DNA of 42,767 nt from Alphaproteobacteria bacterium (GCA_013298565.1 JAAFIC010000018.1:1-42767), one strand, 5' to 3'; numbered from the stretch's first letter, positions 1 to 42,767 are shown. Numbers and translations are program-made. The notes: generated by a model from the sequence alone, not told the origin.

Positions 1-48
1 CAACGCTTTAAGATGATCGTTCAGGCTGAAAAGAGATTGAGGGTCCAT
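1..48 (-). CDS. N-terminus of a probable IS transposase, cut by the left contig edge
   Basis: Reading leftward from the ATG at 48-46, 16 codons are open to the edge of the window (MDPQSLFSLNDHLKAL). This resembles the opening of IS5-type transposases, where a short SLF/DHL-like segment precedes a GDPLE motif, but only 16 residues are visible, so the family is a guess from memory. Contigs often break inside insertion sequences because these are repeated in the genome, which fits. No terminal inverted repeat or target duplication could be fixed between this start and position 110. Confidence 0.35.
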   Translation of the reverse strand, partial: MDPQSLFSLNDHLKAL

Positions 49-86
49 CGGCAGGCTCCAAGCAGCGACGCCCTCAGTGAATCACA

Positions 87-112
87 GCCCCGCTCAATGA
101 GCGAGGGTTTTT
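87..112 (+). terminator. Possible intrinsic terminator near the left edge
   Basis: CCCCGCTC at 88-95 pairs with GAGCGAGGG at 99-107 (8 pairs, one bulged A, three-base loop), followed by five T at 108-112. The shape fits a rightward rho-independent terminator. No rightward gene is visible to its left, so it may belong to the element at the left edge or be chance folding. Confidence 0.35.
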
Positions 113-493
113 GCGGGTGTCCAGCTCACGGGCGGCAAGTTCAAAGCCCCTGAAGCGATAACGGATACCGGGCTTGATGCCGATGGGCGTTTTGTTGTGC
201 TGGGCAGCGGGTCGCGCAATGGCGGGCAGGTGGCGGTTACGCAGCAGATGGCCGGGGCTGCGGTGCAAACGCTGAATGCGTTCCTGGATATGGTCGGCGG
301 CAAAATCGCCAATGCCGAGGATATCGCGGGCCTGCGCTACGGCACCAAAACCAACAAAAAGGGCCAGATGAGCTTCTTCGTCGGCCCGGATACTGATGTG
401 CACGCGAACAGCTTTAAGACGATGGACGAAGTCTTAGATTTTGGCGTGCACCGATACTGCCCTGTGGCCGAGGCGCAACCGTGGGCGGCGTGA
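101..493 (+). pseudogene. Remnant of an unrecognised protein gene (C-terminal part)
   Basis: The frame is open from 101, just after a stop at 98-100, to the TGA at 491-493. The only start in frame is GTG at 197, which would give 98 residues, but the upstream part reads equally well as protein (about VQLTGGKFKAPEAI then DADGRFVVLGSG), so the gene has probably lost its 5' end. The product has a repeated-glycine stretch, a KTNKKGQMSFFVGPDTDVHA segment and ends in AEAQPWAA. I recognise no family. It lies directly beside the transposase-like start at 48, which suggests disruption by an insertion. It could also be a short intact gene from GTG 197; no convincing ribosome site is seen there. Confidence 0.35.
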
Positions 494-537
494 CGACGTG
501 TGCGGTGGAATCTGATTGCAACCGGCGCTGAGATACT

Positions 538-734
538 TAGAGCGTCTTGCGGAAAGGTTGACGCAAGACGCTCTAGTTTTATCTTAGCCCTCGCCGCCCG
601 GTGCGTTTGACGCGCCAAGCGCATCGCCGGGCGCATCCGCGCCCTTGGCCGCAGCCTCACCCGACACGCTTGGCGTGTCAAACACGCCTGATGCGGCTTA
701 TAGAGCCGCGCCAGAGTTAAGGCGCGCGGCTCTA
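538..734 (+). repeat. Dispersed hairpin repeat, copy A (full length)
   Basis: The left hairpin has perfect 14-base arms (TAGAGCGTCTTGCG at 538-551, complement at 562-575). A middle section contains GACACGC-TTG-GCGTGTC, and a right hairpin runs from TAGAGCCGCGCC at about 700 to GCGGCTCTA at 734. The outer ends are TTAGAGC and GCTCTAA. Nearly the same sequence occurs inverted at 20937-21134, and shorter forms lie at 22882-23050 and 30562-30643. Long open frames across it are repeat translation and not genes. Confidence 0.9.
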
Positions 735-1027
735 AATCATGGATTTTAATGGGAATTATCCGTGAGCGCATCAAACCCGATAGCATCGTTTATACGGCTC
801 AAAATCCCGTTTGGTGCTCAAAATCGCACGGTTATTGCGGGTCTCCAGCTTTGAAGCGTCTTCATTCGGCGTCTGGAAGCGTTTTACCGATTTAGCCCTA
901 TAATATTTTCATTCTGACCCCTTGATAGGCTCGCCACACGCTGAAATTTAATTCAGTATCGTTGAAGGATGCTCTGTGAGCGCGCTGCCCGTTGCTCTGG
1001 ACTCCTTTTGTGCGGGAAGGCGGGCCA
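735..1027. other. Non-coding stretch before the DUF1465 gene
   Basis: I see no convincing gene here. Positions 815-882 align base for base, diverged, with 91-158 near the left edge; the best shared stretch is TTGCGGGTxTCCAGCT, and both begin GCTCAA. A TATAAT hexamer at 899-904 could be the -10 box of the next gene, but no good -35 lies 16-18 bases upstream. The GTG at 763 opens only about 30 codons. Confidence 0.4.
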
Positions 1028-1471
1028 ATGGGAACGGTCTTTTTCCGGGGTACGTATGATGAGGCGTTTCAGCTTCTGCTGGAAGCGCGGGACTATCTCA
1101 CCTATCTCGAACCGTCCGAACGGGCGGTGTTAACGCTCAATCAGCGCCTTGCGGCTAATCAAGAGGCCATGCGCCTTACCTCGCGGCTAACGCAAGTTAT
1201 GGCTTGGCTGCTGGTGCGCCGGGCAGTGCAAGCAGGTGAGATTAGTTTTGAGGACGCTCTGCATTCTGACCGCCGCCTCGACGGTCAGGGCGTTTGCCTA
1301 ACGCAGATCGGTGATGAAGATGCCGCCCCACTGCCGCGCGGCTTGAAAGACCTGCTTGGGCGATCCTATCGTCTTTACGCGCGGGTTGATCGGCTCGATA
1401 AAGCGATGGGGCCGATGCTTGGGGGTGCCCCTGGGTGTGCCGACGCGAGCTTCGCGCACACAACGCATTGA
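1028..1471 (+). CDS. DUF1465 family protein, RcdA-like
   Basis: The 147-residue protein has the DUF1465 signature: an N-terminal TVFFRGTYDEAFQLLLEARD segment, then a helical SRLTQVMAWLLVRRAVQAGE segment. In Caulobacter the family member RcdA is an adaptor that helps the ClpXP protease degrade the cell-cycle regulator CtrA; many relatives are annotated only as DUF1465. I chose ATG 1028 because a GGAAGG-like ribosome site lies upstream and family members start close to TVFF; a TTG at 992 would add 12 residues. The gene stands alone and converges with rpmE. ctrA itself is at 23.9 kb in this window, so a link to CtrA turnover is plausible but inferred. Confidence 0.8.
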   Translation: MGTVFFRGTYDEAFQLLLEARDYLTYLEPSERAVLTLNQRLAANQEAMRLTSRLTQVMAWLLVRRAVQAGEISFEDALHSDRRLDGQGVCLTQIGDEDAAPLPRGLKDLLGRSYRLYARVDRLDKAMGPMLGGAPGCADASFAHTTH

Positions 1472-1501
1472 ATCTCGCCAGGCTCATTAAATTTCACACG
1501 G

Positions 1502-1533
1502 CAAAAATGGAAAGTGGCCCCGAAGGGCCACTT
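1502..1533 (-). terminator. Intrinsic terminator of rpmE
   Basis: Perfect 9-base arms AAGTGGCCC and GGGCCACTT (1512-1520 and 1525-1533) are separated by four bases that read TTCG on the minus strand, a very stable tetraloop. On the minus strand the stem is followed by a T run (positions 1507-1503). It sits 48 bases past the rpmE stop. Confidence 0.85.
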
Positions 1534-1580
1534 GAACCAATTGCCAAAAACTAAGCTCCAACCAGAACTTAGAGTTTGTT

Positions 1581-1808
1581 TTAGGCTTTGATACCCAGAT
1601 TGGCGAAACGCTTGTTGAAGCGTGCCAACTGGCCACCGATGTCCAGCATCCGCTGATTACCACCGGTCCAAGCCGGGTGCGACGTCGGATCGATTTCCAG
1701 ACGTAACGTATCCCCCGGCTTCCCGTAGGTCGAACGGGTTTGATAAGTGTGACCATCCGTCATCACAATCGTGATGGGGTGGTAATTGGGGTGAATGTCC
1801 TTTTTCAT
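1581..1808 (-). CDS. rpmE: 50S ribosomal protein L31
   Basis: The 75-residue product starts [19 protein letters not shown], the classic L31 opening, and continues with the TYQTRSTYG and [10 protein letters not shown] motifs. It lacks the zinc-binding cysteine pairs seen in the Cys-containing L31 form, as is usual in alphaproteobacteria. It binds the large ribosomal subunit near the central protuberance. The frame extends upstream to 1859, but the ATG at 1808 matches the family start. A small hairpin (1853-1865, CTCGC-AAA-GCGAG) lies in the leader. The gene has its own terminator and diverges from the ABC exporter gene. Confidence 0.97.
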
Positions 1809-2023
1809 CGACGCTCTCGCAGCACAGGTTGGCCGTTTCCGGCACAGCAAAACTCGCAAAGCGAGGCTTCTATCTGAAGCGCCCCTCGCTGTCCAGCGGG
1901 CTTGTCGGTTTCGCTCAATTTTCTCGCTGGTTGTCGTGCGCGGATGAGGCTGCTATGACCCCCGCCGGAGTTAGAGCATTGTTCACGTGCTCTTGCCGTC
2001 GATAGCCGATGAGGATGAGGGCC

Positions 2024-3832
2024 ATGCGCCAACCCAGGTCTATTCCTGCCGCTTCTGGTAATGCCGCCCCTGGAGCTGAGCGGGAACGGAGCCGTCGTTT
2101 AGGCTCCTTACGCTTCTTACTCGCCTATCTCAAGCCTTATCGGCTTCAGATGGCGGGGGCAGGCTGCGCGTTGATCGTGGCGGCGGGGACCGTGCTGGCG
2201 CTGGGATCGGGTTTACGCCATTTGGTCGATCAAGGGTTCGTATCGGGCAATGCCGTATTGCTCGATCAAGCCGTTTTGGTGCTGATGGCCGTGGTCATTG
2301 TGCTCGCGCTGGCCACCTTCAGCCGCTTCTATCTGGTGTCTTGGCTCGGCGAGCGGGTAGTGGCGGATATTCGCCGCGATGTGTTTGCCCGCGCCTTGCG
2401 GCTCGATGCTACTTTTTACGATACCGCCCGCACGGCTGAAATTCAGTCGCGCCTGACCACGGATACGACGATTATCGAAAGCGTCGTCGGCTCGTCCTTT
2501 TCCATCGCCTTGCGGAATTTCCTGCTGTTCCTCGGTGGCTCGGTGATGCTGCTGATTACCAGTGCCAAGCTAACCGGCCTTGTCTTCCTCGTCGTGCCAT
2601 TGGTCGTGGGGCCGATTATTCTTATTGGTCGCCGCGTGCGCGCGCTGTCGCGGCAAGCGCAAGACGAAGTGGCAGCGGTGGGCGTGCAAATCTCCGAAGC
2701 GCTCCAGGGCGTTCGGACCGTGCAAGCGTTTACCCACGAGGCGGTGGAGCAGCGCCAGTTCGAGGGGCGCATTAACGCCGCCTTTGCCGCCGCCCGCGCC
2801 CGCATCGCCGCCCGCGCCCAACTAACCGCGATTGTGATTCTGCTGGTTTTTGGCGCTATCAGCATCATTCTGTGGATTGGAGGGCATGATGTGCTATCGG
2901 GAACACTGTCGCCCGGTGATCTGTCGGCCTTCGTGTTTTATGCCGCCGTGGTCGCGGGTGCGGTTGGGGCAATCTCGGAAGTCGTGGGCGATTTGCAGCG
3001 CGCTGCGGGGGCCTCGGAGCGCCTGATCGAGCTTGCAACGACAATCCCCGCCATTCAGGCCCCCGCCCATCCCAAGGCGCTTGTGCGGCCCGCACGCGGG
3101 GGCGTGAGCTTTGAGGCGGTTTGCTTCCGCTATCCCACGCGCCCGGATCGGCCTTCGTTGGATGGCATTAGCTTTTCGGTGGCCCCTGGCGAGCGCGTGG
3201 CTCTGGTAGGCCCCAGCGGCGCGGGCAAGACGACGGTGCTACAACTGTTGCTGCGCTTCTACGATCCCGAAAGCGGTATTATCCGGTTCGATGGCCAAGC
3301 CCTGACCGATCTCGACCCCACCGATTTGCGCGGGGCGATGGCGATTGTGGCGCAAGAGCCGATGATCTTCGCCGGAACCGTTGCCGACAACATTCGCTAC
3401 GGTCGCCCAGACGCCCCCGACGCCGCCGTGCGCGCCGCCGCCGAAGCCGCGTTCGCCGCCGAGTTCATCGAAAAACTGCCCCATACCTTCGAGACGCAAT
3501 TGGGCGAACGCGGGATGCGCCTGTCCGGCGGTCAACGCCAGCGCATCGCTATCGCCCGCGCCATTCTGCGCCAACCGGCATTGCTGCTGCTGGATGAGGC
3601 CACCAGCGCACTAGACGCTGAATCCGAACGCGCGGTTCAGCAGGCGCTGGATGGGTTGATGCGCGAACGCACGACGCTCGTTATCGCCCATCGCCTGGCG
3701 ACCATCGTAAGCTGCGACCGGATTCTCGTGCTCGACCAAGGCCGCATCATCGAAAGTGGTACGCACGATACCCTCGTCGCCCAAGGCGGGCTGTATGCCC
3801 ATTTAGCGGCCTTGCAGTTTAACGCTCGGTAG
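2024..3832 (+). CDS. ABC exporter, fused membrane and ATPase domains (MsbA/ABCB type)
   Basis: The 602-residue half-transporter has six predicted membrane helices in the first ~320 residues and a nucleotide-binding domain after ~350. The Walker A motif GPSGAGKTT (~396), signature LSGGQRQR (~499), Walker B LLLLDEATSALD (~520) and switch histidine IAHRL (~554) are all intact. It should act as a homodimer in the inner membrane, exporting lipids, drugs or other hydrophobic compounds; the substrate cannot be read from sequence. In-frame ATGs lie at 2009, 2015 and 2024; I prefer 2024 because GAGGATGAGGG directly precedes it. It converges with the RND pump genes across a 52-base gap. Confidence 0.93.
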   Translation: MRQPRSIPAASGNAAPGAERERSRRLGSLRFLLAYLKPYRLQMAGAGCALIVAAGTVLALGSGLRHLVDQGFVSGNAVLLDQAVLVLMAVVIVLALATFSRFYLVSWLGERVVADIRRDVFARALRLDATFYDTARTAEIQSRLTTDTTIIESVVGSSFSIALRNFLLFLGGSVMLLITSAKLTGLVFLVVPLVVGPIILIGRRVRALSRQAQDEVAAVGVQISEALQGVRTVQAFTHEAVEQRQFEGRINAAFAAARARIAARAQLTAIVILLVFGAISIILWIGGHDVLSGTLSPGDLSAFVFYAAVVAGAVGAISEVVGDLQRAAGASERLIELATTIPAIQAPAHPKALVRPARGGVSFEAVCFRYPTRPDRPSLDGISFSVAPGERVALVGPSGAGKTTVLQLLLRFYDPESGIIRFDGQALTDLDPTDLRGAMAIVAQEPMIFAGTVADNIRYGRPDAPDAAVRAAAEAAFAAEFIEKLPHTFETQLGERGMRLSGGQRQRIAIARAILRQPALLLLDEATSALDAESERAVQQALDGLMRERTTLVIAHRLATIVSCDRILVLDQGRIIESGTHDTLVAQGGLYAHLAALQFNAR

Positions 3833-3884
3833 GGGCTGAAGGGGGGGGAGAAGTCCGCGCGCGCCGCGCCCTCACTCCGCATCC

Positions 3885-6800
3885 TCACTCTGCCGGGGCT
3901 GGCGGCGGCAGGGCCGAATTTGTCACGCTGGGTTTGCGCGTTAGCCATTCGGAGAGGCGCTCGAAGTAGATATACACTACGGGCGTGATGTAGAGGGTGA
4001 GCAGTTGCGACACGAGCAACCCGCCGACGACGGAGACGCCGAGCGGCTGGCGCAATTCTGCCCCGGCCCCATGCCCAACCGCAATGGGCAGCACGCCCAT
4101 GATGGCGGCAAAAGTGGTCATCATAATGGGGCGGAAGCGGATAATGCAGGCGTCGTAGATGCTTTTTTCAGCGTTATTATCGCCCTCGCGTTTTCGCTCT
4201 AGGGCGAAATCTATCATCATAATGGCGTTTTTCTTCACGATGCCGATGAGCATGATGATGCCGATAATGGCGATAACCGATAGGTCCATATTGAACACTT
4301 GCAAGGTCCACAGCGCGCCGAGGGCAGCAGAGGGCAGACCCGACAGAATAGTGATCGGATGAATAAAACTTTCGTAAAGCACCCCAAGAATGATGTATAC
4401 GGCCAGCACAGCCACCAGCAGCAGCATCCCCTGGCCGCGTTCAGCGTCTTCAAAGACTTTAGCGGAACCTTGGAAGGCGCTAGAAATAGTGACGGGCAGG
4501 GCGAGTCGCTGTTCCATTTCCTTGATCTGATTCACGACCTGCCCTAGCGCCACGCCCTGATTCAAGGAGAAGGAGAGGGTAACTGCCGCAAGTTGGCCCT
4601 GATGATTGACCGACAGCGGGCCGACCGAGCGGCTGATGCTGGCGAAGGTTTCCAGCGGGATCAGTGTGCCGTTGGCGGCGCGAACATACACCGCGTTAAG
4701 CCCGTTCATACTGCTTTGGAACTTCGGATCCGCCTCTAAAATCACCGAATAATCATTCACCGATGTGAAGATGGTGGAGGCTTGGCGGGTACCGAAGTAG
4801 CTGTAAAGGGTTGTGCGGAGGGTATCTATGCTTACCCCAAGGGTCGCAGCCTTGTCGCGGTCTATATCAATCATTGCTTGCGGTGAGCGGATGCGAAGAT
4901 CGGAGGAGACATCTTGCACGCCGGGCATCCGCCGTAACTCGGCCTCAAGGCGCGGTGCCCAAGCGAAAAGCTCGGCTGTATCAACGCCTTGCAGCGTAAA
5001 TTGATAGGCAAAGTTGGACTGCCGCCCGCCAATTCGCAGATTCTGCACAATATTAACGGAAGCATCGATGCCGGGCACGGTTCGCATCTTATTACGAAGC
5101 TGGGCTACAACTGCTTTTACGTCTTGTGTGGTGCGCTGGTCTTTCGGCTTCAGGCCAACAAACATTTGCCCAGTATTGCCGCCGCGCGAGCCAAACCCCC
5201 CGGCGACGGAATTGACCGTCATCACGTTCGGGTCGGCGGCGACGATAGCAGCAAGCTGCTGCTGCTTTTCGGCCATCGCTGGGAAGGCGGTATCTTGATT
5301 GGCTTCGGTAGAAATATTCAACAGGCCAGTATCTTCTTCCGGGAAGAAGCCGCGCGGCATTTGGCGGAACTCATGCACCGTGTAGAAAGTGAGGGCGATG
5401 GTGAACAGCAGCATGAAGAATTTATGGCGCAGCACGAGACGCAGGCTGCGGTCATAACCGTTCTGCATGGCCATAAAGCCCGCTTCCAAGATACGCCCCA
5501 ACAGATTTTCCCGTTCGCCATGCTTGTGGGGAGGCAAAAAGCGCGCGCACATCATCGGCGTGAGCGTGAGGGACACGAAGCCGGATACGAGAATCGCAAG
5601 GCTAATCGTTACCGCAAACTCGAAGAAAATGCGGCCCACCACTCCGCCCATAAACAGCACGGGAATGAAGACCGAAATAAGCGATAGAGTAATCGAGATA
5701 ATCGTAAAGCCAATTTCCCGGCTGCCTTTCAGGGCGGCCTCCATCGGCGATAGACCTTTTTCGGTATAACGAACGATATTCTCTAGCATCACGATAGCGT
5801 CATCAACGACGAACCCAACGGCTAAAGTCAGCGCCATTAGGGAGATATTGTTGAGGCTAAATCCGCACAGATACATCCCCCCCAGCGTGCCGATAATCGA
5901 AATGGGCAGTGCCAGCGAGGGAATAAGCGTCGCCGAAACCTTACGAAGGAACAAAAAGATGGTTAACACCACCAGGGCTACCGTGAGCAGGAAGGTAAAC
6001 TGCACGTCGGCAATCGAATCGCGGATCGAGACCGAACGGTCGTTCATCACGGCGATGTTGATTGAGGGCGGCACTTGCGCGCGAAAAACCGGAATAAGGG
6101 CCTTCACCGCATCAACAACGTCAATCGTATTCGCGCCCGGCTGGCGTTGAATAGCGAGCGTGATGGAGCGCGTGCCGTTGTACCAACTTGCCACGCGGTC
6201 GTTCTGGACCGAATCGAGCACCTTAGCAATATCGCCCAAGCGCACGGGTGCGCCGTTACGGTAGGCTACCACCAGTGGCAAGAAATCCTTCGCGACTTCA
6301 GGCTGACCACTGGTTTTGAGGATCAACGTCTGCTTATCACCATTAAGGCTGCCGACGGGTGTTGTTGACGTGGCGGACGTTAAAGCGCGCTGCACGTCGT
6401 CAATACTGATACCCAGCGAGGCCATTGCCTGCGGGTCCACCTGCACGCGCACGGCAAACTTCTGCCCGCCGAAGATATTGACCTGCGACACCCCCGTAAG
6501 CGTCGAGAGCCGCTGCGCCATCAGGGTTTCGGCGTAATCATGCACTTGACTGAGGGGGAGAATCGAGGAACTGACCGATACCAATAAAATCGGTTCATCT
6601 GCCGGGTTTACTTTGCGGAAGGAGGGCGGGCTGGGAATCTCGCGCGGCAAGCGCCGGGTTGCAACCGACAGCGCCGATTGCACATCCAGCGCCGCCGCGT
6701 CGATGTCGCGGTTCAAATCGAACTCCAGCACAACTTGGGTATTGCCCAGCGTGCTGGTGGAGGTGATCGAGGTGATCCCCCCGATATTGGAAAATTCCCG

Positions 6801-7004
6801 CTCCAACGGCGTCGCGACCGAGGCACCCATTGTTTCGGGACTGGCCCCCGGCAGGCTGGCCGTCACCACAATGGTGGGAAAATCCACCTTGGGCAGGGCA
6901 GCTACCGGCATTTGTTTATAGCCCGCTATGCCCAGCAGAATGAGCGCCGCCATCATCAGCGTGGTCATCACCGGGCGTCGAATGCAGAGTTCGGAGATAT
7001 TCAT
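3885..7004 (-). CDS. RND efflux pump inner-membrane subunit (HAE-1 family, MdtB/C-like)
   Basis: The 1039-residue product is the usual RND permease length. It starts MNISELCIRRPVMTTLMM, has two large periplasmic loops between helix 1 and 2 and between 7 and 8, and carries the family segments GASPETMGASVATPLEREF and VGFVVDDAIVMLENI (the proton-relay helix 4 region). It uses the proton gradient to pump drugs or other compounds from the periplasm. An AGGAA site precedes the ATG. The adaptor gene ends 36 bases upstream, so the two form an operon. No outer-membrane channel gene lies nearby; such pumps often borrow a TolC-like protein encoded elsewhere. Confidence 0.95.
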   Translation of the reverse strand: MNISELCIRRPVMTTLMMAALILLGIAGYKQMPVAALPKVDFPTIVVTASLPGASPETMGASVATPLEREFSNIGGITSITSTSTLGNTQVVLEFDLNRDIDAAALDVQSALSVATRRLPREIPSPPSFRKVNPADEPILLVSVSSSILPLSQVHDYAETLMAQRLSTLTGVSQVNIFGGQKFAVRVQVDPQAMASLGISIDDVQRALTSATSTTPVGSLNGDKQTLILKTSGQPEVAKDFLPLVVAYRNGAPVRLGDIAKVLDSVQNDRVASWYNGTRSITLAIQRQPGANTIDVVDAVKALIPVFRAQVPPSINIAVMNDRSVSIRDSIADVQFTFLLTVALVVLTIFLFLRKVSATLIPSLALPISIIGTLGGMYLCGFSLNNISLMALTLAVGFVVDDAIVMLENIVRYTEKGLSPMEAALKGSREIGFTIISITLSLISVFIPVLFMGGVVGRIFFEFAVTISLAILVSGFVSLTLTPMMCARFLPPHKHGERENLLGRILEAGFMAMQNGYDRSLRLVLRHKFFMLLFTIALTFYTVHEFRQMPRGFFPEEDTGLLNISTEANQDTAFPAMAEKQQQLAAIVAADPNVMTVNSVAGGFGSRGGNTGQMFVGLKPKDQRTTQDVKAVVAQLRNKMRTVPGIDASVNIVQNLRIGGRQSNFAYQFTLQGVDTAELFAWAPRLEAELRRMPGVQDVSSDLRIRSPQAMIDIDRDKAATLGVSIDTLRTTLYSYFGTRQASTIFTSVNDYSVILEADPKFQSSMNGLNAVYVRAANGTLIPLETFASISRSVGPLSVNHQGQLAAVTLSFSLNQGVALGQVVNQIKEMEQRLALPVTISSAFQGSAKVFEDAERGQGMLLLVAVLAVYIILGVLYESFIHPITILSGLPSAALGALWTLQVFNMDLSVIAIIGIIMLIGIVKKNAIMMIDFALERKREGDNNAEKSIYDACIIRFRPIMMTTFAAIMGVLPIAVGHGAGAELRQPLGVSVVGGLLVSQLLTLYITPVVYIYFERLSEWLTRKPSVTNSALPPPAPAE

Positions 7005-7040
7005 CGAAGGTTCCTGCCGGGAAGCGGGCTAAAGGGGCTA

Positions 7041-8297
7041 TCAGCTACGGGTGGCTGGGGGTGGCGCACCGCCCGAGCGATTGCCGCGCGGTTGCGGGGC
7101 TGCCGCAGCGGGATCGCGCACGTCAACCCGCGTGCCGTTGGTTAGGCGCAACTGACCGTCGGTTACAACACTCTCGCCCGCGTTGAGGCCCTTGGCGAGA
7201 ATGCTGCGACTGCCAACCGTACGCGCCACTGTTACCGGGCGAAGCTCCACCTGCTTTGCCTCGCCCCCCCCTTCGGCGGGGATGACGACATAAACATATT
7301 GGCCCTGCTGCCCCGTTTGCACAGCGGCGCTTGAAATACTTAAGGCGTCTTGTTGCACCCCTAAGCGCACCGTGATCGGCGCGAACATGCCTGGCCATAG
7401 GCTATTGTCTTCGTTGGGGAAAATCGCCTTGGCTTGGAAGGTGCCCGTGGTTTGGTCGATGGTATTATCGTAAAAGCTAACCTGCCCAACAGAGCGGCTA
7501 TCGGGCTGGTCCGGGGTTTGCGCGATCACGCCGACTTTTCCCGTCGCCATCGCGTCCCGCATTTCCGAGAAATGCTTTTGCGGAACCGAGAACAGCACAT
7601 TGATCGGGCGGAGCTTGCGGATCGTGACCAAGGAGGCAGTATCGTTGGCTTTCACCAGATTGCCCTTGGTGAGCTTGATTTCCCCGGCTCTGCCGCTAAT
7701 CGGCGCGGTGATTTTCGTGTAGCCCAGGTTCACCCGCAGCACTTCGATCTGCGCTTGGCTGGCCTTGATCGACTGATCGGCAGTAGAGGAGGCCGTGCGC
7801 GCAGTATCGAAGGCTTGCTGCGAGGCGATATTGCTGGCCATCAAAGTCTGTTGGCGCTCCAACGTGCGTTTGGCATTGGCAGATACCGCCATATCGCGCT
7901 GCAAATTGGCTTCTGCCTGCCGCAACTGCGCTTCAATCGTTCGGCCATCGAGCGTGAACAGCAAATCGCCTTCTTTTACTTCCTGCCCGTCGCTGATGTG
8001 AACATTCAGAATGATCCCATCGAGCCGCGCCTTAACCCCGACGACCTCCGCCGCCTGGACCGAGCCAATGGCAGTGATTTCGATGGGTTGTGGGCCGCGT
8101 TCGACTGGGGCGGCAAATACCGGCTGCGGGCGCGCGTTAGCACGACCCCCGGCCTGCCCCTCTGCCGGGGCCGTTGCCGTTGCTGTGCCAGCAACGCGCG
8201 CGGTAATCTGCGCGCGCAGCGCTGGGGATTGCCAGACGAAGATACCCCCAACGATCAGGACCAGCCCCGCACTCAGCCAACCATATTTCGCCCGCAT
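7041..8297 (-). CDS. RND efflux periplasmic adaptor (MdtA-like membrane fusion protein)
   Basis: The 418-residue product begins with a hydrophobic segment (WLSAGLVLIVGGIFVW) that anchors or exports it. It continues with a lipoyl-like half (GVKARLDGIILNVHISDGQEVKEGDLLFTLD), a long alpha-hairpin (~120-190), the second lipoyl half (LGYTKITAPISGRAGEIKLTKGNLV) and a beta-barrel. The tail is rich in Pro, Gly and Ala. It bridges the RND permease downstream to an outer-membrane channel. The gene is first in the two-gene operon and diverges from livH. Confidence 0.94.
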   Translation of the reverse strand: MRAKYGWLSAGLVLIVGGIFVWQSPALRAQITARVAGTATATAPAEGQAGGRANARPQPVFAAPVERGPQPIEITAIGSVQAAEVVGVKARLDGIILNVHISDGQEVKEGDLLFTLDGRTIEAQLRQAEANLQRDMAVSANAKRTLERQQTLMASNIASQQAFDTARTASSTADQSIKASQAQIEVLRVNLGYTKITAPISGRAGEIKLTKGNLVKANDTASLVTIRKLRPINVLFSVPQKHFSEMRDAMATGKVGVIAQTPDQPDSRSVGQVSFYDNTIDQTTGTFQAKAIFPNEDNSLWPGMFAPITVRLGVQQDALSISSAAVQTGQQGQYVYVVIPAEGGGEAKQVELRPVTVARTVGSRSILAKGLNAGESVVTDGQLRLTNGTRVDVRDPAAAAPQPRGNRSGGAPPPATRS

Positions 8298-8414
8298 TAG
8301 AACCCCATCCCAATCGTGGCCGCCCTTGAATCTCGGCGGCAGTCAGACTACGCCTAAGTGTATATAGGATTCTTGGGGCGTTCTCATCCCCGCAACGTCG
8401 GTGCGCTGCAAAAA

Positions 8415-8448
8415 AAGAACCCCGCCCGATAAAACTGTCGGACGGGGT
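8415..8448 (-). terminator. Orphan leftward intrinsic terminator
   Basis: ACCCCG and CGGGGT arms plus inner pairs (8419-8429 with 8438-8448) form a stem. On the minus strand it is followed by TTCTTTTTTTG. That fits a leftward terminator, yet no leftward gene ends here. It may block antisense transcription out of livH toward the RND operon, or end a small RNA. Confidence 0.55.
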
Positions 8449-8497
8449 GTAGGTCGCAATCTCTTGCGAGGGGTCGAGTGCAGAGTTGGCGTGGATT

Positions 8498-9835
8498 ATG
8501 GCTTTCCTAAGGCGTTGCGGCGGCAGGGCGAATTTCAGGCCGTTGGCGGCGCTGTTTGCCGTGCTGTTGCTGGTTGCGTGCGAGCGCCCGCCGGAAGATC
8601 TGTTTCGCGCTTGCGCCGCTCTAACCGGGGCGTTCGAGCCGCTGGGGGAGGCGGTTGAGCGCGCAAAGCCGGAGCAAATCGGCCCCCTATCCGTCCGTGT
8701 TGACTGGCGCTGGGGGGAGGGGCAGGCCGATGCGCTGCTCTGCCATTTCGCTGACCGGGCAAAAGCGCTCGAAAATCCGCCGTTGCGCGCCGCCGAAACC
8801 CTGCGAGGAGGGCCGCTGTCGGCGCGGGAACTTGCGGTGTTGGAGCTATGGGCAGGCATGGCGGGCGGTGGCCCGAAGCTCTATGACTCCAGCGTGCCGA
8901 TTGAAAAACAGGCGCTGGCAGGCTCGGCCTATCTGCTGCAACAACTGTTGAACGCGCTTACCGTCGGCAGCCTCTACGCGCTGGTTGCGGTGGGCTATGC
9001 GCTGATTTTCAGCCTGCTCGAAATCGTGAACTTTGCTTTTGGCGAGCTTGCGATGGTGGGCAGTATTCTGGCCTTCATCGTCATTATTGCGCTCGGTATG
9101 GCGGGGGTGGAAAGCGTTTGGATTCTGCTGCCCGCCGCCCTGCTGGCCGTGCTGGCCTATGGCGGCGTGTTGGGCCATGTGATCGACCGCAGTGTTTATC
9201 AGCCTATCGGGCGCGGTAATCGGCTCTCGCCGCTGGTGGCCGCGATTGGCCTATCGTTGGTCGTGCAGAACGCGGTGCTTCTCGCGCAAGGCCCGCGCGG
9301 TAAAATCTTACCCCCGTTGATCGACGGCGGCTGGACGCTGCACCTGGGCGACTCGACCGTGCGGTTCAGCTTCAGCCAACTGGTGATTATTCTGCTCGCG
9401 ACTGTGATTGGAGTGCTGCTCCATACTGCTGTGCAGCGCACGCGCTTCGGGCGGGATTTGCGCGCTTGTGCCGCCGATCCCACGATGGCGGGGTTGCTGG
9501 GTATTCCGGTGAACCGGGTTATCGCCCGCGCCTTTGCCCTTTCAACGGCGCTTGCCGGTGTCGGCGGGTTGGTGTCGGTGGTTTATTATGGCCAGACGGA
9601 TCATAGCATTGGCCTTGCGCTGGGGTTCAAAGCGCTGACCGGGGCCATTCTCGGCGGTATCGGCTCCTTGACCGGGGCGATGGCCGGGGCAATGTTAGTG
9701 GGGCTGGTGGAAATCCTCTTCGCCGCCTTCATCTCCAACGAGTTGCGCGATTTGGCGGTGTTTGCCCTCTTGGTCGGCGTGCTCATCGTGCGCCCCACGG
9801 GCCTGTTCGGCACCCGCACGGAGACGAGTTCATGA
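8498..9835 (+). CDS. livH: LivH-type branched-chain amino acid permease with lipoprotein-like N-terminal extension
   Basis: Residues ~140-445 are a typical LivH permease: LLQQLLNALTVGSLYALVAV opens it, followed by eight or so membrane helices and the cytoplasmic EAA-like loop GLLGIPVNRVIARAFALS. Ahead of it sit ~135 extra residues beginning with a signal-like helix and a lipobox (LVAC, Cys28), then a soluble Cys-containing segment. As I recall, similar leaders occur on LivH proteins of Rhodospirillales. The usual partners LivM, LivG, LivF and the binding protein are absent here. ATG 8498 is chosen over the TTG at 8486. The next gene overlaps by four bases (ATGA). Confidence 0.88.
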   Translation: MAFLRRCGGRANFRPLAALFAVLLLVACERPPEDLFRACAALTGAFEPLGEAVERAKPEQIGPLSVRVDWRWGEGQADALLCHFADRAKALENPPLRAAETLRGGPLSARELAVLELWAGMAGGGPKLYDSSVPIEKQALAGSAYLLQQLLNALTVGSLYALVAVGYALIFSLLEIVNFAFGELAMVGSILAFIVIIALGMAGVESVWILLPAALLAVLAYGGVLGHVIDRSVYQPIGRGNRLSPLVAAIGLSLVVQNAVLLAQGPRGKILPPLIDGGWTLHLGDSTVRFSFSQLVIILLATVIGVLLHTAVQRTRFGRDLRACAADPTMAGLLGIPVNRVIARAFALSTALAGVGGLVSVVYYGQTDHSIGLALGFKALTGAILGGIGSLTGAMAGAMLVGLVEILFAAFISNELRDLAVFALLVGVLIVRPTGLFGTRTETSS

Positions 9836-10218
9836 ACGAGATGCCCCCCGGTCCCGCCTGCACAACCCTTTATAACGGCTCCTGCCCGGTCTGCCGTTTC
9901 GAGATCAATCACTACCGAAGCCAGGACGCCCGCCAAAATCTTGGGCTAGGTTGGGTCGATATTGGCCGCACCCCCGATGCCGCCAGCGCCCTGGGGTTTG
10001 ATCCCGACGCGGTTCGCAAACGCCTGCACGTGCTCGATGCCGAGGGCAAGGTTCACATTGGTATTGAAGGCTTCCTGCTGCTCTGGTCCCACCTGCCGCG
10101 CTACCGCTGGCTGGGGCGGATCGTTGGCGCGCGGTGGATCAAACCGCTGGCGGTGGCGCTTTATGATCGAGTTCTAGCGCCACTGCTGTTTGCGTGGGAT
10201 CGGCGGCGGCGGGGCTGA
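9832..10218 (+). CDS. DCC family (DUF393) thiol-disulfide oxidoreductase-like protein
   Basis: The 128-residue product carries the DUF393 opening LYNGSCPVCRFEINHY, with Cys18 and Cys21 in a CPVC pair, and the family helix GIEGFLLLWSHLPRYRWLG. The family name comes from a conserved DxxCxxC motif; here the first position is Asn-Gly instead of Asp-Gly, a mild change. A thiol-redox role is proposed for the family but poorly tested. The start overlaps the livH stop by four bases, so translation is coupled. The 3' end overlaps the reverse frame of the next membrane protein by 80 bases. Confidence 0.8.
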   Translation: MNEMPPGPACTTLYNGSCPVCRFEINHYRSQDARQNLGLGWVDIGRTPDAASALGFDPDAVRKRLHVLDAEGKVHIGIEGFLLLWSHLPRYRWLGRIVGARWIKPLAVALYDRVLAPLLFAWDRRRRG

Positions 10219-10621
10219 CCTTCAGAAGAAAGCGCTGAACGAGTAAAATACCCCCCAATAAAATCGGTGACAGGTTAATCAAATAGGCAATCACCATGCC
10301 TAAACCGGAGGTTTCCGTCATAAAAAACCTGTCGCCGGCCCAAAATAGATAGGGAAGATAGATAAGCATTCCGAAGAACATCATGATCGTGTCGAACATC
10401 GTAAAAATTGGCTCGCCTGTGCGAACGCGAGAGGCCGTTTTAATAAATCCCCACCACCCTGCGCCGCCAAAAATAAATATAGGAAAAAAGAAAAACATCA
10501 TTAGGGCAAAAAATATCCATATAAAAAACAACATTATTGTCATAAAAAAGAGAGCGGTAACGAGAGTTTCACATATTATATGCGCTGTTGAGTGAAGGAG
10601 ACGAATTGGGCGGGTGTTCAT
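10139..10621 (-). CDS. Hypothetical polytopic membrane protein, AT-rich
   Basis: The 160-residue frame encodes about four hydrophobic segments (LVTALFFMTIMLFFIWIFFA, MFFFFPIFIFGGAGWWGF, a third around the MIMFFGMLIYLPYLFW region, and a fourth at GMVIAYLINLSPILLGGI). The base composition at 10230-10620 is far more AT-rich than its neighbours, a sign of recent transfer. The last ~27 codons run antisense through the DCC gene and look like read-through after loss of the original stop. ATG 10621 is preferred over TTG 10633. No family is recognised. It diverges from gltX. Confidence 0.6.
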   Translation of the reverse strand: MNTRPIRLLHSTAHIICETLVTALFFMTIMLFFIWIFFALMMFFFFPIFIFGGAGWWGFIKTASRVRTGEPIFTMFDTIMMFFGMLIYLPYLFWAGDRFFMTETSGLGMVIAYLINLSPILLGGILLVQRFLLKVSPAAADPTQTAVALELDHKAPPPAV

Positions 10622-10737
10622 GTTAACTCGCAAGTCGCTTTATCTGTGCCCGATGAGCATAGCCCAGAAAGGCTGATTGAACGACGATACAGTCTCCACC
10701 CTAGCCCAAACCGTCGCTCGCTGCTACAAAGCTCGGT

Positions 10738-12126
10738 ATGAGCACCATCACACGTTTTGCCCCGTCGCCGACGGGGATGCTGCATATCGGCGGGGCGCGC
10801 ACTGCCCTGTTCACCCTTCTCTACGCGCGCCACACGGGCGGCAAAGCGCTGTTGCGGATTGATGATACCGACCGCGAGCGTTCGACCGAGGCGGCGGTTC
10901 AGGCGATTTTCGCGGGGCTGGACTGGCTTGGCCTGCACTTCGATGGCGCGCCGGTGTTCCAGCACCAGCGCCTCGCGCGGCATGGAGAGGTGGCGGAACA
11001 GTTGCTGGCGGCGGGCAAAGCCTATCGCTGCTATGCCACGCCCGAAGAGTTGGAAGAGATGCGGAAGGCTGCGGCGCGGCGCGGTTTGCCGCCGCGCTAC
11101 GATGGCCGCTGGCGCGACCGCGACCCCCGCGAGGCACCAACAGATTCGCCCTTCGTTATTCGCCTGAAAACCCCGCGCACGGGCAGCACGATCATCCCTG
11201 ACCGCGTGCATAGCACGATCACGTTTGCCAACTCCGATCTCGATGATTTCATTCTGTTACGCGGCGACGGCTCGCCCACCTACATGCTTTCGACCGTAGT
11301 GGACGATATTGATATGGGCGTGACCCATATCATTCGCGGTGACGATCATATGACCAACGCCGCCCGCCAAGCGCAAATCTACGATGCGCTCAGTGTGCCG
11401 CGCCCTGTCTATGCCCACATCCCGCTGATCCACGGACCCGACGGCCAGAAACTCTCCAAACGTCATGGCGCGGTGGGGATTGGCGAGTACCGCGATCAAG
11501 GCTATTTGCCGGAAGCGGTGGTCTCCTACCTCATGGGCCTCGGCTGGGCCTCCGGGTTGGAGCATCCGACGCTGGATCGTGCGGCTCCGGCGTTCGACCT
11601 GTCGCACTTGGGTAAATCCCCGGCGCGGCTGGATATGGATGCGCTGGTATCCGCCAACTTCCACTTTATGAAGCACGCGGAAGATGCGCGCCTTGCCGAA
11701 CTCATTCTGCCGCATTTGGGCCGCGCGCCCGACGATCCCGCCAAAGCCTTGCTCACGGCAGCGATGCCAGGGCTGAAAGAACGCGCGAAAACCGTGCCGC
11801 ATCTGGCCGAAACCGCCGCTTTCTACCTCGCCCCGCGCCCAATTCCGGTGGAAGAGGCCGCGCAGGCGGTTCTGACGGAAGACGCGCTAACCCGCGTTCG
11901 CGCGGTGTTCGAGGCGTTGCAGGGCCACGCGGATTGGTCGCATGATGCGTTGGCCGCGCTAGTGAAGGCGCAAGCCAAAGCGCTGGATGTTCCTTTCGTC
12001 AAACTCGGTCAGCCGTTGCGCGCGGCGCTCACCGGGCGCACGAACTCGCCGGGTGTTGCCGAGGTGATGGCGTTGCTGGGGCGAGAGGAGAGCTTGGGAA
12101 GGCTGGCGGACGCGCTCTCCGCCTAA
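10738..12126 (+). CDS. gltX: Glutamyl-tRNA synthetase
   Basis: The 462-residue class I synthetase attaches glutamate to its tRNA. The HIGH-type motif is HIGG (16-19) inside RFAPSPTGMLHIGGART, and the KMSKS-type loop is KLSKR (~238). The RGDDHMTNAARQ and anticodon-binding C-terminal regions are present and the length is normal. Alphaproteobacteria often have two GltX paralogues, one of which may also charge tRNA-Gln before amidation; which one this is cannot be decided here. It converges with the RES toxin gene. Confidence 0.96.
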   Translation: MSTITRFAPSPTGMLHIGGARTALFTLLYARHTGGKALLRIDDTDRERSTEAAVQAIFAGLDWLGLHFDGAPVFQHQRLARHGEVAEQLLAAGKAYRCYATPEELEEMRKAAARRGLPPRYDGRWRDRDPREAPTDSPFVIRLKTPRTGSTIIPDRVHSTITFANSDLDDFILLRGDGSPTYMLSTVVDDIDMGVTHIIRGDDHMTNAARQAQIYDALSVPRPVYAHIPLIHGPDGQKLSKRHGAVGIGEYRDQGYLPEAVVSYLMGLGWASGLEHPTLDRAAPAFDLSHLGKSPARLDMDALVSANFHFMKHAEDARLAELILPHLGRAPDDPAKALLTAAMPGLKERAKTVPHLAETAAFYLAPRPIPVEEAAQAVLTEDALTRVRAVFEALQGHADWSHDALAALVKAQAKALDVPFVKLGQPLRAALTGRTNSPGVAEVMALLGREESLGRLADALSA

Positions 12127-12146
12127 CTCTAGTGTCGGACTGAACC

Positions 12147-12665
12147 TCAAGGCCAAGAAAGTTGATTCTTCGGCAGCCTTCCTGAAGGATCAAACGCCTC
12201 GACCTTGTGAGGCAGGAACGCTCCCCAACGCCACAGAACCAAATTCCTATTGGCCCTGCTCGCGCCGGGGGCAAAGCTCGGCACGATGATTCCGGCTAAA
12301 CCCGCTTCGATCAAGTACGTGGCAACGTCCCAGGACCGGGGGCGACGGCCCTCCGCCACGGCAAGCGCCCAACCATCGGAGAGCGCCGCAGCCTCAACGG
12401 CGAGCGTCTCCAGGGCAGCAGGATCGGTGAGATCGTGGATGTTCTCGCAGTCGATAGTGTAGGAAACGAGTGTTAGCGGGGGGACTTTGAAGGAAAAACC
12501 CTGACTGGCCTCAAGGATAGCCGTGTTCAAATCGAGCGAGAGATAGAGCGCAGCACAGCCGATAGGATTGAATCGTCCACCCTTTTGCGCGGCACCCGCA
12601 CCGGAGAGCGGCGCAAATGACCATCGGGGATCGTGTGCGCGAAAACACGTTCCGATGAATCTCAC
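12147..12665 (-). CDS. RES domain toxin (NAD-degrading)
   Basis: The 172-residue protein has the RES fold signature: GGRFNP with Arg31, ALYLS with Tyr41 and LEAS with Glu52, the three residues expected in the active pocket. Characterised RES toxins deplete NAD by phosphorolysis or hydrolysis and arrest growth. The start overlaps the stop of the upstream Xre-type antitoxin gene by four bases (ATGA), the usual antitoxin-first order. All key residues are present, so it is probably active. Confidence 0.92.
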   Translation of the reverse strand: MRFIGTCFRAHDPRWSFAPLSGAGAAQKGGRFNPIGCAALYLSLDLNTAILEASQGFSFKVPPLTLVSYTIDCENIHDLTDPAALETLAVEAAALSDGWALAVAEGRRPRSWDVATYLIEAGLAGIIVPSFAPGASRANRNLVLWRWGAFLPHKVEAFDPSGRLPKNQLSWP

Positions 12666-13090
12666 GCATAGCCTCCAAGGGCGAGCGAATCGAGATAGTC
12701 CCGTAGTGCGCTCGCATACCCCGCTTTTACGAGCGCTTCAGGCGTTCTATCAGCAAAAGCAGAGATTGGTTGGGCCGTGTACCACGCCAAAGCATGTTCG
12801 ATGCTGCCCGCCCAGGCGCTCACGCGCACCAGAATTTCAAGCATTTCCCGGAGTCGTGCTTGGGTCTTGGCACTGGACGAACGCGCAACTTTGTAGAGAG
12901 TATCGGGCGACAGGCCAGCCAGTTCGGCCAGATGCCCTTTGGTTGTGCGAAACCTCTCGACCATGCGCGCAATATCGACATCGCCCACCGGGTTTAGAAG
13001 TTCCGCCATCAGCCCAGCGTGCAGTGTCTGGGCACCGGGCGTACCAGTCGTTAGGTGTGACGGTCGAGAGGCAACGGGAATTTGGTACAT
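12662..13090 (-). CDS. Xre/MbcA/ParS-type antitoxin (DUF2384)
   Basis: The 142-residue product has an Xre-like helix-turn-helix (VERFRTTKGHLAELAGLSPDTLYKVAR region) and a C-terminal toxin-binding DUF2384 segment (WAGSIEHALAWYTAQPISAF, then ALVKAGYASALRDYLDSLALGGYA). It should neutralise the RES toxin and repress the operon. I place the start at ATG 13090, which has AGGGG upstream. The upstream ATG at 13135 lies close to a good promoter -10 box and would start the protein inside the promoter region. Confidence 0.9.
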   Translation of the reverse strand: MYQIPVASRPSHLTTGTPGAQTLHAGLMAELLNPVGDVDIARMVERFRTTKGHLAELAGLSPDTLYKVARSSSAKTQARLREMLEILVRVSAWAGSIEHALAWYTAQPISAFADRTPEALVKAGYASALRDYLDSLALGGYA

Positions 13091-13123
13091 AACGCCCCCT
13101 ATTTTGCCAGATTTAACAGGCTT

Positions 13124-13152
13124 AATATGGGGCATTAGTATCTAAAGTTCAA
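13124..13152 (-). promoter_or_regulatory. Probable promoter of the antitoxin-toxin operon
   Basis: On the minus strand TTGAAC (13152-13147) and CATATT (13129-13124) are 17 bases apart, a good sigma-70 pair, about 35 bases upstream of the chosen antitoxin start. Antitoxin operators normally overlap such promoters; no clear perfect palindrome is seen. Confidence 0.55.
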
Positions 13153-13211
13153 CGTATCGCTTTTTAACGGCTTAGACTGCGAAAGCGCGGTCGGCCAAGA
13201 GGGACACCCGC

Positions 13212-13871
13212 TTACGGCCCGCCGTGCGCCTTCGACCAAGCGTTGGGATCGGCGAGGAAGCTGCGGACTTCCACCATATCGGCGGCGGTCACGCGCTTAT
13301 CGAGGTCCGCCACGTCCAGGATTTCTTTCCAGGTGGAGAGGGAGTGCAGGGTGACGCCCAGATCGTCCAGTACCTTCAACCCGCCGCCGAAGGCTGCGTA
13401 GAAGAAAACAACGAGGGTATGGTCGCAGCGCGCGCCTGCTTCGCGCAAGGCATTGATAAAAGTGATCTTGCTGCCACCTTGGCTGGCGAGGTCTTCAACG
13501 AGCAGCACCCGGTCGCCGTCCTTGAAATGGCCTTCGATTTGGGCATTGCGCCCGAAGCCTTTCGGCTTTTTCCGCACGTAGAGCATGGGCAGCCCGAGGC
13601 GGTCGGCGAGCCAAGCGGCGTAGGGGATGCCAGCGGTCTCGCCGCCCGCCACTGCGTCGATCTGTTCATAGCCGATGCTGTCCGCAATCTTCTGCACGGC
13701 AAAATCTATCACGGCCTTACGCGCGCGCGGGAAGCCGATGATCTTGCGGCAATCCACATACACCGGGCTGAAGGTACCCGAGGTGAAGGTGAAGGGCTGG
13801 TGCGGGCGGATATGCACCGCTTCGATTTCGAGCAGCAACCGGGCGACGGATTGGGCGGGCGTGAGAGACAT
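13212..13871 (-). CDS. pyrE: Orotate phosphoribosyltransferase
   Basis: The 219-residue enzyme joins orotate to PRPP to give OMP in pyrimidine synthesis. It shows FTSGTFSPVYVDCRKI at the start, AGGETAGIPYAAWLADRLGLP, the flexible-loop lysines RKKPKGFGRNAQIEG and the PRPP-binding motif RVLLVEDLASQGGSK. The length is normal. It is transcribed alone, diverging from the crotonase gene. Confidence 0.96.
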   Translation of the reverse strand: MSLTPAQSVARLLLEIEAVHIRPHQPFTFTSGTFSPVYVDCRKIIGFPRARKAVIDFAVQKIADSIGYEQIDAVAGGETAGIPYAAWLADRLGLPMLYVRKKPKGFGRNAQIEGHFKDGDRVLLVEDLASQGGSKITFINALREAGARCDHTLVVFFYAAFGGGLKVLDDLGVTLHSLSTWKEILDVADLDKRVTAADMVEVRSFLADPNAWSKAHGGP

Positions 13872-14009
13872 GGGGATACCTTTACGGGCGGGCGAGCGGT
13901 AAGGCGTGATAAAGCTGAAGCGCCCGGCTGTCTAGTGCTGGGGGAATCTTGTTGCGCGGACTGCGGGCTTCTGATTTCTCATACCATGCAGCATCAGAAG
14001 GAGAGCGGC

Positions 14010-14789
14010 ATGAGCGCAGCGGCCTTGGGGCTAGACCGGCAGGGCGGTATTGTCACCGTTACTCTTAATCGTCCTGAAAAGCTGAATGTGTTGAATGCCG
14101 ATCTTTGGCGTGGTTTGGGCGCGGCTTTAACGCGGCTTGCGGAAGACGATAGTATTCGTTGCGTTATTCTCACCGGCGCGGGCAATCATTTTTGCGCGGG
14201 CGGCGATATTTCGGAATTTCAGAGTTTGCGCGCAACGCCCGACGCGGCGCGAGCCTACGCGAAACTCATGTACGCGACGCTGATCCAGTTGGAAGCCTTT
14301 CCGCATCCGCTAATCGCCGCTATCGAGGGGCGCTGCATCGGCGGCGGGGTGGAGTTTGCGTGCCTCGCCGACGTACGGATTGCCGGGGCCGGGGCCACCT
14401 TTGGCGTGCCGATCAATAAGCTCGGCTTTGTTATGTCTTATCCCGAAATTGCTGCGTTTATTCGGGCGTTGGGGCGGAAAGCCGCTGTGGAGATTCTGCT
14501 GGAGGGCCGAATTTTCGGCGCAGAGGAGGCCAAGGGCTATGGCATTGTCTCGCGCATCGTTGCGGATGGGGGGGCGTTGATCGAAGCGCAGGCGGCTGCC
14601 GAGCAGATTGCGTCGGGCGCGCCGTTGGTCAACCGCTGGCATAAGCAGTTCGCCCGCCGCCTAACGGAGGCCGCACCGCTGACCGAAGCCGAGGTGGCCG
14701 AAGGCTTCGCCTGCTTCGATAGCCAAGACTATCAAACGGGCATTGCCGCGTTCGTTGGCAAACAATCCCCCGAGTTCAAAGGTTTATAG
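14010..14789 (+). CDS. Enoyl-CoA hydratase/isomerase family protein (crotonase fold)
   Basis: The 259-residue product has the crotonase oxyanion-hole segments HFCAGGDISEF and EGRCIGGGVEFACLADVRIAG, with the GGGxE glutamate. It may hydrate or isomerise an enoyl-CoA in fatty-acid or amino-acid breakdown; the substrate is unknown. The reading frame is open far upstream (to 13224) but that part is antisense to pyrE. The true start is ATG 14010, preceded by AGAAGGAG; an ATG at 13986 is less likely. mipZ begins three bases after its stop, so the two may be co-transcribed. Confidence 0.9.
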   Translation: MSAAALGLDRQGGIVTVTLNRPEKLNVLNADLWRGLGAALTRLAEDDSIRCVILTGAGNHFCAGGDISEFQSLRATPDAARAYAKLMYATLIQLEAFPHPLIAAIEGRCIGGGVEFACLADVRIAGAGATFGVPINKLGFVMSYPEIAAFIRALGRKAAVEILLEGRIFGAEEAKGYGIVSRIVADGGALIEAQAAAEQIASGAPLVNRWHKQFARRLTEAAPLTEAEVAEGFACFDSQDYQTGIAAFVGKQSPEFKGL

Positions 14790-14792
14790 CCG

Positions 14793-15593
14793 ATGGCGCA
14801 TATCATCGTTCTGGGGAATGAGAAGGGCGGGTCGGGTAAATCCACCACCGCTATGCACGTGATTATCGGATTGCTGCGCGAGGGGCTGTCCGTCGCGTCG
14901 CTCGATCTCGACGCGCGCCAGGGCACGCTCACGCGCTATTTTCAAAACCGCACGGCGTATCGGGCGATGAAGGGCACGCCAATTCCGATTCCCGAACACG
15001 CCGCCTTGCTGCCGACCGAGGCTGAGAAGTTCGATGAGGTCGTCGAAGGCCTGTGGCGGCGGCATCAGGTGCTGGTTATCGACTGTCCGGGGGCAGACAC
15101 GCCCCTGTCGCGCAAGGCCCATGTTATCGCCGATACGCTGATTACGCCGCTCAACGATAGTTTTATTGATTTCGATGTGATCGGGCATGTGGACCCGGAA
15201 ACTCTGGCCGTGATTCGCCCCAGCACCTATGCCGAAATGGTATGGGAGCAGCGCAAGCGGCGCGCGATGGGCCGCTTGCCGCCGCTCGATTGGATTGTGA
15301 TGCGGAACCGCTTGTCCCATGTCGATGCGCGCAACAAGCAACTCGTTGCCCAAGCCCTTGAAGCCCTGGCCGGGCGGGTGGGATTCCGTATTGCGCCAGG
15401 GTTTTCCGAGCGCGTGATCTTCCGCGAACTGTTTCTGAGAGGGCTAACGCTGCTGGATTTGCGCGACGAAGGCGTGGACGTTCAAGTCTCGATGAGTCAC
15501 GTTGCGGCCCGGCAGGAGGTGCGGTCGTTGCTGACCTCGCTTAACCTTTCGCTGCTGAAAACGCTTTCTGGCGAGGAAATTACCAAAGCTTAA
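14793..15593 (+). CDS. mipZ: MipZ-type division-plane positioning ATPase
   Basis: The 266-residue ParA/MinD-family protein has the deviant Walker A motif GNEKGGSGKSTT (8-19) and the Walker B region VLVIDCPGADTPLSRKAH. The SFIDFDVIGHVDPET and MRNRLSHVDARNK segments are typical of alphaproteobacterial MipZ. In Caulobacter MipZ binds ParB at the chromosome poles and forms a gradient that inhibits FtsZ, so the cell divides at the middle. The neighbourhood here holds surface-sugar genes and not par genes. Confidence 0.93.
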   Translation: MAHIIVLGNEKGGSGKSTTAMHVIIGLLREGLSVASLDLDARQGTLTRYFQNRTAYRAMKGTPIPIPEHAALLPTEAEKFDEVVEGLWRRHQVLVIDCPGADTPLSRKAHVIADTLITPLNDSFIDFDVIGHVDPETLAVIRPSTYAEMVWEQRKRRAMGRLPPLDWIVMRNRLSHVDARNKQLVAQALEALAGRVGFRIAPGFSERVIFRELFLRGLTLLDLRDEGVDVQVSMSHVAARQEVRSLLTSLNLSLLKTLSGEEITKA

Positions 15594-15707
15594 TCGCCCC
15601 ACGGCTTGCGCGTTAAGGCGCGGATGTGGCAAGTAAACGGGCAATCGCGCCACCCCCTTGGCCCTCACAGGAGGGCCGGATGCCGCGACGTGCAAGCCGA
15701 GGATTTC

Positions 15708-16583
15708 ATGGCCGTCCGCAAGGTTCGTAAAGCTGTTTTCCCCGTCGGTGGATTAGGGACTAGGTTCCTGCCCGCCACCAAGGCCATGCCGAAAGAAATG
15801 CTGCCGGTGGTGGATAAACCCTTGATCCAATATGCGGTGGAAGAAGCACGCGCGGCGGGGATCGAGGAGTTTATCTTCGTCACCGGGCGCGGCAAGGAAG
15901 CGATTGAGGATCATTTCGACCATTCGGGCGAGCTGCAAAATGCGCTGCTCAGTCGGGGCAAGGATGATCTGTGGGCGCTGATTAAGGATATTCCGCTAGG
16001 GCCGGGGCGTATCGCCTATACCCGCCAGCCGGAGCCTTTGGGCCTGGGCCATGCCGTATGGTGCGCCCGTGCGCTAATTAATGGCGAGCCTTTCGCCGTT
16101 TTGCTGGCCGACGATCTTATTCTCTCCGATCAGCCGTGCCTGAAGCAAATGATCGAAGCCTATGAGGATTTAGGCGGCAGTATGGTAGCGGTGATGGATG
16201 TGCCGCGCGAGCATACCTCCCGCTATGGTATTCTCGACCCCGTGTCCGATGATGGCCGCTTGGTGCAAGTGCGCGGTGTGGTGGAAAAGCCGAAACCGGC
16301 GATGGCACCGTCTAATCTCGCCATTATTGGCCGCTACATTCTTGATCCGCAGGTTCTAACCTATTTGGAGCGGCAAGAGCGCGGCGCGGGCGGGGAAATT
16401 CAGCTTACCGATGCCTTGGCCGACGTGATTGGCGAACAGCCGTTCCACGGGCTACGGTTCGAGGGGCGGCGGTTCGATTGCGGCGATAAGGTGGGGTTCT
16501 TGGAAGCCAATATCGCCTTTGCCCTTGATCGCGACGATATGGCGGACGCGGTTCGGCGGATTTTGGCCTCCTACACCGCGTAA
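15708..16583 (+). CDS. galU: UTP-glucose-1-phosphate uridylyltransferase
   Basis: The 291-residue enzyme makes UDP-glucose from UTP and glucose 1-phosphate. It has the nucleotidyltransferase signature GGLGTRFLPATKAMPKEMLP, the substrate segment GLGHAVWCAR and the DDLI and VVEKPKP motifs. I start at ATG 15708, which has GAGGA seven bases upstream; the frame runs back to 15606 without a convincing start. It feeds the next gene, ugd. A GGCCCTC/GAGGGCC hairpin lies at 15660-15677 in the leader. The stop codon lies in a short tandem repeat of CGTAAATACAG (16579-16601). Confidence 0.96.
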   Translation: MAVRKVRKAVFPVGGLGTRFLPATKAMPKEMLPVVDKPLIQYAVEEARAAGIEEFIFVTGRGKEAIEDHFDHSGELQNALLSRGKDDLWALIKDIPLGPGRIAYTRQPEPLGLGHAVWCARALINGEPFAVLLADDLILSDQPCLKQMIEAYEDLGGSMVAVMDVPREHTSRYGILDPVSDDGRLVQVRGVVEKPKPAMAPSNLAIIGRYILDPQVLTYLERQERGAGGEIQLTDALADVIGEQPFHGLRFEGRRFDCGDKVGFLEANIAFALDRDDMADAVRRILASYTA

Positions 16584-16660
16584 ATACAGGCGTAAATACA
16601 GCGCCTGCCGCCCCCTACAGAACGGGGGGAGTGAGACGGCGCGCAAGAAAGGAAAGTTTG

Positions 16661-17983
16661 ATGCGGATTGCCATGATTGGGACCGGCTATGTCGGTCTGG
16701 TGTCGGGAGCGTGCTTCTCCGAGTTTGGCGTAACGGTAACGTGCGTCGATAAGGACGTGGGCAAGATCGAGCGACTCAATCGCGGTGAAATTCCTATTTA
16801 CGAGCCGGGTCTCGATAAGCTGGTTGAAAATAGCGCTAAGGCGGGCCGCCTATTCTTCACCACCGATTTGAAGGCGGCGGTGGCGGAAGCCGATGCGGTG
16901 TTTATCGCCGTTGGCACGCCCTCGCGCCGGGGGGATGGTCACGCGGACCTGAGCTATGTCTATGGCGCGGCCAAGGAAATCGCCGAAGCCTTGAGCGGCT
17001 ATACGGTCGTCGTCACTAAATCCACTGTGCCGGTGGGTACGGGCCGGGACGTAGAGCGGATTATCCGTGAAACCCGCCCAGATGCCGAATTCGATATTGT
17101 CTCGAACCCGGAGTTTTTGCGCGAAGGCTCGGCGATTGGAGACTTCATGCGCCCTGACCGCGTTGTGATTGGCGCGCGCACGGAACAGGCGCGGGAGGTG
17201 ATGCGAAACCTTTATCGTCCGCTCTATCTGATCGAAACGCCGATTGTGTTTACGTCGGTGGAAACGTCCGAGCTGATTAAATACGCCGCCAATACCTTCC
17301 TGGCAGCGAAGATTACCTTCATCAACGAAATGGCCGATCTGTGCGAAAAACTGGGCGCGGACGTGCATGATGTGGCTAAAGGTATTGGGCTTGATGGGCG
17401 CATTGGTAAGAAGTTCCTGCACCCAGGCCCAGGGTACGGTGGCTCCTGTTTTCCGAAAGACACGCTGGCGCTGGTGCGAACGGCCCAAGAGGCGGGCGCG
17501 CCGCTGCGGATCATCGAAACCGTGGTGGACATCAACGCTAAACGCAAACGCGCTATGGCCGATAAGATTATCGCGGCCTGTGGCGGCTCGGTGGAAGGCA
17601 AGACGCTGGCCATTTTGGGCGTAACCTTCAAGCCGAATACCGACGATATGCGCGATAGCCCGAGCCTTGATATTCTACCCGCGCTGCAAGAGGCAGGGGC
17701 GAGCCTTCGGGCTTTCGATCCTGCTGGGATGCACGAGGCCGAAAAGCTGTTGCCGGGCATTCTGTGGTGCGAAACCGCTTATGAAACCATGGGCGGGGCC
17801 GATGCGCTGGTGATTATCACCGAATGGAACGAGTTTCGCGCGCTCGATCTGAAGCGAGTAAAAAGCCTGCTTAAATCCCCGGTTCTGGTCGATCTGCGGA
17901 ATGTGTATGAGCCGGATATGATGGCGAAAGCCGGGTTTGATTATTCCTGCGTCGGGCGCGTGTCGCTTCCGGCGACTCGCTAA
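16661..17983 (+). CDS. ugd: UDP-glucose 6-dehydrogenase
   Basis: The 440-residue enzyme oxidises UDP-glucose to UDP-glucuronate with NAD. The Rossmann motif GTGYVGLVSG sits at the start, the catalytic cysteine (~260) lies in GYGGSCFPKD, and FLREGSAIGDFMRPDR and GVTFKPNTDDMRDSPS are family hallmarks. ATG 16661 follows AAGAAAGGAAAG. With galU upstream it supplies sugar acids for polysaccharide or lipid A/LPS. Confidence 0.97.
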   Translation: MRIAMIGTGYVGLVSGACFSEFGVTVTCVDKDVGKIERLNRGEIPIYEPGLDKLVENSAKAGRLFFTTDLKAAVAEADAVFIAVGTPSRRGDGHADLSYVYGAAKEIAEALSGYTVVVTKSTVPVGTGRDVERIIRETRPDAEFDIVSNPEFLREGSAIGDFMRPDRVVIGARTEQAREVMRNLYRPLYLIETPIVFTSVETSELIKYAANTFLAAKITFINEMADLCEKLGADVHDVAKGIGLDGRIGKKFLHPGPGYGGSCFPKDTLALVRTAQEAGAPLRIIETVVDINAKRKRAMADKIIAACGGSVEGKTLAILGVTFKPNTDDMRDSPSLDILPALQEAGASLRAFDPAGMHEAEKLLPGILWCETAYETMGGADALVIITEWNEFRALDLKRVKSLLKSPVLVDLRNVYEPDMMAKAGFDYSCVGRVSLPATR

Positions 17984-18000
17984 GTTAAGGACGAATTGCC

Positions 18001-19386
18001 ATGAGCGCCTACCGCTTCGAGCCTACCATTTTGCGGGAATATGATATTCGCGGCATCATGGGCAAAACCCTGTCGGTGGCGGACGCGCGGGCGCTCGGGC
18101 AGGCTTTTGGCTCCTATGTTATCGAGCAAAGTGGGGTTCTCAGCCCGCGCATCGCCGTTGGCTACGATGGGCGCTTGAGTTCCCCCGATCTTGAAGCGGC
18201 GCTGGTCGAGGGCATTATGAGCACTGGGGCGCAGGTTACGCGCGTCGGCCTCGGCCCAACCCCGATGCTGTATTACGCAACCGCCTCCGAAGGGCTGGAA
18301 GCTGGGATTATGATTACCGGCTCCCACAATCCGCCCGATTATAACGGCTTCAAAATGATGCTGATGGGCGGCCCTGTCTATGGCGCAATGATCCAGGAAA
18401 TTGGCGCAATCGCCGCCGAAGGCCGCTTCAAGACGGGGGCGGGTTCGTCGGTTGCAGTCGATTTGATGGATCGTTACGTTTCCAGGATGCTCGAAGGGTT
18501 TCAGGGAAACCCGCTCACGGTGGTGTGGGACGCCGGCAATGGTGCGGCGGGGGAGGTGATGGTGAAGCTCACCCGCCTGCTGCCGGGCCGTCATATTCTG
18601 CTGAACGACGTCATCGACGGAACCTTCCCGGCCCATCACCCGGACCCGACCGAAGAAAAGAATCTGGTGCAGTTGAAAGCGGCGGTTGCCGAGTATAACG
18701 CCGATCTCGGTATCGCGTTTGATGGCGATGGCGACCGGATTGGCTTGATTGATGGGCAAGGCCGTGTGCTGTGGGGCGATCAAATTCTAGCCCTCCTGGC
18801 GCGGCCTGTGCTGGCGGCGCTGCCGGGGGCAACTATTATTGCCGACGTTAAGGCCAGCCAAGTGCTGTTCGACGAAATCGCGCGCCTTGGCGGCACGCCC
18901 TTGATGGGCGCAACGGGCCATTCGCTGATTAAAAAGCAGATGAAGAAAACCGGCGCGCCGCTGGCGGGCGAAATGTCGGGCCATATTTTCTTTGCCGACC
19001 GCTACTATGGCTTTGATGATGCGTTATATGCCGCAGTGCGCGTGCTCGAAACCGTCGCCTGGGCGGGAAAAAGCCTTGCGGCTCTGCGGGATGAGCTGCC
19101 CAAACGCCAAAACACCCCAGAATTGCGTTTCCCCTGCGCCGACACTCGGAAATTCACGGTCGTTGCGGAAGTGAAACAACGGCTTGCCGCAGCGGGAGCC
19201 ACTGTTTCCAGCGTTGATGGCGTGCGTGTGACGACGCCAGACGGCTGGTGGCTGCTGCGGGCATCCAACACTCAGGACGTGCTGGTGGCACGCTGCGAAG
19301 CGGCAGATGAAGCTGGATTGGACCGTTTGAAAGCGGCATTGCTGGCGGCTCTCGCCCCCAGCGGTGTCACACCGCCGCAGTTCTAA
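18001..19386 (+). CDS. Phosphomannomutase/phosphoglucomutase
   Basis: The 461-residue alpha-D-phosphohexomutase has all four loops: the phosphoserine loop [11 protein letters not shown] (~105), the metal loop DGDGDRIG (~240), the sugar loop GEMSGHIFF (~323) and the phosphate-binding segment [10 protein letters not shown] near the end. It interconverts 6- and 1-phosphates of mannose or glucose, giving the sugar-1-phosphate used by GalU or a GDP-mannose enzyme. It begins 17 bases after ugd, so it belongs to the same operon. Close relatives are called ManB, AlgC or PgmG. Confidence 0.95.
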
Positions 19387-19394
19387 CCCAAATC

Positions 19395-20939
19395 ATGCCG
19401 CCGCACCTCCGCTCTGTCATCGCGGGCCTATCGGCGGACAGGCTGCTGCTGTGCATTATTGTTCTGCTTTGGGGTATTGCTGCGTTTTTTCCGCCGCTGA
19501 ATGCCGATGCGGCGGCGATGTTGCGTTTCGCCGAACGGATGCTGGACGGTGAAGCGCTTTACCGCGACCTCATAGATTTCAACCCACCGATGGGCTATTG
19601 GCTCGATCTGCTGCCAGCGGGGTTAGCGAAAGCGGGGCTGGGGAGTGCGGTCTTCTGGTTTGTAGCGCTCTGCCTTTTTATCGTTGCGGGCGGGGCGCTG
19701 TTGGCGTTTCGGATCATCGCGCCGCTGCTCAACGATACTGAACGCCGCCTACTCGCCCTCGTGGGCGCGATCACGCTGCTCGTCCGTCCGAGCGAGTCCT
19801 TTGGCGAGCGCGAGCATTTGATGGTTGCTCTGATTTTGCCCTATGGGGCGCTGGCGATGCGGGCGCTGGCGGGGGGCGGTGAGGAAAGCCGCGCGCTGCG
19901 GATGTTTGCGGCGGCGATAGCCTTTATCGGTATTGCCCAAAAGCCGCAGTTCGCCCTTTTGGGCGCGGCGGTCGAGCTTTTGTTGCTGCTGCGCTTCGGC
20001 CCAAAACTCTGGCTAACGCGGTCAGAGCCTTGGCTGTTTTTAGGGCTTGGCGGCCTGTATGTTGGCGCGACTGTAGTGTTCTATCCTGCCTATTTCGCCG
20101 ATATGCTGCCGCTGGCCGCCGCGCATTACGATATTGTCGATCTCGATCAAGGCATCGCTATGATCATTGGCGTCGAACTGCCGCCGTTGTTGATCTGTAT
20201 AGCGTGTCTTGCGCCGTGGGCTTTAGGCAGCCGCGCCCGCCCTGTTGCCACCGTGCTCTGGTCGCTCACGGTTGGGGCCATTCTGGCGGGGGTGTTGCAG
20301 TTCAAAGATTGGAGTTATCATTTTCTTCCAGCGCGGGTTCTGCTGATTCTGCTGGCCTCTTATGGGCTTGCCGGCTTGCTGAGTCGCGGGAAAACCCCTC
20401 CCAGCGGGCGGATTTTGGCCCTATTGGCGATTGCCCTGATGGCGCTGGGGGGGCATCTCAGTCCGCCGTTCCGTCTGCAACTCGATTACCGCAAGAGTGA
20501 TGCGCGCCTCGTCGAAAATATGATCCGCGCCGAGGGTGGGGGCCGCCCCGTGCTCTGGCTCACCCAATATATTGATCCGACGGCCCCGGTATTGAACTAT
20601 ACCGGCAATCGGCTGGCGATGCCGTTCATGTCGCTGTGGCTGCTCCCCGCGCTTTACGATGGCGACATGCCAGGGGCCGATGGTCGGCTAAGTCTGCATC
20701 CGCCCGCAACCCGCCCCCCAGCCGAAACACTCTTGCTAGAGCGGGTTGCCGAGTCGGTTCAGCGCGAGAAACCGTCGCTCATTCTGGTTGAAGCCCCGCA
20801 AGACGAGGCTGCTTTCCGGCTTCGTCCGCTGGACTATCTGGAGTTTTTCAGCCAAGACCCGCGCTTCGCTGAGGAGTTTAGCCGCTATCGTTTACTCAAA
20901 CGCATCGGCACGCTCCGGGTGTTTAAGCGCCAGGACTAG
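19395..20939 (+). CDS. GT-C type membrane glycosyltransferase-like protein
   Basis: The 514-residue protein has about ten membrane helices and a soluble C-terminal tail of ~120 residues. The first loop, NADAAAMLRFAERMLDGEALYRDLIDFNPPM, has the acidic LYRDLxDxNPP pattern seen in lipid-linked-sugar (GT-C, GT39/GT83-like) transferases. It begins eight bases after the phosphohexomutase gene and so probably uses a lipid-carried sugar in envelope glycan assembly. The acceptor is unknown. Its TAG stop lies at the left tip of repeat copy B. Confidence 0.8.
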   Translation: MPPHLRSVIAGLSADRLLLCIIVLLWGIAAFFPPLNADAAAMLRFAERMLDGEALYRDLIDFNPPMGYWLDLLPAGLAKAGLGSAVFWFVALCLFIVAGGALLAFRIIAPLLNDTERRLLALVGAITLLVRPSESFGEREHLMVALILPYGALAMRALAGGGEESRALRMFAAAIAFIGIAQKPQFALLGAAVELLLLLRFGPKLWLTRSEPWLFLGLGGLYVGATVVFYPAYFADMLPLAAAHYDIVDLDQGIAMIIGVELPPLLICIACLAPWALGSRARPVATVLWSLTVGAILAGVLQFKDWSYHFLPARVLLILLASYGLAGLLSRGKTPPSGRILALLAIALMALGGHLSPPFRLQLDYRKSDARLVENMIRAEGGGRPVLWLTQYIDPTAPVLNYTGNRLAMPFMSLWLLPALYDGDMPGADGRLSLHPPATRPPAETLLLERVAESVQREKPSLILVEAPQDEAAFRLRPLDYLEFFSQDPRFAEEFSRYRLLKRIGTLRVFKRQD

Positions 20940-21134
20940 AGCTGCGCGCCTTAACTCTGGCGCGGCTCTATAAGCCGCATCAGGCGTGTTTGACACGCCA
21001 AGCGTGTCGGGTGAGGCGGCGGCCAAGGGCGCGGATGCGCCCGGCGATGCGCTTGGCGCGTCAAACGCACCGGGCGGCGAGGGCTAAGATAAAACTAGAG
21101 CGTCTTGCGTCAACCTTTACGCAAGACGCTCTAG
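20937..21134 (-). repeat. Dispersed hairpin repeat, copy B (full length, inverted)
   Basis: It is the inverse of copy A with few changes, bounded by CTAGAGC on the left and GCTCTAG on the right. The arms TAGAGCGTCTTGCG (21096-21109) and its complement (21120-21133) are perfect. Both flanking convergent genes take their stop codons from its tips: TAG at 20937-20939 and, on the minus strand, TAG at 21133-21131. Confidence 0.92.
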
Positions 21135-21511
21135 AGGGCCGACTTCAGCGCTTTCCTGAGCACGTCGACATTCGTATCCCCCGCAAGGCGTGCCGTTTCA
21201 GTCATGCCTTTATAAACGATCAAGGTTGATTGGCTTCGGACTCTAAGAGTGCGTTTAAGATCTGTTTCGGTATCGTAATTAACAATGAGTAGGGTGATCT
21301 CCAGCCCCGGCTCGGTACTCATGCTTTTGAAGGCTTTTGCTTGAGTTCGGCAGGTTGGGCACCAATCGGCATGAAAATGTAAGGCCACAGGCTTGCCGGC
21401 GGACTGAGCTTCGGCCAGAGCAGCCGCAGAATACGGCTTGCTCTCCAAAGCCTGAGCAAAGCTGGCGAAAAAAGCGAGGGTAGCGCCAAAGGCGACAGCA
21501 GCGAGTTTCAT
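21131..21511 (-). CDS. Exported thioredoxin-fold protein
   Basis: The 126-residue product has a signal peptide (MKLAAVAFGATLAFFASFAQA) and a thioredoxin motif WCPTC with Cys51 and Cys54, followed by a normal thioredoxin core (LIVNYDTETDLKR, then STLIVYKGM). It should act as a periplasmic thiol-disulfide protein. ATG 21511 follows a strong GGAGG; the frame could start four codons earlier at TTG. The stop is provided by the repeat at 20937-21134. It is the last gene of the leftward redox group. Confidence 0.88.
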   Translation of the reverse strand: MKLAAVAFGATLAFFASFAQALESKPYSAAALAEAQSAGKPVALHFHADWCPTCRTQAKAFKSMSTEPGLEITLLIVNYDTETDLKRTLRVRSQSTLIVYKGMTETARLAGDTNVDVLRKALKSAL

Positions 21512-21560
21512 CGGAACCTCCAAAAGTTATGCTGATGGTTCGTTGTGGCGGTTCGGTAAG

Positions 21561-22295
21561 TTACGCGGCCCCAAGACCGTCGGGGAAAACATCGGGGGCA
21601 GGCAATGCCTTCAGCCAATCGGTGAGCATAGCACGGGCAGCGCGGGTGGCAGCGGGGCCGAAGCGTTCAGCGTCGGCGCGCAAGGCAGCAATATTGAGGG
21701 AGAGTTTGGCAAGTTCGCCCGCGTGCCCCACCAGCCAGCGCTCGAACCCGCGCTCCCAGCCTTCCGGGTGGCACTGAAGCCCGAGGATCGTCGGGCCGAG
21801 GGCGAAGGCTTGATTGGCGCAAACGGTGGTAGAGGCTAAAGGCGTCGCCCCCACGGGAAGCTCGAAGGCATCGCCGTGCCAGTGCAGAATCGGCACGCCT
21901 GCCAAGGCTTTCAGCGGGCTGGCCTTACCTTCTGGCGTGAGGGTAAGGGGCGACCAGCCGATTTCCGTCTGCCCCATCGGCGCAACCTTTGCCCCGAGCG
22001 CTCGTGCCATGAGTTGCGCCCCCAGGCACAGCCCCAAGGTAGGCTGCTGTGTTGCAAGCCGCGCGCTGATGAACGCCAGTTCTTCTGTCAGGAACGGATA
22101 GATCGCCTCCTCATAGGCCCCAATCGGCCCGCCGAGGACGATCAGCAGGTCCGGCGCGCTCGGATTGATTCCGCTAAGGTTTTCGACGGTGGGATCAAGC
22201 GTGTGGAGGTGATAGCCCGCTGCGGCCAGCGGTTCGGCAAAGCTGCCCAAATCTTCAAAGGCGATATGGCGTAGCACCAGGGCGTTTCGGCTCAT
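21561..22295 (-). CDS. Class I glutamine amidotransferase-like protein
   Basis: The 244-residue GATase has the nucleophile elbow GLCLGAQLMA (Cys90) and the His-x-Glu of the triad in LQCHPEGW (His176, Glu178). It lacks a fused synthetase domain, like the stand-alone GuaA-N-like amidotransferases that act on small molecules. The frame runs to 22391, but ATG 22295 overlaps the redoxin stop (ATGA), so the two genes are coupled. The physiological substrate is not clear. Confidence 0.88.
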   Translation of the reverse strand: MSRNALVLRHIAFEDLGSFAEPLAAAGYHLHTLDPTVENLSGINPSAPDLLIVLGGPIGAYEEAIYPFLTEELAFISARLATQQPTLGLCLGAQLMARALGAKVAPMGQTEIGWSPLTLTPEGKASPLKALAGVPILHWHGDAFELPVGATPLASTTVCANQAFALGPTILGLQCHPEGWERGFERWLVGHAGELAKLSLNIAALRADAERFGPAATRAARAMLTDWLKALPAPDVFPDGLGAA

Positions 22296-22813
22296 AGGGT
22301 ACATCCTTCCGGGGTGCAAACGGTGGCTTCGGACGCGATAGGGGGCGTGAGCGGCTCGGTCAGGAGCGCGCCGATTTGCGCCCCCAACCACAAATCATCG
22401 ACATGGCCAAGACGCTTGAGGCGCAGGCGGCCTTGTCGGTCGATCAGAATGACACTGGGCGTTCCTTGTAAATCATAGCGGGCCATCGTTTCCGGCAAAG
22501 GGGAGTTGGGCCGGTCGATGCCTATTGGGAAGCTCAGTCGATATTCGTGAACAAAGGCGCGCAACGCCACCTCTGTCATAGCGCTGTGATGCTCGAACAC
22601 GGTATGCAGGCCGACGACGGTGACTTGATCGCGCGGGAAAAGCTCATAGGCTTTGGCAAGTTGCGGCAGGCCGACTTGCACGCAGCCGGGGCAGAGCATT
22701 TGGAAGCTGCCGAGTAGAATCACGCGCCCGCGCAAACCCTCCAACGTCAGCGGGTGCGGCGTGTTGAGCCAAGTCTCGACGGACCAAGTGGGGGCGGGGC
22801 GCAGAGGTTGCAT
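22292..22813 (-). CDS. Redoxin/TlpA-like protein
   Basis: The 173-residue thioredoxin-fold protein has a CPGC pair (Cys41, Cys44) in LGSFQMLCPGC, an AhpC/TSA-type core and the cis-proline segment LQGTPSVILIDRQGRLRL. A second cysteine pair, CTPEGC, sits at the very C-terminus and could be a resolving or metal site. No signal peptide is seen, so it is probably cytosolic. It lies between a MarR regulator (320 bases upstream, across a repeat) and an amidotransferase, suggesting a thiol or oxidative-stress role. Confidence 0.85.
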   Translation of the reverse strand: MQPLRPAPTWSVETWLNTPHPLTLEGLRGRVILLGSFQMLCPGCVQVGLPQLAKAYELFPRDQVTVVGLHTVFEHHSAMTEVALRAFVHEYRLSFPIGIDRPNSPLPETMARYDLQGTPSVILIDRQGRLRLKRLGHVDDLWLGAQIGALLTEPLTPPIASEATVCTPEGCTL

Positions 22814-22881
22814 GACGTTTCTCCTACCGGTTGTTCAGGCTCGTCGGCCAGGCATAGGCACAGACCGGTGCGCCCGCGCAA

Positions 22882-23050
22882 TAGAGCATCGTGCGTAAAG
22901 ATTGACGCAAGACGCTCTAGTTTTATCTTACCTCTCGCCGGGCGGGCGCGTCCGCGCCCTTGGCCGCCACCTCACCCGACACGCTTGGCGTGTCAAACAC
23001 GCCTGATGCGGCTTTTAGAACTGCGCCAGAGTTAAGGCGTGCAGCTCTAG
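22882..23050 (+). repeat. Dispersed hairpin repeat, copy C (internal deletion)
   Basis: It has the same orientation as copy A, with ends TAGAGC at 22882 and GCTCTAG at 23044-23050. The left arm is degenerate (TAGAGCATCGTGCG), and about 30 bases of the middle section (the GCGTTTGACGCGCCAAGCGC part) are missing. The GACACGC-TTG-GCGTGTC core and the right hairpin remain. Together with flanking sequence it fills the gap between the redoxin and MarR genes. Confidence 0.88.
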
Positions 23051-23105
23051 CCAATGGCGTTTGGGCGCTCGCGGCCCGCCGTGCCGCGTTGGAAAGGTTC
23101 ATCAT
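22923..23105 (-). CDS. Small open frame, mostly made of repeat sequence
   Basis: The 60-codon frame starts ATGATGAACCTTTCC with a good TTAAGGAAA ribosome site, 27 bases after the MarR stop. Only the first ~18 codons are unique; the rest is translation of repeat copy C. It may be a real small gene whose 3' end was replaced by the repeat, or chance. No homology is recognised. Confidence 0.25.
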   Translation of the reverse strand: MMNLSNAARRAASAQTPLARAARLNSGAVLKAASGVFDTPSVSGEVAAKGADAPARREVR

Positions 23106-23132
23106 TATTTTCCTTAAGGGAGGGGGCGTGGG

Positions 23133-23804
23133 TTACACGGGTAAAGGCGAAGGCGGGGCAGCCAGAAAGCGCTGCCACGTTGCTTCGGCAAGATCGGGCG
23201 GGGCGGGTTGCTGCTCGGGGCAGTCAAGCCGCAGGTGCCGGTCGCCGAAGGCGGCATCGACCAGCGTGCAATGGTGCGGGGTGTCGGTGTCCTCATGCAC
23301 ATAGGGCCGAAAGTGAGTGCAGGTCACGCAGAGTCGCCCAACGGGAACGCTGCCTGCACTCTGAAGGTTGCGGATCATTTTCAAGATCACGCGGTAGAAG
23401 ACCGTCTGCTCTTCGGGCGACAGGTCAGCCACGGTGTCCAGCAAGGCTTCTGGCCAATCGGCGGCTTGGGCGATCACGGCTAGGCCCGCGTCGGTAATCG
23501 CGATGCGTTTGGCGCGGCGGTCAGTCGGGTCGGGCTGTTGGGCTGCAAGCGCGCGGGTGAGGAGCGGTTGCAGCGCTTCGCTCATCGCGGGAGCACCGAG
23601 GGCCAGTGTTTGCGCCAATTGGCTGGGCCGATACCCGCCGGGCTGCGTGCGGAGCAGGGCCAGAACCTGAGTTTGCGTCGGCGACAGGCCAAGCGGTTGG
23701 GCAGCCTGACTGGCGTTGGTCTTCAACGCTAAGGCGAGCCGCGATAGGCCCGTGGCAACGCTGTTGCCCAGCGGTGCGGTCATCGTATCAAACAGCGTTT
23801 CCAT
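23133..23804 (-). CDS. MarR-family regulator with Cys-rich C-terminal tail
   Basis: The 223-residue protein has a MarR winged helix (~20-125; LGLSPTQTQVLALLRTQPGGYRPSQLAQ, then wing DRRAKRIAITDAG). A tail follows with Cys159 and Cys162 (CVTC), His-His-Cys179 and Cys195 (DCPE), a likely zinc or iron-sulfur site. I recall this tail on other proteobacterial MarR proteins. ATG 23804 is chosen because GAGGGG precedes it; ATG 23816 lies inside the operator. The large palindrome over its start region implies autoregulation, and the tail suggests redox sensing. Redoxin, amidotransferase and thioredoxin genes follow. Confidence 0.88.
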   Translation of the reverse strand: METLFDTMTAPLGNSVATGLSRLALALKTNASQAAQPLGLSPTQTQVLALLRTQPGGYRPSQLAQTLALGAPAMSEALQPLLTRALAAQQPDPTDRRAKRIAITDAGLAVIAQAADWPEALLDTVADLSPEEQTVFYRVILKMIRNLQSAGSVPVGRLCVTCTHFRPYVHEDTDTPHHCTLVDAAFGDRHLRLDCPEQQPAPPDLAEATWQRFLAAPPSPLPV

Positions 23805-23808
23805 CGCG

Positions 23809-23845
23809 CCCCTCATATGCTTCGTCTACCGAAGTATATGAGGGG
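23809..23845. promoter_or_regulatory. Large palindromic operator upstream of the MarR gene
   Basis: Arms of 16 bases (CCCCTCATATGCTTCG at 23809-23824 and its near-complement at 23830-23845, one mismatch) flank a 5-base centre. It covers the ribosome site and overlaps a TATACT -10-like box, with TTGACG upstream on the minus strand (15-base spacing, short). A second, smaller palindrome TTCGG-CAA-CCGAA lies at 23866-23878. This fits autorepression by the MarR dimer. Confidence 0.75.
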
Positions 23846-23889
23846 GAGGGGCGCGTCAATTTATTTCGGCAACCGAAGCAATATTTCTG

Positions 23890-24603
23890 TTAAGCGCTGG
23901 CTTTTTCGATTTCTGGGGTGGCTTCGGTGCCGTTTTCGCGCAGCACATAGCCGCGCCCCCAGACGGTTTCGATATAGGTATCGCCGCCCGTGGCCGTGCT
24001 GAGTTTTTTGCGGAGTTTGCAGACGAAAACGTCGATAATCTTCAACTCTGGCTCATCAATGCCGCCGTAGAGATGGTTCAGGAACATTTCCTTGGTTAGC
24101 GTCGTACCCTTCCGCAGCGCCAAGAGTTCCAGAATGCCATATTCTTTACCGGTCAGATGCAGCGGCTTATTATCGACCTCGGCGGTTTTAGCGTCGAGAT
24201 TAACGGTTAGCTTTCCTGTCCGAATAATCGAATCCGAATGGCCTTTCGCGCGGCGCACGATAGCTTGAATCCGCGCCACCAACTCGCGTTTATCGAACGG
24301 CTTGGTGAGATAATCATCGGCCCCGTAGCCGAGGCCCTTGATCTTGTGATCAAGCTCCGACAGCCCCGACAGAATGAGAATCGGTGTTCGCACCCGTGCT
24401 TGGCGGAAGCGGCGCAAAACCTCGTACCCGTCGATATCCGGCAGGATTAGGTCCAGGAGAATAATGTCGTAATCGTACAGCTTGCCAATCTCGACACCAT
24501 CTTCCCCAAGGTCGGTGGTATCAACGATATAGCCAGCGGAAGACAGCATCAGGGCGATGCTCTTCGCCGTAGCGGCATCGTCCTCGACTAAGAGAATCCG
24601 CAT
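23890..24603 (-). CDS. ctrA: Cell-cycle response regulator CtrA
   Basis: The 237-residue OmpR-type regulator has its phosphoacceptor at Asp51 (ILLDLILPD), the [26 protein letters not shown] receiver end and the CtrA-specific DNA-binding part ([32 protein letters not shown], then VCKLRKKL). In Caulobacter it controls division and flagellar genes; in Rhodospirillales mainly motility. The C-terminus ends in Lys-Ala-Ser-Ala and not in the Ala-Ala used by ClpXP in Caulobacter. It diverges from fliI-fliJ. Confidence 0.96.
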
Positions 24604-24649
24604 AGTGCCCCCACCTTATAATGGGCCACCCAAAAGCCCGATAAATTGG

Positions 24650-24664
24650 TTAATCTCCGTTAAC
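24650..24664. promoter_or_regulatory. CtrA-box-like half-site pair between ctrA and fliI
   Basis: TTAA at 24650-24653 and TTAAC at 24660-24664 lie six bases apart. The known CtrA box is TTAA-N7-TTAA, so this is one base short. Its place between ctrA and a flagellar operon makes a regulatory site plausible but unproven. Confidence 0.35.
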
Positions 24665-24689
24665 TATCCCTAAATTGAAGCGGGAAAGC

Positions 24690-24709
24690 AAGGGGATATG
24701 CATCCCCTT
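24690..24709 (+). promoter_or_regulatory. Leader hairpin upstream of fliI
   Basis: AAGGGGAT and ATCCCCTT form a perfect 8-base stem with an ATGC loop, about 70 bases before the fliI start, followed by TTTG only. It could be an operator or a leader-RNA structure; the T run is too short for a confident terminator. Confidence 0.35.
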
Positions 24710-24779
24710 TGTCACGGTTCCGGTTTCCTTTAGGGCTGCACTTCGCTATTATCCAAGCCTATCAACGGGGAGCGGCGCG

Positions 24780-26111
24780 ATGCTGATTGATAACCTTATA
24801 TCCAACCTTGGTCGCATGGCCGATCATGTGCTGCATGGTCGCATCGTCGGCGTGCTGGGGATGATGGTGGAAATCGGCGGTGTGCAGCGGGCGCTTTCCG
24901 TGGGGGACCGGGTTACGATCATCGCGCGCGGCGACCGGCGCGTGCCGGCTGAAATCGTTGGCTTCAAAGGCGAACGGGCGCTGGCCATGCCCTTCGGCAC
25001 GCTGGATGGCGTCGGCCTTGGCTGCCGGGCCGAAATCGCCCAAACCGATCCGGTGATCTACCCGCACGAAAGCTGGCTCGGGCGCGTCATCGGCAGCATG
25101 GGCGAGCCGATTGACGATTTGGGGCCGCTCAACTCCGGTCAAATCGCCTATCCGCTCCGAAACGCGCCGCCGCCCGCCCATCAACGCCAGCGCGTTGCCG
25201 GGAAGATAGATATGGGCGTGCGCGCGCTCAATCAGTTCCTCACCTGTTGCCAAGGTCAGCGCATGGGGATTTTCGCAGGGTCCGGTGTGGGTAAATCCGT
25301 GCTGCTGTCGATGATCGCGCGCTATACGTCCGCCGATGTTATTGTTATCGGGTTGATTGGCGAGCGTGGCCGCGAAGTGCAGGACTTTATTCACGACGAT
25401 CTGGGGCCGGAAGGCTTGGCGCGGTCGGTGTTGGTGGTCGCTACCTCCGATCAACCGCCGCTAATGCGCCGCCAAGCCGCCTATCTTACCCTCACCGTCG
25501 CTGAATATTTCCGCGACCAGGGCAAGAACGTGCTCTGCCTGATGGATAGCGTAACGCGCTTTGCGATGGCGCAACGCGAAATCGGCCTGTCGGTCGGCGA
25601 GCCGCCGGCCAGTAAGGGGTACACGCCCTCGGTGTTCGCTGAACTGCCGCGCCTGCTGGAGCGGGCGGGGCCGGGGTTGCGCGGGTCAGGCTCGATCACG
25701 GGTCTGTTTACGGTGCTGGTGGAAGGCGATGACCACAACGAGCCGATTTCCGACGCCGTGCGCGGTATTCTCGATGGTCACATCGTGCTGGAACGCGCCA
25801 TTGCCGACAGGGGCCGCTACCCGGCTATCAATATTCTGCGCTCGGTCAGCCGTGTTATGCCGGGCTGCAATACGGACGACGAGAATGGCGTTGTTTCCCG
25901 CGCGCGGCAAATGCTGGCGGCCTTTGAGGATATGGCGGAAATGATCCGGCTGGGCGCCTATCGTCCCGGCTCCGACGCCAAGACCGACGAAGCGATGCGC
26001 TATTATCCGCTCATCGAACAGTTTTTGGCGCAAGGCAAGCGCGAGCGCGGCGATTTAGTGCAGGGCTATTACCAACTCGCCGATATTCTCAATAGCGATG
26101 GCGTCGGGTGA
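24780..26111 (+). CDS. fliI: Flagellar export ATPase
   Basis: The 443-residue type III export ATPase has Walker A GIFAGSGVGKS (~162-171), the GERGREVQDF catalytic segment and Walker B VLCLMDSVTRFAMAQREIGL. It forms a hexamer at the base of the flagellar export gate. ATG 24780 follows CGGGGAG; the frame opens further upstream to 24675 but that part is leader. fliJ overlaps its stop. The genes diverge from ctrA, a likely controller. Confidence 0.96.
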   Translation: MLIDNLISNLGRMADHVLHGRIVGVLGMMVEIGGVQRALSVGDRVTIIARGDRRVPAEIVGFKGERALAMPFGTLDGVGLGCRAEIAQTDPVIYPHESWLGRVIGSMGEPIDDLGPLNSGQIAYPLRNAPPPAHQRQRVAGKIDMGVRALNQFLTCCQGQRMGIFAGSGVGKSVLLSMIARYTSADVIVIGLIGERGREVQDFIHDDLGPEGLARSVLVVATSDQPPLMRRQAAYLTLTVAEYFRDQGKNVLCLMDSVTRFAMAQREIGLSVGEPPASKGYTPSVFAELPRLLERAGPGLRGSGSITGLFTVLVEGDDHNEPISDAVRGILDGHIVLERAIADRGRYPAINILRSVSRVMPGCNTDDENGVVSRARQMLAAFEDMAEMIRLGAYRPGSDAKTDEAMRYYPLIEQFLAQGKRERGDLVQGYYQLADILNSDGVG

Positions 26112-26527
26112 GTAAAACCCTTAAAGCGCTCATCCGCTTTCGCAAGTTCGAGCTAGATCAGCGGCGGCGGGAGTTGCGCGCGCTGGAAGAGCTTGCGGCG
26201 CAGATTGACGCCTCTATCGTTGCACTCGATGCGGAGGTTGTGCGCGAACGCCAGCTTGCGGCAAGTGATATGCTGCTCGCCCGCTACTGGCCGACCTATG
26301 CCGACTGGGCGCGCGGGCGGCGGGAAGAGCTTGTGCAGAACCGGCTGCAAATCGGCGAGCAAATTCTAAAAGCTGAAGATGCGGTAACGGAAGCCTACCG
26401 AGAGTTGAAAAAATTCGAGGTTGCGGAGGCCAATCGTCTCGCCCGCGAAAAAGCAGAGCAGGATCGCAAAGATCGCATCCGTCTCGATGAAATCGCCGAG
26501 GTGGCGCATCAGCGCAAGGGACTCTGA
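26108..26527 (+). CDS. fliJ: FliJ-like flagellar export chaperone
   Basis: The 139-residue protein is almost entirely charged helix and should form a coiled coil: LIRFRKFELDQRRRELRALEEL at the start and RLAREKAEQDRKDRIRLDEIAEVA at the end. FliJ links the FliI hexamer to the export gate. It starts with GTG, whose GTGA overlaps the fliI stop by four bases. Sequence conservation in FliJ is low, so the call rests on position, size and helix content. Confidence 0.85.
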   Translation: MSKTLKALIRFRKFELDQRRRELRALEELAAQIDASIVALDAEVVRERQLAASDMLLARYWPTYADWARGRREELVQNRLQIGEQILKAEDAVTEAYRELKKFEVAEANRLAREKAEQDRKDRIRLDEIAEVAHQRKGL

Positions 26528-26605
26528 CGGGTTCCTCAGCCCTTGCCGTGTGGGCGCACCCGAACTCGATGTGCCCGCACGGCGCGTTAAACATTCCCGT
26601 CAGAG
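26522..26605. terminator. Nested inverted repeats between convergent fliJ and transglutaminase genes
   Basis: The outer arms CTCTGACGGG (26522-26531) and CCCGTCAGAG (26596-26605) are perfect and contain both genes' TGA stops. An inner stem pairs CCGTG/GGGCGCAC (26546-26559) with GTGCCCGCACGG (26571-26582), with one mismatch and one bulge. It could end transcription from both sides, but neither side has a T run. Confidence 0.45.
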
Positions 26606-27445
26606 CCGCAGACGCCCATCGCTTAGACTTGCAAGCTGCGGATCGGCAACCTCATAGGTCCAGACGCGGAAGGATTTCAACAGGTGTGGTCCGAAGGAGT
26701 TTACCAGTGGAATATCGGCGGCGTCCCGTCCGCGTGCCACGATAATGCGGCCAATGCGCGGCTTATTATTGCGTGCATCGAAGGTGTACCACTCGCCTTC
26801 CAGAAAAACTTCGATCCAGGCGCTGAAATCCATCGGATTAACCACGGGCACGCCGATGTCGCCCAGATGGCCATTAATATAGCGCGCCGGGATATTCAGG
26901 CAGCGGCAGAGCGTTAGCGCTAGATGGGCATAATCTCGGCACACGCCTACCCTTTCGTTAAAGGCTTCAAAGGCAGTGCGGGTAGAGCGGGCCTGCATAT
27001 AGTCGAAGCGAATGTGGGTATGAACGAAATCGCACACGGCCTGCACGCGGCTCCAACCGGGGGCTAGGTGGCCGAACATATCCCAGGCGGTTTGGCTTAA
27101 CCGATCCGTCTCGCAATAGCGGCTGCCCAGCAGGTACACAAGGCACTCATCGGGTAAATCGGTGACGGGAACTTCCCGCGCGTCCAAGTTTTTGCGGTCC
27201 ACCAAGCCTGAGTCTTCTAAAGTCGCATCGCCCCAAATCGTAATGTCCCCGACCGGGGCGACCATGCGGCGGCAGAGATTGCCGAATAGGTCATAGTAGG
27301 TGGTCGTCGGCACCTGGGGATTGGTGAAAGTGGTTTCCGGCACGCGAATATCCGCCGCCCGGTCTTCCGTAACCGACAGCAGGCACACGAGCGCGGTGGG
27401 AGCCGCACAGTTCAGAATAATTTCATAGCCATAGCGAATGAACAT
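26600..27445 (-). CDS. Transglutaminase-like family protein
   Basis: The 281-residue product has the N-terminal beta domain common to this family and a transglutaminase core: ETDRLSQTAWDMFGHLAPGW, then the nucleophile Cys169 in GVCRDYAHLAL, and Asp223 in WYTFDARNN. Where many relatives have DFHAW this one has DFSAW (Ser208 in place of the catalytic His). I recall other alphaproteobacterial members with the same Ser, so this may be a subfamily trait. It may act as a peptidase or isopeptidase, or be inactive. ATG 27445 fits the family start better than the upstream frame to 27502. Confidence 0.85.
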   Translation of the reverse strand: MFIRYGYEIILNCAAPTALVCLLSVTEDRAADIRVPETTFTNPQVPTTTYYDLFGNLCRRMVAPVGDITIWGDATLEDSGLVDRKNLDAREVPVTDLPDECLVYLLGSRYCETDRLSQTAWDMFGHLAPGWSRVQAVCDFVHTHIRFDYMQARSTRTAFEAFNERVGVCRDYAHLALTLCRCLNIPARYINGHLGDIGVPVVNPMDFSAWIEVFLEGEWYTFDARNNKPRIGRIIVARGRDAADIPLVNSFGPHLLKSFRVWTYEVADPQLASLSDGRLRL

Positions 27446-27843
27446 CCAAGGGCCTCGATTCAAGCGTTGGGGGAGGCGTTGATTGAAGCTCACGCCCGGC
27501 AATCGACGATCACCGAGCCAGCGACTCTCTAGAAGCCAAGGGTATAGGGAAGTCGGGGGAACCGCTATGCCCTTGACCCGCGAAGATATTTTTTAAGGCA
27601 GGTTTACGCTTATAACACTGTTAAGTGGGCGATTTCAGCGCTTTAATCAAGAGGCGTGCGGCACAGGGCAGGCGCGCGGGGCAAAACCTGTGGCAGTGCG
27701 ATGGAAGCCCCCTTTTCTAAGACGTATTTCATCTCATATGATGAAACAGGCACCAAACGTCCTTAATGCCTTAACGGGCCTAAAAGTTCCCATTCCTCCG
27801 GCCCAATCCCTTCCACCCGTGCGGAAAATACCTTTCGAGTAGC
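27446..27843. other. Intergenic region between the transglutaminase and clpS genes
   Basis: About 400 bases hold two divergent promoters' space and no convincing gene. A TATAAC at 27611-27616 is a possible -10 box without a good -35. An inverted repeat TTTCATC-N6-GATGAAA lies at 27727-27746. The ATG at 27701 opens only 21 codons with no ribosome site and is not called. Confidence 0.45.
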
Positions 27844-28170
27844 ATGAGCGACGATCTTAAAAACGGAAATTCCGGCACCAATACGGGCGTTGCGGTTAAG
27901 GCCAAGCCGAAGACCAAGAAGCCTTCTATGTACAGAGTGCTGATGTTGAACGACGATTACACGCCGATGGAGTTCGTCGTTCACATTCTCGAAAGGTTTT
28001 TCCAGAAGAATAAGGAAGAAGCCACGCGGATTATGCTGCATGTCCATCAGCGTGGTGTAGGGGTGTGCGGTGTTTTCACCTATGAGGTGGCGGAAACGAA
28101 AGTCACGGAAGTGATGGACTTTGCCCGAAGACATCGGCACCCTTTGCAGTGCACCTTGGAGAAGGAGTAG
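27844..28170 (+). CDS. clpS: ATP-dependent Clp protease adaptor ClpS
   Basis: The 108-residue adaptor hands N-end-rule substrates to ClpAP. A flexible, lysine-rich tail of ~28 residues precedes the core, with the substrate pocket [14 protein letters not shown] (Asn36, Asp37, Asp38) and [23 protein letters not shown]. It ends six bases before the clpA start and forms an operon with it. Confidence 0.96.
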
Positions 28171-28175
28171 CCTCA

Positions 28176-30494
28176 ATGCTCTCGCGGAACCTGGAAAAGA
28201 GCCTGCATACGGCCCTGGAGCTTGCTAACAAGCGGCGGCACGAGTTTGCCACGCTAGAGCACCTTCTGATGTCTCTTACCGACGATCAAGATGCGCTGGC
28301 TGTGTTCCGCGCCTGCGGCGTCGATCTCGATAAACTGCGCCGCGACCTGACCAATTATCTCGATAACGAGCTGTCGAATATCGTGAGCAGCCGAACCGAA
28401 GATGCAAAACCCACATCGGGCTTTCAGCGCGTCGTGCAGCGGGCGGTGATTCACGTTCAATCCTCTGGCCGGTCGGAAGTGACGGGGGCGAATGTGCTTG
28501 TGGCCCTGTTCTCGGAACGGGAAAGCCACGCCGTCTATTTCCTGCAAGAGCAGGATATGAGCCGGTTTGACGCGGTAAACTTCATCTCCCACGGTATTGC
28601 CAAAGTGGCAGGGCGCTCTGAAACCCGCCGTAATGCGGGCGCGGAAGAAGAAACCGCCGCAACGCCCCCCCAAAAAGAGGGCAAAGAGGCTAAAAAAGGC
28701 CAAGAAGCGTTAGAAGCCTATTGCGTCGATCTCAACAAAAAGGCCGCAAACGGCAAGATTGATCCGCTGATTGGCCGCGAGGCCGAGGTGGACCGGACGG
28801 TGCAGATTCTATGCCGCCGCACCAAGAATAATCCGCTGTATGTGGGCGACCCTGGCGTCGGGAAAACCGCGATTGCCGAAGGCTTGGCGAAACGCATCGT
28901 TGATGGCGACGTGCCGGAAGTGCTGCTGGGGGCCACAATTTTTAGCCTCGACATGGGCGCACTGCTGGCGGGTACACGCTATCGCGGCGATTTTGAAGAA
29001 CGGTTAAAGCAGGTGCTGGGCGAACTTGAAGCCCATCCCAATGCTGTGCTGTTTATTGATGAAATCCACACCATCATTGGTGCGGGTGCAACGTCGGGCG
29101 GGGCGATGGATGCGTCAAATCTCCTGAAACCGGCCTTGGCGTCGGGTCAAATGCGCTGCATTGGCTCCACCACTTACAAGGAATATCGCAGTTACTTCGA
29201 GAAAGACCGCGCCCTCGTGCGGCGTTTCCAGAAGATAGATGTGGCCGAGCCTTCAGTGGAAGATGCGATTAAGATTCTGAAGGGCCTGAAGCCTTACTAC
29301 GAGCAGCACCACAAGGTACGCTATACGAATGAGGCCATTCGCACAGCGGTGGAGCTTTCGGTGCGCTATATCAACGACCGGAAACTGCCGGATAAGGCCA
29401 TTGATGTGATCGACGAAGTGGGGGCAGCGCAAATGCTGCTGCCGCTCTCGAAGCGCAAGAAGACGATTTCGGTGAAAGACGTGGAAGGGGTCGTTGCTAA
29501 AATTGCTCGCATCCCGCCAAAAGCCGTCTCGTCGGACGACCGCGAAGTGCTGAAAACTTTGGAGCGCGATCTTTCCACAGTGGTTTTCGGCCAAGATGTA
29601 GCGATCAAAGCGCTCTCAACGGCGATCAAGCTGGCGCGGGCGGGGTTGCGCGAGGCCGAAAAGCCGATTGGCAACTATCTCTTCTCCGGCCCTACCGGCG
29701 TTGGCAAGACCGAAGTGGCCCGGCAGTTGGCGCGGCTTTTAGGCATCGAGTTGAAGCGGTTCGATATGTCGGAGTATATGGAGCGGCATACCATCAGCCG
29801 CCTAATCGGGGCACCGCCGGGCTATGTTGGGTTCGATCAAGGCGGGTTGCTGACCGATGCGATAGATCAAACCCCGCACTGCGTTCTGCTGTTAGATGAA
29901 ATCGAAAAGGCCCACCCGGACCTTTACAATATTCTGCTGCAAGTGATGGACCACGGTAAGCTGACCGATCACAACGGCAAAAACGTCGATTTCCGCAACG
30001 TGATCTTGATTATGACCACGAACGCCGGGGCGGCGGATATGGCCAAATCTGCCTTTGGGTTCGAGCGGGAACGACGCTCGGGCGAGGATAAGGAAGCCAT
30101 CGAGCGGATGTTTACGCCCGAGTTCCGCAATCGCTTGGACGCCACCATCCCCTTCGCCAATCTGTCGCCAGAGGTGATGGACCGCGTGGTGGATAAGTTC
30201 ATCATTCAACTCGAAGCGCAGTTGGCCGACCGCCACGTGGTGCTGGAGCTTTCGGAGGCGGCTAAGTCGTGGCTATCGAAGAAAGGGTTCGATCCGCTTT
30301 ATGGCGCGCGCCCGTTGGGCCGCGTGATTCAGGATACGGTGAAGAAGCCGCTGGCAGAAGAACTGCTGTTCGGCAAGCTCACTCACGGCGGGCATGTTCA
30401 GGTCGATGTGGGTAGCGATGGTGAACTGTCGTTCCTCGTTACCTCCACACCGGGCCGCAAAGCCACCGAGCCTGAAGCGGAGTTGGTCGAGTAG
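28176..30494 (+). CDS. clpA: ATP-dependent Clp protease ATP-binding subunit ClpA
   Basis: The 772-residue AAA+ unfoldase has an N-domain that binds ClpS (MLSRNLEKSLHTALELANKRRH), a first AAA module with Walker A GDPGVGKTA (~225), and a second with GPTGVGKTE (~505). The IGAPPGYVGFDQGGLLTDAI pore region and the sensor segment near GARPLGRVIQ follow. It unfolds proteins for ClpP. ATG 28176 follows GAAGGAG; the 28149 frame start lies inside clpS. Confidence 0.97.
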   Translation: MLSRNLEKSLHTALELANKRRHEFATLEHLLMSLTDDQDALAVFRACGVDLDKLRRDLTNYLDNELSNIVSSRTEDAKPTSGFQRVVQRAVIHVQSSGRSEVTGANVLVALFSERESHAVYFLQEQDMSRFDAVNFISHGIAKVAGRSETRRNAGAEEETAATPPQKEGKEAKKGQEALEAYCVDLNKKAANGKIDPLIGREAEVDRTVQILCRRTKNNPLYVGDPGVGKTAIAEGLAKRIVDGDVPEVLLGATIFSLDMGALLAGTRYRGDFEERLKQVLGELEAHPNAVLFIDEIHTIIGAGATSGGAMDASNLLKPALASGQMRCIGSTTYKEYRSYFEKDRALVRRFQKIDVAEPSVEDAIKILKGLKPYYEQHHKVRYTNEAIRTAVELSVRYINDRKLPDKAIDVIDEVGAAQMLLPLSKRKKTISVKDVEGVVAKIARIPPKAVSSDDREVLKTLERDLSTVVFGQDVAIKALSTAIKLARAGLREAEKPIGNYLFSGPTGVGKTEVARQLARLLGIELKRFDMSEYMERHTISRLIGAPPGYVGFDQGGLLTDAIDQTPHCVLLLDEIEKAHPDLYNILLQVMDHGKLTDHNGKNVDFRNVILIMTTNAGAADMAKSAFGFERERRSGEDKEAIERMFTPEFRNRLDATIPFANLSPEVMDRVVDKFIIQLEAQLADRHVVLELSEAAKSWLSKKGFDPLYGARPLGRVIQDTVKKPLAEELLFGKLTHGGHVQVDVGSDGELSFLVTSTPGRKATEPEAELVE

Positions 30495-30500
30495 AGAAAC

Positions 30501-30526
30501 AAAAGGGCCGCCCTTAAGGGCGGCCC
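30501..30526. terminator. Hairpin terminator after clpA, possibly bidirectional
   Basis: Perfect 9-base arms GGGCCGCCC (30505-30513) and GGGCGGCCC (30518-30526) enclose TTAA. It starts ten bases after the clpA stop. The A run before it gives a T run on the minus strand (TTTTGTTT), so it best fits a leftward terminator as well; to the right there is only a weak T content. Confidence 0.7.
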
Positions 30527-30561
30527 TGCTGCTTGAAAGGCTGTTTGGAAATTCGGTGGTT

Positions 30562-30643
30562 TAGAGCCGCGCGCCTTAACTCTGGCGCGGCTCTATAAGC
30601 CGCCTCAGGCGTGTTTGGCACGCCAAGCGTGTCGGGTGAGGCG
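30562..30643 (-). repeat. Dispersed hairpin repeat, copy D (truncated, inverted)
   Basis: It has the copy B orientation: TTAGAGCCGCGCGCC at the left, the right-hand hairpin, and a varied core (GTTTGGCACGCCAAGCGTGTC). It stops at GTGAGGCGG, so the second hairpin is missing. It lies between the clpA terminator and the small membrane protein gene. Confidence 0.85.
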
Positions 30644-30713
30644 GAACGAAGCGAGACTTTACGCCTGATTGGTAACAAGAAGGGGAGCACGTCAATGAAG
30701 TTCCGGCCTGCAA

Positions 30714-30911
30714 TTAGCGGGTAAGGCTCTGCTTGAGTGCGACACCGCCAAGCCCGCCGAGAAAAAAACCAAAGATCGCCCAACCAATCCCATGAGGCTC
30801 GCCGAGAATAAACCCGACCGAACCACCAATCAGCAGGGCGATAGAGGTCCAAACGCCCATCACTAGAATAGCGATGATCGCTGAGACGGAGAGCAGGAGG
30901 TATTTGTGCAT
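30714..30911 (-). CDS. Small two-helix membrane protein, unknown
   Basis: The 65-residue product has two hydrophobic segments (YLLLSVSAIIAILVMGVW, and SIALLIGGSVGFILGEPHG followed by WAIFGFFLGGLGGVAL). It is Gly-rich, with a short basic tail. The ATG at 30911 is preferred over a longer frame start at 30933. No family is recognised. It stands at the 3' side of the GTPase operon but after a terminator-like palindrome, so a link is not shown. Confidence 0.55.
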   Translation of the reverse strand: MHKYLLLSVSAIIAILVMGVWTSIALLIGGSVGFILGEPHGIGWAIFGFFLGGLGGVALKQSLTR

Positions 30912-30988
30912 GGTGGATTGATGCCCTGCTCATTTTTCACTTATGTAGTAACAGAACTGTCTATATCAACCTCTTCTCAATTATAAAA

Positions 30989-31055
30989 TTACGCACAACT
31001 TGGAATATTTTGCAAGTTTTATTGCTTTTAATTTACGCATTAATTGTGCGTAAAT
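30989..31055. repeat. Iterated TTACGCA motifs at the end of the GTPase operon
   Basis: TTACGCACAA at 30989-30998 is the exact complement of TTGTGCGTAA at 31044-31053. A closer palindrome ATTTACGCA (31031-31039) and TGCGTAAAT (31047-31055) includes the stop codon of the last gene. It may be a leftward terminator, an operator or a mobile-element end. Confidence 0.45.
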
Positions 31056-31830
31056 TTATAGTCCCCCACACTTTTTCTAGCCCCTCTCTTGTGCGATTGC
31101 TTAAAAAAATAATTCTATGTTTATTTTCTCTTTGGTGGAGCATTTTCTGTATTCTATTTTGGAGCAACATGGGCGATGGCGTTTGTGAAAGTTGCGGTAA
31201 AAGTCGCTCCGATATATCTTTTGTGATTAATTTTATTTCGTCATTTCCTAAGGACTCAGAAAAATTACGGATAATAAAGAAGTGTGCACCACTTTTCTGT
31301 AGGCATTTCGCTATGTTTTCGTCAGACCCTCGAATTTTTCCGCTTATGACGAGGAATATTACATCGAATTCTGAGAATGGAAAGAAGTCTATAAATACGC
31401 TTGCTGGGTGATTGAGTGTGTCATATCCAGGAACATCAACAAAATCATAATTCTCATACCGCATCATGATGTCACAATATGGCCATTCTGACCAGTCTGT
31501 TGCATCAGTTTGAACGCCAATGTTCGGTTTTGGGTAGGATTTTCCTTGTGTTAAATTATGTATTAACGTCGATTTTCCTGCTCCTGGCTGTCCAAGAATG
31601 GCAACTTTCTTTCCATTTGACGCCGACAGTAAAATTTTTAAGCGCAGTATATTTTGTATCAATGTGACGTGCGGACTCCGAGGCTGCGGGGCAGCCTCGG
31701 AGTTCACGACGCCCTCATCAAGGGCGTCGTATATCTTTTTACCAATCAGGACGGCAGCGGGAATTAGTAACCACCACATGATTATAAATTCAACCCACGA
31801 TTCAGCGTTTCCTCCGCTAATTGATGACAT
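31033..31830 (-). CDS. Membrane-anchored P-loop GTPase, G4 motif lost (GTPase B)
   Basis: The 265-residue frame has one N-terminal membrane segment (FIIMWWLLIPAAVLIG, ~15-30), then a TRAFAC-type P-loop GQPGAGKSTL (80-89) and G3 DVPGYDT (132-138). The expected NKxD motif is replaced by RNFSES (~188). The GTPase A frame overlaps it by 49 bases; a second ATG at 31779, two bases after the GTPase A stop, would start just at the membrane helix (MWWLLIP) and may be the real start. No good ribosome site precedes either, which suggests coupled translation. The region is AT-rich. It pairs with GTPase A as an IRG-like duo; its biochemical role is unknown. Confidence 0.8.
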   Translation of the reverse strand: MSSISGGNAESWVEFIIMWWLLIPAAVLIGKKIYDALDEGVVNSEAAPQPRSPHVTLIQNILRLKILLSASNGKKVAILGQPGAGKSTLIHNLTQGKSYPKPNIGVQTDATDWSEWPYCDIMMRYENYDFVDVPGYDTLNHPASVFIDFFPFSEFDVIFLVISGKIRGSDENIAKCLQKSGAHFFIIRNFSESLGNDEIKLITKDISERLLPQLSQTPSPMLLQNRIQKMLHQRENKHRIIFLSNRTREGLEKVWGTINLRTINA

Positions 31831-32825
31831 TCATTTAGATAATAGTCTCCAGCTGTCTTGGTTATAGCAAATCCCAATCCAGCTGCAATAGCTTGACCAA
31901 CAAATGGTATGTACTTCGCAACACTCTTTAGCGCGACCCGTCCAATAAAACTTTTGAGCAAATATAAAATTCCTTCTTTTGCGGCGTATTTAACAATATT
32001 ATTTGATAGACTTGCCATTACTTGGATTTGGGAATTTTTAGCGACCGAGAGAGCTTCGTCATTGAGACCATACCCTGCACGGATTTCAGCGAACAATTTG
32101 TAGAGAATAGTGACATCAACAGCTATATCTGCACCTGGGATTGGGTTGATAGCGTTAGCCGCCGCCGCCGCTGATGCGATAGTAACGTACTTTTCACATG
32201 CCTCTCGCTTTTTCTCCAATTGTTCAACGGAATATGCTTTGGCGCTTCTGGACCACCGCTCCTGTTTGGCAGCACCTAAGTTTGCAGAAATCTCATCTTG
32301 CAGCGCATCTAGCCCATAATTGTCTCTGCAGCTGGTAAAAATGATTTTCACTGTATCGCCGACGCTTTTTGAAATGTCTGCAGCTTTTCGATCCTGTAAC
32401 TCTTCGAGAGAAACGCCATCTTCCCAAAGATCATCTCTCTTATTGACAACAAAAATGCAGACTTTCCCCCTCTGGATAACTTCTCGGAAAAATTCGGTGT
32501 CTGCTTGATGCAGTTTTCCCGAGGTTACACAGAGAAAAAGGTCAAAATCCATAATATTGAACTTATCGAAGTAAGTCTCTTTGGGAAATTTGACAGTCCC
32601 ATATCCAGGTAAATCGCTGAAGCGTATACCATTAATTTCGTAATCTGCTCGTTCGACGGTCTTATCGGTTTCTACACCGACAACGGCTAAATTTTTTCCG
32701 ACCATCTTATTGATTAAGGACGATTTTCCTGCTCCAGGCTGACCGAATAGTGCGACCGAAACGATCACTTTCATTTCTGCATCGAGTTTCTGTGTGATAT
32801 TCCGAATTTCTTCCGTAAGGGACAT
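31782..32825 (-). CDS. IRG/Era-like GTPase with DUF697-like tail (GTPase A)
   Basis: The 347-residue protein has a full GTP-binding set: P-loop GQPGAGKSS (28-36), switch Thr region (VETDKTVE), G3 DLPGYGT (71-77), G4 NKRDD (128-132) and G5-like TSC (164-166). The C-terminal half contains the DUF697 hallmark AINPIPGADIAVDVTILYKL and a hydrophobic SVAKYIPFVGQAIAAGLGFA segment likely to insert in or touch membrane. ATG 32825 follows GAGGAAAA. It is third in the operon after the WYL regulator and the zinc ribbon. Dynamin- or IRG-like GTPases occur in bacterial defence and membrane repair; which applies here is unknown. Confidence 0.88.
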   Translation of the reverse strand: MSLTEEIRNITQKLDAEMKVIVSVALFGQPGAGKSSLINKMVGKNLAVVGVETDKTVERADYEINGIRFSDLPGYGTVKFPKETYFDKFNIMDFDLFLCVTSGKLHQADTEFFREVIQRGKVCIFVVNKRDDLWEDGVSLEELQDRKAADISKSVGDTVKIIFTSCRDNYGLDALQDEISANLGAAKQERWSRSAKAYSVEQLEKKREACEKYVTIASAAAAANAINPIPGADIAVDVTILYKLFAEIRAGYGLNDEALSVAKNSQIQVMASLSNNIVKYAAKEGILYLLKSFIGRVALKSVAKYIPFVGQAIAAGLGFAITKTAGDYYLNECHQLAEETLNRGLNL

Positions 32826-32891
32826 TTAGTGTTTTCCTCTCGTTTCTGGGTAAGGTTAAGGTATTTGCCGTAGAGTCACGCATACATTTTC

Positions 32892-33032
32892 TTAGAGGCG
32901 GATCGTCTTCCGGCTTTTGCACTTAAGACAAATTGGCTTGAACCAATTTAGAAAGGCGGGGCGGTTATTTGAGAAAATCGTATCGCACTGCATGCACTGG
33001 TATCGATTCTGAAAAGGGATATGAGCTACCAT
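32892..33032 (-). CDS. 46-residue zinc-ribbon protein, coupled to the WYL gene
   Basis: The ATG at 33032 directly follows the TGA of the WYL regulator gene (TGAATG, no gap), and the frame ends with TAA at 32892. The product starts MVAHIPFQNRYQCMQCDTIF and carries Cys13-x2-Cys16 and, 18 residues on, Cys35-x2-Cys38 in ICLKCKS: a clean two-knuckle zinc ribbon with a basic tail. A GGGAGAATGA stretch serves as ribosome site. It lies 66 bases upstream of GTPase A in the same direction. Such ribbons bind nucleic acid or protein partners; no specific family is recognised. Confidence 0.72.
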   Translation of the reverse strand: MVAHIPFQNRYQCMQCDTIFSNNRPAFLNWFKPICLKCKSRKTIRL

Positions 33033-34013
33033 TCATTCTCCCATGATTGCAGGGCGTGCTGGATCCACCACTCTCGCCAGCCCCCCAAAGCTCCACACCC
33101 ACGCCTGCACTTCCCGCTCGCTTGTCGTTCTGAGGCGCAGAAGGAGGGAGCCGTCGGCGCGGTCGCTGATGTGTTGGTCGTCGCTCCAGGTGCGGTCGCG
33201 CACATAGTCGGCGGCGTCGGCATCAACTTCGATGAAAACGTCTTTAGGCTCGTGCCAGTACAGGCCGAACGTGCGGGCGTCGGTATCGGCGGCGTCGAAG
33301 GTGAAGAACTCGTGCAGCGGCGTTACTGTGCGGATGCGGTGGAGGAGGAAGGTGGAGGGGCGTTCGGCCAAGACCGAGCCATCTTCCAGCCGATAGCCTT
33401 GCACATACAGCGCACCGTTGAGCGCTATGATGACGCCGGGGGCAAAACGGTATTGCCGCTCCTCCTTACGGCCAAGGGCGCGATAGAGGAGGGTGCAGAT
33501 TTCCTTTTTCTCGATAGCGGTTCGCAGCACCTGTAAATTCGGCAGGTGCGGGGTGTAGTCGATTGTGCCTTTGGTGCGGAAGCCGATGGACTTGTGGGGT
33601 AGTTGCGCGGTGCCGTTAAGGCTGGTCGCTAACTCGCGCAGCGATCGCCCCAAACGCGCGTGGGTTTCCGGGGGCAGAAACGGTTCGGCGAGATCGCGGC
33701 AGAGCGCGAGGTAGCGCACTTCTTCTAACGACACGCCCAGGGTTTCCGCTGTTGTTGGCATGACCAGCTCGTAATACGTCCTATTTTTATGCTTACCGCG
33801 CTTGAGTTCCGCTGTTCTGCCGATGTGGCGTTCTATCACGTCAATAATATTGCTCGTCGTGGTTTCAGCAAAATTAAAACGTTCGGCAAGATCCTTCTTA
33901 AAATGCCGTCCAGGAGCCAAAACAAGGTATAGATATAGTTGCAGCACCTTATCCCGAGGCCCTGAATCCTTATCTTTTTTAGCGCCGCCGCGCCTGGTTT
34001 CACTGCTGGTCAC
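33033..34013 (-). CDS. WYL-domain transcription regulator
   Basis: The 326-residue protein has an N-terminal winged helix (VLQLYLYLVLAPGRHFKKDLAERFNFAETTTSNIIDVIERHIG) and a central WYL domain (TLLYRALGRKEERQYRFAPGVIIALNGALYVQGYRLEDG, where the WYL core reads LYVQGY), followed by a WCX-type tail. WYL regulators such as BrxR, CapW and PafBC bind nucleic-acid ligands and often repress phage-defence genes. The start is GTG 34013 with a weak AGGTTAGAG site. It heads the operon with the zinc ribbon and two GTPases. It is more GC-rich than the GTPases, hinting at a composite island. Confidence 0.88.
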   Translation of the reverse strand: MTSSETRRGGAKKDKDSGPRDKVLQLYLYLVLAPGRHFKKDLAERFNFAETTTSNIIDVIERHIGRTAELKRGKHKNRTYYELVMPTTAETLGVSLEEVRYLALCRDLAEPFLPPETHARLGRSLRELATSLNGTAQLPHKSIGFRTKGTIDYTPHLPNLQVLRTAIEKKEICTLLYRALGRKEERQYRFAPGVIIALNGALYVQGYRLEDGSVLAERPSTFLLHRIRTVTPLHEFFTFDAADTDARTFGLYWHEPKDVFIEVDADAADYVRDRTWSDDQHISDRADGSLLLRLRTTSEREVQAWVWSFGGLARVVDPARPAIMGE

Positions 34014-34093
34014 AATCTCTAACCTATCGTTGGGCTGCCCTTAAACGCGCACGCTTGAAGGCATGATGCTGATTCGGGTGGGTGTTTACAATA

Positions 34094-34109
34094 GGCTTAA
34101 CGGCTTAAC
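34094..34109. promoter_or_regulatory. Tandem GGCTTAAC repeat upstream of the WYL gene
   Basis: Two exact head-to-tail copies of GGCTTAAC lie 81-96 bases upstream of the WYL start, beside a TTGTAA that could be a -35 box (minus strand, with CATCAT 17 bases on). It is a candidate operator for autoregulation. Confidence 0.4.
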
Positions 34110-34164
34110 GTGTATCCCCAGGCGATCTTTTTGCCGTAGAATACAAGCGTAGGATGAAGCGGTT

Positions 34165-34554
34165 TCAATCCAGAAACCGCGCAATCTCGCGGGCGCGCTG
34201 GGCGGTCATGGTAAGAGCGCATCCTGCGGCACCAATCCGCGCGGCTTGGCCACCGTCGGGGTCGAGATAGAAGCTACAGTTCGCAGTACGGTATTGTAGC
34301 CACAGCCGTTGCGCCGCGCGCAGGCTTTTTTGGCGATTAGGGGTAAGTTGCCCCAGCACAGCTTGGTAGTTGCGGTTGAGCAGCTTATCCCACCGCCCCT
34401 CTTCCTCCGTCATGCAGTCGATCATGGGGAAGGTTGCACCTTCGGACTTGTCCATACAGCGACCATAGGCAGCGCTGTAGGCTGGCTCTTCAGCTAAGGC
34501 CGGGAGGGCGAGGGCCAAGAGGGCGAGAACAGGGAAGGCGAGCGCGCGGCGCAT
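34165..34554 (-). CDS. LprI-like (DUF1311) exported protein
   Basis: The 129-residue protein has a signal peptide (MRRALAFPVLALLALALPALA) and a DUF1311 core: CMDKSEG, IDCMTEEEGRWDKLLNRNYQAVLGQLTPNRQKSLRAAQRLWLQYRTANC and a closing GCALTMTAQRAREIARFL. Four cysteines suggest two periplasmic disulfides. Mycobacterial LprI inhibits lysozyme; most DUF1311 proteins are untested. It may be co-transcribed with the DUF805 gene 43 bases upstream. Confidence 0.85.
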   Translation of the reverse strand: MRRALAFPVLALLALALPALAEEPAYSAAYGRCMDKSEGATFPMIDCMTEEEGRWDKLLNRNYQAVLGQLTPNRQKSLRAAQRLWLQYRTANCSFYLDPDGGQAARIGAAGCALTMTAQRAREIARFLD

Positions 34555-34596
34555 TGGTAATTCTCCGAGGGATAGAGGGGCTAGGATGGCTGCGCG

Positions 34597-34971
34597 TCAG
34601 TCGCCAAAGCGGTTCGTGCCGTCGGTGCCGCGCTGACAGAAAAAGACGATCAAGGCAATTACACCGACAAGGGGCACAAGAATCAGCAGCATCCACCAGC
34701 CAGAGCGGTCGGTATCATGTAATCGGCGCACGCCGACAGTGAGGCTGGGGAAGAAAAGAGCCAGGGTTATGAGGGAAGTGAAAAAACTGGGAGCCATTCC
34801 ACTATTATTGGTGGCTGAATATTCCACCATCATCGAAAAATCGAGCAGAGTTGCGACCAGGATTAGGATCATAGAAAACAAATAAGCGTACCAGTACTCA
34901 GGCCGATTGGCACGGCCTGTGAAGGTGACGTATTTCCGAAAATAGCTGTTTACGGCTTGACCAAAATTCAT
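34597..34971 (-). CDS. DUF805 membrane protein
   Basis: The 124-residue product has the DUF805 signature: VTFTGRANRPEYWYAYLFS before helix 1, the PSLTVGVRRLHDTDRSGWWMLL motif before the last helices, and a short tail GTDGTNRFGD. Three to four membrane segments are predicted. ATG 34971 (MNFGQAVNSYFRKY) fits the family start; the upstream frame to 35028 does not. The function of the family is unknown. Confidence 0.92.
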   Translation of the reverse strand: MNFGQAVNSYFRKYVTFTGRANRPEYWYAYLFSMILILVATLLDFSMMVEYSATNNSGMAPSFFTSLITLALFFPSLTVGVRRLHDTDRSGWWMLLILVPLVGVIALIVFFCQRGTDGTNRFGD

Positions 34972-34979
34972 CGTGATAA

Positions 34980-35107
34980 CCCCGGCATTGGCGAAAAAAA
35001 ACGCCGGGGCGCGGTGTTGGGCGTTCAAACCCCGCTATCGCGCCCTCTCGGCGACCGCAGGATTAGCACGACACCTCACCGAATTTCGGCGAGGGTTCGA
35101 TTTTTTT
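34980..35107 (+). ncRNA. Possible small RNA ending at an orphan rightward terminator
   Basis: CCTCACCGAA (35074-35083) pairs with TTCGGCGAGG (35085-35094, one mismatch), followed by GTTCGA and seven T (35101-35107). This is a good rightward terminator, but both neighbouring genes read leftward. A GC-rich hairpin CCCCGGC-N16-GCCGGGG at 34980-35009 lies upstream, so the pair could be a small RNA. No clear promoter is seen. Confidence 0.35.
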
Positions 35108-35121
35108 AGGGTCGATCTGTC

Positions 35122-35142
35122 GAAAAATAGGCGGGAGGCCTA
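35122..35142 (-). terminator. Small terminator at the end of the catabolic operon
   Basis: TAGGC and GCCTA arms (35138-35142 and 35128-35132) enclose five bases, and on the minus strand the stem runs into ATTTTTC. The first arm includes the RraA-like gene's stop codon. The 5-base stem is short, so the call is moderate. Confidence 0.45.
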
Positions 35143-35832
35143 CGCCTTCAGCATCCGTCCCCACGCCTCTTTCAGGATTTCCACGGTAAAACCGGGGGCG
35201 CGGGCCACGTCGAGGATGATTTTTTCCTTGGCGATGACGGTATCAATCGCGCTGTTCAGCCCGGCCAAAGCGCTCTCGGGGATAAGCGTTGCCCCGTGCC
35301 GGTCGGCATGGACGAGATCGCCTGGGGCAATATGCAGGCCGAGAATTGTGACCGGCACATCAAGATCAGTGACATGAACAAAGGCATGGCTGGGGCCGAT
35401 TGCGCCTGCGATTACCTGATAGCCGGGGTCCAACTGCCCCAAATCGCGCAAAAGCCCATTGGTGAGAGTACCGCCGAGGCCCAAACCCTTATGTACCGCT
35501 ACGTGCAACTCGCCCCAAAACGCGCCCACGCAGTGCGGCCAGTCGGTATCTTCGATGACGACGAGGGAGGGGTTAGGGCCGCTCGCCACATAGTCGTAAT
35601 AGGCCATCCGGCGCGCCTGCACGGTTTCCAGTGGCTCGGTGGGCGGGGAGCCAGCGCGAATTTTAACGCAGCGGGCATAGCCAACCATCGAGGGTAAACC
35701 GGGGTCGGCGGCCACAACCGGAAACCGCGTGAACCCCGTCGCCCGTCGCCCGCCCAGCAGCAGTTCCAACGCATTGCACACGGTGGGCGTATCGGTCGCA
35801 CGCAGGCGGGCCAGCAGGTCAGGCGGGATCAT
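35140..35832 (-). CDS. RraA/HMG-aldolase family protein
   Basis: The 230-residue product has the RraA-family core: LRATDTPTVCNALELLLGG near the start, the active-site segment GGTLTNGLLRDLGQL and the phosphate/metal segment APGDLVHADRHGATLIP. Family enzymes cleave 4-hydroxy-2-oxoacid intermediates; true RraA inhibits RNase E. The usual aspartate of the DGxxRD motif reads Asn here (TNGLLRD). In a catabolic operon an aldolase role is more likely. ATG 35832 is set by TAGGAGAGC upstream; the GTG at 35835 is too close to it. It overlaps the hydrolase gene by 14 bases. Confidence 0.85.
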   Translation of the reverse strand: MIPPDLLARLRATDTPTVCNALELLLGGRRATGFTRFPVVAADPGLPSMVGYARCVKIRAGSPPTEPLETVQARRMAYYDYVASGPNPSLVVIEDTDWPHCVGAFWGELHVAVHKGLGLGGTLTNGLLRDLGQLDPGYQVIAGAIGPSHAFVHVTDLDVPVTILGLHIAPGDLVHADRHGATLIPESALAGLNSAIDTVIAKEKIILDVARAPGFTVEILKEAWGRMLKA

Positions 35833-36565
35833 CACGCTCTCCTAAAGTGGGGGCTATGGGTTGGGCGAGCCAGGCTATCAGCGCCTCGGTTACGGCGTCC
35901 GGCGCTTCCAGGGTTGGCAGATGCCCTGCACCGAGGATCACGCGCAGGGTCGCTTGCGGTAGCAGTTGCGCCATATCGGTGTGGCGGCTGATGGGGCAGA
36001 GTTGATCTTCCGAACCGCAGAGCAGTAGCGCTGGCCCTACGAAGGCAGTCAGGGTTTCGGTTTGATCGGGCCGGTCGCGCAGCGCTAAGGATTGGCGGCG
36101 GAACACATCATGCCCCAGGCTTTCGGCCATTCGCACGGTTAAATCGGTATCGGCGACGGAGAGGGGGCGGCTCTTGGCCCCATAAAGCGGCACGAGCTTG
36201 GTGTGGGCATAGGCCGCTATGCCGCAGTCCCGCGCTTCATCAATCTGCGGTTTCCGCAGTGCCTGCCGCTCGGGGGTTTCGGCGCGGTGGTTGGTGGCGA
36301 TCAGGGCTAGCCGCTGAACGCGGTGGGGCGCTTGCCGCAGCATCTCCATCGCCACAATCCCGCCCATCGAGTGCCCCGCGATGGAAAAATGCGGCCAGGG
36401 CAAGGTTTTAAGCAAGCGTTCGGCGAGCGCTTCTACGGTCTCATCCTGAGTAAGATCACCGACGTGGCAGTCGGCCACTCGGTCTAGCGACCCACGCTGC
36501 GGTGCCCAAAGATCCGCCGTGCAGAGTTGGCCGGGCAGCAGCAGCAGCGGTTCGCGCCCGCTCAT
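35819..36565 (-). CDS. Alpha/beta hydrolase
   Basis: The 248-residue enzyme has the nucleophile elbow GHSMGG (in IAGHSMGGIVAMEML), the acid in LLLCGSEDQLCP and the histidine in LGAGHLPTLEAPD, so the Ser-Asp-His triad is complete. It may hydrolyse an ester, lactone or C-C bond in the pathway; the substrate is unknown. The start at 36565 overlaps the cupin stop (ATGA). Confidence 0.9.
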   Translation of the reverse strand: MSGREPLLLLPGQLCTADLWAPQRGSLDRVADCHVGDLTQDETVEALAERLLKTLPWPHFSIAGHSMGGIVAMEMLRQAPHRVQRLALIATNHRAETPERQALRKPQIDEARDCGIAAYAHTKLVPLYGAKSRPLSVADTDLTVRMAESLGHDVFRRQSLALRDRPDQTETLTAFVGPALLLCGSEDQLCPISRHTDMAQLLPQATLRVILGAGHLPTLEAPDAVTEALIAWLAQPIAPTLGERDDPA

Positions 36566-37602
36566 CCTGCAACCCGCTCTAGCGCTGCTGGGGCCTCGCC
36601 GCCGCGCACCACGAACACTTGCGTGGCCTCGGTCGGTGAGGCAAAGCGCCGGGTAAGCCCGATGGGCAGGGTTAGGGTGTCGCCCGGCCCCAGCGTTAGC
36701 GTGCCTTCGGGCCACGCCACCTCAAGGCTTCCCGATTGGACGAACAGCACTTCGGCTTCTGCCCGGCGATGCCACGGGGTTGCGCTGGTAGGGCTAAAGT
36801 CGAGCCGTCTTAGCGTGAAGCCGTGATGCCACCAGCCGATAATCGGCCCCGGCGCAAACCCATCGCCGCTCGCCTGCGGGCCAATCACGCCGCTTTCGCG
36901 CACGCCATTGCCGGTAAGGGCCGAGGCCGGGTTCGGTTGAACCACAGTCGCCGGAAGATAGCATTCCAGGAGCCGTACGCGCGGTGGCGTGGGCAAGGCC
37001 GCGATCTCTGCCGGGCCTGGCGGGGTTTCCAGGTCGGCATCGGGCGGCGGCGGGGTGCCTTGCGTGGTGTCGAACAATAGGCCGGATTTGAGCAGTTTCA
37101 GCCCGTAACGCTCGGCCATATGGAATACTTCTGGCGCCCAGCGCACGCGGCCTGGATCATCCCCCCCCAGCACGACCCACAGAAATCCGGTGCCCGCATC
37201 AACCTTCTCGAAGCCGCGAAACATGCGGGTTGGCACCGACACCACGTCGCCGGGGCCGATGTCTAACGTGCCATCCTCGCGGTTGGGGCCGAAAATCAGC
37301 CGCCAATGCCCGGTGTGAACAACGAAAACCTCTGCCGTTTCGTGGCTGTGTTGGGAGTTGATGCAGTTTTCCGGCTGCCGCGCGCCGCCGATGTTAAAGC
37401 CGTGCGCCTCGCGGATATGCACGAATTGATCGGGGTTTTCCGCCACGCCCGGCCCGATGATGGTGAAATTCTCCTTGGCGTCGGACCCCGGCGTGCGGGT
37501 ATCGACGAAGGCATTCCGGCAGGGTACGAGATCGCCATAGCGCACCAAGCGCTGCGCCATCGCGGCGGGCGAGAGGGCGGGGGACTCAAGATCGCGCAGC
37601 AT
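36562..37602 (-). CDS. Bicupin protein, gentisate dioxygenase-like
   Basis: The 346-residue protein has two cupin barrels: the first around QHSHETAEVFVVHTGHWRLIFG, the second around PWHRRAEAEVLFVQSGSLEVAW. Each has the first cupin motif (His, His/Arg, Glu), but the final His of motif 2 is missing in both: PTRMFRGF and PIGLTRRF. Bicupins such as gentisate dioxygenase use one iron site; here binding may be altered. ATG 37602 follows AAGGAAATACC. It lies ten bases after a SnoaL-like gene. Confidence 0.82.
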   Translation of the reverse strand: MLRDLESPALSPAAMAQRLVRYGDLVPCRNAFVDTRTPGSDAKENFTIIGPGVAENPDQFVHIREAHGFNIGGARQPENCINSQHSHETAEVFVVHTGHWRLIFGPNREDGTLDIGPGDVVSVPTRMFRGFEKVDAGTGFLWVVLGGDDPGRVRWAPEVFHMAERYGLKLLKSGLLFDTTQGTPPPPDADLETPPGPAEIAALPTPPRVRLLECYLPATVVQPNPASALTGNGVRESGVIGPQASGDGFAPGPIIGWWHHGFTLRRLDFSPTSATPWHRRAEAEVLFVQSGSLEVAWPEGTLTLGPGDTLTLPIGLTRRFASPTEATQVFVVRGGEAPAALERVAG

Positions 37603-37612
37603 AGGTATTTCC

Positions 37613-38611
37613 TTAACCCGCGCCATAAGGCGCTAGAATTTGAGCATAAACCGAAAGCTCATCAATCAGCGTCCAGTCGCGGCGCACGCGCCCATCAATC
37701 ACCTCCCAGTGCGTGAGGCCGAGCAGCACGATGGGGCGTTGGCTCGCGGGGCCGAAGCGCCCGCCATTGCTATGGGTTGCATGGTAAGACCAGCGCAACG
37801 CCACCCGCTGCGGCTGACCGGGATCGTTCCGGCAGATCACATGATGCAGGCGCAAGCGCCCGCGCGGTAGGGCCGCGAGCCAGCCGAACCAACCGGCTTC
37901 TATGGCCCGATAGCCGATCCACTCTTCCCCGCCCGGCGCATACACGCTGGCGGCGCGGTCGTAGAGGCGGGCGATTTGGCTAAAATCGGCCTCTTGCCAG
38001 AAGTGAGTGAGCGCTTCCAACAGGGGCGCGAGCGGTGCGGTAGCGCCGAACTGGATAGGTTCGCCCGGCTCGGTCCAACGCGCAATGAGCGCCTCGGGGC
38101 CGGGCGCGCCGCCATCGGGGCCGGGGCGGAGGAAGCTGAGGGCAAGGCTCGGTAAATCAAGCCCCAAGTGCCGCGCGATTGCGCCTTGGTCGCGCACTAA
38201 CCATTCTTCGACGATGCGGTTATCCCGGCAGAGACAATCGGCAATCGTACGAACCTGCACACGCCGCCCGGTCGGCGGGCCGAAGCTGCCGGGGCCGAGA
38301 TGCGTCATCGGCGAGAAAATTCGGTGCGAGGAGTAAAACCCCGGCGAGCGGTCGCTAAGGATAATATCCTCTGCCAACAGCTCCCGATCTGGGAAGGCGG
38401 CCAGGGTTGCCGCCGTGCCGGTGATGACCGTATCAACGTCGCGGGTTTCCGACAGCGGCGTGCGAACTGGGCAGTCGCCAGCATACCAATCGCGGATGAG
38501 CGGCAGAGCGCGCCCCTCCCAGATGCGTTGGGTTATGTCGAGAATATAATGGGCAGGGTCGCGGAAGGCCGGGTCGAACCCTTGCATCATATCGGTCGCG
38601 TTCGTCATCAT
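37613..38611 (-). CDS. SnoaL/NTF2-like protein, two domains
   Basis: The 332-residue protein consists of two NTF2-fold halves: one with WEGRALPLIRDWYAGDCPVRTPLSE, then RTIADCLCRDNRIVEEWLVRDQGAIARHLG; the second with LTHFWQEADFSQIARLYDRAASVYAPGG and LGLTHWEVIDGRVRRDWTLIDELSVYAQI. Such folds catalyse isomerisation, cyclisation or dehydration. It overlaps the LacI-type gene by four bases (ATGA). A distant relative lies at the contig's right end in the same operon. Confidence 0.82.
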   Translation of the reverse strand: MMTNATDMMQGFDPAFRDPAHYILDITQRIWEGRALPLIRDWYAGDCPVRTPLSETRDVDTVITGTAATLAAFPDRELLAEDIILSDRSPGFYSSHRIFSPMTHLGPGSFGPPTGRRVQVRTIADCLCRDNRIVEEWLVRDQGAIARHLGLDLPSLALSFLRPGPDGGAPGPEALIARWTEPGEPIQFGATAPLAPLLEALTHFWQEADFSQIARLYDRAASVYAPGGEEWIGYRAIEAGWFGWLAALPRGRLRLHHVICRNDPGQPQRVALRWSYHATHSNGGRFGPASQRPIVLLGLTHWEVIDGRVRRDWTLIDELSVYAQILAPYGAG

Positions 38612-39699
38612 CCTACTGTCTTTCCGGGGGTATCTTGCCACACCCAATGGTCAGCCTCGGCGATAAGCCCTTGGGGCGGGTGGCGGGTGGTTTGGCGCAC
38701 GATCAGGCGGCCAGGAATCACAATAGGGCGGGCCGGAGCGGCAAGGCTTTCCAGTCGCTCCAGAATAAGCGTGACGGCAGCGTTCACCATCGCTCCTACC
38801 GGCTGCGCGAAGGAGGTGAGCCGATAGCTCGGCCAGCGCGTCACGCCCACATCATCGAACCCAACGACGGAGAGATCTTCGGGAACCGAGAGGGCAAATT
38901 CGGTGCGAGCAGCCTCTAAGCAGGCAATCGCCATCAAATCGCTGGCCGCGAAAATCGCATCGGGCCGGGTGGGGCGTCCCAACAGCAACCGGGTTGCGGC
39001 TTGCGCGCTCTGCCAGTCATATTGGCCGGGAACGCGCATCGGTTGCGCCATGCCCAAGGCCGCGAGGCCCGTGCAAAAGCCTGCTTCCCGGTCGCGGTTG
39101 GTGGAGCTTTCGGCGGCTCCGGCGATATAGGCGAAGCGCTGGTGCCCGCCCGCGACCAGAAATTCCGCGATCTGCCGCCCGCCCGCAAAATTATCCCCCG
39201 TGACGCTGGCAGCACCGGGATTGGAGCTAGTCCGGTTGAACATAATCACCGGAATCCCCGCCAACTCGCATTCCTCGGCAATATGGGAAGACAGCGAGAC
39301 GGAGGCGAGCAAGAGCGCATCGACCTGATAGGACAACACTTGCTCTAGCATCGGATCGGCGGCACCGCTTTCATCCGCCGTGAACAGCAGAATCTGATAG
39401 CCGTGGGCTTGCAGCGCGCGGGAGAGGCTTTGCAGCACTTCCGGGTAGAATTGATTGTCGAGGTAGGCCATTGCCACGCCGATAATGCGCGAGCGCTGCG
39501 TAATGAGAGAGCGCGCGATAGCGTTCGGGCGATATCCTAGCGTGCGCGCCGCTTCCAGCACCGCCCGGCGCATCTTGTCGGATACGCTGGTGTTATGGGA
39601 GAACACGCGCGATACCGCCGACTGCGAGACATTGGCAAGGGCGGCCACATCGGTGGATGTCACGCGCCGCTTCGGGGTATCGGGCCGTTTTGCGGTCAT
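38608..39699 (-). CDS. LacI-family transcription regulator
   Basis: The 363-residue repressor has a LacI helix-turn-helix (VTSTDVAALANVSQSAVSRVFSHN), the hinge and a periplasmic-binding-like sugar domain (IIGVAMAYLDNQFYPEVLQSLSRALQAHGYQILLFTAD). It sits inside the operon, with four-base overlaps on both sides. It likely controls these catabolic genes, and its family suggests a sugar-like inducer. No operator can be assigned because the operon's promoter lies beyond the contig edge. Confidence 0.93.
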   Translation of the reverse strand: MTAKRPDTPKRRVTSTDVAALANVSQSAVSRVFSHNTSVSDKMRRAVLEAARTLGYRPNAIARSLITQRSRIIGVAMAYLDNQFYPEVLQSLSRALQAHGYQILLFTADESGAADPMLEQVLSYQVDALLLASVSLSSHIAEECELAGIPVIMFNRTSSNPGAASVTGDNFAGGRQIAEFLVAGGHQRFAYIAGAAESSTNRDREAGFCTGLAALGMAQPMRVPGQYDWQSAQAATRLLLGRPTRPDAIFAASDLMAIACLEAARTEFALSVPEDLSVVGFDDVGVTRWPSYRLTSFAQPVGAMVNAAVTLILERLESLAAPARPIVIPGRLIVRQTTRHPPQGLIAEADHWVWQDTPGKTVG

Positions 39700-40463
39700 T
39701 CCGCCGTCCACCCGCCATCGACCAGCAAGGATGTGCCGGTTATCATTGCGGCGGCGTCCGACGCGAGAAACACGACGGCCCCCATAATATCTTCCAGTTG
39801 GCCAACACGCCCCAGTTTGATTTTGCTCAAAACCGAGGCTTTGAAGACCGGATCATCGAAATAAGGCCGGGTCAGCGGGGTTTCAAAGAAGGTGGGGGCG
39901 ATGCTGTTTACCCGAATGCCGTGCGGGCCGAGTTCGACGGCAAGCGCCTTGGTCATCCCTTCAATTGCGTGTTTCGAGGCGCAATAAAGCGCGCGATTGG
40001 CAGCACCCACATGACCCATTTGAGAAGAAATGCTAATGATTGTGCCGCACGTGCCTTCCGCGAGCATCCGCCCGGTCACGTTTTGAGTGAGACGAAAAGC
40101 GGCTTCGACATTAAGGTCCATCACGGCGCGGTAATCTTCTGCCGTTACCTCAGTTATCGGTTTCGGGCGATTGGTGCCTGCGTTATTGACCAGAATATCA
40201 TAAACCGGGCGCGCGGCGAGGGCGCTTGCCACCGCCGCGCTATCGCCCACGTCGAGCGCTAAACTCTCGGCCTGATTGCCGCGTGCGGTGAGGGCGGCTG
40301 CCGCTTCGGCAATCTCTGTTTCTGTGCGGGCGACCAGGGTTACGAAAGCCCCCGCCTCAGCCAGCGCCGCTGCAATCGCCAACCCAAGCCCCCGCCCTGC
40401 GCCTGTTACGAGCGCACGCTTGCCATCCAAACGGAAGGAGGGGGTTTTGGGTAAGGCAATCAT
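39696..40463 (-). CDS. Short-chain dehydrogenase/reductase
   Basis: The 255-residue classical SDR has the cofactor motif TGAGRGLG, NNAG, the catalytic Ser-Tyr-Lys set in SISSQMG and YCASKHA, and the LVDGGWTAE end typical of the family. It oxidises or reduces an alcohol with NAD(P). ATG 40463 follows AAGGAGACC; the longer frame to 40559 overlaps the HisD-like gene's 3' end. It lies 13 bases after that gene. Confidence 0.94.
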   Translation of the reverse strand: MIALPKTPSFRLDGKRALVTGAGRGLGLAIAAALAEAGAFVTLVARTETEIAEAAAALTARGNQAESLALDVGDSAAVASALAARPVYDILVNNAGTNRPKPITEVTAEDYRAVMDLNVEAAFRLTQNVTGRMLAEGTCGTIISISSQMGHVGAANRALYCASKHAIEGMTKALAVELGPHGIRVNSIAPTFFETPLTRPYFDDPVFKASVLSKIKLGRVGQLEDIMGAVVFLASDAAAMITGTSLLVDGGWTAE

Positions 40464-40476
40464 CAACGGGGTCTCC

Positions 40477-41790
40477 TTACTCAGCCGCCGTGGCATAGGG
40501 AATGTTGCGGCCACCATAACGGCGCACGCGCACATTCGCTTGTTCGGCGTGACCCACAAAGCCTTCGAGCATACACAGACGGGAGCAATATTCGCCGATC
40601 AGCGCGCTGGCGCTATCGGTTAGAACGCGCTGATAGGTGCAGGTTTTCAGGAATTTACCGACCCACAGACCGCCCGTGTAGCGCGCCGCACCGCGTGTTG
40701 GCAGCGTGTGATTGGTGCCGATAACCTTATCGCCATAGGCTACATTGGTGCGCGGCCCTAAGAACAGCGCGCCATAATTGGTCATGTGCGTCAGAAAATA
40801 CTCCGGGTCTGCCGTCATCACCTGAACATGTTCGGAGGCGATTCTGTTGGCTTCCCGTACCATTTCGTCCACTGAATCGCACAAGATCACCTCGCCATAG
40901 TCGCGCCACGCCAGGGCGGCGATATCGGCGGTGGGGAGAATGGTTAAGAGCCGTTCCACTTCCGCCATCGTTTCCCGCGCTAGTTTTTCGGACGTGGTTA
41001 TGAGCACGGCGGGGGAGTTCGGTCCGTGTTCGGCCTGACCCAACAGGTCAGTCGCGCATAATTCCGCATCGCAGGTTTCGTCGGCGATAATCATGGTTTC
41101 GGTGGGGCCAGCGAACAGATCAATCCCGACGCGCCCAAACAACTGCCGTTTCGCTTCGGCAACGAAAGCATTGCCGGGGCCGACGAGCATATCGACGGGG
41201 GCGATGCTCTCGGTGCCAATCGCCATGGCGGCCACGGCCTGCACGCCGCCGAGCACGAGAATTTCATCGGCTCCGCCCATGTGCATTGCCGCCACAATCG
41301 CCGGATGCGGCCCCCCCTTGAACGGCGGGGCTGCCGCCACAACCCGCTTCACGCCAGCGACCTTGGCGGTGACGACACTCATGTGCGCGCTCGCGACCAG
41401 CGGGTATTTTCCGCCCGGCACGTAACAGCCGACGGCATTCATCGGGATATTCTTATGACCCAGCACGACACCGGGGAGGGTTTCCACCTCTATATCTTGA
41501 ATAGAAGCGCGTTGAGCCTTGGCGAAATTCCGCACTTGCTCTTGCGCGAAGGCAATGTCGCTCAAATCGCGCTTGCTGACTTTCGAGAGAGACGCCTCGA
41601 TCTCTTGTTCGCTCAGGTGAAACCGCGCGGGGGACCAATCGTCGAATTTCGCCGAAAGCTCCCGCGCGGCGGCATCGCCGCGCGCTTGAATATCGGCGAT
41701 AATCCCCTCCACCGTCGCCCGAACTTTGGCGTCCGAGTCTGCGCGCTGCTGGGCCGAGGCTTCTGCCCCTGTTTTAAGCCAACGTGCCAT
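40477..41790 (-). CDS. Histidinol dehydrogenase family enzyme, HpsN-like
   Basis: The 437-residue enzyme has the HisD fold: [15 protein letters not shown], the [21 protein letters not shown] segment, SEHVQVMT with the catalytic Glu-His, and [28 protein letters not shown]. Relatives in catabolic operons are often sulfopropanediol 3-dehydrogenase (HpsN) and not histidine-biosynthesis HisD; the GTNHTLPT and TCTYQ forms fit the HpsN type as I remember it. No other his genes or sulfolactate genes are here, so the substrate remains open. Confidence 0.85.
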
Positions 41791-41811
41791 ATCTACGCTC
41801 TCCCCCTAAGA

Positions 41812-42753
41812 TTATTTGCGGTTGCGGCTGCCTTGAAGCAGCACCTTCATCCGGGCCATTACATCCACGCCCATTTGGCGCGCGAGATCAATCATGTCGA
41901 TGAACACCCAGTTTTCGGCGAGCAACTCCCCGTCGCGCCGCCAAAAATCCATCACGCGCATCGAAATCGGTTTGCCGATGGGCGATAGCCCCAGCACACC
42001 GCTGCCAGTGTGGGTGGCGCGCACGCTGGGCCAGCCGGTCGAGCAGACATAGTGGCGCTCGCCGAACCGAGCCTTATGGCTGCCGCCTCTACGGTCGGGG
42101 AAAGAGTCGAGGAACGGCCCCTGGTGGAAGCTCTGGAAGCCGCTAATGCCGCGCGTCGTGCCAATACCCGCTGGGCCGTACCACATCATATCGGTGTGCC
42201 AGTAACGCTCCATGCCCATTGATGCGAGCGATTTGCCGTCGTAACTGCCGAGGCCCGCGAACATAGTTTCGGTGAAACGCAGGCTTTCCGCCCCCTCTGC
42301 CGGATCGACCGGGGCCAGCACTACGCCGTCGCGGCTGGCGGGGCCGGGGGTAGGGCCGACAATACCAAACTGCGGGGCGAGCGGATAGCAGCCCGCTTGG
42401 CGCATCACCTCCAAGACATCCCACAAAATATAGGCTTCCACCACACGCCCGCCCTCGAAGCGATAAAACTCGCCGAAGCGAATATAAACGGGCGACCCGG
42501 TTGCCGGAATCCCCAGCCAATCGGCTGTGAAAGTACCAAGATAATGGCCGCTGGCCGAAACGAAATCATGGCCCTGATAGCTGCCCGCCAAAACCAAATC
42601 GTCCCGCCGCTCCAAATCCGGCACTGCTGCCAGCAACGGTTGCCAAACGTCGCGGTGGAGCGCGGCGAGACCCTCTACATCATCGGTCGGCGCTTGGGCG
42701 TGCCAGAGAATATCGGCATCGAACAGCGGCGCTAAGGCAGCAGGATCGACGGC
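41812..42753 (-). CDS. SnoaL-like protein, two domains, 5' end cut by the contig edge
   Basis: The frame is open to 42753 (about VDPAALAPLFDADILWHAQ then DDVEGLAALHRDVWQPLL) and only then meets adapter sequence, so the true start is missing; the TTG at 42636 is not the real start. Two NTF2-like halves are seen: one ending VYIRFGEFYRFEGGRVVEAYILWDVLEVMRQAG, the second with ERYWHTDMMWYGPAGIGTTRGISGF and VMDFWRRDGELLAENWVFIDMIDLARQMG. It is the first visible gene of the leftward operon, 21 bases before the HisD-like gene. Confidence 0.82.
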   Translation of the reverse strand, partial: AVDPAALAPLFDADILWHAQAPTDDVEGLAALHRDVWQPLLAAVPDLERRDDLVLAGSYQGHDFVSASGHYLGTFTADWLGIPATGSPVYIRFGEFYRFEGGRVVEAYILWDVLEVMRQAGCYPLAPQFGIVGPTPGPASRDGVVLAPVDPAEGAESLRFTETMFAGLGSYDGKSLASMGMERYWHTDMMWYGPAGIGTTRGISGFQSFHQGPFLDSFPDRRGGSHKARFGERHYVCSTGWPSVRATHTGSGVLGLSPIGKPISMRVMDFWRRDGELLAENWVFIDMIDLARQMGVDVMARMKVLLQGSRNRK

Positions 42754-42767
42754 AGATCGGAAGAGCG
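42754..42767. other. Illumina adapter remnant at the contig end
   Basis: The last 14 bases, AGATCGGAAGAGCG, are the start of the standard TruSeq adapter. They are most likely not genomic, and the biological sequence ends at or before 42753. Confidence 0.93.

Follow-up and report, generated by a model that had tools for sequence, protein, structure and literature searches.

A WYL-associated pair of bacterial GTPases, one of them of the IRG type, as a candidate membrane-acting defence module

Mammalian immunity-related GTPases (IRGs) attack pathogen membranes, and four neighbouring genes in an alphaproteobacterial genome raise the question of whether GTPases of this type do comparable work in bacteria. 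The genes lie in a stretch of 42,767 nucleotides, referred to as the window throughout. An earlier note, made from the sequence alone, had described them as a compact leftward operon of a WYL regulator, a zinc ribbon and two IRG-like GTPases, and had proposed that they could form an undescribed defence or membrane-damage system. The reading favoured here, to which a probability of slightly below one half is assigned, is that the GTPases are a WYL-controlled, GTP-driven pair of inner-membrane effectors with the IRG fold, forming a two-gene module that has spread horizontally.

All four frames are present in the window as open reading frames on the minus strand. The WYL-WCX regulator gene (33033-34013; 326 aa, GTG start) encodes WCX (1.4e-11) and WYL (1.1e-8) domains recognized by Pfam, with no N-terminal HTH detected. 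It is followed by a zinc-ribbon ORF (32892-33032; 46 aa, with a CxxC...CxxC arrangement), by the gene for GTPase A (31782-32825; 347 aa) and by that for GTPase B (31033-31779; 248 aa). The regulator and ribbon genes abut exactly, TGA against ATG with 0 nt between them, as had been described. The reported overlap of the two GTPase genes, in contrast, amounts to 49 nt with ATG 31830 only. Most homologues start B at the equivalent of an M-W-W sequence, 1-6 nt past the A stop; for this reason the start of B was moved from 31830 to 31779, which leaves a gap of 2 nt. Tight order thus holds for the WYL/ribbon and A/B junctions but not between ribbon and A, where the gap is 66 nt.

The contrast between AT-rich GTPase genes and the GC-rich gene clpA is real, with 42.5% GC in A and 40.8% in B versus 57.3% in clpA, and GC3 values of 0.39 for the GTPase genes versus 0.68. 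The WYL gene, however, has a host-like composition (58.2% GC, GC3 0.67), only its first ~300 nt being lower. As it resembles clpA while A and B are low, the low-GC part comprises the ribbon, A and B rather than the whole operon.

By profile comparison and predicted fold, GTPase A belongs to the IRG family as a bacterial representative. In a single-sequence Pfam search, which reports IIGP and MMR_HSR1 domains in A, the IIGP match (5.8e-18) covers residues 4-284; there is also partial similarity to DUF697. A profile of the A family, built from 49 A sequences and compared with PDB chains, matches IRGB10, Irgb6 and IIGP1 at about 1e-36 to 1e-30. The alignments run over residues 3-339 for IRGB10 (6e-36), 3-340 for Irgb6 and 6-290 for IIGP1, and 13 IRG chains score at or below 1e-20, the next family being Der at ~1e-17. 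An AlphaFold (AF2) model of A, computed from a 47-row alignment (pLDDT 87.2, pTM 0.85), retrieves IRGs as the first 37 chains in Foldseek. In VIA-align the best 18 entries are mammalian IRGs, aligned over 297-326 of the 347 residues with Z scores of 20.2-25.9, the highest being that for Irga6 (25.9). Scores then drop to YsxC, at 17.9 over 160 residues and the G domain only. The rmsd between A and the IRGs is 4-5.5 Å, so the arrangement of the two domains is not identical. Homology spans the G domain as well as the helical domain, and for A the IRG assignment is stronger than had been claimed.

The sequence motifs agree with this placement. G1, the switch threonine and the DLPGY form of G3 are present in A, with NKxD in most members; across the 49-row alignment the P-loop reads GQPGxGKSS, an N(K)xD motif is recognizable and the G4 asparagine is kept in 47. 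All 49 sequences carry DLPGYGT or DLPGYDT, in which a hydrophobic residue replaces the catalytic glutamine, a trait of IRGs that has been called not diagnostic (PMC1297648). Two putative transmembrane segments are described for IRGB10, at 284-302 and 370-387 (PMC7815755), and in the profile alignment these fall on A residues of about 215-237 and 304-330. Both stretches of A are conserved and hydrophobic, and they hold several of the most conserved residues beyond the G domain (A222, N224, N227, P228, G231 and D237 in the first; P307, G310, G326 and Y329 in the second). On this alignment, A may use the two segments on membranes.

The closest known counterparts of A are the mammalian IRGs (IRGB10, Irgb6/TGTP2, Irga6/IIGP1; PF05049), with which it shares the G and helical domains in sequence and fold, the DLPG-hydrophobic motif in place of the catalytic glutamine and, in matching positions of the alignment, the two hydrophobic segments of the helical domain. 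It differs from them in being bacterial, about 60 residues shorter, accompanied by an adjacent short G-domain partner and independent of interferon. Its G4 motif is canonical NKxD, whereas the aligned IRG chains have TKxD, and the A protein of the window lacks an N-terminal glycine for myristoylation. Bacterial IRG-like GTPases, chiefly cyanobacterial, were noted by Bekpen et al. in 2005 (PMC1297648), who could not establish a relationship to the IRGs outside the G domain. Compared with those proteins as they are described there, A likewise has a large hydrophobic residue at the Q61 position, but its match covers the helical domain too, by profile and by model. It thus bears on the relationship of bacterial IRG-like GTPases to vertebrate IRGs that Bekpen et al. 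left open.

GTPase B is a shorter protein, consisting of an N-terminal hydrophobic helix and a G domain with a degenerate G4 motif; Pfam again reports IIGP and MMR_HSR1. The P-loop and DxPG are present in all rows of a 21-row alignment of homologues, none of which has a canonical NKxD; the usual sequence is S-x-A-E, and that of the window is NFSE. In the AF2 model (pLDDT 86.4) the G domain lies behind a low-confidence helix at residues 2-21. Its nearest structural matches are EngB and the IRG G domains; B has no helical domain, and EngB and Der are matched at least as well as the G domains of IRGs. The hydrophobic N-terminus is found in most members from Pseudomonadota, Deinococcus and Neobacillus and is absent in several from Bacillota. 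GTPase genes in pairs, with a proposed action on membranes, are also known among bacterial dynamin-like proteins, in LeoABC and in a DLP pair (PMC6104087). Differences from these are that A and B have 347 and 248 residues, their matches to LeoA and LeoBC are confined to the G domain (34.7 and 32.2 bits against profiles of 559-601 residues, neither of them full-length), and IRG rather than dynamin is the best fold match.

How the two proteins might work can be outlined. B would sit at the inner membrane, where it would hold or recruit A through contact between G domains and keep it inactive. Upon infection or envelope damage, A would load GTP and assemble via its G domains, whereupon its helical domain would insert the two conserved hydrophobic segments into the membrane of the cell itself. 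Remodelling or permeabilisation of this membrane would then stop phage production. In this genome the WYL regulator probably acts as a repressor of the module or sets its timing, a role that BrxR and CapW have in their own operons (PMC9122601, PMC9122588).

That the two GTPases form a conserved unit is clear from a neighbourhood survey. A scan of genome contigs yielded 39 loci, to which plasmids add those of Azospirillum thermophilum and Deinococcus sp. QL22. A and B occur together at 21 of 42 loci, in Pseudomonadota, Bacillota and Deinococcus. A tandem of two A-type genes (A-A') is found at ten others, in Acidaminococcaceae and one Acholeplasmataceae bin, and A stands alone at 11, at least one of which (L018) is cut by a contig end. 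Where A is intact, both genes of a pair share a strand in every case (19/19), with 1-6 nt between them in 15 cases and an overlap in four. The distance matrices of A and B have a correlation of 0.83, a value reached in none of 5000 permutations, although shared vertical descent alone can explain it. Clustering the neighbours of 41 loci revealed no recurrent third gene near the pair. In a tree of A, the window sequence groups, with low support, with beta- and gammaproteobacterial sequences and not with the alphaproteobacterial Acidocella pair; together with the contrast in base composition, this placement points to horizontal transfer of the pair. Searches of phages and viral contigs gave no match, so that carriage by phage or prophage is unsupported.

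A mobile two-gene unit could also be a toxin-antitoxin-like pair, with A as a membrane toxin and B as its inhibitor, serving to maintain an element without any sensing of phage. Adjacent genes of correlated divergence with a mobile look, two records of which are on large plasmids, would suit such an arrangement. It is nonetheless quite improbable, given that A occurs without B at the 11 solo loci and that Massilia soli (L017, 9926-11044) has kept an A gene broken by an in-frame stop next to a B gene that is intact.

The effector-pair reading further supposes control by a WYL protein, and here the link is looser than a fixed four-gene operon would demand. A WYL gene is no more than 5 kb from A in 4 of 29 genomes (L012, L020, L028 and L029), a small number set against an expectation of 0.17 (Poisson 3e-5) that derives from the WYL count of each genome under uniform gene placement, for a set of genomes apart from the window and the plasmids. 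The genome of Neobacillus jeddahensis has a single WYL gene, which shares the strand of A-B and precedes it at a distance of 113 nt. The earlier note would have given way had the pair never co-occurred with a WYL gene; instead, such genes are over-represented near it and, in this one distant genome, directly upstream. Most pairs, however, have no WYL gene within 5 kb. The WYL proteins near other pairs that were compared are only 20-24% identical to that of the window, and the association is therefore one that recurs, not an operon inherited whole. Together with the difference in composition between WYL and GTPase genes, this speaks against a fixed operon: the WYL gene is associated with the pair but not obligatory, a recurrent but exchangeable add-on. 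At the N. jeddahensis locus (L029, 12122-13757), a Beta_protein (PF14350) gene and a gene for a 191-aa protein lie downstream of WYL-A-B.

The same evidence bears on whether it is by chance that the WYL gene and the ribbon stand next to the GTPase pair, the low-GC A-B genes being a cargo that landed behind an unrelated regulator at a variable spot after clpA. The sharp change in composition would be expected on this account, as would the diversity of WYL proteins near other pairs and the many pairs that lack one within 5 kb. A same-genus genome offers no traceable shared operon, both of its contigs ending between clpA and an RraA-like gene. This explanation is nevertheless doubtful, for the genes are abutting and on one strand, WYL genes are enriched near A (4 versus 0.17) and the Neobacillus gene is directly upstream.

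The setting of a related regulator is also suggestive of a role in defence. The nearest relative of the window WYL (48% identity) is on an Azospirillum ramasamyi plasmid (NZ_CP029830.1), where it fronts candidate defence genes of the PDC-M09A/B type, with a PDC-S37 protein adjoining. The genes there (L110, 7995-13814) are, in order, WYL, PDC-M09B, PDC-M09A, an uncharacterised gene and a PD-(D/E)XK nuclease gene, a set that looks like a defence operon. This suggests, by analogy, that the WYL subfamily of the window may front exchangeable defence cargo, as has been reported for BrxR homologues (PMC9122601). Like BrxR and CapW (PMC9122601, PMC9122588), the window protein has WYL and WCX domains and is encoded upstream of a candidate defence module. 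It differs in having no significant sequence match to the solved structures of those regulators and in its cargo of a GTPase pair; no operator-like inverted repeat was found upstream, in 33990-34170. Among BrxR homologues, too, such an operator is not present in all (PMC9122601).

The zinc ribbon, by comparison, is incidental and outside the conserved module. Its Zn_ribbon_8 score is weak (19.2 bits, below the cut-off of 34.4), and the proposal that it is a component of the system was not sustained, no such gene being found beside other A-B pairs and no relatives on plasmids. The ribbons encoded near a solo A at L020 were considered as counterparts and rejected, as they look unrelated. The L020 locus comprises A, two small zinc ribbons flanking an uncharacterised gene, and RelE-like, PIN-type and WYL genes.

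Evidence for a role of the pair in defence comes from its neighbours. In Deinococcus sp. QL22, A-B is inside a BREX locus, in the order brxL, pglZ, hypothetical gene-A-B, DarT-like, N6-methylase, brxC, brxB and WYL. The Acidocella pair (L036) adjoins a type I restriction enzyme and PDC-S05, and single neighbours elsewhere are a DpdE/ZorD-like helicase (L027), a type IV-like restriction protein (L011) and an AriA-like ATPase (L026). Two further neighbours that match PADLOC models, CARF5 and a type I specificity subunit, were not assigned to a locus. Altogether, 114 genes beside A match 63 PADLOC models at 1e-40, through about six proteins (at least five), whereas 114 genes at arbitrary positions match 12, apparently all through one UvrD-type helicase; as these control positions were hand-chosen, on contigs of known length from mostly the same genomes, the enrichment is suggestive rather than a formal test. 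At most A-B loci no neighbour is recognisable as a defence gene, and some of the loci adjoin genes for permeases or sugar-binding proteins. The methyltransferase PF02384 was tried as a proxy for defence around the pairs and proved uninformative beyond the Acidocella contig. From its genomic context, then, a function in phage defence is plausible. The pair also appears undescribed as a defence system, as had been proposed: PADLOC-DB 2.0.0, with systems to 2023, contains no full-length match to A or B, only partial and weak ones. In the Deinococcus locus (L010, 12276-15496), the gene for the DarT-like ADP-ribosyltransferase is next to that for the BREX methyltransferase.

The main rival to a defence mechanism is membrane repair. 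The pair would then be an envelope-stress GTPase module like DynA or the Psp-linked YcjX/YcjF, patching the inner membrane rather than killing, with phage as one of several triggers. The partial similarity of A to DUF697 and the transport genes that adjoin several A-B loci lend themselves to this interpretation, and DynA is reported to provide both phage resistance in Bacillus subtilis and membrane surveillance (PMC8844932). Such maintenance is rather unlikely, however, for a family so rare and patchy, unlike housekeeping genes: it is found in 1 of 60 relatives and, with the IIGP model, in 2 of 289 from the class; for two further families the counts are 2 of 193 and 2 of 393. BREX and restriction neighbours also speak against it.

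The effector-pair reading can be extended to a more specific but tentative and doubtful proposal, in which a two-component bacterial IRG system, with A checked by a membrane-anchored partner lacking NKxD, would act as an infection-triggered, membrane-disrupting defence and be the counterpart, perhaps the ancestor or donor, of cell-autonomous IRG immunity in vertebrates. A search of the literature, mostly of openly accessible papers, found no study linking IRGs with anti-phage defence. If the pair does defend against phage, IRGs would join the immune families common to bacteria and animals, and A-B would offer a minimal system for how IRGs damage membranes.

Some smaller features of the DNA around the GTPase genes may be recorded. 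A repeat search located AT-rich inverted repeats, nested in one another, where the B gene has its 3' end (30982-31061), a possible end-of-element or termination feature. Within the AT-rich B gene, in the part encoding the N-terminal linker, two adjoining GC-rich hairpins (31675-31730) are possibly a palindromic in-frame insertion, and one of them also scores as terminator-like on the plus strand. Finally, an intergenic repeat of ~84 bp occurs in the window at 30560-30645, 654-747, 20937-21019 and 22967-23049; the genome as a whole has some 40 copies, complete or partial, at 82-100% identity, and a few related copies are present in one genome of the same genus.
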